From positions 1-64,000 of the forward strand of contig NXFV01001362.1 of the NCBI GenBank assembly GCA_002803225.1: 64,000 bases of DNA, written 5' to 3'. The translations under genes were made by a program, and so were the position numbers. Source of the DNA: Gamarada debralockiae (Eukaryota > Ascomycota > Leotiomycetes > Helotiales > Hyphodiscaceae). The notes beneath the pieces are model-generated. The model made no database searches. It saw only the letters and a program-made list of their open reading frames with translations, and was not told the DNA's origin. Below, one piece after another: positions 1-64,000 of the stretch (position 1 is its first letter; every line of letters starts with the position of its first letter).

Positions 1-22
1 CCTGACAACTCTTTGCAAGTAA

Positions 23-857
23 TTATGCTATGAGCAGAGTTAGCTTATGCGATGAACCACAACCCACTGCAAGCAACATACCAGTAAGCTTGGATTTCAC
101 AAAGGCATAAGCGGCACTCTCGTACTAGGCACCATAACCTTGATGAGTTGCAGCATCGTCATCATTGCAGCAGTAGGAGGCCAGAAGCGTCGCAATAAGA
201 TTGGATCTTGGCAGAATTTGGGCAACTGAAGCCTGAAGGGCGGGCATCAACTAGGAAATGTCATCATGAATATTTGGTTTGCATGTCTTACATCGCCAGC
301 CTTGCAAGTCCTGACATCATAAGGAAGGCTGTAATGGTACAATGGGTCACCCATGAAGATAGCAGACTTGATGTTCTTGACGGCTGCGGCGCTGAATAGC
401 ACGCCATTGCGGGCGATACCTTGGTTAGATCACCACCACCGCAAAGAGCGACGTCGAAGATTTCAGAGCCCTGCAAGATTCAGTTTGAAATATTACCACT
501 TGGTCAGTATACATACCTGAGAATACCCGACAAGGACAAGCTGCGTGCTGGGACATTCTGCATCAAAGTTGTTGACGGCAGTAACGGCAGCCGAGACGCC
601 TTCTGCCACGGATTTAGAGTAGCTGTCACCTCCGCAAGAGGATTAACCACCACAGGCGGGGTAGTTGATTGCTTCTGCGGTTGAACCAGAGTAGCCGTTC
701 AAGATGTCGTGGACGACGGTGATTGAGGAGCCGTAGCCTGGTGAAGCTGTGGTCTCGTGAGCGCCGAAGACGTGAATGTCTGGACAGGCTCGTTCCTTCA
801 ATGGACTCGCAAAAGCGCACCGGTGGCAAGAACTAAAGCAGTAAATGCGGACTTCGT
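23..857 (-). pseudogene. CE5 acetylxylan esterase / cutinase-family pseudogene
   Basis: The family is secreted serine esterases that deacetylate xylan or cut cutin. Reading the minus strand, four exons can be traced (857-517, 470-292, 250-82, 27-23) with short GT..AG introns. Recognisable blocks are a hydrophobic leader, the conserved ERACPDIHVFGAHET block, the nucleophile motif GYSQG split by intron 1, CGGGD, FMGDPLY and a C-terminal cysteine-rich block with YCC and ATHQGYG. Lesions: the expected ATG is ACG at 857-855; frameshifts occur in the leader, after CGGGD and before YCC; TAA at 645-643 sits where a Gln is usual (CGG-stop-SSCGG); TAG at 127-125 follows GYGA. Both stops are one C-to-T change from a Gln codon. 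A TATA-like run lies near 948-960, upstream in this orientation. The family call is from motifs alone. Acetylxylan esterase is favoured over cutinase because of the cysteine pattern. Confidence 0.85.
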
Positions 858-1350
858 GTTGTAAAGTGCTCGGATGCGGATACTAGGCAGGCTTGACTTG
901 AGGAATAGAGATGCTTGAAGAATGATTCTAAAGGGCAGAACAAGGGAATATATATATACACTCATGTACCTGTCCAAGTATTCCCGGTGAATGGGAAGCG
1001 TTGTAAGTGGTCAAGTGCACATTTAGCCGTATGAGAGCCGAGAGTCGTCTCTTTGGGTAAACCAGGAAATAAGGAAAGGCTCCACAGGGCCTACTGGCCC
1101 ATCAATGATGGACTTGCTGTATACTTGACCAGGTTTGTCCTTCTCTGATCCATGGAAGGATGCATATGAAAATCATATATATGAACATCTGTAGACGCAG
1201 GTACTATAGAGTCAAGGGTAAGCTGGTCAAAATCTTAATTGATGGAAGGAAAACAAATGCATGAAATAATCGAATGAAATTTGATATGGAGACGTGGGTC
1301 ACAATGCGATGCAGATAGAAAGAGTAAGCGGAGCAACCCATAAACTGAAA
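858..1350. other. gene-free interval, left part
   Basis: This holds the presumed upstream region of the CE5 pseudogene, with a TATA-like TATATATACA run near 948-960. I see no coding signal otherwise. Confidence 0.4.
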
Positions 1351-1767
1351 GCCTACCGTATTAATTGCTTTATAAGACCAGTTCATTCTATAAGAAATCC
1401 CTCCTATAAGAAACGGTTCTGATTGACCGAAATGCACCACAGGGGTGTTATAAGAACATAGCGGGGTCCTAAATTCTCCCCTGACTAAGGCTTGAACCAG
1501 TTCAAAACCCTCTTATTTTATACCATTTTCAGGGTAGAATCCTCCTGTCAAAAGGAGTCTGCCGACTCTACATCTAGGGAGAATAACCTAATTGTACTAC
1601 GAGTGAGAGAAACTCGTACAGATAAGGATATAGTTCGTATTTCAGCAAAAAAAGTGGTAATCAAGGTATAAGAACCTATTCCTCTTATAAGAAATGGTTC
1701 TGATTGGCTGAAAAGCACGAGTTCCAATTATAGGAACTGTTCTTATAAAGCAATTAATGCGGTAGCC
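1351..1767. mobile_element. MITE-like element with 33-bp inverted repeats
   Basis: The left end (1351-1383) and the reverse complement of the right end (1735-1767) match at 30 of 33 positions and share the core ATTAATTGCTTTATAAGA. The 417-bp interval has no convincing coding potential. Inside, a second TATAAGAAA...GGTTCTGATTG block occurs near both ends (about 1391-1421 and 1686-1708), in direct orientation. This fits a short non-autonomous DNA transposon. No clear target-site duplication was identified, so a fold-back duplication of another origin is possible. Confidence 0.55.
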
Positions 1768-2522
1768 TAAAGATTCTACAGCTCTCTGTAGCGAGGACTG
1801 CGGAGGCGGTGTACTCGAGAGCCTTGTCAGAGGTTGCCGATTCTCTGTAAGAGTGATCAAAAAGTTGGTGAATTTGGCGTGTGTTCTCGAGGTGTCATTG
1901 AGTCGGTTAAGGCCCACTCCAAGGCTGACGCTGCAGTATCCTGCCAGATAACATTCAACGCTAAGCATGGACCATTTAGGGCTGACATCTGTCAGCATCT
2001 GCCACCTCGCATTCGCATCTTTTGGTGGAACTCCGCCTTCAATTTAACCATCTTTCACGATTCCACTTCCTCGACTTGGTGATGCAATACTTGGGGAATT
2101 GATCTCGATTTATTCTGATTGCTGTAACGCTCATGATTGACCAGAATGCGGACTCTATTATCTTATCGAAAGTGATGACCTTTGGGGCCGTTCTTCTCAA
2201 CATAGCCCGAGCAGATCTGTAACAGCAGACAGGGATTTGGACCTTGCGATTGACGCAGGCCCCTGAGGCGGAGTGCAGGAACCCTTCCAGAGATTGGATG
2301 GCGTCAAAGTGTCCGTTATGCGGCTGAGGGGCGTTGCTCTTAGAATCCCATCAGGCTTCCCTGGAGTCTCGACGTTTCTCTTTCCTACAAGTTTGATTAC
2401 CTTGTAACTTGCGGTCCATCTCTCGACTCACTCAACGATGGCTTCTAAATAGTTCGAATTGTTATCGGTCGATCTATCAAATCATCTACAGGCCTATACA
2501 TCTTTCTTGGGCCTCAAGTGTC
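1768..2522. other. gene-free interval upstream of the DUF3433 gene
   Basis: Short ORFs only, with no recognisable domain. It probably includes the promoter and 5' leader of the gene starting at 2523. Codons can be read back to 2409 in that gene's frame, but the apparent start there is TTG, so it was not used. Confidence 0.35.
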
Positions 2523-5500
2523 ATGGCTTCAACAACGCAGTATCGAACGCTGCCTGTTGTTTCCGATGAGGTTCAACGCCGGAGCTTGGCCGTCAGCGCT
2601 GTATCGTCAGAAAATGATATCATCCGACCTGCGACTACGAGCGCTGTATCTTCCGAGCACGAACCATTAATTTGGAGCCCAAATATAAAATCCCCCGAGA
2701 ACCAGGCTTTTCTCGGTCCTCCAAACTTTGCTTCGAAGAAGTCTGCAAATCCCGATGGCTTCTCGGTGAACGAAGAACACATTACCAGTATCGTCAGTTC
2801 TGACGACGAAAGAATCCCCAAGGACCCTGGAGCGCCACTTCCACGAAAGGATGCCAGAAAACTAGACACGACTGCCTTCGCTTGGTTGCCATTCACACTT
2901 CGACAACCTTTCATGTTCGCTCTCTTCTCCCTGTCAATAGCCTTAGCCCTGGTTGTTATTCTCCTGTCCTGGACTTCATCTACGAAGGATGGATTGGGTG
3001 ATGACAACAGCACCTCCATTCTTCTGTTTGGGTGGAGATTCACTCCGACCCTCATTGTGGTCTTGTTTGTTATCTTACAGACGCTGTTGCTCAATGACGC
3101 AAGAAGAACAGAAGTTTTTGCCCGTCTCTCTAATCCTTCGGCTTCCAATGCATCGTCGACTGTACTAGAGGGTGGAGGTCACTGGTGGAACGACCCCCTC
3201 AACGCTTTGAGCTCAAGGAGGAATGGAGGCCTACGCAGTTATGTACTTCTATGCGCCGCTATCATGAACATTATTGGGTCCTTCGTACTCTCGCCATTGT
3301 CCGCGGCATTCTTGTCTGTGGAGCCGACTTCAATGTCGCGCGGTGCAACGTTTATGACTCTTTCTTCCATCAAAGATGCCACTACCGAGGTGTCTCCAGA
3401 TGATCAAACCTACTTCAAATCTGTCTCTGCCCTTGTGGTTAACCTGACTACCTCTGTTTGGTTGACCGACGACTATGCCATTCTTCCCTTCTGGCCGGCT
3501 AACCTCTCCAAGCCTCCGCTCGGCGCAACGGTGCCGACAACGGCTCAAAACTGGACAGCGAACACCACAATATTCCAATCAGAGCTTAATTGCGTCCCTA
3601 TGTTTATGACAAACCTTGAAAGGTACTCATTTCAACTGGCCTCGAATGATGGATGCTCCATAGGAGTGGTAGTTGGTGTGCCCCAGAATGGCAGCATCTC
3701 AACCGTTTCAGAGGCCATTCAATATAACCTGCAAGATCCCATGGACGCCGATGCACAAGGACATTCACCAGAAGATGATGAATTCTTTTACCCGGTTGTA
3801 AATGTTGGAGGATGGTGGGTACCCACGTCGATCACTCCAAGTCAATTTTCCTCCCAATTCTTTGAATACGACTTCGGAAACGGAACGACAACATTGGTGA
3901 ACGTTTCAGCACAATGTCAGGATAGATATATCTTAGCAGTCAATACGCCTTTTAACGTCAGTTCCATTCGACCAACAAACTCTTCAGTAAACGTCACTGA
4001 GGCAGACGTCGTGAGCAACCTGTCTTCCTTTTCGATCAACAGCCACGTATGCAGCACACGTTTTTTCATGGCCAACCTGACGGCCACATTATCAATCACA
4101 TCATCGAACACCAGCTTTACCTTCGATCAAGCTGCATTCAATCGGAGCAAGGTTGAGATGTCCTCTGGTGACTTCAACATCAGTTCGTTTGAGAGCGCCT
4201 TCTACAGCGATGGCTGGACAAAGAAACTCAATACAACTGAGTATGGAACTTGGGTGGGCCCGGCAGCTGTGCTTGGAGCTCGTTATGCCTATGACGCCGA
4301 GGCGATGATAAATGATCCTCTCTTGATTTCAAAAGCGCAGCAGGTCGAGCAGCGGTTTTTTGGGGAGGGACTGCTGGCTGCCTTTTCGAAGGCCGCATCG
4401 CAAGGTTCTACGTCGAAGGCTGGAAATATAATCCTGACCAAACAAAGGGTTGTTGCCAGTTTTGGAATCGGTATCACAATGGGGATCCTTTTCTTAATCT
4501 CTGCTCTAATGGTGATAGTGGTGTTCTATCACTCCCGACTATCGCGACGCCCTCTGAATCTGGACCGAGATCCTGGATCCGCTGCTGCTGTATCGTCTCT
4601 TTTAAAGCTTGCTGACACGCGCTCCCATTTTCAGGGACTCGATCGTCTACCTGAGCCACTGCTCGAGAAAAGATTGGGGGATTTGCAATTCGAATTAGGC
4701 CCCGTTGGACTCATTGCTCATCACGTATCAAATTCGACCCCGGGTGAGTTCTGATGTAATCTGTGCTTAACAACTGCTGACAACCTCCAGTTCCTGACTC
4801 GACTCAATTTTCATATGCAAAAGATTGACGGCCTTTCGTCCTCCGCGGTTCAGGTGGCTTGTCCTTGGTATTCACGATATCGTTGTTGATAGTCGGCTTG
4901 AGCGTTCTGTTTGCCATGGCCGAATCACGCGGGATCTACCAGGCTGGCCTAGTTTACCAATTTTCGATCTCATTCGGGGACGGCTACATTACCTCCCTCG
5001 CGCCTTATTCAATTCTACCAACCCTCATTGCCGTTGGAGCTAAGTTTTGGTGGGTAGCTGTCGAAGACGCCTTCAAGAGGTTGCAGCCATATGTGGCTAT
5101 GACGAAAAGACCGGTGCCAATGTCAGAAGGACCAGCGTTATCGTACCAAAATATTCCCCCAGTTTGGTCGGTGTTCAAAGCAGTGCGCATGAAACACTGG
5201 CTGTTGACTTCAATATGCATAGGGACGGTTCTCATGGAAGTTTGTGAGTCTCATTTTTACAGTTCATGATGTATAGTCTTAATTCTTTTACAGTCACGGT
5301 TGGCATGTCAGCGTTGTTTCAACGAAATGCGTCCAGCCTTTCGTCAAATATAATTCTCTCCCGGGATGTGAGACTACGTGACATACCTGAGATCTTCCTG
5401 GTCGACGAACCGAGCGACCCTGACACCGGAGACATAACCGATGCCGAAATTCTTGGGCAGCTCTATGGAGAAAGCCAGGTACTCCTGAGCTGGATGTATG

Positions 5501-7268
5501 GAGCGGTCATCCAGTTGGCCTATGCCGGATCCACTTTACCCTGGAGCAAGGACAATTGGAGCTTCGCTCCAGCGAACCTGAATAGGTCCATATCTGGCCC
5601 GGGAATCACTTCACCGAATGATCCAACCAACGTCACCTTAGATACATTCGGATTACGAGGGAGGCTGGACTGCACGGCAGTCGATATGAGCAACATCAGC
5701 AACTGGTTGACTACGTGGGACATCGGAAATAGTACACTTTTCAATCTGACCAACGTCACAAGCGAAGAAAGGCAATACCATACAGGCTACGAACTCGGTG
5801 TTTCGGTGAACGGGATCGAACCAACTTTCTTCCTTGGCGCAGGCCCAGCAAATGATACTCAGGGAATATGGAGCACCTTTTTCTCTAATCCTTCTCGCGT
5901 TCGATGCTGCGCAAACGCAACAGATGCCGGTCCCGGTCTAGCAGCGCTCGGATACTGGGCACCAGTGGGATATGGCTCTAACCTTGAAGGAGTATCAGGG
6001 CATGGTGCCATCACCAACGAAGACACAGCAGACGCCCTGCCTATTCTGACAAACTTTACCGTCACCTGGGTGATTGGAAAGCCATTTCCCAATCAATGGG
6101 AGGAGATCTGGGGAAGTGGCCTCAATACGGGAATATACTATCATTACCTTTGGTCTGAAATTCCCGAAGTGGTGGCATTGAATTGCGCACCTATCATCGA
6201 ATCTTCGAATGCAAGGGTAACGGTTGCGCGAGACGATGAACAGGTCGTTGACTACAGCATCTCAGACCTGCCAAGCTCATACGAGCCTGCTTGGAGCGAC
6301 TACTACCTTCACCATAACAATAGCGGAGAAAATGGTGACAATATTCAATACCAGATCAAGGATAATGTTACTGTCAGGTTAGCTGATCACCCATCCTTCG
6401 CCATGCGCCTGTGCTGACATTTGACAGTTGGGGCTACCTCTTCATGGATGCACTGCTCGGAGCAGCAGATTCAGCTCGCGTTCGAACTAATTACAGATGG
6501 GGGTACTATGAGGAACCGATCAACGACCGAGTCTTCACCTTCAGACAGACCGGCTTCAACTCCGATTTAATGTCCTACGCCACATGGGCAGCACTGGAAG
6601 GCAATTATTCTGCGTTACTGGATCCCACCCGGTTGGCAAATACGTCAAATTCGGTCTTCGGAACATTCTTCCAGCATTTCGTCTCGGAAAATAGCACTAG
6701 CGGCGGTGGACGAGCATACATGCCCTTAAATAATACTCTTCCAGACGGGTTCCTCCCTGTTGTGAACTACACTAGCGGAGACCTCACAGCATACCAGGAC
6801 ACCAACAGCTCTACTGTGGTCAGTCCGACCGTAGTAGCTGTGCTTTCACGACCCGTCTACAAGCTGGAGATGTCGAAAGTAGCGGTAGCCCTCTGCCTGT
6901 TTGTTCTTGTGTTTTTGGGCTTCACAACTTTGCTTATAACCATTGGGTATCGGCACTATTTCAAGGCTTTGCCAAAGGATATGAACACGTTGGCTTCGAT
7001 TATTGCGCTGGTTTATGACAGCCCCAAGCTTTTGAAGTGGGTGGCTGAGCATGGGGTAGGGGGTGCGAATGGACATATCGGAGAAGTGAAAGCAGCCATT
7101 GGGCATTTTCAGGGGAGCGAGGGAGATACGAGATGGGGAATTGAATTGGTGGGAGATGAGACCCACGGAGAGAAGGTTGACACAAATGGAAATAATAGTA
7201 GTGGCGCCACTACTGAGTATGAGTTGTCGGATGTACGCCAGCCTGAAGTAGATAACAGTCAGATATAA
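2523..7268 (+). CDS. DUF3433-type multi-pass membrane protein, with one in-frame TGA
   Basis: Four exons: 2523-4743, 4791-5243, 5294-6377, 6428-7268. Introns are 47, 50 and 50 nt and join in phase to about 1532 codons. The ATG at 2523 has a good context (GTGTCATGGCT). The protein has two similar halves, as in DUF3433 proteins. Each opens with hydrophobic segments (LPFTLRQPF, then LSLVFTISLLIV), followed by a long extracellular-like part rich in N-x-S/T sequons and a late membrane segment (GIGITMGILFLISALMVIV; VALCLFVLVFLGFTTLLI). The PTLIAVGAKFWW and WVAVEDAFKRLQPY blocks are typical of the family. Function is unknown. The odd point is a TGA at 4826-4828 early in exon 2. Using the acceptor at 4853 instead (intron 4744-4853) would skip it in frame and lose about 20 residues. 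Otherwise the allele is truncated. Confidence 0.75.
4826..4828 (+). other. in-frame TGA in DUF3433 gene
   Basis: This is the only stop in an otherwise open 1532-codon reading. It lies in a stretch ending RPFVLRGSGG just before the second membrane block. A Trp codon changed by G-to-A is the simplest source. Splicing to the AG at 4852-4853 would bypass it. A sequencing error cannot be excluded. Confidence 0.6.
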
Positions 7269-7837
7269 TGATCAAATAGAAATAATTTAATGGGTAGTCA
7301 GAATTCAGAAGTGATATCTAGCTGCTCACTTGTGGTGGTTCGTGAGGCGTGCGGAGTAATTGGTGTCCAGTAAACCCAACATTTGAAAGTATCACTATAC
7401 GATGTGTTCTTGGACGAGAGTCAAATATAAATCGTATTTGATCTGCTGAAATCCTACATAATCGTTGAATTGAATGCCTTGATATTGTCCTGTTTGCTTC
7501 AGGGGGACAAATAGGGCTTTTCCGGTAACCAAAGCGCTCCCATCACCTGACCCTCCCAGCCCAGTCCATGAACCTTCCATAATAGCAATGCCTTGCACTC
7601 CTCACTGAAAAATGAACAGTTCAAGATATTGAAATCGCAACATGACCATAGAATTGTTGAGTCCTTGGTTATCTGTGAGAGAGCCATGGAAGTCACTTGA
7701 CTTCTCTTGGTGACTTAGCAGAGAGATGCTTCTGAACTTTTGAAAACAACGCTAGACATTCGAGTCATTTATTAACCTTTCTCCAACAACATCAGCACCC
7801 AACAACAAAGGTTTGAAAAACATTCTATAACAACTAA
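7269..7837. other. intergenic interval 7269-7837
   Basis: It contains a minus-strand 67-codon reading frame (7395-7598) with no family resemblance and no ATG-led structure I trust. No RNA gene or repeat was recognised. Confidence 0.3.
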
Positions 7838-10507
7838 ATGAGCGAACATAGTGACTTATTCAAACCAGACACCATGGGTCCATTTGCCTTAAGACCTTCG
7901 TTTATCGGCGATACTACGGAGGTCATCGGTGGCTTCCCATCACCTTCGACCTCACCTACAACAATTGCTTCGCTGACATCAATTGAACAAACCATACAGA
8001 GACCTTGGTGAGTGCCTCTCGATCATCATATCCTACCTTTCAAGAAACATTTCTGACCCCGAATCAAAAGCTTCCTGTCAAAGATCCGAATTCGCAACCT
8101 GAGCCGCTGTCTAACATATCTGAGGATATTGCTGAAGATCTCGTTGCAGATATCGCTGAAGATATCTCGGTGGCCTGGCCGATCATCAAGACCTGCCTTT
8201 TTGTTGAAGAGCTCGTTGCGCAACCTGAGCCACCGTCCAACATATCAGAGGACATCGTTGAAGAGATCTCGGAGAGTGGTTTTCTTTGTTATCAGGAGCT
8301 CAAGACTCCTTTCGAGAAAGAAATCTGACTCTGAATCCAAAGGCCCCTGTCCAGGATCTTGCTGTTCCACCTGAGCCACTTAACATAACCGAAAACATCG
8401 GTACAGAGGCCTCAGTGAGTGCTTTCATGATCATCAAGACTTCACTTTCAAGCTAGATATCTGACTCTGGGTCCAAAGCTTTCCGTCCAAGATCCTGCTG
8501 CATCACTTGAATCGCCCAACATGTCGGAGAGCTCTTCTGCACAGACTGTAGTAAGTACTTTCTTCATTGTCAGGGCTTGCCTTTCAAGAGAACACTTCTA
8601 ACTTCGTTTAGGCTCCCGTCCAGGATGTTACTCCACTCGTGCCATCCACAGAGGTACTAACCGTGGACTCAACCGCGGAAACACTTCCACAAGGATTTAG
8701 CAGATCTGCGCTGTCGTTCTACGAAAACGGCGCTGTCCTCTTCCACAGTTCCGAGCACATTCCTGAGAACTACTTTCCTCAGGAGGTCACAGAGCACACA
8801 TGGTTCTGCTATGACAAGATTGACGCCACGCAGGTTATCATTGGTATCCCTGACTCGTATTTCAACGATTGCGCCAGAGGCCACGCTCTGTACGTCACTG
8901 GTGTGAGCCCGCAAATGCCCCATACCTTGTTCGAGTCGCTCTTCCGCAAATGCGGTACGGTCAAGAAATCCGTCGCTGTCATCGATTTGAACTCGGGCCA
9001 CACATTCCGCTGGATCGTTATGAGCTCTTTTCAAGAGGCTCAGGCGGTCTTCCTTGAGTTCAAGCATAAGAAGTTCGGCGCGCATTTTGTTGAAGTTTGC
9101 CACGCTTTCGCTCCAGGCAAGGTTGTCCCGCTGCTAGGCCGTACCATTTCTCAAATGTACACCGAGCAAAATGCGGAATTGGCGGGTGAATATTGCGACA
9201 GAGACAAGATGTATTCTTGGGCTGTAGTTGAATGTGTCAAGTATAATCAGCCAGGAAACTGTTGTGCGTGGTTCAACAACTTGATCTCAGCGGCTACTCA
9301 GGAGGATTGGGTTGGAACGACGGTGGAATCTAACTTTGTTGGATTTGTTGACGCAGATACTCCAGCTGCTTTGAAGCAGGCTTTTGGGCAGTATCGGCTT
9401 TGGGACTCGCCGAAGTTCAAAGCTGATGATGCTCCAAATACGACCCACAGCGCACCGAATGACGAGTTTTCAGCCTCTGCTGTTTCTAAGAACAAGGTTG
9501 AACAGAATGCGGAACCTTCAACTGCTGCCTCGCAGAGAAACAACGTTGAAGAGAAGGCCCAATTCCCGGCTTCTGCTCAATCAAAGAAGGCTGGTCCGGA
9601 ATCAAGAGAGTCGAATAACGGTGTCCCAGCTGCTTCGCATGCTGCTGCGCCTCCTGTCGTCGCTGCTACCCCCGCTATTGCTCCACTACCTATCGCCCCC
9701 ACCGTTTCAGCTCTCGTCACCGTCGCAACTTCATGGGCCAACATCGCTGCTCCCTCTATCAATGATTCTCGTCATCTCATATTTGATCTTCACCCGGAGA
9801 ATAAGCCAAGCAGCTCGGCCCTGCGAGTTCAGGACCCCGCCAACCCGAACTCCATCGCACACCAACATGGTGAGCGTCTTGAAGAGCAGATGCGCGTGGT
9901 CCTCATTTACAATCTCTCTTCGACAATCACTCTCAGAGATGTGTCGGAAGCCATCAGCGAAGGACCCGTCCTCAGTATCACGCTGGGAGCGGACGCCAAC
10001 AACGGCAACCAATTCGCCGGTATCGTTTTCCAATACGCCCGCGACGCCTACGCCTTCCAACAAGTCCTACTCCAAGAGCGAGTAAACGGCACACCAGGCC
10101 GTTTCCGCTTCATCGTCGATGTTGGCCAAGGCCCATCATACCCATACGACCATGACCTCGAAGACATGGCTGAGCCGATGGGTGCTTCCCGCCGCCTGAC
10201 CATCGTAAAAAAAGGCTTTTTCTTCCAGTATGGCAAGAAGCAACTTCGGAAATTCTGCGCGGATCTCGTTGGTGCTGAGAAGATCCAACTGATCTGGCTA
10301 TACAACGGAGGAAATGCGACCATCGTCTTCTCTCATGTAAAGTCGGCGGTGGCGGTCAAGACGAAGTTGGATCGAATGGCTGCTAGCAAGGAGAAGAGCG
10401 GCAATAATATGGTGTCTTTCGAAGGCTTGAACACCACTTTCTCGAAGGATCCTTGCTTCGCAGATATGAACTTGGTCACTGATATCCCCGAATACAACGA
10501 GGATTGA
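7838..10507 (+). CDS. RRM-like domain protein, lineage-specific, 5' end uncertain
   Basis: The main exon is 8612-10507. It is preceded in phase by two 72-nt exons, 8343-8414 and 8479-8550, joined by introns 8415-8478 and 8551-8611. An ATG at 7838 opens a plausible first exon (to 8007). The protein shows an N-terminal beta-alpha-beta region resembling an RRM (about GHALYVTGVSPQMPHTLFES), an Ala/Pro-rich linker, then a second RRM-like unit (MRVVLIYNLSSTITLRDVSE...GIVFQYARDA) and a third weaker one (SRRLTIVKKGFFFQYGKKQL). RRM folds bind RNA, but the RNP motifs are degenerate, so the activity is unproven. The first exon ends in phase 2 and cannot be joined in frame to any of the modules. The upstream modules also have damaged splice sites. 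Either the true start differs or the 5' end is decaying. Confidence 0.6.
8008..8638 (+). repeat. fivefold tandem array of intron-plus-exon modules
   Basis: Related units start at 8008, 8170, 8272, 8415 and 8551. Each begins as an intron (GTGAGTGC...GATCATCAAGAC...TCTGACTC...CCAAAG) and continues as a short exon (pattern [AL]-P/S-V-Q/K-D-..., then PEP.SNISED-like). The exons of units 3 and 4 are both exactly 72 nt and phase 0. Unit 2 has a shortened 42-nt intron-like part with no stop. Unit 3 begins GAGAGTGG where the others have GTGAGTG, so its donor appears lost. This is segmental duplication of a splice-competent module, not a simple microsatellite. Confidence 0.7.
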
Positions 10508-10887
10508 TTAGGCGTTGGATAGGGCGAATATAGAATTATTGTATTCAGGATCGACTTTCACATCCATACAACAGAGGCAACCATCGAGGTTCATTCCACT
10601 TCACCGAATAACGGAGGTGGATTGAGGAGGTTCTACTGCTCTTTGTATCTTCCGTCGATAGTTTTTCGATCATCCTTCGAGGAAGGGCATTCCGTCAGCA
10701 GATGAATCTAGGGGATTCTGTGAGCTTTGTGCCTTGTCTGGGCGTTTGCGGTTTTCGATTGTCCTTTCAGGGAAGGTCATTCCGTTGGCGGATCAGCAGG
10801 ATTTCAGATCAGTACTTTTAGTGCTTTCAATAGATCCATTAAGTCAATGACCGAGTGAAACAATGTGAATGCAAAAAGTGGGTATCA
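10508..10887. other. 3' intergenic interval with a degenerate duplication
   Basis: Two related segments of about 43 bp (about 10664-10705 and 10753-10794), TTCGAT..TCCTT...GGAAGG.CATTCCGT, lie in direct orientation. The genes on either side are convergent, so this is 3' flank of both. Confidence 0.4.
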
Positions 10888-12072
10888 TCACCAGAAAAAC
10901 CTTTCATACCATTCCTTCTTTGGCCTTACCCCATAAACATGATTCACACATGCTCCTTCTGCTTCAAAGGTCCCTGACGCGCTGTGATTCTGACCATTTG
11001 ACCAGACATTGATGGGTAAGACTGCGATGCCCCGCATATCTTCCCCATCCTTTGCTTGATTCGGCTCAAGCCATAAAGTGGTTTTGAGCCCCTTAAACTT
11101 CTTCCACGATACCCTCCTCTCTAACCCCGCATCTCTATCTCTCAGCTCGTGGCCCTCTTTCAGACCCGCACTCAGAGCCTCTAGCACTGCATCAGTGAAC
11201 ATGCCAGCTCCAGATATTTCCGCTCGATGCTCCTCTTTCCATTCCCCATTTCCTCGGATCATCTCCATCCACCCTCTTCCACCACTAAGTCGTTCCTGAA
11301 CCTGACTATGGCTGATACTTCTCACAATCGCTTTGCGTAAGACAGGATCGAATCGTCTCGGCGCCCACACAGTCCCCATCGTGAAGCCAAAGCCTCTCGT
11401 CCAATCCAAATTCCCAAGCATATCCTCACTATAAAACGGTTCATCCCTCTCCACGCCAACCATCAAACTCACTTCCTTCCCTCCCTGCGTAATCTCCACA
11501 ATCGACGCACAATGCTGCAACGAGACCCGTTCCCAGGTATCGATATCTGTATAAAAACCCCCATAATACCAAAGCAGTAGATAGCGTGTCAGGTCGGACC
11601 GGAGAGAGGGATAGGTTTCGTACGCGGTGGCTATGGAGGGGAGGGACGAGTAGAGGGAGAGCAAGGATGTGGGGTGAGTTGTGAGGAGGTTGTATGTCCA
11701 GCCAGGGTTGTTGCTCCGCCATTGGTTTACCAACTCTGACATCTGGGCTGCGGATTTTGCAGTGGTGATTTGGTGGATTGTGAGGTTTGCTAGGAGGTTC
11801 TGGGGCGTGGAGGGAAGGGTAGATCGGATCTTTTTCTCGAGCGTCTGCAGCTGGGCATCGAGCGCAACTTCGAATGTGCGGTTGGTATATAGGCGGTAGA
11901 TGGAGGTGTGTTCGTAGGTTGCGCGGGATGCGTATTTCGTCGCTCGCCGCGGTAACTGGGAGCTAGGGAGAGGGGGGTGGACATTATTGTGAAGGAAGAA
12001 GTAGAGAAGGCCGTTAAGGAGTAGCATGTAGAAGAGAATCCGTAAGTTGCGACATCGTCGCATTCTCAGCAT
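10888..12072 (-). CDS. GT32 family glycosyltransferase (Och1-like), type II membrane protein
   Basis: Single exon of 394 aa with an ATG at 12072-12070. A basic N-terminus is followed by one hydrophobic segment (about residues 10-27), giving a Golgi type II signal anchor. The DXD-sugar domain signature is plain: LTRYLLLWYYGGFYTDIDTW, with D176-x-D178 as the metal/nucleotide-sugar ligand. The TIHQI block (about 98-102) matches the usual start of the catalytic fold. Family members such as Och1 add mannose to N-glycans or glycosylate lipids in the Golgi, using GDP-mannose or another donor. The donor and acceptor here are not determined by the sequence. The reading frame is intact. Divergent upstream DNA holds no neighbour for about 0.9 kb. 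Confidence 0.85.
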   Translation of the reverse strand: MLRMRRCRNLRILFYMLLLNGLLYFFLHNNVHPPLPSSQLPRRATKYASRATYEHTSIYRLYTNRTFEVALDAQLQTLEKKIRSTLPSTPQNLLANLTIHQITTAKSAAQMSELVNQWRSNNPGWTYNLLTTHPTSLLSLYSSLPSIATAYETYPSLRSDLTRYLLLWYYGGFYTDIDTWERVSLQHCASIVEITQGGKEVSLMVGVERDEPFYSEDMLGNLDWTRGFGFTMGTVWAPRRFDPVLRKAIVRSISHSQVQERLSGGRGWMEMIRGNGEWKEEHRAEISGAGMFTDAVLEALSAGLKEGHELRDRDAGLERRVSWKKFKGLKTTLWLEPNQAKDGEDMRGIAVLPINVWSNGQNHSASGTFEAEGACVNHVYGVRPKKEWYERFFW

Positions 12073-12954
12073 AGCGTTGGGCTTGCTTTGTATTCATTAG
12101 CTGATGGATTGCGGTTCGGCTTCGTGGAGTGGTCGCATTCTGCTGTTGGCCAAGTCCGGGGAAGGGCTTGGAGAATTGGGTTGGGAAATGAAGGACCCCT
12201 GAAGTCGGCTAAATTGCTTGGCGCATGTAGGATTTCACCGTTCGACGACATGTCATGGAAGAGCAACAACATCACTACTACTACCGGTACTTTAATTTGA
12301 ACATAGGATTTTAATCGCTCTAACGTTTCCAATGATTGAGGATTCCACCCTAAGGAGGGGTTAAAGGACGTCCAACGGTATCCTTGATTTCAATTGCGCA
12401 ATCAGAATGAACACTCAGGTTTCTTGTGGTCACTGAACCTTTCCTTCGGAAATTTTTAAACTAGGCGATTTTCAATTGCGGGGTCGAGCCTCACTGGTGG
12501 GGCTCAGAACTTGGTCATTTGGACTAGTCTGCAATCGCCACGGAGCTTGTGCACTCCCAAGCCTTCTCTCCGACAACTCATTCACGACAAATCTGGATTC
12601 CAGAAGCTGACCCAGAGAGGCTCCATTGGACTGTGTACACTATGTCACTAGGCGTTTCAACTGAGAGGCAGTGGAGAAGACAACAGAGACGACGGCGGTG
12701 GTGCTGCGTCATGGTTAGGATTACGCAGGAGACTTGTCGTTTTCTCTTGACTCGCCATTGCACAATGTGCTTTGAATGTTACAGTCGTTGTTGTTGTATT
12801 TCATTTAGCCCGACCTCTCCCTTAAATGGGATATGCAGGCTACCACCTATTAGAGATACCCATGCGCCTCTAATTCTACAGTTACTAAGTTACATGCAAA
12901 CAAAGTTTCGCTAGCGAAATCGGCTGCGGCTTTGAACACTTCTGAAAATTTACG
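12073..12954. other. gene-free interval 12073-12954
   Basis: It includes the promoter side of the GT32 gene. Only short, family-less reading frames are present, and no RNA gene or repeat was recognised. Confidence 0.35.
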
Positions 12955-13390
12955 GCAAGCCACATGCCAACGCTAGAATAAGATATCGTGTCAGATCCTT
13001 GGAAACTTGTGAAAAGTGCTTCTTGTAATCTGGAACCAGCGCATAAAGTAATGGCTCACCCTTCCGAGATTCGTCGCAGAGTGCAAGCATCCCAAAAAAC
13101 CCTGTCGCGAGGGTCAGAGGCTACGAAAGATCGGGTCAGGACGAGAAGCGTTGAAAAGTCCCAAAGTTCTTTAGAAAGCCGAATGCTAAATACGCCAGCA
13201 AGATTTGCTATTTTAATAGCAGAAACGGGTCGAAAATTTCCCAGAAACTTTGAGATAGCCAAAGGGCAGCCCAGCCAATACGGTCCCAATACCGCAGTTT
13301 CCCGTTGTAAAGCAACCATGGAGGAGTACGGGACAAGGCAAACTCCTGTACCACCCATACTCTAGAGAACCAGGGTTTCGAAATCAAGGA
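12955..13390 (-). pseudogene. HET-domain gene, C-terminal half (broken)
   Basis: The minus strand encodes the second half of a heterokaryon-incompatibility (HET) domain: ISKPWFSRVWVVQEFALS, the block after which HET genes continue, then LTRSFVASDPRDRVF (the DPRDKVYALLGL-like motif) and FGMLALCDESRKGEPL. At least one stop (TAG after FLLLK) and frameshifts, including one at a run of six T, separate these blocks. It starts abruptly at about 13384-13390, exactly where the N-terminal fragment at 19.4-20.0 kb stops. HET domains trigger cell death on non-self recognition in ascomycetes. This copy cannot make an intact protein. Confidence 0.75.
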
Positions 13391-14326
13391 GATCAAGACA
13401 CATGGCATTTGAATTGATTATGGGGGGGAGACAATTGTCTGGAAATCTGGCCCTCTTCAACCAAGGTTTGGAACTCTTGGCCGGACTATGTGGCATGCAA
13501 AATGCAAGAAGACATAGTCAATATTGTATGGATTTAGAGACGTCTTTCCGGTCTAGCACTAGTTTCATAGTGAGAGGTCTCAAAGAGTAGCGGAGGAATT
13601 GATTGACACTGAAACCCAAGCTTGCATAATCTGTGACAGTTTCGATCAAGGATAATTTGATGATAAAGAGGCTCGATGCTCCGACCTACCAAGTCGAATG
13701 ACAAGCACAAAGCACAAAGAAACAGCTTAGAGCACCCGCAAGGCCCTCCCTTTGTCTCGTTGTGGGAGCCGGAACCCAAACTTTCAGACTTCAGAGGCTC
13801 AGGGGTCAATATCAGGGTCTCAAAGACCTGATTCTTTGAGGAATGCGCCTGAAGAAGCGAATCAAGTGATCCCCCAACAATGCCAACATCTCCCCACTTG
13901 TTTACTGCGCTTCCAAGATGGCGAATCCCAGCCTCATTCTGGAGCCAATTTGCAACTACAAACCAGAATAGGGCAATATTTCAAGCTTTGACACCTTTGA
14001 CGTTCACACTGGCTTCCTTTCAGACTCCTCTTGCTCGCTCGCCGAAGACTGACTGTTTTCGGCGAAGCTCGAAGACTCAGACGGTTTCGAACTCCGTCCC
14101 TTCAATACAGTCAAGATCCTCGTCAGCCCACCATATGCAGAGGGTAAAAGTTCGCGATGACCAGAGCCACCCACAGCCATACCAATGCTATCACAACCCA
14201 TGCAACAAACAACTACCTGAAGTCAGCCAAATACTCGCAACGCGAGGAGAGTTGATGGCATACCTTAATTCTTCCCAACGACGAACCTCGCTCCATACAT
14301 CGGTACTTGGATTATCCCAAGTACGG
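13391..14326. other. unexplained sequence next to HET breakpoint
   Basis: It lies between the HET C-terminal half and the UstYa-like gene. Short reading frames exist on both strands but none resembles a known family. It is one end of the 6-kb segment that separates the HET halves. Confidence 0.35.
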
Positions 14327-15050
14327 CTACTGCTCGTTCGAGTGACGGTTCACTCCCAGGATTTGAGTGTCCACCACGTTTAGATCAAGTTTCCATTTTA
14401 CTGTCTGCATGATATAGTCGCTGCAGTGCTGTATATGTTCTTCTTTGTTATTCCATGGCTCAATATGTCTGGCATCAAACCCAGCTCGAAACTGTTTCTT
14501 CCATATAAACATGCAGTGCTGGATGTGCCACTCTCTTGTCGCAAAGTAGCCTTTTCCACGTTTGGCAAAGCCGTCGATTTGCTCATTAGTGAGAATTGCC
14601 TTTTCATTGGAGCCATTCGATAGAGCAGATGTGATTGAGTCATAGTATGGCCAAGATCCACCTTGTCCCGGCCCTGAAGCATCGAACTTCTCCGTAAGTT
14701 CATTGTCAATACAAGAACTCGGGAGCCAGTCGACAGCAATGTGATCGTAACGACAACCCATGGCTATAGCTTCCTGATCTGTTTTCCCACACCAGCAGCC
14801 AGGTGTTGCATTCTCCAGGGTAACTGAGACAGCCCTGAATGCTTGTCTCAATGCATCGATCAGACCCCATAGAGCCAGGAGCGCGACCACAACTTTGAGC
14901 AACAGGAACCAAGAAGAGGTCGAGGCCGGCACGTGATTGATAATGGTTTGAGGGCACAGATAGTGACTATTGAACGACTGCTTCGGAAGGCCCTGCGATT
15001 CCTCATCATGCTCATCTTTGTGCAAGTCATGTAATAAGCGAACAGATTGA
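14327..15050 (-). CDS. UstYa/DUF3328-like single-pass membrane protein, start unresolved
   Basis: An open frame of more than 230 codons ends at 14327. One membrane segment is present (SWFLLLKVVVALLALWGLI), followed by a luminal part with CWCGKTDQEAIAMGC, WLPSSC and two HxxHC motifs (EWHIQHC and EEHIQHC). Paired HxxHC motifs are the hallmark of UstYa-family proteins, oxidases that act in peptide natural-product and other secondary pathways. The N-terminal CGxTxxEAxxMGC signature marks a subfamily of unknown role. No ATG lies upstream in frame within the body. An acceptor-like CTAATAG precedes codon AGC near 15056, but candidate first exons (ATG near 15093 or 15130) do not join cleanly. It may therefore be a spliced gene or a 5'-damaged one. 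Confidence 0.6.
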
Positions 15051-16848
15051 TCGACGCTCTATTAGGGTCAGCCCATGTGGTAGCGCTCCTTCATGGTGTC
15101 ATACTTAAAACATTCTGCTTTGAGACCATGTACGAGTTGTGATAGAGAGAAATGCCAATGCTGCTGGTATACCTGTCAAACTAACAACTGTTGGCAACAC
15201 TGGTCAGGGGCGTAGCGATGCTTTTGACAATGATGCATCATTGCGCCTGTTATTGAAGGTTCGGATACTCGGAAGCTAGGGCTATCAAGTTGATTATGCT
15301 TATTTTTAGCCCTTTGAGCCAATATAAACTTTCGCTTCGTTTGGCAGTTTACGGATCTCCTGCTAGCTACACGAGTACAGCTCGCCCCCGCTCGGTATAA
15401 GCTCGCACGAACGACCGTTAATGCTGTTACATCGCTCCAGAGAAAAGTCTGGCAAAACGTGAACTGCATCTACTACCAGATATCAGAGCGTAAGGATAGC
15501 AGCCGAACTGACTCTGATTCGCCTTGACGACTGTTAGTACAGCTTTGTTTGAATTGATAATTGGCGGGATCATCCTCCACTGGTCCATAGATCCTGCAGC
15601 TGTAGCTATCCTACAGCTGTAGCTGAGAAACGACTCAGAGATTAGATATTCCTTGCTACTATAGAGGAGGCTTCATATGATCATAGGACGGCAAGCTAGT
15701 CAATTGGTGGAATTGTGTAACCCAGATCAACCATCTCGTATCTACAAGCGGAGAGGCAGCTTGGGGAACACGGCGACTCAGCCTGAATCATTGTACTGCA
15801 TCGATCACGAGTCCGCAATGCACGGAAGACTTGCCACAATGAGGCAAAGGCCGAGTATAACTCTTCTCAGAGTTTGCAGATAAGCAGCTCGTCAGCCAGG
15901 ATGTGTAGACGTTGCAAGTCGCTAAACTCGGTAAGGAAGGTCGAGGATCACAATACAGCATGTACAATGGTCTACTCGTAGAGGCAACCTGTTAGATCTA
16001 TAGTATCGTATATAAGGGAGCTGTCATATCGGGGCCAACCCCTGAAGGCGGGGAAGCTTAGCGATCTGTTGCATCGATTCCACCAATCTCCCGATTGGCC
16101 AAAGAAATAGGCAGAGAGATTAGAGAAATAAATGCAAGAGATCAAAGACCTTGAGGGGTGCACTTCCAGTACCACGAAACCGAAGCCACTGAGAGGCATT
16201 CAGTAGCAAACTCATCCTCAAGTGGCTTGAATTGAGAGTTGCAAGTTGCACAATTTGTGCAAGCTTTCTTGGCTTTCCCTGGGAACGAGGCAATATGGTA
16301 CTATATACCTGATTGGCTTGCGCCGTTCTCTTGCAGCTCCTATCCCTATACCATGTATGTTGCTGTACGGTTTCTGTAGGATTTTTTCCCCATACAAATA
16401 TTTACTTGCAAGGTGTGCACGTACGGGGGATTCTTCTTTGGGAAATAATAAACTTAAATTATTTTAATTCCTTATAAAATGGTTGTATCGCAAAGGTTTA
16501 AACTAGAAGTTTTGTAATTTTCGAGGTTATTTTTACAGTTAAAAAGTTCGCATCATAATTTTTGCCCGCATCACAATTATTGCTCCCACTTTAGGGCGAA
16601 GGGTCCCCTGAAGTGCGACCGGTCTGAGGGTTCACTATTAATATATGCTATTGAAGGGCACAGCAAGAGAAACAATCCAGACCTCTGATCAGTCGTAGGT
16701 GCGCATATTCCTTCGCACTCGAAAGCGAGCGTCGGGACATTCGAACCCGAGAATTTTGAATATCTGACATAGCTAAAGATGCAAGGTCAGGTCCCTTATA
16801 CCTCGATGAAAACATGTGGGGACTGAGCTGAAGAAACCAATAGAGCGG
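15051..16848. other. gene-free interval 15051-16848
   Basis: No convincing gene. A perfect 12-bp palindrome (CTACAGCTGTAG) and an adjacent direct copy of CAGCTGTAGCT lie at about 15597-15625. Several 60-100 codon frames occur but lack family resemblance and codon regularity. Confidence 0.35.
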
Positions 16849-16858
16849 TATATAAAAA
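16849..16858 (+). promoter_or_regulatory. TATA box of the small secreted peptide gene
   Basis: TATATAAAAA lies about 110 nt before the ATG at 16964. It is followed by a pyrimidine/CA-rich leader ending CCAAAAGTCATC, a usual layout for strongly expressed fungal secreted-protein genes. Confidence 0.5.
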
Positions 16859-16963
16859 GAGTCGCTCGTTGAGAGAAACTTGACTACTAGCGTTCATCAT
16901 TCGCATTCTTCTTGTGCACAGAACTCGCAAACCCTACAAGCCTCCTATCAACCAAAAGTCATC

Positions 16964-17570
16964 ATGGAATTTATTACCAGCATGTCCTTCCTTGCCACTA
17001 TTGCCAGTTACCTCTGCTTAGAGGCAGTAGCATCTCCTGTGGTACGTTAGTTCGTGCTTAAGCCTCTTCTATTCTGGCACTAATAGTATCGGGTAGGCCG
17101 AGATCGCAACCTCGAATCCATTAGCAGACTTTCCTAAGGTGACCCTGGACGGCAGGCCAGGCTTTGGCTTCGTCGACACCGATGGAGTCCTTTGAGCCTT
17201 CCTTCCTGATGGCACCGTCGTCGACGCCGCACGCTTGACCGCCGAGCAGGTGCAGCTCTGGGTCGATGTTAGAGCTCCGCATCTCTCCGAAGCCGATGCT
17301 GCGAAAGAACGCGCAATATATGCCGGCCTGGACTCCCTGAATGTGCCCGAGGCTCAGCTTCTATCTCCACCGGAGAGCGTAAAGCCTCAAGCTGAGATCG
17401 CGAAAATGACTGCGGCTGTCGAGAAAATGGCTGAGGCTGTTAGTCCTGCCAGTCCACTCCTAGAGAAACGACAAGTCATCATCAACTGTCCATCGCTCTA
17501 CTGTACGTCTAATCCTCAAGCCTGTCTCCCATATGGATGTGCTTGTTTAGCTATCTGTCGATATCTGTAG
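16964..17570 (+). pseudogene. small secreted cysteine-rich peptide precursor with in-frame TGA
   Basis: Exon 1 (16964-17041) encodes a signal peptide (MEFITSMSFLATIASYLC...). A 55-nt intron (17042-17096) with an ACTAAT branch site follows, then exon 2 (17097-17570). Together they give about 183 codons, phase 0. After a pro-region, a dibasic LEKR site precedes a C-terminal piece of about 33 residues with six cysteines (spacing C-x4-C-x6-C-x4-C-x-C-x3-C). This is the design of a Kex2-processed secreted peptide. One TGA at 17193-17195 interrupts exon 2, and everything downstream stays open and coding-like. I do not recognise a named family. It could be an effector, an antimicrobial peptide or a pheromone-like precursor, and the sequence cannot decide. 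It lies inside the segment separating the HET halves. Confidence 0.6.
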
Positions 17571-18645
17571 AGAGGGCTACAATCTGTTATTCATTGGGGG
17601 GCCTATTGGTAAAGGAATGTGAATGGGAATCCTTAGGGTTCGTTGGGGCCGTGTTTTGACGGATTCGGCCAGAGTTTCAACAACTTGGCTACGAGGCTTC
17701 CTCCGAAAGGGAGATTCTTCAAGTTCTTCTGCTGGAGAGGTGACCCGGGACCTTCATTTAGGCGTCAGCGCAATTGTTTTGATCTTTGTCTCTTACGCGT
17801 GTTCAATGTTTGAGAGTCGGGAGCTTCTTGAATGGGAGTGGTATCAAGTATGTTCTCTAGTAATGGAAGGTCGACGGTCACGACAGTTCGGCGTTGTCGA
17901 GTTGTTTGGACCTTCATGACCCCATTCTTATATGAATCGAGCACCATATTTCCCAGGCCTCAAAATCATGGCTTTTAATGTTGCATAATATCGAGTGGAT
18001 CGGGAGTGATCATGGTGGGCTGAAGTCGATGGTTGTTAATGTATAAAGTTGTGATGCTACTAAGGGCCTATCCCACCTTTGCTTCATGCTTCTAAACACA
18101 GATACTTGACATACCGGTCGCCAGAGACGTGATCACGAAAAACAAGCACTCATAGGATGGGCGGCCGGCGTCTACACATCCAGGAGCAAATCCCTTTACC
18201 TGATTCATCGAATCATTGCACTGGAAGGGGGGTGAAATTAAGTCAACCGACATCAACTGCTCCCACTTTTCTTTTGTTGTTTCTCTTAGAATACTCGTCA
18301 CTTTTCAATGGCGGCTCTCTTGACCATTGAGTCAAACTTGACTACTTCAGAGTGGATCTGTTCGTGCTAACAATGACCACTTGCGTGCTATCCAAGATGC
18401 AAAACAGTGGACTACGTGGACCACTGGCCAACGGGCTTTGATCCATTACAAGGATCAAGAGAGGGTATCAATCTATCAGCAGGACCCGAGACACATGCAG
18501 GTCGAGCGTGAGTAGAAAGAAGACTAGCTTGTATTTTGAATGTGGTCTTTCAGTGTCTGTACACTCAACCCATGTTCAAGTCCCACCGGCGACTTTGCAA
18601 CTAGTACCCCAAACCTCGAAGCCAAACTACACTCATCTTCTCAAG
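17571..18645. other. gene-free interval 17571-18645
   Basis: It holds the 3' flank of the secreted-peptide gene and about 0.7 kb in which I see no gene, repeat or RNA. Confidence 0.35.
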
Positions 18646-19406
18646 TCAGAATCCATGCTCAGCCATCCATGCATGCGATATATTAAACCCTTGCTGCGCA
18701 TAATAACCATGCTCCCAACAGTGTCCCGAATTGGGCAGAAGGTAGTAGGAATAGCTGCTGGAAGCTGGATACAGCAATTGAGTTGCCGCCACAATACCGT
18801 TGTTACAATTTCCTGGTCCATTAATCTCAAGTCCTGTTGTACCGCAGAACACTGTATCCTCTTCGCTATTGATCACGAAAACAGGCTTTGAGTATTGGGT
18901 CGTTGTAGATATGCCGACGGCGCCTGTAATAGCCTCGCCAACTGTGATAGTACCTCTGCTAGCATAGTCTTGCAGGATGAATACAGGATCGTAGTAAGGT
19001 GCGTAGAAGAAGAGGAAGGCAACGCCGGATGGGTTTGTTGCTCGCAGGTAGTCGGCCGGCTTACTGGGTGCTAGGAGGAGGACGGCGGTAGCAGTGAAGC
19101 CAGGTATCACATTCGTCCATTGTTTGCTGAGGCCGGTGAGATCGTGGCATCGACATCGTTGGGATATTCTGCGTTCACGACTACGTAGTCCGAAATTAGA
19201 ATTGGCGCGTAAAAGGAAGTTGAGATGTTTCATCAATTGACACCACACTCGCAGCTTTAATGAAGCCTGGGTGATACGTACTGTTGGCAACAATGGAGCC
19301 TAAGCTAGAACCGACGAGAATGATTTTGTTGAAAGAACGAGGCAGTGGAGAACCGCCATTCGAACCTGGGCGAATGATTCCGACCATTTGGTGACAGTGG
19401 AAGCCT
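18646..19406 (-). pseudogene. alpha/beta hydrolase, 5'-truncated and frameshifted
   Basis: The minus strand encodes the C-terminal two thirds of a fungal alpha/beta hydrolase. Visible are the nucleophile elbow FNKIILVGSSLGSIVAN (G-S-S-L-G), an acid region (PVFVINSEEDTVFC) and the catalytic-His region LLPNSGHCWEHGYY, ending AWMAEHGF. An intron of about 100 nt beginning GTACGTATC follows VAN. Shortly after it, one base is missing near GCCACGATCTCACC, breaking the frame before LTGLSKQW. The 5' end is missing: coding sequence begins mid-protein at about 19406, directly abutting the HET N-terminal fragment. Related enzymes are often secreted esterases or lipases, but the substrate is unknown. Confidence 0.75.
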
Positions 19407-20015
19407 AAGCAGGGTAAAGAGTTCATCCCACGCCCTATCTGAAAACGGGGGTAGTGCCATGGATAATGTTTCTTGTTGGGTTAACCTTTTTGAAAGCGGC
19501 ATTGGGACTTTAAAGGTAGATGAATGGTCTGGACGCCCCAGTGCTGCACTTTCACGAATGGCAATGTTATAAATGCTTTCTGAAAGCTTGAAACCAGCTT
19601 CTAGTTCCTCGTCGCAAAGGCCTAGCCAAACCACAGTTGTTTCCGCTTTGGAGTAAATTCGATACATTAGTTGAGTCTGGTATGCGCGCTCGTCAAGATC
19701 CTCCTGGTTGATGCATATTTGATCAATCCACAGCCATTGAGTTGATAGTTTCGGAATTTTCTACATCTCGGCAATTCCATGTTCCAGCTGGTTTGATATC
19801 AGAATCGAAAATTCGTTGCAGTGGAGAATACGAGTGCGATCAGGCGACCCCCAACAATAGCTAAGGGCATAAAATTCGGGCAAATCATTAGAATCAAGAT
19901 GGAACGTCTTCACCAAGATGGTCTGGTTTTCCGACCTAAGGGATGGTAACATGATTAAACGAATCAGACTCTGGTTGCCTAGATCATCATCGTACACGTT
20001 TGGTTCGTGTGATTG
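19407..20015 (-). pseudogene. HET-domain gene, N-terminal half (broken)
   Basis: The minus strand reads LPEFYALSYCWGSPDRT, then WLWIDQICINQEDLDERAYQ, then YSKAETTVVWLGLCDEE, the three classic blocks of the HET domain in order. A TAG at 19763-19761 interrupts the frame before KIPKLSTQW. It is one C-to-T change from a Gln codon. The fragment ends with WDELFTLL at about 19407, and downstream sequence switches to the alpha/beta hydrolase. In intact HET genes ELFTLL-type sequence leads straight into SRPWFxRVWVVQE, which is what the fragment at 13.4 kb begins with. No ATG was found before an upstream TAA, so the start is also lost or lies in a separate exon. Confidence 0.8.
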
Positions 20016-20390
20016 TTAAATCTTGTGGTCAAAATTTCGGAGTTGAGAGATGAAGTTGGTTATATTGAAGTTTTGGCTTGCCAACTCCTACTTATCGCCT
20101 TGGCTTCGATGGGCCGCTGAGCCCTCACTCGCCAGCTTTTTTGGTGGGCGGCCCAGCCTCCTGCTCCTCCTTCACTTCCAGTCCTCCCAGATTATCATAC
20201 TTGTCTTTTTTTATTGGGGGGATGGTGGTGGCCCATCAGCTCGATTGGAGGAGGAGCTCAAGGCTTAGACTTTGGTAGAAAACCGCGCACCTGTACGAAG
20301 AACGATTTCAAAATTCATGAGACTACAGGGTATTTTGCCCCTGTGGCTGCCTAAGCGACCACTCTAGACCTACTGTACAGGAGTCTAGCG
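20016..20390. other. gene-free interval 20016-20390
   Basis: I see no gene. Short frames on the plus strand (about 20050-20280) have no family resemblance. Confidence 0.3.
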
Positions 20391-20898
20391 ACAGCCGCGG
20401 GTTGCCCAACTTGGGCTGACGACCGATTTGCCCGTCGCCCACGCGTCCACTCCATTCCGCCTGCCTGGCTCAAGCCTGGGACTCCTGTGCATTTCACCGG
20501 TCACCGCCGTCTCACGCAAAGTCGGCAACGCCTTCGCGTATGAGATGTTCGCTCTGGCAAAAGCATATGGCGCAGACGAGCTTCCGGGCAGGCCGCTGCA
20601 AGTGGTGGACGACAATGCTCCGCTCGATGAGGCTGTTGGTGAGAGAGTCGCATATTACACGCAACAGACGGCAGCCCAGCTGCAAGCTTTTGGGAAATGG
20701 GCTTACTGGACGCAAGTTGGAATGCATGCGAAAACGTCCACTGGGGGTGGATATGAGAATGCGGCGGCGTGGGCAGGGGAGGCTATTGCGCAAACGGATG
20801 ATACTAAAGAGGGGGTTGGGGCGTTTTTGGAGAAGAAGTCGTATTGGTATACATGTGTGCGAAAATCTGTGACAGGAGGTTTTATGTATACTGCATGA
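20391..20898 (+). pseudogene. enoyl-CoA hydratase/isomerase (crotonase) fragment
   Basis: An open plus-strand frame encodes the central and C-terminal part of a crotonase-fold protein: PVAHASTPFRLPGSSLGLLC (the oxyanion-hole region of the family) and GGGYENAAAWAGEAIAQTDD with GVGAFLEKKS near the end. The N-terminal third, including the CoA-binding start of the fold, is missing, and a TAG lies just upstream of 20391. The tail after FLEKKS departs from the family. It is treated as a truncated gene. An unrecognised short first exon is possible but unlikely. Confidence 0.6.
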
Positions 20899-21005
20899 AC
20901 AATCGAGCCTCGGATACTGTCACGCTCTCCCTTGCAGACTCGAAGTTGATATGCAAATACCTCCTCTACATTTCTCATGGCTTGAAACTATATCCGGCAA
21001 CATGA

Positions 21006-22309
21006 TCAGAAGGACGCGCGAGAGTAGTTACTGTAGAGATCCGGATACCACTTCTGTCCTACGTCAGGATGGCTAACGACGCGGTTTCGCAGCGAGACTT
21101 CGCCTAACTGTCCACGCCAACGTCAGTCAGTGCACCGTAGCGAGTTAATGAGTTATAGAATGGCTTGATATACACAGGAGAAGGCCGGGGAGAGAAACTC
21201 GCTTGCGACCTGGTTAATGTTCGTCACCGGCGTATCAGAGGTTGGGATGCGTCCGCTGATATTCGCGACGGATTCTTTGAGTTGATCTAGCGTTAGATCA
21301 TAGCGGGCTGTCTTCGTCAGAGCCTTGAAAGTCAACCTCATTAGTACTATTATAGGCTTCAAGATCTCGAGATAGAAAAGACTTACGACGACTCGGTGCG
21401 TGGTAGCTGGGCATAGGCCCCCTGTTATTGCCTCAAAGCCTTGTGCTATGTTAACAACAAGGCTGCCGGGCACCGTCGAGCATCAATCCACTGCCCGGTT
21501 GTGTTGAGCACTTGAAGGCCGCCGATAGAACCTTGGGAGAGAAAGGTGAAGAGACCTGTGGAGTCCTTGTGCGGACCGACGCCTTGGGATTCTGGCGAAG
21601 CTGTAGGATATTTGATGAAGTTGAGTCTGTCCATGTTGCCACGAAACGGAGCGAAGGTGTCTGTCGGCAGACCGAGACGCTCAGCTACAGACTCAAGGAA
21701 CGTGTCGGCTAAACAGAACATATATTGGATCAAGCGAATGGCCAGATCTTCAGTCTTGGCATCAGGATACTTGTATGCCTCCAAATTAGTCCTGAAATCC
21801 TTGACTGAACGAGTAAGCAGTGAAAACGACTTACCTGGCTCGGTCCTTCAAGCCTCTGCCAGAATGGATCGTCTTCTGTTCAATAATTCTTCGCCGGAGT
21901 TCCAAAATCGAATTACTTGCTCACGTCAATTAGTCGTCAATCGTGATGATAGATACATACGTACAGTACTTCTCGAAGATCGGTCCGCGAAGCTGTCGTT
22001 TCTGCTCCTAGAGTCGGGTAGCCGAGGAAAGAAGGAGAATTGATCATGTTGCATTTCTCCTTGCTTTCCGTAGGAAGATTGAAGAGCTCAGGTACAGTGC
22101 GATGTCCTTCTTCCACCACTGACTGATCTTCGTCAAACGAAAATCCCTGTGTCTGGCATTGGGACTTACCTCCAAGCCTGTGTTGACGAGATAAAGAAAT
22201 CCGACCTTGAATAGGGCATCTCCAATTGCTTCATAGCTTGTGGCTTAGTCTCCGGGGATTGAAGACTTGCGAAGTCAACAATGGGAATTTTGCTGAATGA
22301 AGTGGCCAT
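21006..22309 (-). pseudogene. 2-oxoglutarate/Fe(II) oxygenase (isopenicillin-N-synthase family), frameshifted
   Basis: Multi-exon minus-strand gene starting with ATG at 22309 (MATSFSKIPIVDFASLQ, the DIOX_N block) and ending TGA at 21008-21006 after SHPDVGQKWYPDLY. The catalytic domain carries GPHKDSTGLFTFLSQ (the H-x-D ligands) and NIAQGFEAITGG...TTHRV (distal His). Lesions: one base missing at GAGATGCC in exon 1, shifting the frame before ALFKVGFLYLVNTG; a TGA at 21882-21880 inside the AKNY...TEDDPFW block; another one-base loss in the WIDAR...VPGSLVV stretch. Intact enzymes of this family hydroxylate or cyclise small molecules in secondary metabolism. This copy cannot be functional. It sits head-to-head with the Zn2Cys6 gene, with about 0.5 kb between the starts. 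Confidence 0.85.
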
Positions 22310-22389
22310 GACTGAGGTAGAAAACTGGTGAGCACCGAATCGCACTTCCTTGAACTCAATGCTCATTCGGTTGTCTGAATGCCTGCTAG

Positions 22390-22700
22390 GGTTCAAGAGT
22401 CATACCAGGCCAGTTCCCTTCAGGTATCAATTTCAAACTTGGCGCCGAGAGGATGCTGAGTTGAATGTGCGCATTGAGCTCCTCCAGGTGGAGAGCAGGC
22501 GCTTGTAAGGCTCGAAGGAGTGCCATTTCAACGCCTTCCTTAGGGCTGGAACCAGGTCTGCAGACGTCGCCGAACGCGCGGAGTAGAGTGCTGGATATCT
22601 TGGCGAGACGGAAATATTCCGTGTATGCTTGTCCATACGGTCTTTTCGGAGAGAGTTCACCATTACTCCGCCACTAACTATATTGAGCCTAGGGATTTCT
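22390..22700 (-). pseudogene. unrecognised coding-like fragment
   Basis: One minus-strand frame reads a coherent protein-like segment (WRSNGELSPKRPYGQAYTEY, then GDVCRPGSSPKEGVEMALL, ending near PEGNWPGMTLEP) bounded upstream by a TAG. No start codon or family can be assigned. It may be a gene remnant between the oxygenase pseudogene and the regulator, or a chance frame. Confidence 0.3.
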
Positions 22701-22810
22701 CGTCCAAAGCTTTTCCCATCTTCTTTCCGGCGCACAGAGCCCATCGCTTACGGCATCTTCATCACCCCGAGCCATCTGCATTGTTAGAGCACAATCCTTT
22801 TACGAGTTCC

Positions 22811-25091
22811 ATGAGGGAAAAGCCAATTCGTCTGGCGGCTTGCGAGCCATGCAGACAGCTAAAATTAGCGTGTGATCACAGTAAGCCAATCTGTTCGCGC
22901 TGCGGGCATGCAGGACGATCCAATTCGTGTACGTACCGCGAGAGGCCTTTCAAGAAGCGTCGCTATGGGGGGAGCAATCAGATACGGTAGCCAAAGCGAT
23001 CGCCATACTACCAGCAGGTTGACCTAACGTCATTTCAGAGCCTCTCCTACTACACCAAGCTTTCCAGTGAATGCCTCACTTCCGCCAAGGCCGTTAATTG
23101 ATCAAGAGCCAGCGGAGCACCGCTACCCGAACGCAGGTCATCTGGGTCTGTCCAGCTCCGCCACCCTCTTCAATCGTCTCGCTGTTAATGAGGATCTTCA
23201 CGAAACAAGGCCAAATCAGTCATTGCCAGCCAGCTCTGGTTCGACACAACTAGGCGACAAATTCATGGTTCGGCAGAATCAAGTCCTTCTGGAAGTGTTG
23301 GGTACCGTCAACGGCGAAGGTCTCAAGAATCTTATCGACTTCTGGCTTGCAAAGAACATATCTCTCACTCTTGGTGGGCCATTCGTCGAAAGTTGTTCAC
23401 GATCGTTGCACCAACTTGTAGGAGGCAAGCTGTTTGACATTACCAATCCCTCAGCGATTTCGCAGAAGCTCTCAGAGAATTCTACTCAAGCTCTGAACAT
23501 TTTGCCGATATCTACATTGAAAGATCTCAACTGTGAGATCAGTGATGCGAACGTCAGGTGGGAAAGCATCACACTTGCGTTAATCGCGGCAGGTAGAGCT
23601 ACAACCGATATCCCATTCTTTCCGCCCCTCTACACCTCCCGGCTCGAGCTGCGTGCTTTGCAACGAACCATTACAGAGCTCTCAGATAGATGCTTGGAGA
23701 TCGTACTTGGGCTTGATTCGTTAAATGACATACAACTCATCTGTCAATATGAGAATTTCATATTGCATTCAGTTGTCGATGGAGACCAGAGTAAGCTTGG
23801 ACATTTCGTTCTGAAAGTATATGTCACTAAGTCTATCACATATTAGGTTACAGCGCATGGCGTCGATTAGGCGACGTGATTAGCTCATTGCTGTTCCTTG
23901 GTCTCCATGAGAGAATAGCAGATACGCCCATGATCCCTCAATTCCTCACCGAGCTACGCCGGTCAGCATTTGCGCAAGTATACTCGGATGACAAGAATAT
24001 GGCTGTTTTTCTTGGTCGCCCTCCCAGATTGAGTCGCAAATTCTGCTGTTTTCAGCTTCCAGGCAATAACCAAGATGGAGCTAATAAAATGAATTCTCCC
24101 AGACGTCCTATGGCAGCTTTGGATTACGCTTTCTTCGGCTTCAATGACCGCATTGATCAAGTGACCGGCTTGCGTTGGACAGCATGCTGTGCTTCCCTGA
24201 AAGAAGAGATCCTGGAAGCTTTACAGGAGCATGGTGGGCAACTACAAGACCGAGTGGTGCGCTTTGAGTGAGTCTTCGATGGCCGTCATGCATTCCTTTC
24301 TGAATACTGATAATAATCAAGCGCGATCTATGCACGTGCACAGAGCTTATGGCGATCTCTCCCTGATCACCTCAGGCTTGAGCATACCCTCTTCCCGCAT
24401 GGAGATCGGTCACCATTCGAGAACGATTTTCTGTTGAACGCACGATTAACGTACCTTCAAACATTGTTCCTGCTCAGGAATAGCGTTGCGACTCACGAAA
24501 ATACTAGTTTCGCTGAGACAGAGGTTGAATTGATCCGGATCTCACAAGAAATGTTGTCCTTGATAGTTGAAGCCGTAATCCTTCGAGACCACCTGGCGAA
24601 TTCAGGGACGAGTCTGCTATGGAAGGTAAGGATCGATCTATCTCCGCATGATGAGTCAACTAATCGAGTCCGAGGTTGCGCATTATGGTCTTCCTGCCGC
24701 TGGAGTCATTTGCCTTTCTATGCTTCGACCCGCATTCTGGCAGCCGCTTCAGGACCTCAGCATCCCCAAAATGTTGCAAGATCTAGGCGTCCTCGCGTCG
24801 GAAGTTCGACTTGGTGGCCTGCTACAGGCAGAGGCTCCTAACTACGACTTACTTTATCGAGCTGCAAACACGATACAAGGTCTCATAAGCGCAGCACTTT
24901 CTTGTGGCGGAGCGTTTGCTGATCTGAGGGGCACCGAGCGAGCAGTTGAAAGTCTCTCACAGCAGGAGGGACAATCGCAAATGGACTTCACAAATTTTGA
25001 CTTATCAGCTTATACCGACCTCTGGGGTTGTGAAATTGGCTTCTGGCAAGACTTAGGAGCACATCCCTCTTTGCTGCTGCCAGCCGTGTGA
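22811..25091 (+). CDS. Zn2Cys6 transcription factor with fungal-specific regulatory domain
   Basis: Five exons (22811-22986, 23039-23790, 23847-24267, 24322-24625, 24675-25091) join in phase to 689 aa. All four introns are 49-56 nt with GT..AG ends. The N-terminus carries the binuclear zinc cluster C11-x2-C-x6-C-x6-C-x2-C-x8-C followed by basic residues (PFKKRRY). The middle contains a fungal transcription factor domain (region around HYGLPAAGVICLSMLRPAFW near the end). It would bind DNA as a dimer in the nucleus and control a few target genes. The adjacent oxygenase pseudogene, aminotransferase and transporter are candidates by position only. The gene is intact, in contrast to everything from 13 to 22.3 kb. 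Confidence 0.85.
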
Positions 25092-25504
25092 CCATGAAAA
25101 CTTTGAGCTTGGTGCGACATCTACGGGTTCGCGTGCGAAATTCTGGATCCATGGACAGGGCGTTGACAGAGGGTATCGGGGTGGTATGGTATTGTATAAC
25201 TCTGGAAGACAGTGTTAGACTGCGGCTATGTACGTAAGAGTGCCAAGGCGCTAGGAAGGCCTGTCAGCGTGACCTGCTAAAACGTGGTTCGGAGCAAAGC
25301 GACTACTACACCGCCTCGGAGGAAAGATCAAGTCAGGAGCTTTCGGCGAGATCACACGGGATGTGAATTTTTAAATTTTCTTAGGTGGAGTCTAATGATT
25401 ATCTCTCCGTCCGAGAGAGATAATACAAAGCAAGAACTACCTTCGAACACAGTCTACTTCGCAGATGACCTGAAGCATAGCACTTCAACGTTCAACCCTC
25501 AACG
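25092..25504. other. intergenic 25092-25504
   Basis: Promoter side of the TPR gene. A short direct/inverted motif (CTCCGTCCGAGAGAGATAAT) is visible near 25405, but nothing can be assigned. Confidence 0.3.
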
Positions 25505-27193
25505 ATGGCATCAGACGGTTACTACGATCTTGGAACATTCACGTACCCAATCACAACCACGAGCTTTGAAGCACAGAAATGGTTCGATCGAGGCATACTG
25601 TGGTCGTACGGCTTTAATCACGACGAAGCTATCAAGTGTTTCCAGAAGGCGATCGAGCATGACCCAGATTGCGGCATGGCATATTGGGGTGTCGCATACG
25701 CTTCCGGGCCCAACTACAACAAAGTTTGGACTTCATTTGACCAGAACGATCTGAGGCGATCTGTTGCCACAAGTTACGACTTCTCTCGCGAAGCAACAAA
25801 ACATGTAGCTCACCTCACACCAAAGGAGGCTGCCCTCTGCAACTCGATTCAATTTCGATATCTGACCCGCGTCACTCCATTCGATTTTGAAGCTTCCAAC
25901 CGAAGCTACGCCGAGGCGATGAGAAAGGTTTATGACGAGTTTGGACAGGAAGATCTTAATGTCAGATGCCTCTTTAGCGATGCTCTCATGATGACAGCGC
26001 CCAGAAAAATGTTCGACACGCACACTGGCCGGCCTATTGCTGGATCTCCGGTCCATGAGGTGACAGAACTTCTCGAGGACGGTCTGAAGATTCCAGCTTG
26101 CAGAGAGCATCCGGGCATTTTGCACCTATACATACACCACATGGAAATGTCCGCCAAACCTGCCGTCGCGTTGCCTGCAGCCGACCTCTTGCGACCACTG
26201 TGTCCCGATGGTGGCCATCTAAAGCATATGCCCTCTCATCTCGATGTCCTCGTGGGAGACTACAGGCGATCAATCGCGAGCAATCTTGAGGCTGTCAAGG
26301 CCGATGAAAAGTTTCGGGCGCGATCTGGCGGGACAGGATTTTACACCTTCTACCGACTGCATGATTATCACTCCCTCATTTATGCAGCGATGCTGGCTGG
26401 CCAAAGCCGCGTTGCTCTGGAGGCGATCGAAGGGATGGAAGACTCCATCACAGATGACTTGCTGAGGACAAAATCACCTCCTTTGGCGGACTGGATGGAG
26501 TTTTTCAAATCTATCCGCTTGCATGTGTACATTCGGTTCGGTTACTGGGATGCTATCAAAGCTTACGAGCTTCCTGAGGACCAAGAACTTTATTGCGTAA
26601 CGACAGCCTTCGCTCATTACGCCAAGGGTCTAGCTTGGGCTGTGTCTGGACATCTGGACATCGCCGACCAAGAACGTACGCTGTATCAGGCCGCTGCCAG
26701 CCGCATTCCACCATCGCGGAAAGACTTTCCGAATACAATCAGCGATGAACTTAGGGTAGCCACTGCCATGCTGGACGGCGAGATCGAGTATCGCAGAGGC
26801 AACTATTCCGTGGCGTTCAAACACCTGAGAGACGCAATCCACTACGACGACACACTCCTATATTCTGAGCCTTGGGGCTGGATGCAGCCGACTCGACACG
26901 CATTCGCGGCCCTTTCGCTTGAACAAGGCAACGTCGAGGACGCATTGCAGGCATATGCCGAAGACTTGGGCCTGGACGACTCTTTGACCCGAGCCCATCA
27001 GCATCCAAACAACCCTTGGGCCCTTCACGGATACCACGAGTGTTTGGTGAGGCTAGGGCGTACAGATGAAGCACTCATTATTAAGAAACAGCTCGAGTTT
27101 GCAACCGCCTGGGCTGATGTGCCGATTCGGGCTTCCTGCGCCTGCAGATTGGATGTGTTGAAGGCAATGACTGATGGCTGTTGTCACAAATGA
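25505..27193 (+). CDS. tetratricopeptide-repeat protein
   Basis: Single exon of 562 aa, ATG in context ACGATGGCA. TPR-like helical hairpins run through the protein. The first is FDRGILWSYGFNHDEAIKCF with AIEHDPDCGMAYWGVAYASG (about residues 26-68), and later ones occur around AAMLAGQSRVALEAIEGM, YRRGNYSVAFKHLRDAIHYD and LEQGNVEDALQAYAEDLGLD. A His-rich stretch (HPGILHLYIHHMEMSA) and KHMPSHLDVLVGDY are strongly conserved-looking. TPR arrays mediate protein-protein contacts, and this long soluble type occurs in fungi and bacteria without a settled role. No signal peptide or membrane segment is present. It lies between the regulator and the aminotransferase, so it may be part of the same neighbourhood. 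Confidence 0.8.
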   Translation: MASDGYYDLGTFTYPITTTSFEAQKWFDRGILWSYGFNHDEAIKCFQKAIEHDPDCGMAYWGVAYASGPNYNKVWTSFDQNDLRRSVATSYDFSREATKHVAHLTPKEAALCNSIQFRYLTRVTPFDFEASNRSYAEAMRKVYDEFGQEDLNVRCLFSDALMMTAPRKMFDTHTGRPIAGSPVHEVTELLEDGLKIPACREHPGILHLYIHHMEMSAKPAVALPAADLLRPLCPDGGHLKHMPSHLDVLVGDYRRSIASNLEAVKADEKFRARSGGTGFYTFYRLHDYHSLIYAAMLAGQSRVALEAIEGMEDSITDDLLRTKSPPLADWMEFFKSIRLHVYIRFGYWDAIKAYELPEDQELYCVTTAFAHYAKGLAWAVSGHLDIADQERTLYQAAASRIPPSRKDFPNTISDELRVATAMLDGEIEYRRGNYSVAFKHLRDAIHYDDTLLYSEPWGWMQPTRHAFAALSLEQGNVEDALQAYAEDLGLDDSLTRAHQHPNNPWALHGYHECLVRLGRTDEALIIKKQLEFATAWADVPIRASCACRLDVLKAMTDGCCHK

Positions 27194-27547
27194 ATGAAAT
27201 TCGGATATTTTACGGGGTTCGTGGGCATGGGTGTGGACCAAAGACTCAGGAGTAGATACGGGCATCGAATATGTATTGCGTTGTTGTTCTCGGAGTTAGC
27301 CTAGGCATACTTGATTCAACAATTTGTCATGGCTCAATTATCTTACAATATCTATAGAATATGCAAGCTCAAGCGTGGAGTTTGTGGACCTTCTTTACGA
27401 GAGACGATGACCGTTTACGTACCGGTTCCGTGGGTTCACGATTTGATGAATATCAATGCATTCGTTCAGATTGTGTGTGGGCCGAGATTTCAGAAAGCTT
27501 TTTCAATGTAACCTTGGAAGTAATGACGGAGGTGCTTTCAATGCCTT
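27194..27547. other. intergenic 27194-27547
   Basis: 3' flank between the convergent TPR and aminotransferase genes. Nothing else is seen. Confidence 0.35.
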
Positions 27548-29309
27548 TCACAGGCGCGACCGCATCGCTCCTTCCATATTTCGGATTTTATCACTTTCCC
27601 GCAACTGTCCCAAAGAACTCAACATCCGCCGCAATCCTTCCCGCAGCGGAACTCTCGGAGTAGTGAAAGTCACTCGAAACCAGCCATACTCTTCTGCCCT
27701 GTAAGATGACCCTGGCGCAATGTGCACCCCGTTCTGGCCAAACAATTTGATGGTCTGAAGCTCACGTTCCGCGTGTCTGTCAGCCCCAGCAGATATCATT
27801 CTGAGAGAACTGTAGTCTTCTCTTGCACGAGCCTTTTCTGATACGAAGATTGGCCGCAGGTCGACCCATATGTAAACACCAGCGTTCCTGCAGCCGCCGT
27901 CAGCCGATCTCTTCGGTAGGACCGTTGCAAAGACTCACATCTCATAGTATTTTATGCCGGCATTCTTCAAAAAGGTCGTTGCCAGATGGTACTGCTCTTC
28001 CATCATCTTCTTGTTCTTCGCGAAGAATCGATGCCTCCACTCGTGATCTTCCAACATGGCAGCCCACACATCTTGGAGGATATGAGGACTCCACGAGAAC
28101 GGACTGTTTCGATATCTATGAGTTTCAGATCCCGAGGTGCGTTAGCTGTGCACTTACCTGATGCTTGATATTGCTCCGAATATTCCCTTATTCTTCGAGT
28201 ATACTAAGCCCAACCTAAGGCCATTCGCACAGAAGTCCTTGCTTGCGCCGTAAAGTACATGATGCATCTGAGGGTCGATATATTCCGTCAAGTCAAGTGC
28301 TAGTGTGGAAGTGAATATTGGCGCATCTGGAAGGTTGGGGTTGTTGAAAATCGACTGAGCGTAGATTTCGTCTGCGATGAAATGACATCCTCGTTCGCCA
28401 CAAAATGAGGCAATCTCTTTCAGAGTCTCGACCGGCTATTGTTCGTTAGTGCCACTATAAGGAGCCATATGCATACGACCTTGCACTTACGTAGCATCTT
28501 CCGAGTGGATTATGGGGGCTGTAGTGCCATCAGTGCTGGAACACGATCGACCGATCGAAACATACTTAGCAATCAGGACTGCTCGCACTGTGATACCCTC
28601 AGCTTGCGCCCTTTTGAATGCGCGCTCAAGTGATTTCCTGTTCATAGCGGAATCGAATACATCGTTGACACCGGTATAACCTTCCAGATCGCAAAAGTCC
28701 GCCTCGACGACAACGGCTCCTGTCCTGTGCTGAACATCGATTGTGAAGCCGTTGTAAAATGGTCTGGGAATAATGACGCCATCTCGTTCGTTGCATATAG
28801 CCCATACGATCGCGTCAACGGCGCTGGTCAAGCCGGGAGTGATGAAAATGTCGTCTTCAGTGATGGGCACCAGAGATCCAAAATCAATCTCAAGGAATTT
28901 AGCTGCAGCATTCCTCAGCCGCATGGAACCCCGAGGACCCGTGCTGTAAGTCAAGTGTTGCACTCTTTCGACTCGAAGCTTTGTTGACCATCGTCAGCTA
29001 TGTGATGCAGACAAACTCGACCGACGCACCCGACTGTGTATGAACTCTTCAATGTCATCATGTAGCATGTTGTTCTCAGCCAGTCGTAGGTTGATTCTGT
29101 AAGTGCAGCCCAATTAGCCATCAGACAATCATTGCGGAACAGACGTCAACTCACACTCCGTTCGGGTTCCTCAGAGTCCACGGATTCGAGAACTGCTTTG
29201 CGCGAAGGCCCCAAATGTCTCTGTGGACCATATTGTAGGCGCCTCTCTGTGAAAGGCCATATTTTGACATGGCATCGTCGATAGTAAGCTGTGTCAGCGG
29301 AAGTGCCAT
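27548..29309 (-). CDS. ACC-synthase-like class I/II aminotransferase (PLP)
   Basis: Seven exons on the minus strand: 29309-29155, 29096-29030, 28978-28566, 28518-28491, 28435-28158, 28103-27939, 27887-27548. All six introns (47-58 nt) join in phase to 481 aa. Family blocks are NLRLAENN near the N-terminus, LTYSTGPRGSMRLRNAAAKF, PGLTSAVDAIVWAICNERDG, PRPFYNGF, NPHNPLGRCY, FIADEIYAQSIFNNP and YGASKDFCANGLRLG, whose Lys is the expected PLP-binding residue. Fungal ACC-synthase-like proteins range from true 1-aminocyclopropane-1-carboxylate synthases to aminotransferases and C-S lyases in secondary-metabolite clusters. The sequence alone does not fix which. The neighbouring regulator and MFS carrier favour a pathway role. 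It is divergent from the MFS gene with about 0.7 kb between starts, so a shared control region is possible. Confidence 0.88.
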
Positions 29310-30036
29310 CTTTGCCGGTAATTTGCTATGTCAACAGCGACGAGATCCGCACACGTTAGACATCTTGGACGATGCAGACTCAGGAGACTGTATATGCCGA
29401 AATCTGCGATGAAAAAAGCTTGCTGTCTTCGTTGTCTGTGCCAGCAATTGTCATTGAACCGGAGTAAGCTCAGACACGAGACCGGCGTGATCTTGGCTGA
29501 TTACTCCGAGCACCAATCTCAGAGAAGGCAGCTAGTGTGAATGCGGCCTCGTCTTTCTCGGTACATTTCTTTGTCCGGTAAAAGTCGAGCGGTATCGATT
29601 CGTAGACCAGAAGACTTTGGCTTTTCGATGCAATCTGCACTGTTTGTTGGGGTCAAAATGTCCCTGAAGAAGGTTCTGTCTTTCCGATTTGATCTCGCCG
29701 ACTTGCCATACTGCGCAAATGCCATCGGGTGAAGGCTACAACCCGAAACGTTCTCATAGATCTGCGAAGCAGAAGCGGTTCATTATGTGATATTGTCCCT
29801 AGCTGTTTGGAGTGTTCACATTGGGAAATAGTATTTCTGTCGTCAGTCAATCAGTCAAAGCCTTGGCCAGATCAACCCCTCAACTCTGTTCTCACACTTT
29901 ATCATCAAAGACACTCGAAGCGGCGTGCACCTAATTCAGTCTCTGTGAAATCAGAGCAGGTAACTATCCTGCCTTGAGGACATTACGCATCGAGAATCCC
30001 TTCTGGAGGTGGTACAACTCAGAGTCAGATCACAGC
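29310..30036. promoter_or_regulatory. shared upstream region of aminotransferase and MFS genes
   Basis: A divergent 727-bp gap between two intact genes. Short frames inside it show no family. I could not identify a specific operator. A CGG-type Zn2Cys6 site search would be informative. Confidence 0.35.
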
Positions 30037-31532
30037 ATGGAGAGTACCTCTTCCGATGATGTCGAGAAGAAAGATTCGGTTCAAGAGATTGTAGGGGAAA
30101 ACACTGCAGTTAGAGTGAGTGCGACCGAAACAGAGGTGAAATCCACCTCTAAAGCGCCTCCTGACGGCGGATTCTGGGCTTGGGCTGGAAGTAAGTTGAC
30201 AGACTGCTTGCACGTGAAGTTTGGGCAAAATTGCTGACCTTCGACAGCCCTTGGAGGACATCTGGCTCTGATGAACACATGGTAGGTCCAATTTAAAGTT
30301 TCTGACACGGGAGATGTGTTGATAGACATTCACAGGGGCTTGAACAGTTCTTTTGGTGTCTTCCAGATATATTACACGCAGACGCTCAACCGATCTCCGG
30401 ATGACATCTCTTGGATAGGATCTCTTCAAGTATTCTTCCTGTTCTTCCTTGGGACCTTCGCGGGACGCCTCACTGATGCAGGCCACTTTCGCATTGTGTT
30501 CTGCATTGGTAGCTTGCTGACATGTCTCGGAATTTTCATGGCAAGCATTAGTACAACATACTGGCAATACCTGCTGGCACAGGGTATATGCACTGGCGTC
30601 GGCAATGGGCTCTTATTCACCCCAGCATTGGCCATCGTTGGCACATACTTCAAGGAGAGGCGAGCCTTGGCTTTTGGAATAACTGCAACTGGAACAGCCA
30701 CTGGTGGGCTCATCTTCCCGACTATGGCACGTCAGTTGTTACCACAAATTGGATTAGCTTGGACGCTGCGATTGATGGGACTCATTCAAGTTATCACTTT
30801 GGGAGTGGCAAATTTTTGCCTGAAGCCCAGGCTACCACCGAAACCAAAACAACCTTTGGTCGACTGGGTCGCCTTCAAAGATCCTAGCTATACCTTCTTC
30901 GCATGTGGGATGTTTTGTGTATGTCAATTAGTTTTCAGGCCCTGCAATGTTGAATGTACTGATCGTTTTAGGCATTCTGGGGCATGTATTTTGCCTTCTA
31001 CTACATTGCCGCCTTTGCTAAAACTCAACTCGATCCTCGCATGGACTATCTCGACTCGCTGAACCTGCTTCTTGTTGTCAACGGTGTGGGGTATATTGGT
31101 CGAATGTCGCTAAATCTCTTTGCAGACAAATTCTTGGGGCCTATCACTTTGATGATGCCATTCGCGTTGGTCGGAGGTATTTGCCTCCTAGCATGGATGG
31201 CTGTGACATCTGCAGGCGGTCTGTACGTTTGGGTAGTGGTATATGGTATAGCAGCCGGAGGAGTTCAAAGCTTGTTCCCCGCTGGTTTGGCCAAGCTCAC
31301 AGCAGATGTTTCCAAGACGGGCATTCGGATGGGCATGATATGCACAACGAACAGCTTCGCCACTCTGACAGGCCCTCCGATAGCTGGGGCGATCATAGGA
31401 GCCGCGGGCCCGAAGTATACAGGTGCGCAAGCTTTTGCAGGGGCGGCTTTGGTGTTGGGGACCGCTTTCTTTGCGGCGGCGAGATTTTGTGCGCTTCGGA
31501 GGTTAGGCTTGGGCTGGAGAGCCAGGATCTAA
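30037..31532 (+). CDS. MFS transporter, monocarboxylate-transporter-like
   Basis: Four exons (30037-30190, 30248-30281, 30336-30918, 30972-31532) with introns of 57, 54 and 53 nt, giving 443 aa in phase. A cytosolic N-tail leads into PPDGGFWAW, the conserved start of fungal MCT-like carriers. About 12 hydrophobic segments follow, with ISWIGSLQVFFLFFLGTFAG, GRLTDAGHFR and FKERRALAFGITATGTATGG all typical of the subfamily. These carriers move monocarboxylates, riboflavin or secondary products across the plasma membrane. The cargo here is unknown. The ATG at 30037 is the first in frame. Divergence from the aminotransferase suggests the carrier serves that pathway. Confidence 0.85.
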
Positions 31533-33539
31533 GCAAGCATGATCATGTTATTTTACTGTAGCCTCGGGCTTCTTGCAATCAATTCGACATTTGGTGCTGA
31601 TTGATGTACATCGTGACCTAGCGTTCGAAGCCTCGATTTGGTATGCTATACAACAAAAATGCCGAATTCGGATTTGCCCATAAGTTGCCCTTGGTCGCGA
31701 GGATAGTTTTATAACGCACATCCTGATAGGGAGCGCTTTTGACCTCCCTTGGCTTTTCATCACTAGTTTAATCATGGCGGTCGTGATTTCTCCTTACATT
31801 GCCCGTACATTCAACAACCTCCCAGGCTTTGAGATGGCAGACCCGAAGTTTGATGCAGTTGGGAGGAGAGATTGTCCTTCCTTCAGGGATTTGAATCACT
31901 TCCGCAGAAGAAGCTATATAGCTCCTTTCGCAAGGCGATTTCCTTCTGAAGAGATACTTTAGGATAAGGAAAAATTATAGGTTGGAGTTGGAAAGCAAAG
32001 GGACGATGAGAGACAATAGGTGGAACAGTTGTTGTCGGTGCTCGAGAACAGCATGGTGGAGGAGGACACCGGGGTGAAGGAAGTGATGTTTAAGCAGGAG
32101 GTTGACGTTAGTGTTCAAGAACGAGGCGGATGATGGTTGTGGTAGGGCCAGCCCATTTTGTGGCAGGCTATTTGACTGACACTCGCGAAAAGTGAACGCA
32201 AAAAAGACGCCTCATCGAATGACGATTGATTTTTGCAAATTTTCAGAAGTTTTTCCACGCTCCTGCAGCCCTTCAATGACTGCCCTTATTCAACATCGCC
32301 AACGGCACTGCCCCCTGCTCCAGGTGCAAAGCAATGTGACCTTTGTCACCTGCCTTGCTCGCTCTCTAGCAGTGCTGGTTCGAATTTGAGGTCTAAGGTC
32401 TTTTCAAATTGAGCTAAGGTCACGACAAGGCATGAGTGACAGAGCTAGCAACGTATGAGCTGATTATCGTGTCTTGAATATTTTTGCTTCTTCATTTCCT
32501 ACAGAAGGCCGCTTTTTCGGCAGGAGGAGGTGGGTAGTCGCACTTTCGACCTGACTTGTTACATCAGCTGCATGGTTGTTTTTCGTCACATTTGACCTTT
32601 CTGATCCTGTGAATTTGTCAGCTAGGATGAAGGACGTAATATTGCGAATTAAGGAAATGTACCTGCAGATACTACATCCACTATAAGGTCTCCGTTTAGA
32701 TGCTCTAGGTTTGTTGTTTGCTGTCGCTCTCCTGCCGCTCAGTTTGGAACCTGTACTGATTGAACACGCTCTAATGAGGAGGTTGTTAAATTTCTCTGGG
32801 ACCAGGCTTTCCGAAATCTTTAACCGCAGGCCGTGACTGCGTTAATGGTTCAGAAACCGCCAACACAGGGCCAGCTATATCACGACGGGTCTAGAAATTG
32901 CATCAGCCTCGGGCTCCTCTACTTATGATAATGAGTATTACTAGTTCTTTTTCATACTTCTCATATAAAAAGTCTTTGTTCAGAATAGAAACTAGTCCAT
33001 GATTTGCGACTGGAGACGTAAATGACAGAAGCTCTGGGTCATCAATGTTCCACTCCTTTCCAAATACACAGGCAAGCTATTTAAAACCTGGGGTTCGAAT
33101 TAGCATTTTCCAGAATATAGAGATTGCACAACATACCTGATTCTAAAAATACCTAGAAAGCAATTGCCATCAGGAAAAGCTTTCCCTATGCTTGAAAGGT
33201 AAGACGGTGGCAGGAAATGGCGTACTCCAAGATCAGATAGTTGATTTTGTCAGAATCTAAGACATCTTGCTCATGTTTTCGCTGAAATCACATAGCACGT
33301 GGGAACGGCGTTAAATACTTGGTGGGCGAGTCTCCCCTAACGCAGGGGCTTGGTCCAATTCGGGAAACTTAGATTAAATGGCTGTCTCGGAGATCATCTT
33401 AGATTGAACAGTCAACCTGGTCATATGGTTGCCCGCCTATACTTATTGGTCGGTCGGGTTATTATCTCAAATCTTTTCGGCTTAGTTATTCCTTGTAGTT
33501 TAGCAATGTGGACGGATTCGGATGGATCAGCTGGGAGTT
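31533..33539. other. gene-poor interval 31533-33539
   Basis: A 62-codon plus-strand frame with ATG at 31774 (FNNLPGFEMADPKFDAVGRR) looks protein-like but has no secure family. No other coding or RNA signal was seen over about 2 kb. Confidence 0.35.
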
Positions 33540-33754
33540 TTAGTTTGCAACCCTATTGTTCCTGCACGTGAATACCCACAAAGCGTATTGCTCAAATTTT
33601 TGGTTCAATTTCATGGAGGGAAAAGATAATATTACAGCAAAATGACTAATTACATGAATGATTGGAGACCAGGGCGAATTTGAGAAGTCTATACAGATAC
33701 TACATCTGCCCCTGTAAAATCTGCCACTGCAAGGGGAGTAAAATTCAGCTACCT

Positions 33755-33995
33755 TGGACGAGAATGTTTTCATGACATCCACTCTCTTACTGAACTCATA
33801 TATCTTCACGCACTGTGCTCGATGAGGCCCGAAGCTCTTCATTTCTTGTTCGATGGGTTTAGTAGGATCGTAGTGCGGCTCGATGTTGCAACTGGTGAGC
33901 TCGTCCCTTGAAATTGGCACATATGAATTGAGCACAACAAGCTCCCAGGACTCATCTGCTAATTCTATCACATCAATGACTACTATTAAGGGGTT
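33755..33995 (-). pseudogene. unrecognised coding-like fragment
   Basis: The minus strand reads IELADESWELVVLNSYVPIS, then IEPHYDPTKPIEQEMKSFGP and KIYEFSKRVDVMKTFSSK, followed by a GTAGCTGAA donor-like site. Composition is protein-like, but there is no ATG and no family I know. It is possibly one exon of a degraded gene. Confidence 0.3.
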
Positions 33996-34292
33996 AAGGC
34001 CCCAGAAAGGGATATCTCCCTAACATCAGGCAGAGCCACGTCAGCTGCTCACTAGAGGGGTTAGAGTTTGGAACTAAACGGTGGCTTGGCGATGGGCGAT
34101 GATTCTGCGTTCCGCCTAGCAGTGAAAAGATATATTTGGAATAGGAGTGGGTATTGAAGTTATGCCCTAGAGAAACGGATTCTAGGTTTTCTTTTTCTAA
34201 CTCTAGATCAAGATCACGAAATTAACAGCATGGCACAGCACATAAATCTCAAGTACAAATCATCTCGTCTGTATCTTTGTTGCGTATTGCCA

Positions 34293-34433
34293 GTTGAGCT
34301 GTTGTTTAGAGGCGAAATATAGTGGCATTTTTAGAACTAGCTGATATCTAAGGAAGCTGAAATACAAGGAGGGGAAGAGCTCTCTTATACCACAAAGAGG
34401 GGGAAATACAGGCTATACCTTATTAGGCAGTTC
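34293..34433. repeat. dispersed repeat, copy 1
   Basis: About 140 bp related to 44367-44503 in the same orientation. Shared blocks include CGAAATATAGTGGCATTTT, AGAACTAGCTG.TATCT, GGGGAAGAGCTCTCTTA and CCTTATT.GGCA. No coding potential. Probably a transposon-derived fragment. Confidence 0.55.
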
Positions 34434-34533
34434 TAACCAATAATAGCTTTCCTTTACGGTGTGAATGTATCATAACTGCTCTGACTTATACTGATACTTC
34501 CGAAGAGAATATTCCCCAGACCCGGCGGCTACT

Positions 34534-34863
34534 ATGAAAGAGTATGGAGAATATTTTGCACCCGTATATAAAAAGTGTGAATGGATCCGAATGCAGTGGA
34601 AGGATGTACTCAAGGAAGAATCAGATGAAGTTGTACGAAGTAAACTGGAGATCAATGTAGCGGTTCTTGAGAAGGTTATGGTAGTCTTAGCGGCGTATTC
34701 ACGCTTTCTTGCTGAGATGGACAAAACAGAACATTCATCCAAAGCAGCTAGTAAGCGATGTGCTCTGACCTTTTCTTCTGAGCTATTATGTTGTGCAGCT
34801 GCAGGGCCTATGGACGAGCAGTCTACTCAGAACGTCAAAGATACTATACTAAGCTTACTCTAG
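34534..34863 (+). CDS. hypothetical small protein
   Basis: 109 codons from an ATG at 34534. The first half looks like a charged helical protein (EYFAPVYKKCEWIRMQWKDV, LEKVMVVLAAYSRFLAEMD). No family was recognised. It follows the dispersed repeat by 100 bp, so it may be a piece of a longer decayed gene. Confidence 0.3.
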   Translation: MKEYGEYFAPVYKKCEWIRMQWKDVLKEESDEVVRSKLEINVAVLEKVMVVLAAYSRFLAEMDKTEHSSKAASKRCALTFSSELLCCAAAGPMDEQSTQNVKDTILSLL

Positions 34864-35225
34864 ATTATTGGGCGTTGAACTTCTCAGAAAAGCGAAATTT
34901 TCCTTTTGAAATAGTAAATCTAAATTGGCATGTCTGAAACGGCCTTGTCTTTTGAAGTCCTGCTATATGGTGACATTAGACATGGAAAATGGATCTTCTG
35001 ACCTCCGCGCTCTCAGGTTGACAGAGACGGGCAGTTGCCCCTTCTGTTTTTATTCTCAATGCGTATAAGAGCATCATCGTTATCCAAGTCAACGACCTCA
35101 AGCTTCTTCCATCTTGCACAGGCCTTAACCATGTTGCTTCTCGAAATCTCGTGGGGTTAGATTCTTAGCAGTAGGCCACGACATATTCTGATAATATACA
35201 TTAATCAAATAAAGGTAAAGTGAAA
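34864..35225. other. gene-free interval 34864-35225
   Basis: Nothing recognised. Confidence 0.3.
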
Positions 35226-35501
35226 CTAGTTTTCACTTATAATTTCTGCCATAGTTGGCGGGAAAGACTCTTCGTCTGTCGAAATATACGTATAAAAACG
35301 GCTTTCTCTACGAATAAACAAGGCTACGTCAATCCCAGGGAAGCTCCCTAATTCATAGGACTTTTTGGTAATGTTTTCACCCTCCTTCCAATGCCACTTC
35401 TGTTTATCGTCGCGACGCGTTATGGTAATGAAATGGGCAGGATTTGGAGGTAATAATGCTGTGCGATAACTAGCAGTTAAAGAGGGAAGGAAGTCGATCA
35501 T
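35226..35501 (-). CDS. MADS-box-like small protein or fragment
   Basis: 91 codons with ATG at 35501. Residues about 39-85 (KEGENITKKSYELGSFPGID, VALFIRR, FYTYISTDEESFPP) resemble the divergent MADS-like domains found in ascomycete genomes, where KKAYELG..C..DVA..I is followed by a YxYxS-D-ESWPP stretch. The usual basic DNA-binding arm is replaced by an unrelated leader, so an upstream exon is probably missing or lost. The assignment rests on pattern memory only. Confidence 0.4.
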   Translation of the reverse strand: MIDFLPSLTASYRTALLPPNPAHFITITRRDDKQKWHWKEGENITKKSYELGSFPGIDVALFIRRESRFYTYISTDEESFPPTMAEIISEN

Positions 35502-36599
35502 CGGGGGATGAATTGGGGGTACCGTGAAGTATGAAGTGTATTAGAGATATGTGAAGAAATTCCCCACCACGTGTTTGGGCCATGACATTGTAGTTGCTCT
35601 TTTGATCCAGGCAGGCTAGATGAAAAAAGGTTAAAGACTTCTTTGGGTTTGCAGAATACAAGGCAGTGCGTTCCGAAAGGGAAGGAAGCCTCAAGAGTGG
35701 GGAAAGCACGAAGCACAACATCTAAGTGATGTTGGAGAAAGCACAGCAATCACAGCTTGAAGACAAGATATGCCACACCAAGGCAATCTTGCCGACCCTT
35801 GATCAAATGGCACGGTACCTGCATAACTGCTGTTTCTCCGCCATCGAGTCGGATAGTCACGTGATCAAATCTCGATCTTCTTTGTACCACCCCAAGCCTT
35901 ATTTCCCTGCAGATTGTCGTCATCCAGTCACAAGGCTGAGAAACGCCAAAAGGCGGAATGAAAAATGGCATGACAAACCTTCCAGAGTCTAGACTTGCGG
36001 AGTTAATAGCCTTGTCTGTCCGGAGTCCCGGGCAAGGAGAAATGTCCGTGGAAATGTCCGTGAATAAGCCGTTCGCAAGCAATAGGGGGGGAATTTGCAA
36101 AGCCAAGTATCTTTACTTCTAGCTGTACAATTGACGTCCTTAGACTCGCCTTGAGTAGCCGTTGATGGCTTTCCCTTTGATGTCACGAGCTTTAGTAGTG
36201 AGCGGCGATAAGTGTTGACGTAAAGATGAAGATCCCAAAATAAGAAAATTCGAAAGGGATCCAAGTTAAGGTTTATGTTATGTCCGCATAATGTAATAGG
36301 TCGTTTGCGGGCGCGTAGTTTTCGGATACATATTGAGTTTAGTAAGCAGTCATTGGCAATCAAGCCTTTCCATCCCTGTTTGATGCCCTAAACGGAATAG
36401 GGTTGCTAATCGATGAGCCATCAAACAAGGCTTCATTATCGCGGCGCAAAAAGCTACCGTCATACCGATCAAGAGCGATTTCTTTTCCAACATCTCTCTC
36501 CTAACTCTCTAAATATCGCTCTCATGAGAAAGACTACATTGTATACGAAGCAGAGAACTTTCGTTCGGCCACATACACGAGAGCGAGGAACCAGCAGCC
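35502..36599. other. intergenic 35502-36599
   Basis: Upstream region of the second Zn2Cys6 gene. The last 150 bp are A/C-rich leader-like sequence (CATCTCTCTCCTAACTCTC). Overlapping short frames on both strands have no family. Confidence 0.35.
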
Positions 36600-39311
36600 A
36601 TGTACGCAGGTTTCAATCAATCACCTCCAGCGGCCGCACCGCCGACCTCAACCTACCCCTCTGCGCCGCCCTCGACAGCAGGAACAAACACGGTGCCTCA
36701 TAGTCCTACTGAGGAGAAGAAGTCTTCGCATAGTGGTGCTAATGGGCTCAATGCGCGATCGTGCGTGACGTGCCGGAGGAGGAAGGTTAAATGCGATAAA
36801 CAGGTGCCTTGCTCAAATTGCACCAAGGCGCAGACACAATGCGTATTTCCAGCACCGGGACGTGCTCCCCGACGACCGAGACAAGGGAAGGTTGTGAGTG
36901 AACGAGAGGCAGAATTGTTGAAGAGATTGCGGAGGTTAGAGGGAGTGGTGGAGGAGCTGAGCGGACAGGTCGAACTCGAGGCAGTCAAGCAATCACCAGG
37001 CAGTGATCATTCGGATATACACAAAGATGGAGATTCGACGGGCGGGTCAAATAAATCAAATAGCGTCCGAGTTGTTGGAATGGATGAGGGTAGCGGAACA
37101 AAGAAGACCTGGATTGCGAGGAGCTTCAATTTGGGGGAAGGGCCGCCAAAGTCTCACTTCGGAGTTAACAAGATTGAAGGGGCTATGGGACGACTAGTCC
37201 TGGATGAAGGAAAGAGTTCATATGTTGCCAATCCATTCTGGGCGAGTCTCACTGAGGTCAGTTTAGAGGATATTGCGGTGGGAGCTGTTGACTAATCCGC
37301 CATGTAGGAGGTTGAAGAAATCAGAGAAATTTTGGAGGACCCGGGAGACTTCGACTCGGACGACGAAATAAGCCCAATTCTCCCTACAGACGTTGTTACC
37401 GATGCGAGCCACCAAAGTTTCATAATGGGTTATAACTCGTCGAGTGTCGATCTCAAACCTCTGCATCCGCTTCCCTCTCAGATTCCTTTCTACTGGCAGA
37501 CCTTCCTAGAAAACGTGCAGCCTTTGGTCAAGATTCTACATACACAGACGATGAATAAGGTCATAAAAGAGGTGCAGAACAACCTGGATTCTCTAAGCAG
37601 AAGCACTGAGGCTCTGATGTTTTCCATATACTTTGCTACTATTACATCAATGAATGAAGACGAGGTAAGTCAAGTCACCATTTTCGTATATGACCACTAA
37701 TGGTCCCTTTAGGTTAAAACGAACTTTGGCGTTGAAAAGGACTACCTAATTAAGCAGTATCGCTTTGGAGTAGAGCAAGCCCTCGCCAGAGCCAGCTTCC
37801 TCAACACCAACGAGATTGTCACCGTCCAAGCATTCGTCCTCTTCCTAGTCTGTGTTCGGCGACACGATGACACCCGTTTCGTCTGGTCCCTAACCGGCCT
37901 CGCAATGCGGATAGCTCAATCACTCGGCCTCCACCGAGATGGGACAAAATTCGGACTCTCCCCATTCGACACAGAAATGCGACGACGTCTCTGGTGGCAA
38001 GTTTGCATCTTAGACGTACGCGCATCCGAGGACCATGGCTCCGACCCCACAATCCTAGATCATTCATTCGACACCGAGTTCCCGCTTTCTATTAACGACG
38101 CCGACCTCGATCCCGATGCCACGGAACCTCCGATCCCAAGACCGGGAGTGTCAGAAATGACGTTCTGTCTCATAAGATACGAGATCTGCTCTCTGACCCG
38201 AAGACTCTCCTACGTCCCACCAGGCGTAAGCTGCCAACAACGCGCCGCCCTCGTGACACTGGAAGAAAAAGAGCGCCTGATAAAAGAGTGTTCCGACCGC
38301 CTCGAAGAAAAGTATCTCCAGTATTGCGAAGAAGCCGGTCCACTCTACTGGGTAGCAGCGACCGTCGCACGTCTTATCACCGCAAAATTGAGCCTCATAA
38401 TCTACCACCCCCTAACCCAACCCGGGAAACCCAATTCCTTATCCCAAGACATCAAAGATCGACTCTTCATGGCGTCGATTGAAATCATCGAGTATTCCCG
38501 CATCCTGGAATCAGAAGCAAGCACCAAACAATGGGGCTGGCTGTTCCACACATACGTCCAATGGCACGCCATCGCCTATATTCTAGGCGAATTATGCATC
38601 CGCTCACACTCTATGATCGTAGATCGTGCATGGAGGGCCGTGGACGGTGTGTTCAATGATTGGGGCGTTGCAGTCTCACACAGTAAGAAGAATTCGGGGA
38701 TGTTGTGGCAGCCGATGCGCAAGCTGATGGCTAAAGCGAGGAGGAAGAGAGAGGAGAATATGCAGATACAAATGCAACAAGGTGCCATCAGCAATGATCT
38801 GGGGATTAACAGCAAATACATTCGACCTCCTCCCTCTGGTACATCTTCAAAACCGGGAGGTTGCACCGGAATCACCGCTCAGGATCGTTTATTTCCTCAG
38901 ACTACGGATACCACGAACCTCGTCGCCAACGAAATCTACCACTCGCCTCTCAACCCCGAATCCCCACCCACCGTGTCCAACCCCTCCTTCCGCAATTCCC
39001 TCTCCCAACAAAACTATTCAACCGACATACCCATGTCAGAGCCACAAATCCAGCCCCAAGTAATCGGCATGGGACCTCTCCTGGCCCCAGAACAAATCCA
39101 ATTACAATTACAGCAACAACAAATGCAGCAGACCCCATGGCTGATGGACGATAATGCGTTGTTGGATCTGGATATGGCGGGCTTGGAAGGCGATCCGAGT
39201 TGGGAGGGGTGGGATGATCTTGTTAGGGATTTTCAGATGGAGGCTGATAATCAGGGGGGACTGGGGGAGATAAGGGGGCCGACTTTGGGTGGGATGGGGA
39301 GTTGGTGGTGA
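36600..39311 (+). CDS. Zn2Cys6 transcription factor with fungal_trans domain
   Basis: Three exons (36600-37256, 37308-37664, 37713-39311) with 51- and 48-nt introns give 870 aa. A Pro/Ser/Thr-rich N-terminus precedes the zinc cluster C55-x2-C-x6-C-x5-C-x2-C-x6-C (CVTCRRRKVKCDKQVPCSNC). A basic linker and a coiled-coil dimerisation helix (EREAELLKRLRRLEGVVEEL) follow. The fungal_trans domain spans about residues 280-600, with GLAMRIAQSLGLHRDG and MRRRLWWQVCILD as its standard signature. The C-terminus is Gln-rich (IQLQLQQQQMQQ) and acidic, activation-domain-like. It is a nuclear regulator with unknown targets. It is convergent with the Htm1-like gene. Confidence 0.92.
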
Positions 39312-39708
39312 TTCGATGAGGGGAGAAGGGAGAGGCGAGGTGGTGTTATGAATATGGAAGAGATCTATGCTTGAATATGGTTTGAAAATATTCCGATGAT
39401 GGTTGGTTTATGGGTACATGGATACGGAGTCTTTCATTCAGGTGTTGGATAGATATCATTTTGGGGTTTCTGCTGGATTTGGGTCAATAATTGGTGTATT
39501 TGAATTTACGGTCATATCCTCTCCGTCTTTGGTCGGTCACTATATAAAAAACTCTGCTCGTTTATTTGCATCCTGTTGCGTACACATGGTGCTTAACAAA
39601 TCACAGTCATTACAGTTCGCAAGTAAGGTCATCATATGTATTCATGAGATGTTATCTACATTTCATTCCCCAACGCCAAAATCACACCTGCGCACCCACC
39701 CTCCCTTG
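39312..39708. other. convergent 3' intergenic 39312-39708
   Basis: The tail-to-tail gap between the regulator and the mannosidase gene. No gene seen. Confidence 0.4.
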
Positions 39709-42700
39709 TCACACAACAACAATATTCCCCACTACCAACCCCTGACTCTCAATATGATACCTTCTCCTAATACCCACACTCCTACTTCTTCTAAACAAAT
39801 CCTCAACCTCCTCCCCACCCCCCACCATCACCATACTAATCTGATGATGTCTCAACAGTCCGCTCGGCGTAACCTGCGCTTTATCAAGCAGCGGTCTTAT
39901 CAGCTTATGTCCCGTCCCCTCTCTCCCAAAATCCTCGTCTTGCTCATCTTCGTCTGATACGACGATGACAAGCTTAAGACTGCGCAGGGAGGGAGTGAAA
40001 CTGGGGATGTTGGCTAATTTTTCGGAGAACGTGCAGCCTCCGCGACGCATGATGATCACTTCATGTTTTCGTGCGGCCTCGTCGGGGAGTTTGCCTTCGC
40101 ATGCGTCGCCTGCGAAGAACAGTCGAGACCAAGTAAGTGGTTCTGCTGAGGCCGAGTTCGGATCCGGTGCTTCCGCGACATCGATGATAGGCGCTGCACC
40201 CATTCCTGTAGGCGCAATGCCGGGGATAGTCACAAATGTAAAAGTTTGCGGCATTTTTGGCTGTGGAAGCAGAGTAGCGGCTGGGTCGCGGAGGGCCGAT
40301 GTCACGTGGTTGAGGAGGGAGGAGAGCATCGTGCGATATTCGGCTGCCAAGCCAGCGCTCGAAATTGAGTCCTCGAAGGCGAATTGTGGGCCTTCGTCAT
40401 GCTCTTCCTCTTCCGTGTAGAACCCTTCGGCTTCGGGATCGGTAGAGGAGTGGTTTGTTTCAATAGGACGGTCCAATTGGAGTACAATATCAAGCATGAT
40501 CGAGTCCCGCACACGGGTGAAAGATGGATCTGACATATCGCCGATAACATCGCGAGGAATAAAAATCTGCTCGTCTCGGCCAAGTGCCATGTTTTGGATG
40601 TTCCATACGCGCCAGGACTCCATGAGAGGTCCGTCGATGGCGATGAATGGGGAGGGTGATTCGTAGACCATACCTAGTTTGAGGCCAGATAGGCTCTTTA
40701 CCAATATTCCCTCATTGATTCTTACCAGGCCCTGAGCTCCGAGAAATACGAAATTATTCCCCGAAGGAGTGGGGAGAGGGTTGTTGTTGGGGAATTCGAT
40801 ACTGAATGTTGTCTTCATTGGAAGTCGATCGCAAGTCCCGTTGGTCGGCATAAGGGATTGTGGCAGTGTCCATGGGTAGTAGGTATGATTGGGGTAAGTG
40901 TTGTGTTCTGATCCTGTGACTCGAGTTGCTTTCCTAGATTTCCCAGAATCGACGAAGCGTAAATTCGGGATCATGTGCAAGCCTATCAAGCTCGCTGCAT
41001 GAAAGACATCGGGTCTTGCGGCAGTTGCCGAGACTGAAAGCGGAATAGGAGATGGAGCAATTGGGCAAGTATCTGTGACTTCAACTCCGGCGTGGAGCTG
41101 GACAGCTTTGGTGGTCACTGGCTTTCGTCGAACGGGAGTAGACTTTTCCTTCGGGATGAGGAGTGGATGCCCTTCAGTCGTAAAGACATAAGCCGCATCA
41201 AGCGAGTTCAACGGATGATCCGGATCGAATAGCAGATAGAGGTACTTGGCTGTCTCGCCAAGAAAGAAGCTCTCCATTCTATCGCTTTTCTCACCAGTTC
41301 GGACATCCTGGAGACCTGACCATCCGCATTCGGTCCAGCATCGTCGTTTGATATCCTCCAAGACCATTTCGCCAACATGGAGATACCAAGGGTCCCGAGT
41401 AGCGCGATATAGATGATAGTTTGACTCAATGAACTCCGGTCTTCCAGGCCACCAGCCTAAACCCCCCTCAACTTGGCCATCTCGGACCGACCACCTTTCA
41501 GGCAGGGCAGCGTATCGAGTCCACAGCGCAGTGTATAGTAAATTCGTTTCGATAGCTTCCTCGACCTCGCCGGCTAGTGTTAGTAGGCCAGGATAATAGG
41601 CACCCAGACTATCAATCCAATATGCCTGTGGAGATCCAGTCGCTAGATGGACGTTAACGTAATGAGGATGATGAGTGCTGCTGTATAAATGTCTTTTAAT
41701 TGCAGCATGTGCCTCGTGCCAGGCTTCCAGGAAAGCCTCGGCTGAGTTTTCTTCCAAACTTAGTGGGCTGTAAATGGTGTTTGGGTCAAGCCATGATTCG
41801 TGAGGCTGCTTAAAAGGGGTCGTCAGGTTCGGTGTATCATGTCCAGAGAGTAGAATGGAAGTCTTCAAGGCGTATTCGAAGAAGCTATCAGCGCCCGCAC
41901 CAATTCCAGCGTATGGCCCAATCCACTGCCCATTCTCAGCATCGACACCAGCTCCAATCAGCCCAATATTGCTTCTCCTATTCCATACGGCCCAAAATGC
42001 TCTCTTGGCCAATTGCTCGAACCTCGTGTCTCCAGTGAGTCTGCTTAAGACGGTAAATTCGAGAACCAAACTCCCAGCACCCGCGCTACATGTTTCGGTA
42101 ATCTCAGGTGAACCATCCTCTGCCAAATCGTCTTCGGCGTCCTTATTGAGTGGAGAGTTCAGATAGAATGGAATTCCATGTCGAAGGTTGACTCTTGGGT
42201 ATGGCATACCAGTCGCAGTATAAAAAGCTGGCAGTAGTCTTTGCGCTAGATCGAGCGCAAGACGAAGAAGCTGACCATTGTATCGAAACCCATTCGGCCA
42301 TTTTATTGTCGGCGTCTCGCCTTTCTTCAAATTTGAGGTATTCCGTAATTTGGGTTTGTATCCGCTGATTGGCAGTTCTCCAGACGCAAACAAGTGAGCG
42401 CTCAGCAGTCCGCCAACCCCTCTTATGACCGTTTCGAAGACCTGGACCTTGCTATCGACATCAAACCCCCGCGCTCTTAGGCCCTTCCCAGCCGGTCCGC
42501 TCGTGCCATCCCCATATTGTAATACCAGCGAAGCTACGCCATCTTGAAAGTCGCGCAAAGCCTTTGCCCCAGTCGCCGCCCGATCCGGAGGGGCAGATGC
42601 CAATATGGCGAGTGTAGAGAGGCTGTCGATGAGTGTGAGGGAGTAATTGCCCAGAACATCATTGAGTTCGACATTCCGCGGATTTCGTGAATCTCGAGTA

Positions 42701-42993
42701 AGAGGGACGCATGAGACAGGTCTCAACTATAAAGGGTCAGTACCAACTCTCCGTCGACTCCTGTGCAGTCTAACCTCATCCTCTGGAAATGCGACATCCA
42801 TATAATTATCGAAGCCATGGTAGAACATGTCTACAGTCTCCTTGCGCAATTCTGCTATGCGTGCAGGCGTCATAGCATTGGCAATGGCCAGCCATATCGT
42901 TGAGAAGAGAAGAATCCATCTTGACCGGAAGATGTTCGTAAGGCGACTGTTGCAGGAAGTATCCAGCCTGCCTCCTCGCCATCGCAATGGCAT
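39709..42993 (-). CDS. Htm1/EDEM-like GH47 alpha-mannosidase with PA domain
   Basis: Two exons: 42993-42775 (ATG at 42993) and 42726-39709, separated by a 48-nt intron, give 1078 aa. An N-terminal signal anchor (WILLFSTIWLAIANAM) leads into a GH47 catalytic domain (about residues 45-560). Motifs are MFYHGFDNYMDVAFPEDE, LTLIDSLSTLAILA, FETVIRGVGGLLSAH, ETCSAGAGSLVLEF, GAGADSFFEYALK, and RPEFIESNYHLYRATRDPWY with SFFLGETAKYLYLLFD. A protease-associated domain follows near residues 860-960 (FAGDACEGKLP...IIMRRGGCTF). In the ER lumen such proteins trim Man8 on misfolded glycoproteins to mark them for ERAD, with Pdi1 as partner in yeast. The long C-terminal extension with PA domain is normal for filamentous fungi. 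No damage is visible. Confidence 0.93.
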
Positions 42994-43513
42994 CACCGGA
43001 AACGTTTGTAGAAAGCGGAAGGCATGTGAGCTCGGAACGACAAGATCGCAGGCCTTTTGGGAGTTCTGTGGAGGAAATGAAGTCCCAAAATATCAATATT
43101 AAGGAATAAATCCAAGGATTTGAGGAAGAGGATACTGATATGTGGAAAGTTGGCTTCAAGGACGATCGCTTACTCAATCTGGCCTGATGAGCACGTGACG
43201 ATGTTCCGACGACAAACAATAAAAAATGGGAACTCCTCATCAACAGCTTCAAAGTGCATAGAATGCACGAATAAGAGATGTTTGGTCAGTGCTCAATTCA
43301 AGTGAATACGAGATCTTTCTATAAATTAAAATCATCAAAATTGTGCGAGATATTGAGGTTGTAATCTGAAGAATACCCACAATGACGACCTCCATGCCTG
43401 CATCACGTCATGGATACCTTGTTGATGGCCTTAGAGAGCATTTGCACCCCATCTGAATTGCTCTCATACCCGTCCACTCTCTCTCCATTATCCTTCTTCC
43501 CCACTCGTCACAA
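42994..43513. other. intergenic 42994-43513
   Basis: Upstream region of the Htm1-like gene. No gene recognised. Confidence 0.35.
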
Positions 43514-43852
43514 CTATTCTCGGGAAGCCCAAATGTCCGCTACTCTTTCGGCTCTCTCAGCCTGTACGTTGAATCCTCTCTGACTCATAATCTTAAATGG
43601 CCAAGGGTCGTTCTTCCAGGTGTGCCAGTTAGAAATGCCGGTCAGATAAGTCTTTGAAAATTGGTGGTGAGGATACACTCGCAAAGTATATTGGTCAACA
43701 TAGCCTCTATCATAGAACTTCAAATCCTTGCACTTTCGATGGCTCTTCGTCATACCACGCTTAATCTCTTGCTGTCGGTGCTCCTGGCCGATCCTTACTG
43801 TCGTCCATCCCACTGTGCAGACCTCGCAGGCGATGTCTACTTCCCCGTACAT
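43514..43852 (-). CDS. hypothetical small protein
   Basis: 112 codons from an ATG at 43852 to TGA or TAG at 43514. Composition is protein-like, with several Trp and Tyr (GISNWHTWKNDPWPFKIM, AERAERVADIWASRE). No signal peptide and no family known to me. It may be real or a remnant. Confidence 0.35.
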   Translation of the reverse strand: MYGEVDIACEVCTVGWTTVRIGQEHRQQEIKRGMTKSHRKCKDLKFYDRGYVDQYTLRVYPHHQFSKTYLTGISNWHTWKNDPWPFKIMSQRGFNVQAERAERVADIWASRE

Positions 43853-43904
43853 GGTCTTGTCTGATGAGCGATCGGCGTGATTGTAATCGACTGAAGGTCA
43901 GTGT

Positions 43905-44150
43905 AATGATTGAAGTTCAAGCGGCTGTATGGTGGTTGTCGATTGTGTTCTTGGCTTTCGACTTAGTTGCTGGCTGTCATCTGGCTATTGAAAGCCGAGT
44001 GTGGCGCGGGCTGTCGTCTGAAGTTTGACTAGCGAATGTGTCGCTGGCTGCCGACAACGATTTGGTGGTTGATTGTCTTCTGACTTTTGAACAAGTTCTG
44101 GCTGTCGCCTGTGTTCTTATTGCCGACTATTTTCCTCGCTGTCAAAAGCG
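43905..44150. repeat. degenerate short tandem repeat
   Basis: A G/T-biased stretch in which GGCTGTC(G/A)TCTG-like and GATTGTCTTCTGA-like units recur irregularly about every 30-40 bp. It is non-coding and may be a decayed minisatellite. Confidence 0.35.
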
Positions 44151-45689
44151 TTCAATGAGTTGCTAAAACAATAAGTGAACAAAATATAATTAGAGATGGG
44201 TGCAATTTGCAAGGCCTACAGTTATACTTGTTACTGATTAATCGAGGAGGTTCATGAAGGAGCGTTATTACACATGGAAGACTGGAAACCATTCAAGTCT
44301 TTAATAGTTGGAGTGTCAATTCGCAACAATTTCAGTCGTCAAAGTCCAATCGTTGAAAAGTGTCAATTGGAGCTGTTTTGGGACGAAATATAGTGGCATT
44401 TTAAGAACTAGCTGGTATCTGAAGAGGTCAGATAAAAAAAAGATGGGGGAAGAGCTCTCTTAAGTTACAGAAAGAAGAGATTATAAGCTTGCCTTATTCG
44501 GCATTCCCATCTAGCAACTCTAGAAAACCTATGACAAATTCTTCAACTCTAAAACCGCGATAAAAGAGAGGTATATGAATAGAGATGTTCTCAGAAATTT
44601 TGCTGCATCAGTTTGTTGATATTTTCTACGGTGATACTCTCAAATACCGCCCAAACCATCACCACCGCTTTCACGATTCATCCACAGGACTGATCTAAAT
44701 TGTGATTGAGATTTTACAGAGAAACTCTCCTTGTCATTTGTCAACCCATTGCTCTAACTCTTGTAGACCTTCCCTCCTCTCACAACAACCTTCCCACATA
44801 TACCCTTCTCCCACAAACTCTCTCCCTCCCTTTCTCACGAATTCAAGATCACAACGTGGTTGAGGGTGACTTTGTCGTATATGTCCTGATACGTGTTGTA
44901 GCAAGACTTACAGGTCGCGTCAAGACAAGTGACGGAATAGAGATTAAGTCTGCGGAAGATTTCCTCTTTGATTTCTGCTAGTAGTCAGGGGGGTCGAGAG
45001 CTAGAGGTGACTTTATGGCTCGTAGTTGCATCCAGTTCGGAATGTCTGGTTCGCATTTATTGAAGATGTGCTCCATCACACTATGCTATGTTGAGGCTTC
45101 AACGGAACTGGAGTCTGAGAATAATTATTGTGTACTCTGGGCTCTATATCGTCATGCTATGTGCTTTAGGGCTACCAAGGAGTTGCTGGAGTATTGAAAT
45201 AGAAGAGCTGTAATGCTACATATTTAATGCTTATACAGAGAGAGAAATAATTTGAGAAAATGCGCTGGATTTGAAAAAGCTATCTGCAAACGGATTATTG
45301 AGTTGAAGACAACCAGTTGCATATTCCAGCAACTAAAAGAACAAAGAATGACACCTCTGCTTTGCGTTTCCCTATAAAGCGAGTCAAAGAGACCCAAAGA
45401 ATGTGGAACATGCGTCTTTGTCTCCAATCAAAAAAGCACGCTGATATAAGCTCTGTTTTACTCCATGGTGCTCTGAATATTCCGGGATAAAGAATCCTTT
45501 GTTTCAACAGGAGAAGGAAAGTCAACAGATATTAATGAATCAAACACGCATCAAATGCTGCCCTCATCGACCAGTTGATAGCACCCATCTTGCACAATAC
45601 TCCCTGTATCTCAAGAGGTCCCCGTACTACTCCGAATCTCCCTGCATCTCACCGTGGCCGTCGGTTTCAAATTTAAAAAGTAAGCCTTG
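44151..45689. other. gene-poor, AT-rich interval
   Basis: Apart from the dispersed repeat at 44367-44503, it holds only short frames (plus 44706-44981 and 45015-45197; minus 45224-45525) that do not resemble known proteins. Confidence 0.35.
44367..44503. repeat. dispersed repeat, copy 2
   Basis: Partner of 34293-34433 in the same orientation, sharing CGAAATATAGTGGCATTTT and GGGGAAGAGCTCTCTTA. Indels and substitutions separate the copies, so the duplication is old. Confidence 0.55.
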
Positions 45690-46600
45690 ACGTAACCATA
45701 CCGCCACTCTCCACTGGCGTCTAATCTTTACCGAAACCCTTCCAGCTCGAGAAGACCGAGCCTCCCACAGATTCGTTTGTTTTATCTTGAGATCCAACAA
45801 TGAACTAGCTATTTCAAGTTAGCCAGGCCCGTAACCGTCATTTCCAAAAGTGGCAGGAAATTAAAACAGGAGGGGTCAATCTTACGCCTGCCACCAACAC
45901 GTCTGCATGCTCCTCCATTACATGGAAATCTTCACGTACTCCTCTAAGCAAGTTTATGGCCTCTGCGAAGGGGTTTTGTTTCGTGTAGTCGGGGAAATTA
46001 CCGCCTGGCTCCAAGGAGGACAAACTTTCCAAGACCTGGATCTGTTGCTGTAAAATAGACTTAATCATCTTGATCTCCTCCAAAATATCCTTGACGCCTT
46101 TGAGAAATTTTGATTCTTTACTAATGTTTAACAACACCTTGAGGCCCTTTCTCCGTAGCTTTTGGTAGTCTTGGTGCTCTTCGTGAAGGCTGTACAGCTC
46201 CTCTGAGGTCGTGTAAAACTCGTCGAATAGCGCCTTTTCTTCTTCTTTCTATTCGGAATTAGCAAAATATCTCAAATTCTGACTATGAAAATTAGTGCAC
46301 AGAGAGGATACTAGAAGTAGTGAGACTTACAGCGTCACCAATTGTGCTTTGAAAAAATTGCAGGAACTACAGAGTTTTGACGTGCTGGTGAGGGTCTAAT
46401 GTTTTGCAGCAAAGTGTCAAAATCCGAGACGTATCAGTAGGAGATTGGATAATCTTCCGACAGTAAGGCTGGTTTTTCAAGATAGATGCTTGGATATCGT
46501 CGAAGAACAGTCCATGGTTTTTGAACCTCGCTCCTTGCCTCGCAGGGAAGTTGGAAATAATCATATCTGGGGCTAATGTAATAGCGCTGGTGTGCGGCAT
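45690..46600 (-). pseudogene. CorA-like transporter-domain protein, degraded
   Basis: Pieces on the minus strand match the fungal CorA-like family often found beside HET genes: HGLFFDDIQASILKNQ with KIIQSPTDTSRILTLCCKTL, then EEEKALFDEFYTTSEELYSL, LRRKGLKVLLNISKESKFLK and VKDILEEIKMIKSILQQQ, then SLLDLKIKQTNLWEAR. In intact members the last block is followed by two membrane helices, and those are not found here. The blocks lie in different frames or across introns that do not join cleanly, and there is no assured start. The assignment is by motif order. Confidence 0.45.
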
Positions 46601-46789
46601 GTATTGGCATTAGGAGTTACCCTTATATGGTAGAATAGCGAATTGATCGTTGATTAATTCTTGTACCTTTTTGGCCAGTTGGCGCAGTAGTCAAAGGTAT
46701 TCACACCGCTCCAGTCACAAGAAGCGTCAATTTAACGCTGAGAACCATTTAGATGCTCAAGAAGGAAAATCGGATACTGTTAAGAGAGA

Positions 46790-47269
46790 ATGTTCACGAC
46801 TTTAAGGCAAGCTATATACCGCTATCCTAAGCCTGGCCAGCCAGGATATTACGAGATTGAATCTAAGCCTCTAAGTAAGAGACTCAATTACATCTTTGTC
46901 AATTATTCGGCCAGAGGCCTTGAGTCCAGAAGTTTAGACGCCACTATGTCTCTAACGACAATATCCACGAGCTCTAGTCGCGAAGTTACTCGATATTCCA
47001 GCCCGGTATCGAATATAGAAGATACTGGCACTTATAGACATATTGATCCTCAGCTTCTCTCTCAACCAATTTTCCCGCTCATTAGAGATAAATCGTTTTG
47101 CTCATCTACAGTCAGCATCGCTCCGAGTCTAGCGATGGCGTCTCCAAGTGCGTACAGCATCACGTCAGCCCAAGGTATAATTAAGGTAGAGAATTGCATA
47201 TGCCTCGACAAAGAAGAGGCTTATCCCTTGGAGCACGCAAGTTCTATTAAAAATATAGCCCCTACTTAG
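46790..47269 (+). CDS. hypothetical protein, Ser-rich
   Basis: 159 codons from an ATG at 46790. It starts RQAIYRYPKPGQPGYYEIES and becomes Ser/Thr-rich. No family recognised. It could be the N-terminal part of the degraded chromodomain gene that follows on the same strand. Confidence 0.3.
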   Translation: MFTTLRQAIYRYPKPGQPGYYEIESKPLSKRLNYIFVNYSARGLESRSLDATMSLTTISTSSSREVTRYSSPVSNIEDTGTYRHIDPQLLSQPIFPLIRDKSFCSSTVSIAPSLAMASPSAYSITSAQGIIKVENCICLDKEEAYPLEHASSIKNIAPT

Positions 47270-47576
47270 AGTACGTTAGGATAACTACTATTTAAGGAGC
47301 TAGCTCTAACTAGGATACAGAAACTACTATACTTGCAATCAACGTCAAGAACACAGAAGCCATTTCGACTATTGCAATACTCTTTCCGCAATGAAGCTAG
47401 TGGACTTGCCTTCGGTGCTAAGCTCTGAGGGTACAGCCTCCAAGCAGGGGGCCTTTAATTATCTAGACGGCGATTCTGCGAATACTAGTGGATAATCATT
47501 AGACGCTGGAAGTCTAGGTAGGTTGCAACCGCTTCTTAAATCTATATAAGACTGGCTCGTTCAGAATCTGGATATA

Positions 47577-47950
47577 TTGATTGTCCTCGATAAAGATAAG
47601 ACCACTAAGCCTGAATCCAAAGGCTACACGCATCCCCATAATGAGCACTCAGAAGGCATACCTGTTTCTACTGTCCAAATCTTAAGTCCGACGTTATCGA
47701 TAGCTCGATCTCCGGATGGAAATGGCCCGCTATCACAAATGATTCAAGATTTAGAACTAGCTGCTGTACTCCTGGAGGATGATCAGCACATTGTTGAGCG
47801 ACTTCTACAGAGGAAAGTTGTCTTACGTGGAAGGGGCAGATGCAGGGGAGGGGTCACAATACTTTTTCCAGTGGCAAGGGTATCCAGACGAGGAGAATAC
47901 CTGGGTTGAAGATAATATACATGAAGGATCTCATTACTGCGTACAATAGT
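47577..47950 (+). pseudogene. chromodomain protein remnant with frameshift
   Basis: The first frame reads VLLEDDQHIVERLLQRKV. After a one-base shift near 47815 the next frame reads SQYFFQWQGYPDEENTWVED before a stop at about 47948. Together these are a chromodomain: the VERLL strand, the aromatic cage residues of FxWxGY and the ENTWVE helix start. In fungi such domains occur at the C-terminus of Ty3/gypsy integrases and in heterochromatin proteins. No integrase or reverse transcriptase is detectable nearby, so the source is open. Confidence 0.55.
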
Positions 47951-49111
47951 AACTAGCTCAGCTTAGTATTACTCGAAAGCCATAGTGAATTTGGAGGGGG
48001 GATCTCATCTACTACAATGTGACAAATGGACGTTTCGTTTCTGTTCTAGTATAACTTGAGGAATGTCTATTAACCACATCCGGGCGAAGCGAAATGCCCT
48101 ATGTTCCGAAAATCCGTCATGGTACTTAATGCAATCAGCCGCTTGAATCCCGTCCGCTTTGCTCTACAAAGTTTTGATCTTAGCCGAAATCATCTTCGGC
48201 TGATTTCTCACCGCTGCTGCACCAAAATTACCATAAATATAACCATAGGTTTTACCCATGTTTACATGTACTGGCCCCTAAAACTCAATTCAATGAAAGC
48301 GCATGTTTCTGTTTTTTTATAACAAGGACCGAAATATGGATAATGCATCCTGAATGATTAATTCCAGCACAATGATGACTTAGGTTTCAGCACTGTCTCT
48401 TTATAGGCAGCGGCTTTGATATTCCAGCTGCTGTGGGCCGGTACCTCTTGGCAACCACTGAAACGCCTTTTGTATCAACTTAACCACGAGCCTGCGCGTG
48501 TAGTCACTTCTTGTTTGAATAATTATAAGAGTGCGATTGATTTCAAAACAATACATTGTATTAATCACATTCGTTCAATGTAATGCCGCTATATGTGCTG
48601 CCCTACTATATTTTGTTCCCGTCGAATGTAGTTTTTCTACAACTTTCGATGGCCATATGACCATGGCCTTCTACGCCGAACTTGTACCCCAGCGAGTTTC
48701 TCACGCCTGCCAAGAAAACTTGTACGTTCACATTTGGGAGGAGCACAAGCACGGAGGCGTAAAATCTGCGGCTTCGCTGAAATTCCACGCTAGTTCTCCA
48801 GAGCGCAATCGTATTGTTCGTCTATTCAATCTCATGTCTTCTCAAGCGATTTTACAACTAATATTCAATAACCGAAGTTGCTCTACATTTTCTTCCTGGT
48901 TCTTGCGACTCGTATGTCATTTTCATGCTTAGCTAATATTCCTCCCTCTCCCTCTTCCTCTCTCTTGAGGCGTAGTAGTTGCTTATTTCAAAGCATATCC
49001 CTCGAGTCAGGTAAGATTTGTAATCCATCATGCACTTCCAACGTCTACGGGTATAAATCGAGCATTGAACAGCAAAGGAGGTGGGTGGGGAGGTAGGTGA
49101 GGTAAGAAGAT
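47951..49111. other. gene-free interval 47951-49111
   Basis: A small hairpin (AGCCGAAATCATCTTCGGCT) lies near 48182. Frames around 48531-49096 have no family resemblance. Otherwise it is the 3' flank of the NLR gene. Confidence 0.35.
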
Positions 49112-50690
49112 TTATGAGGGAATTAAAGCACCGTGGCTGACCAGTATCTCGACAATCTTCTCGTGGCCTCTGGCCGATGCGGCCTGTAGCGCATTGCCGT
49201 AGTCTCCACCTTGTGCATTGATGTCGGCGCCGTGGCTGACCAGTATCTCAACAACCTTCATGTGGCCGTTGTCCGATGCGGCGTACAGCGCGTTGCTGTA
49301 GAATTTGTCTTGTGCATTAACATTGGCACTATGGCTGACTAGTATCTTAACAACCTTCTTGTGGCCTCTAGCTGATGCGGCCTGCAGCGCGTTGCTATAG
49401 TGTCCGCCTTGCGCGTTGATATTAGCGCCATAGCTGACTAGTATCTCAACAATCTTCTCGTGGCCTCCGGCCGATGCAGCCTGTAGCGCATTGCCGTAGA
49501 ATCCGCCTTGTGCGTTGATGTCGGCGCTATGGCTAACTAGTATCTTGACAACCTTCTCGTAGCCTCTGTCTGATGCAGCATATAGCGCGTTATTGTAGAA
49601 TCCGCCTTGTGCGTTAATATTGGCGCCATAGCTGATTAGCATCTCAACAATCTTCTCGTGGCCTTTGTCTGATGCGGCCTGTAGCGCATTGCCGTAGTAT
49701 CCGCCTTGTGCGTTAATATCGGCGCTGTGGCTAACTAGTATCTCGGCAATCTTCTCGCGGCCTCTGGCCGATGCGGCGTACAGCGCGTTACTGTAGAATC
49801 CGCCTTGCGCGTTGACATCAGAGCCGTGGCTGACCAATATCTCGACAATCTTCTTGTAGCCTCTGTCTGATGCAGCCTGTAGTGCGTTGCCATAGAATCC
49901 ACCTTGCGCGTTGACGTCGGCGCCATGGCTGACCAGTATCTCGACGACTTTCATGTGGCCGTTTTCTGACGCAGCATACAGCGCGTTGCCGTAGTCTCTG
50001 CCTTGCGCGTTGACATCAGCGCCGTGGCTGACCAGTATCTCGACAATCTTCTCGTGGCCTCTGACCGATGCAGTATACAGCGCGTTGCCGTGCTCTCCGC
50101 CTTGCGCGTTGACATCAGCGCCGTGGCTAACTAGTATCTCAACAATCTTCTCGTGGCCTCTGTCTGATGCAGCATACAGCGAGTTGCCATGGTCTCCGCC
50201 TTGCGCGTTAACATCAGCGCAGTGGCTAACTAGTATCTCAACAACCTCCTTGTGGCCTCCGGCTGATGCGGCCTGTAGCGCGTTGCCGCAGTGTCCGCCT
50301 TGCGCGTTGATGTCGGCGCCGTGGCTGACCAGTATCTCAACAATCTTCTCGTAGCCTCCGGCTGATGCGGCCTGTAGTGCGTTGCTGTAGAATCCGCCTT
50401 GTGTGTTGACGTTGGCGCCGTGGCTGACCAGTATCTCAACAATCTTCTCGTGGCCTCCGGCTGATGTGGCCTGTAGTGCGCTGCTGTAGAATCCGCCTTG
50501 TGCGTTGACATTGGCGCCGTGGCTGACCAGCAGTTCGACGACTTTCATGTGGCCTCTGGCCGATGCGGCCTGCAGCGCGTTGCCGTAGTCTCCGCCTTGC
50601 GCGTTGACATCGGCGCCGTGGCTGACCAGTATCTCGACGACTTTCATGTGGCCCTCTCCTGCAGCCCATGACAACATTGTTCCGCCGCTT
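49112..50690 (-). repeat. 99-bp tandem repeats encoding 16 ankyrin units
   Basis: Inside the NLR gene, units of 99 bp keep a fixed frame, each ending VSHGADVNAQ or a close variant. Changes concentrate at repeat positions 3-4, 9, 13-14 and 16-18 (for example DY/FY/HC/EH, Q/Y, AR/AG/DR/EN, HM/HE/YE/HK), with the framework almost unchanged. That is the high-internal-conservation pattern of fast-evolving fungal NLR repeats. Confidence 0.85.
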
Positions 50691-53428
50691 TTGAGCGTCG
50701 AAGTAATATCAACATCGTAAACGGATAAGAACCGATGAATGAGTGCAGGTTTTCCATGTTTGACTAAGAAGGAACCGAGCTCGTCGCCTGGATAAGGAAA
50801 TTCAGAGTGATGTGGATGTGCTTGGCTGTCAGCTCTGACGAGCGCCTCGAACGCTTGGTGGCAGTCATTCACGATAGCAGCAAATATAGGATTGCCATAT
50901 CGCCCACTTTGGCGACGTGTGCATGGCCCGTCTTGCATCAATATATTGATGAGATTGGAACAATCCTTTTCAGCAAGTATGTACAGTAGATCTATGTCTG
51001 GCGGGAGACGGCGGACCTGGAATCTTTCGATAATGTTATTTAGCTGTATCCAGTTGCTGAGCTCGAAATCTTTCAGGAAGCATTCCTGGCCCACTCCTTC
51101 GGCGTGTGCAACATTAGCATGAGCAAATATGTTGCGAACCGCGTATTCCAGAAAAGAAAATCGGAGTGATGCTTTTTTGCGTAGCTCAGCTCCTTCAGGA
51201 GAGGATGCTAAAGGGAGGGATCCATCAATGCCTAGATAGCTGGTTATATTCAATCTTATATAATTCGAGCAGCACTCCTTCAGGCGATCTTGGCTCAAAC
51301 CAATGCTATTGGCCTTTAGATCTGCCCAGACCTGGCCAAGTCCATTTTCCTTCAGCAGAAAGTCCTTAACGGATTCGTGAATGAACTGTACAGTATGGTG
51401 CTTTGACTTCGTGATTTCAGCCAGGCCCTTCGAGGAGCTGAGGATAAACAAATCCATAGTTTCTGGAGAAACTATTCCTAGATCAAACGAAAAAAGCTCA
51501 TCAGGCTCCGTTCCCGACAAGATCGCGAAATAAAGTTCCTCTCGCTTCAGTGGCCGATTTGCAAATAGAATACATTGAAGGCAAAGCTTCATTTCGTCCA
51601 AATTTTGATCGTCTCGGGTCAAAATTGTTCGGAAAAGCTCATTTAGATCGTTCGGTATCTCCCGGAGCTTCTTCTGTAGGGTGTGTACTTTGCCATGGTC
51701 GAAAGCTTTGTTGAGAATTTGCACGACAAGAATAATCCACATGAAGATCCCTGAGGATCTATCACGTATCTCTTGTCTGATCTGTTCAGCTTGCTTACCC
51801 CGTCCAGCTTTCAGTTCACTAGAGAGGTACCTGTCAATATCCTGGGAGTGACCCTGTTGATCTTCCAATTTCATCTCTACGGATCGTTGAATCGTGATGT
51901 GCGGGTAGTGTCGACTTGAGAAGAGGACATGAAATGCCCTCCTGTTAGAAATTGCATCTTCTCCAAGCTTTTCGAAGAAGGCTATCATGTCTCGTACTTC
52001 ATCCTCATCGCACTCGTCGAGCGCATCAACAATAACCGTGATGCTATGTTGATCCAGTATCTGTAGGGCTTGGGCCAATAGATGCTTGAGCATTTCGCGG
52101 TTCATCTTAAGCCGACCGTCTGAGGGCCGGTGGGTCAAGCTTGTAATGTTCCAAACTTGTTGACTGCCTGGGAATTTTTCAAGCAATTGGACAAGTAGAG
52201 ACCTGTACAACCCTATGGTGTTCTTCTCAAGATCAGAACCCCTAGCATTAAAGAAAAATGAGAGAAGCGTGGTACTCCGCGAGGATTTTCTGAGCTCCAT
52301 GAATGCAAACTTTGTCAGCGTTGATTTGCCGCATCCAGGCTTTCCTTTGATCCAGAAGATTCCATGATGCTCGGAGAGTTTATCAGCGTTCATCCAGTCC
52401 AAGTATTCGGTACTTTCAAGCAGCCATCTGCAAGTTTTTGTATGACCCGGCCTGATGTTCATATACCGATCATCAATTTGGTCAAAGCGTAAAGACTCAA
52501 GCAAATCTTTCTTTATAGATGGAGGAAGGCTGTGATCGATGTCTGGAATGTTCGATCCAGTCTTCACACGCTTCGAGGGAGGCTCTACTTCTTCTATAGT
52601 AGCATGATATTAGTAAAGACGACGTATAATTGAAAAGAAAGATTCGATTCAAAAACATTCTGGTGATAAGACTAACGACTTACTGTTTAAAGCCTCATCA
52701 ATCTCCTTGAGAAGCCGACGGCGCGCATTGCTCATCCCCTCGCCATAGATGAGTGGCATATGAATACCAAAAATGCCTAGGAGAGAGTAGGATTTGTCTT
52801 CTTCACGCTTGGTCTCGCGTTTTGCCGCCCACGACATTCGCTCATCAACGGTGAACTCCGGTAGAGCGCGTCCATGAAGTGCCGAAATTGGAATTCCTGT
52901 AATTTCATGGATCTGTTGCTCGAGGGACTGCTTATCACCCAGTCGCGTATGCTCTTCAGAGAAGAATTCGACCGACGCGGGAGCAAGGAGCTCCTGAAGC
53001 GTCCAGCCTCGAGTAAACCATTTACTTTTCCGAAAAGCCGATTCCCATGTGTTCTGCGAAGTCTGGTCTCTTTCTTTTCTCTTGCATGTCGAGACATCAG
53101 ACAGGTAAACGTAACACTTGGCCGCACGATGATACCAGCGGAACATCGAGTTGATCGCCTCTGAAAACTCGGCGTCGCTTGATTTCTTGATGCAACAACT
53201 GTCCACCCAGAAGTATTGTAAGCCATCCTTGGCCGCTTGTTCTCCACAGAATTTGATCTTGTCATTACCGGCTTTGCCCTGGCCAGAACCCTCGACCATG
53301 TCTTCAAAGGTGACCTCTTCGCTGTCCTGTCCCCATGTGTGTGAAAGGATAGCATATGGAGGGAGGTCGTCAAGCAGATTCGCGGTTAAATGGAAGCGGC
53401 CGTCATTCTGGCGTTCTAAAAGACGCAT
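49112..53428 (-). CDS. HET-NACHT-ankyrin NLR-like non-self receptor
   Basis: Two exons, 53428-52684 and 52593-49112, joined in phase across a 90-nt intron, give 1408 aa. The N-terminal HET domain (residues 1 to about 250) starts MRLLERQNDGRFHL and includes YAILSHTWGQDSEEVTFEDM, FWVDSCCIKKSSDAEFSEAI, FTRGWTLQELLAPASVEFFS and SYSLLGIFGIHMPLIYGEG. A NACHT NTPase follows with Walker A GKPGCGKST (332-340) and Walker B VIVDALDECDEDE. From about residue 885 to the end are 16 ankyrin repeats of mostly 33 aa, very alike. In fungi this architecture senses non-self (heterokaryon incompatibility or xenorecognition): the repeats bind the ligand, NACHT oligomerises and HET triggers cell death. No stop or frameshift is seen. 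This is the only intact HET gene in the window. Confidence 0.93.
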
Positions 53429-54400
53429 TGTTGCGTACAGGTGTCGCGTCGCGAGGCTCAGAAGGGTGATGCTTACTGACAGTTCGACTACAACGGTGAC
53501 GCTAGTTAGCGAAAAAGCTCCGTTAATGCTAGCATCTAACCATATCCCGATGCATTCGGTTATGGGAGTAGACGTCTAGAGTGCGTGATTTCTGCTTTGA
53601 TCTGTTATGTAGACGAGGCTGAATCCGAACCGCTGCGCGCGTGGCTTTGTTATGCACCAACCCGGACCAGGCTTGGCGCAGGCAAGTGCATGCAGCAGCT
53701 GCAGCACATCCGGAGGGTGGGGACGGAGTGTGAAAACAGTCGCGACATGGCGATTTATTGATCGTGTTAGGCTCACGTTCTATCAGCTAGCCCAAGTGCT
53801 GGTCCGATATCAAACCGAAGATTATCTGCTCATTGCACCTACCTTCGCCCTCCAAACAGAAATTTGCACTTTTGCGATAATGTTATTGCTTTCTTCTCTG
53901 ACGCTATAAGATACTGTTGGCCAGCCTATCTTATACTCGGTGCCACAAAGTAGATAAGAGAACACTGCCAAGTAAATAAGAGAAAATTTTGACGCGCGAT
54001 CAGAGGCCACACGTTGTAGTGCGGCGTTGTGTAAGTAGCAGTAGATATATTGCGCGTATTAATACTGAAAGACAAGAGTCGGGAAAATCCAAACTGATCA
54101 ATTGATGGGTTAGAAAAAGTGGAAAGACCAGGATTCCATTGGTCAATTTCTCTTGGCATCGACATTTGAAAACTGATATTTTGCTTACTAGCCTCTTGGC
54201 ATACAGTACGTACAGTACTAGGTCACGATAAAGGGCCATTGAACCGAGAACACCAAAACCCAAAACTTAACCTCCTAATTAAATCACATATAACTCACCT
54301 AATTTTAGAGCTAGCTAAATATAAATTACAGCATTAAATTCACATGGTTTTAAGCTAAAATTTGTACAATTCAGATTTTTTGCGCAACCTTCTAGTGACC
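53429..54400. other. intergenic 53429-54400
   Basis: Upstream of the NLR gene and downstream of the transposase. The right part (54250-54400) is AT-rich and probably belongs to the transposon's 3' end. No clear terminal inverted repeat was found. Confidence 0.35.
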
Positions 54401-55495
54401 CTAGTATTTTGTGTGCCAGCCATCTGCCTCGATACAAGCCTTGATTCTCTTCTCCATACTCCCGACTAGACTCTCGAAGAGTGAGTTGGGTAATGCATCC
54501 TACGCTGCGCATAATGCTTTTTCAAGTGCATCTAAATCCTCTGCCGACTCGCCGCTTGCATTCCATAACTCAGGGTACATCTTATTAACCATCTCCTTTA
54601 GTGCTTTCCAAGCGTGCTCGATCGGGTTCAGGTCAGGCGAGTAAGGAGGCCAATCTGTGATCTGTATGCCGTTTTCTCTAAACCAATCTCTAACCTTATG
54701 AGCTGTATGTATTGGCGCATTGTCTTGCATAAAAATTAAGTCGTCGACATAATAGTAAGGGAGGTTATCTTCGAGGACTTTAATGTAGGACCTTGCTGAA
54801 TACCCATGCTTCTTCGACTCCCAATCGCGCTCTAAAATATAGAGTGGAGTACGTTCTGCGTATCCCCAAAAGGCAGCCCAGACCATGACTCGTAGTTGCT
54901 TGCCCTTTTTATATGTCAAGACGTGCGAAGGTTTCCATTTATCACTTGGAGTACCGAAGACCCAAAGTTGCTCTTGTCCTTTCCCTCTCTCTGCCGAACA
55001 CTTATTACTCCATATGTATTTTCTCTACCTTGCAGTATCCCAATGGGCTCGCTGGCGGCACCAAAGTAATCGCATTTGAGCGACCTCTTCAGTGAGTTCA
55101 GGGCGTCTCTTTGCGCGCCAGTGCTTAAGCCCAAACTTCCTCGCAATTCGCTTGATAGTAGAGTTGCTCATTTCAAGGCCAGTTTCCTTCCGCCGGTCCC
55201 TAAACTTCATTCCGGGATGCAATCGCAAATTTCGAAGCATCATTCGTTCGTCTCGGTCATCGTAGGTAATCGGACCGCCTGGGCGAATTTGGGACTCTCC
55301 TTGTGGTCGTGCTGTAGCGTTTTCAAGAGTGCCTCTCACGGCTTTGCGAGATACTGAAAACGCGTCTATAATTGCAGCCTCTTTTGCGCCAAAATAATGC
55401 GCCCCAACAATTAATCCTCGCTCATATGGAGTAAGATCCCTCCCACGAGGTCTATTTCCAGATATCTCGCCGAGAACTCGACGTATTGGTGGCAT
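54401..55495 (-). pseudogene. Tc1/mariner-family transposase, inactivated
   Basis: The frame is continuous for 365 codons from ATG at 55495 to TAG at 54401, interrupted by TAG at 55027-55025 and 54502-54500. An N-terminal HTH region (GRDLTPYERGLIVGAHYFGA, SNSTIKRIARKFGLKHW) precedes a DDE domain. The second and third catalytic positions are visible (FMQDNAPIHT and SPDLNPIEHAWK, Tc1-like spacing). The first, normally Asp in W-S-D-E-x-x, reads W-S-N-K, so both Asp and Glu were changed as if by G-to-A. Both stops sit where a Trp fits, again G-to-A. The lesions are all transitions of one strand sense, as in RIP. Terminal inverted repeats were not recognised. Confidence 0.85.
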
Positions 55496-57993
55496 TTCGA
55501 AGATTTGTTGTAGGTGTGTAGGTGGAAGACGCGATGCGTGTCGCGTAATTTTCGTGTTCTGGCCCTTTAACGTGATCGCTTACTGTAGGGGTCTGAAGAC
55601 CGCTACGAAGTACGGCCCGCCACATTTCTCTTCACCATACATAGAACACTTGGGCATTTTTCTAACGTATCAGATGGATAAAGTGGACATCGAGCCACGT
55701 CTCACCCATTCTAAAAATGCAAGAAACAAGGTCTTACTAGTTCATTACTTGAGAACATTTTGCAGCCGTGAAGCATTAAGGAAAAGAGTAAGGTAAAGAA
55801 AATTGAGATCAAGGTAATTTTCACACATGAAACGTTTTACACGGTGGTAAGAAGCCAGAGAGCGTAACTTTCGAAGTAAAACAAAGTAGCTTCACGTTTG
55901 GACAGAATGTTGCCCACGATAGCGTGCCTCGTCGAGATGCGGTTTAGTAGATCAAATAGCAGTTGCTTTAGAAGACGGTGTCATTCGTATTACTCACAGG
56001 TACCTTTTGATTCTCGCTATTTGTTTGGAGACTGCCTTTTATATGTGCAATGCCATAAACATGGAATCAGAATGAGGCTCCGGTAAAATTAGATATCCTA
56101 GCTCTATAATACAAAGAATCAGTTCAGCGATTCAGCAAGTCTTGTCCGTAAGAGGCTGTGATGACTTCAACCTCTCTAATATTGCAGACGCTTCATTTAC
56201 AATTGGCGCGACTCTATATCGCTCTTTTTAAAGCTTCTGCTATGCTGTCTTGTTTTCGTAAATCACTTTGTAGATGCTAGTCTTCTAAGTTTGTTGTGTA
56301 TAACATTACCCTAAGTTGATTCGTGGCCTCTTTAGCCTTTCTCTTTAGCTGCGCCTCTACTGCGGCGGTACCTCTCCATCTGCCTAACTTAGACTTTAAT
56401 GTTGAATTTTCTGGTTTTAATTCTAAGATTCTCGCCGTGAAATTTTCTTTGGCCCTTGCGAGCAATGTATGCTATATTTGGGATTAGCTTGAATCTTCTT
56501 AAATAATAAGTAGGAATATATACAATTTTAGCAACAGCTCCAAACGAAGCGCTGACTTCACGATAGAGCTCCATATAAGCTCCAATCGAGTGCTTACTTA
56601 AGCTCTTTTCAAAGAGGTGTACTTTTATTAGTAGATATTTCTATAAATAAGGGTCTTCTACATTTGTTATCAAACAGACTGTAACAGCTACAGATAGCTG
56701 GAGGGCAACAGGAGGGATCGCAGTATATCAGAGAAGTAGCAGTTCATTGAAGGAAGAAGTTGTTGTTGTATTGATAATAGGATTCCTGAGCATTCGTACG
56801 ATCTGGTTTCTGAAACTCAAGCTTGCCCTCTCTCAAGTAGGGGCTAGTTCCTTACTTATACCTCAAGCAGCTAACTAAGTAACTAACCAAGTATCTGACT
56901 GGGTATCTGACTGAGTAGCTAACCAAGTAACTGACCGAGTAGCTACTATAGTAGTACCGTCTCCTAACACTTGTAAGCCTTGCCTGCCAAACCTCTGGGA
57001 CCCCAGCCGAATCCAAACTGTGGAACTAAAAAAAGGACTGCTATGCGCTGCGCAGTGGTGGGCCGTCTCAGTTACTTTCTTGAAGAGCGGATTTCGGAAG
57101 CAGGAAATGGACGACCTCAACTTGTTACCTCGTAAATCAAGGATACGGCCTTCTTATATAACCCCATCTGTCTCCACTCCCTTCTTCATCCTCTCTCTCC
57201 TCCGAAAAACTTGTACTCTTCATACCCAAATCTCTTCGCTCCATCTCTCTCCACCCTGGCGCAGCCCCTCGAGACAACAAGCCCCTCCCTCAACTTCTTC
57301 CTCGTTGTCCCAATTTCGACACCTAGTCCACATGCATCGTCGTCAAACAGCATCCACCTCTTCGACCGACGACAGCAACATCCAGTCCCTCACTATCTAG
57401 GCACTATTATATGGTGATTTGTCAGTTTGATATGATATAAAATAAACTTAGAGCTGAAGGATCGCTCTATTGTCGAAATATTAGAGGAAAATTGAATGCA
57501 AGGGCAGCAAGTATTTTTTGATATTCTCTAATGGTTGAAGTTGTACTGGTTGGAAATACAGGCTTTAAGGATATTCGCCGTCCATAGAAATCTTTCTAGA
57601 CCATTTCTGATATTAAGAACGTCTCGAGTTCAACAGAGTAGAAAAATATCATTCATGTGACTCTGCGACATATCTAGAGCGTCTTCTCGTCTAGTCCAAG
57701 ACCCGAGATAGATCCAACTTACCAAGCGACAGAATTACCTACGTAGTTTATGTCTGATCTCTCAGTTGAATGAAATCTGTACCACTTAGCACAAAAAGAA
57801 AATGAGGCATTGTGAATTTGATGGCTTGATCTAATTGTATAAAAGCAAGTAATGGCTCTCTACGCAGTGCCCGTCTCATATCTCCTATCTTAAAAGCCGG
57901 TAGACTTAGCGTTACTAATTTACTTCTGCCAATCGATACCCACGTAAATCCAGAAGGTGCGAAAGTAGACGACAAACTGCCTCCCAATCGTGT
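55496..57993. other. gene-poor accessory interval
   Basis: It contains two short minus-strand fragments near 56277-56574 with coiled-coil-like sequence (LELKPENSTLKSKLGRW, EAQLKRKAKEATNQLRVM) that may be the tail of a lost gene, the minisatellite at 56868-56951, and a Ser/Thr-rich plus-strand frame ending near 57400 that I cannot support as a gene. Confidence 0.35.
56868..56951. repeat. 12-bp minisatellite, seven units
   Basis: Seven consecutive 12-bp units of the form TA(A/G/T)CT(A/G)AC(C/T)(A/G)AG with few substitutions, starting at 56868. In frame on the minus strand they would encode a Q-S-D-T / W-L-V-T alternation, but no gene is evident. Confidence 0.7.
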
Positions 57994-60191
57994 TTAAGGT
58001 GTATCGCCAGCTCCGAGATTGCTCGTCTTGATGCCCGTCCTCGTCTCCACATGCTCCCTACTCAAGTGATGTTTCTTGATGAAGGCCGAGGAAACGCCCG
58101 CAAGTGTAGCTAGGCAGGTATAGAAAATCCACATGTTTCTCATACTTGTGGCAAAAGCAACCTTGACTGCCATTTTCTGAACAGAATCTTGGATCGTGCT
58201 AACAACCATAACATATGCTGCAGCTCCGCCTCCAGAGAGTTCTTCGGCGATATTGGAAGGCAAGCTTATAGGTGGCAAGGATAGAGACTTGACCCTGTCG
58301 TCCATAGAGTTCTGAAAGATAACTCCCGCAATTACAACAGAGAGAGAGGTTGCCACATTTCGAACAAAGCTGAAGGTAGCAGTTGCCGTTGCCACATTAT
58401 CCTGAGGTACTTGAGCTTGGAGAGCGATCATTGGAGCCTCGAAAAGGAATCCAGCTCCAAGGCCAGCGACGATCTGAAGACCAATCACCTGTCCAATAGA
58501 GGGCTGAGCCCCGAATGTGCAGTAGAGACCGTTTCCGATCATCATAAGTATAACGCCAACGTATATGAGCTCGAGATATCGCCCAGTCCGATGAATGAGA
58601 ATTCCGACGATGATACCCATAGTGGCTTCAGTTACGGCAGTGGGGATGATAAGTACACCGGAACGAAGAGGTGGAACCTCTAGAACAGACTGGAAGTACA
58701 AAGGCAAGTAGTACTCATGGCCAATGAAGACCTGTCCATGATCAGTCAGTAGGTATATCACTGCAAGAGAATCAAGCCATATCAAAACCAAGCTACGCAG
58801 GATTTTCGCCAGGAATCGAATGCGATACTAGTGTACATACCATGCCATGAAAGAAGCATAAGCTCATACAAGCAACGTTCGAGGTATGCTTGAAGAGGTC
58901 GAGCGGCATTAGCGGGTATTTGGCAAGCTTTTTCTCGCTGAATACGAATACCCCGATCATCAGAACGCCAAATATGATGAGGCAGACGACCGTAGACGAA
59001 TGCCAGGCAAATGTTGTCCCACCGAACTCGAGGCCAAGTAGAAGCATGAGGGTTACTCCGAGTATTGAAAGACTCCCAGCCCAATCGACGGATTTGATAC
59101 CGACAGCTATTGGAGTCTTTGGATTATGCACATCCAAGAACAACAGGAGAAGGATGAATGTCATTCCTGTGACAGGGAGGTTTCTTGCAGTTGTATGTTA
59201 GCATTACTGTTATTATTAAAGGCGTCAGAGAGTAGTGATGGATTGTATCACTTACATCCACCAGCACCAGCGCCACGAGACTTTCTCCGTCAAGGCTCCG
59301 CCGATAATGGGACCAACTCCACCGGCTATAGCCCACATGAATGCCGTGAGTCCCAGATAAAGGCTTCGAGTACTGTCTCATATAAGCATGACCACTGCCT
59401 CTTGTCTCATAGAACGTACCGCATGCTGGACAAATCAGACATGGTGACATAGACCATCTGAATGATGCCTCCACCAGCCGTGCCTTGGAGTGCTCGACCC
59501 GCAATCAACATTATCATTGACGTTGCTTTGGCGCATATTACGGAGCTGCAGGAGAACAAACCCACAGCTGAAAGCAAGATTGGCTTCCTGCCCCAGATAT
59601 CACTGAGCCTGCGGTACAGTAAATCAGTAACCAAAGCAAATTGCCATGGAGTAGAGTCACTTTGTCCATATTGGTCCAGCTGCGGCATTGGCCAGAAGAT
59701 ACGCGCCACCTATCCATATGTAACCGGAACTAGAGTGCTTTTATTGAGTTCTACGTCAGTTTAACTCTAAGTGTGGCATAAGGATAATTGTCAATGGAAA
59801 ATGGGAACCACAGTTATGAGTGGTAAAAGAGAAACGCACCAATTCAGAAGCTATAGTAGGAACAGCAGTCGCGACAATTGTTTGATCCAAGGCAGCAATG
59901 AACATCGAGAGCTGAGTTTCACTATTAGCAGAGGTTGGGGAAGTGGGGAGTTCCTGGACCCCCGGGCCATTTTGCAAGAAGAAAGTGGAGAGTATCATAA
60001 CATGCATTCAAACCTAAAAGTACCGCAAAGAGTCGCAGTCGACTTCGGGGCTCTGCAAAGACTTCCTCGGATAGATTCTGGGGTAGACACTGAAGCTCGT
60101 AGGCATTGTTGGTCGAAAGCGCAGGATCATGGGAGATGACATCTCTGCCAAGAACCACGCTTTTGTCGAACGTCGTCAATTGGTCTGCCAT
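57994..60191 (-). CDS. MFS multidrug transporter, DHA2 (14-TM) type
   Basis: Seven exons: 60191-60024, 59911-59840, 59737-59661, 59608-59420, 59372-59256, 59183-58841, 58731-57994. They join in phase to 567 aa. The N-terminal half has FIAALDQTIVATAVPTIASE (motif D1-like), SGYIWIGGAYLLANAAAGPI and LSDIWGRKPILL (motif A). Then come GRALQGTAGGGIIQMV (motif B region), FMWAIAGGVGPIIGGALTEK (motif C, antiporter signature) and SWRWCWWINLPV. The C-terminal half includes HEYYLPLYFQSVLEVPPLRS. This is a proton-coupled efflux pump of the plasma or vacuolar membrane, as in toxin export or drug resistance. Substrate is unknown and no biosynthetic genes adjoin it. One acceptor (59738) was chosen because the nearer AG breaks the frame. 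Confidence 0.88.
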
Positions 60192-61568
60192 CTGGAGACT
60201 TGGATGTCGCTGGTAGAAAGAAGTTGGAATGCTTCTTGGAGAGGGGAAATTTAGATGCCCCACGATCTAAGCCAAATTAGCACGCCGATTTGCACCCTTA
60301 ACAAGTCTTCCCATAGGTTGGCCGTCGTGATAGGAAAGCTACCAAGTCACCTAACCGTGAAGAAAATAACTTCTGTAGAGAAGTGGAGGTGGACTTACGA
60401 GAGGAGTGCTGTTGTTAGGTTATGTGAAAAGGAAAGAAAGGAAGAAAAGCAGCGAGAAATGGGAAGGGCCGTGGAAAGCAGGGGTGGCCTGTGCACGTGC
60501 GTTAACCGATCCCCGGGGCTGGGAAGGGGGTTCGTTTACGATTAAGAAGGAGGAGGTGAGTAGGATGTTTATGGATTATATCATTCAGGGTCAGGTATGA
60601 TGGTCATGGTACTTATCGACGAAGAGGACGGCTGGGATGGACCAAAGTTCGTCGCTGAACACGTGTACGGCATCGAGTTAGATTCGCAGCTCATTTAACA
60701 ACATTACTAGGTCAAACGGGCAGAAGGCGTTCAATCTGATGTCGCTTTCGCTTCCGAAAAGTAGGTGAGGTGCAGAGTGCGGAGCAGAAGCAGGCAAGAG
60801 AGTTCGTCAAGGTGTGCCTGCAGAAAGGTTTTGTGGCTAAGTTGGCTCATGCGCTGTTTTTGAGAGTTCTTAGGGGCACGCTGGGATCGTTTGTGGTGGA
60901 AGCATGACGGGTCGGATAATGTACAAGGGACGTATGCGCATTGGTTGAGGCATGGGACTGTATATTGGAATCAGGATGGATCCCGCCTACATTGGAATTA
61001 AAGGAGATCGAGCCGTTTAAGAGGGACCAGTTGCTGAGGGAGAAATAGATCGAGGACTGTTTGTTCCTTGAGTAAAGGAGGGATCCAAATTCTCCGTCCC
61101 CGTTCGTCCTACAACGCGTTCGTCTTGACCAAAGTTTCGACTGACTCTGTCCACCGCAGCAAGGTCAACTCATCTGCGTTTTCAATCGCAATCTGCGAGC
61201 AGCCTGCTTCTCGTGTCATGTATTGAACTCTTGAAATTGAGTCGCTAGGCGGATTGACGCACGATCGGGCGAGCGCTATAAATACGGGACATGGACAAGG
61301 AGATGGCCCAGTTGTTATAGTGAGCTCACAACGGATTTATTTTGGACTTTCTGGCTAACCGATCTCAGTGAATATTTTCGTAAAGCGCTGGTACCCCATT
61401 TAGATGATACCGGTCCTGCTATTAAACATCAATATTCATATCCTCAGGGCACAAAGAAAGCCAGTACTTGATGCACCCACACTCATTTCCAGAATAATCG
61501 GGCTTTGAAAAGGGTATCTCATTCATTTACCTCATATCTCATCTCTAACCTACCACGCAATGCTCAAA
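60192..61568. other. intergenic with coding-like relic
   Basis: Plus-strand protein-like pieces, TDPRGWEGGSFTIKKEEVSR (about 60505-60600, ending at a GT donor-like site) and EQKQAREFVKVCLQKGFVAK with LAHALFLRVLRGTLGSFVVE (about 60780-60905), are separated by stops. They may be exons of one decayed gene of unknown family. The last 500 bp is the 3' flank of Kap120. Confidence 0.35.
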
Positions 61569-64000
61569 TCACTCCATCTCGGTCTGCTGTTCCAACCCCT
61601 GAAATCCGGCCAACACGTCCTTGTCAACGTTGACCACCCAACTTCTCTGAAACTCCTCCTCCCCACCAACAACCTGCACCACTCTCCTCAATCTCTCCTT
61701 CACGAACTCAAATGTATGAACCGTATGCACCGGATCACTTGCGCTATGCAATCTCTTCCTCATGTCCTCCGGTCCCTCGAATTCGTTGCCTTCATTTGAT
61801 GCCCAGACCAAATTATCGCCTCTATCATCTCTCCCCGTGATCATCTCGCTGATAACAGTCGTCCACATCGCGAAATAATCTTGTAATTTCTCGAGGACGA
61901 TAGGTATGACTGGTAGCGGTAATTCAAGGAGTCGAGTCAAAGCGAGGCAGGAGAGTTTTTGGCGGTCGATATTCGCCATGCTATCGAAGTGTCGGAACCA
62001 TTCGGTGCTGAGCCAGGACCAGACTTCATTTGTGTTTCCGATTGAGGAGAGCATTGTGAGGAAAAGGGTGGGATCGGCGAGTGCGATGCGGGCGAGGATC
62101 GTGAAGTAATCTGTTTCAACTACGTCGTCGAGTTTGGGGTATTTGCGGTCGGGACCCACGGTCTGATGGGCATCCCATGCGTCGTGGAGACCTTCGAAGA
62201 TTTTTTCGGTGTAGCCACTTTCGTAGAGATCCTTGGCAATCTGGGCTACGCCTTGGGATCCTCCGAGACCTTCGGCTGCTCGGATCATGTTCTCGACGAT
62301 AGTGGTAACCAGACCAGCGAGCTCGCGCTTCTTGACTCCAAGTAGGTTTGTCATGTAAGACAGAATTCTCAGTCTGGCCGCATCCCCAAGCATTGCCTCC
62401 GGAGCAAGTATTATGTAGGATTCGACGATATTGAGGACGATTCGGAGATTGTCTGACCCAATTTCTAGGAGCGGAAAAGCGGATTCCGCTAGGGCGAGTA
62501 CGTCTGGGCTTGCAGGAGATGGGGTTTGGGCAAGGATCGTGGACCAGAGATCGAGTGCTTCCTCCATCAGATAGACCTGCATCTCAGATCCTGGTTCAAC
62601 TGCTCGTTGGATCAGAGGCAATATCAGCGAATGATATCGTTGAGCTTGATCCTTCATGGCGGCCACCAGAGTCGATAAAAGAGTCAAAATAGCTTGCTTG
62701 AGAAGATGCTCCTCGCCAGATGCTTCCCAAAGACCTGGCAGAATTGAGACAATGTGATCGGCAAAGGGAACGATATGCTGCTCTATCCGTACAGCGATCA
62801 CTCTGATAGTATCCAGAATGGCCATCTTCGTCTCGGTATTCTCGACCTCTTGTATCAAAGCCATCATTCGCCCAAGAATATCTGGCACATACGGGAGGAA
62901 TCCCTCGGCCTGAAAGCTAAAGTCATCCACAACAAGCTTGAACTGCCGTGCCGCTGTGACGCGCACAACATGGTCGTTTGTCTCATCTTCAGCTTTTAGC
63001 AGATGCTGAAAAATTTGATAGACGAGAGGTCTGTTGGCTTCCGAGATTTTGATCGTGATCCACTGACCAATCAGGATAGCAATTCTTCTGCGTAAAACTT
63101 TGTAGCCAGGCCGAGTTTGCTGAACATCGTTGACAAGGGTGGAGGTCAAGAAGGCATCGAAGTCAAAGCTTTGGAACACAACAGGTGCCGAAAGACCCAT
63201 TGCAGTGTAGACAGCATCTTTCGTGACGACGGTGCTTTGATTTTCGCCACCAACGGATTGGAAGAAGGATAGTAGAGGTTGGACGAGGAGATGCTTGAAG
63301 TTGATTACGAGATCCATGAATAGTTTCTCAGAGCACGGTCGAACTTCAAACTCCCAGGTATCGCCGCCACCTTCTTCTCGAATCTCCCACTCGTCCTCGT
63401 CCTCCTCCCAGGCTTCAAGGTCTACCTGGCGGAAGACGAAGAAATTTGTAACGATCATATTAGCAATCCCAGCAACAAGTTCATCGGTAAGTAATTGGGT
63501 CTTGATCAGCTCTACACCTCGCTGCTGTTCTTCCTTGACATCCGGTGATCTGTATTTGAATGACTGTGTGGGGCTGAAGACCATCTTCATGCATGCTCGC
63601 AAGAGAGTAAGACCTTTCAGACATAGTTTCTCCATTACTGGTCTCTCTATCTTTGAGCCACCATCCCCCTTCAATGCTTTGGCACTGAAGTCCTGACTCT
63701 CCGATCCATAGGACTCGCCAAACGTGGATACAAGGCCCCAATATGATCTTACTAGGTCAAGAGAGTTTGGCAGAAGGGCAAATGCTGCAGGATGTGTAGT
63801 TGCCATTTGGACATGGAGCTTTGAGAATTGCACGAGATGTTTCTCCACCAATTCCTTCGCAGGAGATGCCAAGGCTGGTGGTTCTTGAGATGCCATCTTC
63901 AAAAACTGCCCAAATTGATGCTGGGAGTGCTCCCACAACTGCTGAACATCCTTGTCATGATTGGGGTATTCGTACCCAAAAATGAGCAGCCTGCGAAGAA
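61569..64000 (-). CDS. KAP120: importin-beta family karyopherin, Kap120/importin-11-like (partial)
   Basis: The C-terminal 810 codons or so are present. The frame is open to the window's right edge (LRRLLIFGYEYPNHDKDVQQ at the edge), so the N-terminal importin-beta domain lies outside. HEAT-repeat helices run throughout. The acidic insert EAWEEDEDEWEIREEGG preceded by TNFFVFRQVDL, then the PCSEKLFMDLVINFKHLLVQ block, is typical of Kap120/IPO11. Full-length family members are about 1000-1050 aa, so roughly 200 residues are missing. In yeast Kap120 imports ribosome-biogenesis and other nuclear cargo with RanGTP. No introns are seen in the part present. The gene looks intact and conserved. Confidence 0.9.
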   Translation of the reverse strand, partial: LRRLLIFGYEYPNHDKDVQQLWEHSQHQFGQFLKMASQEPPALASPAKELVEKHLVQFSKLHVQMATTHPAAFALLPNSLDLVRSYWGLVSTFGESYGSESQDFSAKALKGDGGSKIERPVMEKLCLKGLTLLRACMKMVFSPTQSFKYRSPDVKEEQQRGVELIKTQLLTDELVAGIANMIVTNFFVFRQVDLEAWEEDEDEWEIREEGGGDTWEFEVRPCSEKLFMDLVINFKHLLVQPLLSFFQSVGGENQSTVVTKDAVYTAMGLSAPVVFQSFDFDAFLTSTLVNDVQQTRPGYKVLRRRIAILIGQWITIKISEANRPLVYQIFQHLLKAEDETNDHVVRVTAARQFKLVVDDFSFQAEGFLPYVPDILGRMMALIQEVENTETKMAILDTIRVIAVRIEQHIVPFADHIVSILPGLWEASGEEHLLKQAILTLLSTLVAAMKDQAQRYHSLILPLIQRAVEPGSEMQVYLMEEALDLWSTILAQTPSPASPDVLALAESAFPLLEIGSDNLRIVLNIVESYIILAPEAMLGDAARLRILSYMTNLLGVKKRELAGLVTTIVENMIRAAEGLGGSQGVAQIAKDLYESGYTEKIFEGLHDAWDAHQTVGPDRKYPKLDDVVETDYFTILARIALADPTLFLTMLSSIGNTNEVWSWLSTEWFRHFDSMANIDRQKLSCLALTRLLELPLPVIPIVLEKLQDYFAMWTTVISEMITGRDDRGDNLVWASNEGNEFEGPEDMRKRLHSASDPVHTVHTFEFVKERLRRVVQVVGGEEEFQRSWVVNVDKDVLAGFQGLEQQTEME

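What the first reader, a model, noticed from the sequence alone, without database searches (positions are those of the whole stretch)
12955..20015. One HET gene apparently split into two collinear halves 6 kb apart
The N-terminal HET fragment (19407-20015) stops at WDELFTLL. The C-terminal fragment (13390-12955) starts at ISKPWFSRVW, which is the very next block in a HET domain. Both are on the minus strand in the right order, with no overlap and no missing block. About 6.0 kb lies between them, carrying a UstYa-like gene, a secreted-peptide gene and an alpha/beta hydrolase that is truncated exactly at the junction. That is best explained by insertion or ectopic joining of a foreign segment into a HET gene.
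Basis: partly seen in the sequence, partly recalled or inferred. Interest (0 to 1): 0.8.

Follow-up and report, generated by a model that had tools for sequence, protein, structure and literature searches.

The report
Dead fungal HET gene, split open
A fungal self-recognition (HET) gene has been cut in two by about 6 kb of other DNA and has decayed into a dead relic; the split is real and precise, but dead HET genes are known in fungi, so this is an ordinary piece of genome wear.

Summary
Two minus-strand pieces, 20015-19407 and about 13396-12956, read as collinear halves of one HET gene. Both match the same outside homologues. In 8 of 8 homologues where both alignments reach the cut they meet in one constant register, so nothing is missing at the junction. 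The intervening ~6.0 kb begins with an alpha/beta-hydrolase gene lacking its first ~160 of ~393 residues, and holds a UstYa-like ORF and a small secreted-type peptide ORF.

Corrections: the HET gene is broken in other ways too. It has a stop in the N half, a stop and two frame changes in the C half, and its last ~40% was not found. In the insert I found no transposon protein, paired terminal repeats, target-site duplication or second copy. A neighbouring ECH fragment also seems 5'-truncated.

I read this as a degenerated HET pseudogene interrupted by non-transposon DNA in a patchwork region. No sister genome was held, so the empty site and the insert's origin are untested. A test of partner halves was supportive but not decisive. 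Interest is low.

The parts
19407..20015 (-). N-terminal half of a HET pseudogene (one in-frame stop at 19763-19761)
   Evidence: PF06985 positions 1-35 and 44-142; 42% identity over 96% to P0001; P0001 residues 98-288; stop position
12956..13396 (-). C-terminal piece of the same HET pseudogene (stop at 13210-13208 and two frame changes; ends about residue 426 of a 710-residue homologue)
   Evidence: PF06985 positions 132-146; P0001 residues 287-426, 93.1 bits; alignments and frames
13382..19406 (.). Interrupting segment, about 6.0 kb; no second copy found in this assembly except for one 43-bp stretch
   Evidence: constant register at the junction; own-genome DNA search; no TE protein, paired terminal repeats or target-site duplication seen
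18649..19400 (-). 3' part of an alpha/beta-hydrolase gene, cut at the junction (first ~160 of ~393 residues absent), with one apparent intron (about 19281-19184, read from the sequence) and a frame break near 19140
   Evidence: alignments to P0091 and P0089; own-genome search with P0091 gives residues 157-216 and 217-393 here
17196..17570 (+). ORF for part of a small secreted-type peptide with a Lys-Arg site and a Cys-rich tail; stop codon immediately upstream in frame
   Evidence: ORF; no relative found in this genome; no Pfam family
14327..15058 (-). UstYa-like (DUF3328) ORF with two H-x-x-H-C motifs
   Evidence: PF11807 E 0.0009, below the family cut-off; 12 other matches in this genome, 27-42%; motif read from the sequence
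16060..16102 (+). 43-bp fragment, about 90% alike at two other places in the assembly
20389..20895 (+). Neighbouring enoyl-CoA hydratase/isomerase fragment, apparently 5'-truncated
   Evidence: PF00378 positions 105-245 of 251; no ECH match by Pfam in the three + frames of 19900-20450

Best explanation
This is a dead HET-domain gene (shown), once a single gene (strongly supported), interrupted between the codons for ...LFTLL and SKPWF by about 6 kb of non-transposon genomic DNA. That DNA carries the 3' end of a hydrolase gene, a small secreted-type peptide ORF and a UstYa-like ORF. The likeliest route is capture of an ectopic genomic fragment during repair of a double-strand break (inferred). 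The HET gene also carries stops, frame changes and no detectable 3' end, so it cannot make a whole HET protein. Whether it died before or because of the insertion is not known.
For: Both halves match one homologue back to back: P0001 98-288 / 287-426, P0002 13-200 / 202-336, P0003 4-194 / 196-336. The register was constant in 8 of 8 homologues that reach the cut, and C followed N in 25 of 25 with good matches to both. Of 69 homologues of 500 aa or more, 5 are in both top tens; Spearman 0.60 between the two score lists. In this genome the N half alone (191 residues) scores 139.1 bits with P0001, level with the best paralogue (139.5 bits over 605 residues, 28%) and above the other 60 of 62 matches (119.6 bits or less); matches over more than 200 residues are 25-33% identical, this piece 44%. 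The hydrolase lacks its 5' part at the junction. No inverted pair joining the two ends among the 25 of 30 listed, no shared junction word above 6 bp, and no TE domain in the insert ORFs scanned.
Against: No empty-site allele was seen, since no relative genome is held. The half-matching test is not decisive: the window's correlation (0.60) resembles true halves (median 0.57 of 64), but 9.8% of swapped pairs reach it, and the window's own partner ranks only 13th and 11th of 65. The independent C-half database search returned only 4 proteins, none of them N-half hits, although several N-half hits score higher when tested directly. P0017, not P0001, is the C half's best homologue by 0.8 bits. Over short conserved stretches some paralogues are more like P0001 than this locus is (48% over 104 residues on C677). 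The truncated ECH neighbour and missing HET 3' end suggest more than one event.
Confidence: 0.75

Rival explanations
1. Two unrelated HET relics that happen to lie 6 kb apart in the same orientation.
For: The genome holds at least 150 HET-domain stretches, some with stops (11 of the 150 best listed; 7 of 62, this locus included). The half-matching test alone does not exclude it.
Against: Constant register at the junction in 8 of 8 homologues; 5 of 10 best homologues shared, P0001 first and second; no other close member of this subfamily found in the genome.
Confidence: 0.06
2. A small mobile unit (non-autonomous element or Helitron-like gene carrier) brought the 6 kb in.
For: A neat cut into a coding sequence and a captured gene fragment; transposase ORFs of Tc1/mariner type lie elsewhere in the window; one 43-bp stretch inside the segment occurs at two other places.
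Against: No inverted pair joins the two ends among the 25 of 30 listed, no target-site duplication, no TE protein in the insert ORFs scanned, and no second copy found.
Confidence: 0.1
3. Stepwise rearrangement (several deletions, translocations or inversions) rather than one insertion left the HET halves flanking other DNA.
For: Neighbouring ECH seems 5'-truncated, the HET 3' end was not found, the hydrolase is 5'-truncated, and the peptide ORF has a stop just upstream.
Against: Preserved order, strand and zero-loss register of the two HET halves need only one insertion.
Confidence: 0.18
4. Assembly chimaera.
For: The assembly has 1112 contigs; reads are not available.
Against: No repeat seen at either junction that would drive a misjoin, and the insert is single-copy up to both junctions.
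Confidence: 0.04

Closest known systems
HET-domain (PF06985) gene family, HET proteins of about 580-710 residues such as P0001-P0009
   Same: Both halves align to these proteins in order; the N half carries most of the HET domain.
   Different: Interrupted, with stops and frame changes, and without a detectable C-terminal 40%.
HET pseudogenes in other fungi, for example the het-6 and tol-related genes of Sordaria macrospora with internal stops (PMC2851567, passages seen)
   Same: A HET gene with stops in an otherwise recognisable reading frame.
   Different: The passages seen describe stops and partial or extra copies, not a 6-kb gene-carrying segment inside the HET domain.
UstYa / DUF3328 genes near Kex2-processed repeat peptide genes (PMC7329392, abstract and passages seen)
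   Same: The insert holds a UstYa-like ORF and a Lys-Arg-containing secreted-type ORF about 2 kb apart.
   Different: The peptide ORF shows no Kex2 repeat (one tandem array, 21 bp x 2 at 17398-17440), has an in-frame stop just upstream, and the UstYa match is below the family cut-off; cluster function is not shown.

Membership tests
HET domain family (PF06985) | Sequence match to the HET profile above its cut-off | tested here: met
   19760-19407: 61.1 bits against a cut-off of 22.5; the other two pieces are below the cut-off (14.8 and 14.7)
HET domain family (PF06985) | Continuous open reading frame coding a whole HET domain | tested here: not met
   Interrupted by ~6 kb, with a stop in each half and frame changes in the C half
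HET domain family (PF06985) | Cell-death activity | not testable with these tools
   No expression or phenotype data
Insertion by a DNA transposon | Target-site duplication and terminal inverted repeats | tested here: not met
   No shared junction word over 6 bp; no inverted pair joining the two ends among the 25 of 30 listed
Insertion by a DNA transposon | Transposase or other mobility gene, or further copies | tested here: not met
   None in the insert ORFs scanned; no second copy found in the assembly
UstYa (PF11807) | Profile match above cut-off | tested here: not met
   19.6 bits against a cut-off of 25
UstYa (PF11807) | Two H-x-x-H-C motifs (motif recalled, from no call) | tested here: met
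   HIQHC twice in the ORF 14327-15058

The most novel reading that the evidence does not exclude
The 6-kb segment is a small gene-carrying mobile unit (a UstYa-like gene plus a secreted-peptide gene) that moves without recognisable transposon ends and here landed in a HET gene, removing a self-recognition specificity from this lineage.
Probability: 0.05. Interest if true: 0.5.

Novelty: new member of a known kind. Interest (0 to 1): 0.18.

Why it matters
It is a clean example of a HET gene lost by interruption, with both halves still readable, so the event could be dated if a sister genome became available. HET genes are among the most abundant and copy-variable domains in fungal genomes (PMC10197012, passages seen), and relics like this show one route of loss. 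It does not open a new question by itself.

Tried and rejected
Target-site duplication: the longest shared words across the two junctions are 6 bp (ACCCTG, CAAATG), a common value for random pairs of window stretches (228 of 500 pairs had 6; 103 of 500 had 7 or more). RIP: composite index negative in 13 of 13 stretches, so no RIP signature. Second copy of the insert: none found except a 43-bp piece. Second copy of the gene arrangement: the hydrolase matches and the UstYa matches share no contig but the window's own. Missing 3' HET part: a profile of 18 homologue C-termini gave only negative scores in 11900-13100 and in the whole window; P0001 427-710 matched 102 places in the genome at E up to 10, none on this contig, so the search could find typical copies. 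Missing 5' hydrolase part: an orphan first exon exists at C443 (L060 4526-4852), but it is only about 35% like P0091, shares no DNA with the window by blastn and cannot be tied to it. Insertion of the whole HET block into the ECH gene: no ECH match by Pfam in the + frames of 12090-13000. RNA families in 12000-21000: none at gathering score. The ncbifam scan of three proteins gave nothing over a cut-off. An own-genome search with the ORF 13537-13980 at the insert's left end found no clear relative, so I could not tell whether that end cuts a gene too.

Full report
What was checked. The window is bases 1-64000 of a 69,733-base contig (C639) in an unnamed 54.3 Mb, 1112-contig assembly, fungal by its gene content, for which no related genomes are held. 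The finding concerns two HET-like pieces on the minus strand.

The pieces are real. Pfam places 20015-19764 on HET positions 1-35, 19760-19407 on 44-142 and 13390-13217 on 132-146. The end pieces are weak alone, so I looked for outside homologues. A search with the N half found 81 proteins, the best three at 42-43% identity over 96-98% of the query. I then scored both halves against the 69 homologues of 500 or more residues among the 85 held (16 shorter ones were left out). The best N-half homologue, P0001, was second-best for the C half (93.1 bits against 93.9 for P0017) and gave residues 98-288 for the N half and 287-426 for the C half. Of the 25 homologues with good matches to both halves, the C match followed the N match in 25; 8 of the 25 have alignments reaching the cut from both sides, and the offset was identical in 8 of 8. 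In that register the N half ends ...LFTLL and the C half goes on SKPWF, with nothing missing. The C half's upstream codons (LISLI) also look HET-like, but they overlap the N half's LFTLL and agree with it mainly in hydrophobic pattern; I take this as chance.

One gene or two? This genome has at least 150 HET-domain stretches (150 scored of 770 candidates). Searched with P0001, 62 matches were listed at E <= 1e-12. The N half alone (191 residues, 44% identity) scores 139.1 bits, level with the best paralogue (139.5 bits over 605 residues, 28%) and above the other 60; matches over more than 200 residues are 25-33% identical, but over short conserved stretches some paralogues are closer, up to 48% over 104 residues. 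The C half's best own paralogue by E-value is 42% over 51 residues. Five of the ten best homologues are shared by the halves. A formal test of partner halves was supportive but not decisive: the window's correlation is 0.60; 64 true pairs have a median of 0.57; swapped pairs have a median of 0.22, with 9.8% at or above the window; and the window's partner ranks 13 and 11 of 65. The C-half database search on its own returned four proteins, none of them N-half hits; several N-half hits score higher when tested directly, so I read this as a limit of that search's word filter. The constant register is the strongest argument for one gene.

The gene is dead in several ways. The N half has a stop at 19763-19761. 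The C half has a stop at 13210-13208, and its similarity moves to another frame and back. Homologue residues 427-710 have no counterpart that a profile of 18 C-termini could find in the window, and a direct search with P0001 427-710 hit 102 places in the genome but none on this contig.

The insert. Its right end is the 3' part of an alpha/beta-hydrolase gene. Of six relatives found, the best is 76% identical over 68% of the query. The full-length relative P0091 (Diplocarpon mali, 393 residues) aligns here only from about residue 157-165, at 19420-19392, which is the junction. There is an apparent intron at about 19281-19184 (read from the sequence) and a frame break near 19140. Further left are an ORF for a small secreted-type peptide (17196-17570, stop immediately upstream in frame, no own-genome relative found) and a UstYa-like ORF (14327-15058, below the Pfam cut-off, two H-x-x-H-C motifs; 12 other own-genome matches at 27-42%). 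Seven more insert ORFs, among ten scanned, gave no TE family. No second copy was found but for 43 bp. I saw no inverted pair joining the two ends (25 of 30 pairs listed), no target-site duplication and no RIP signature, and base composition is like the flanks. 'Foreign' is therefore not shown.

Neighbourhood. The ECH fragment just upstream of the HET N half (20389-20895, plus strand) also seems to lack its 5' part (positions 105-245 of 251; nothing ECH-like by Pfam just upstream), and no ECH match was found on the left side in 12090-13000. So three genes appear truncated within about 8 kb, which points to a patchwork region with more than one event.

Interpretation. The best-supported reading is one HET gene, now a pseudogene, interrupted by about 6 kb of non-transposon DNA, probably captured at break repair. 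Shown: the pieces, their register, the decay, the hydrolase truncation. Inferred: a single event, break repair, the order of events. Not testable here: an empty site, the donor site, read support.

Known context. HET genes with stops and partial copies are described in Sordaria macrospora (PMC2851567, passages seen). HET families are large and highly variable between fungi (PMC10197012 and PMC3778014, passages seen). Islands of species-specific genes rich in pseudogenes and repeats are described in Aspergillus fumigatus and relatives (PMC2289846, abstract and passages seen). In four searches of the paper library, of which I read the listings and the passages, I saw no report of this exact arrangement. 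The kind of event is ordinary, so the score is low.

Noticed in passing
window 49115-53575 (-): A HET + NPHP3_N/NACHT + ankyrin gene (NLR-like) with about 15 ankyrin units of 99 bp, 81% matches in the tandem-repeat report, the kind of repeat array that can change quickly; the HET part and the rest lie in two neighbouring ORFs.
   Followed up: no
window 54503-55579 (-): Two ORFs of a Tc1/mariner-type transposase (HTH_Tnp_Tc3_2 and DDE_3), next to the NLR-like gene.
   Followed up: no
window 20389-20895 (+): Apparently 5'-truncated enoyl-CoA hydratase/isomerase fragment beside the HET N half, with no other match found in the assembly.
   Followed up: partly
L060 4526-4852 (C443): Orphan first exon of a hydrolase of the same family, ending at an intron-donor-like site with no further hydrolase match in the fetched 9 kb; not linked to the window by DNA.
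   Followed up: partly
window 17196-17570 (+): Secreted-type peptide ORF with a Lys-Arg site and a Cys-rich tail about 2 kb from a UstYa-like ORF, reminiscent of Kex2-processed peptide plus DUF3328 pairs, but with a stop codon just upstream.
   Followed up: partly
window 16060-16102: 43-bp fragment found about 90% alike within 0.6 kb of the ends of two other contigs (C329, C947), perhaps a remnant of a small repeat.
   Followed up: partly
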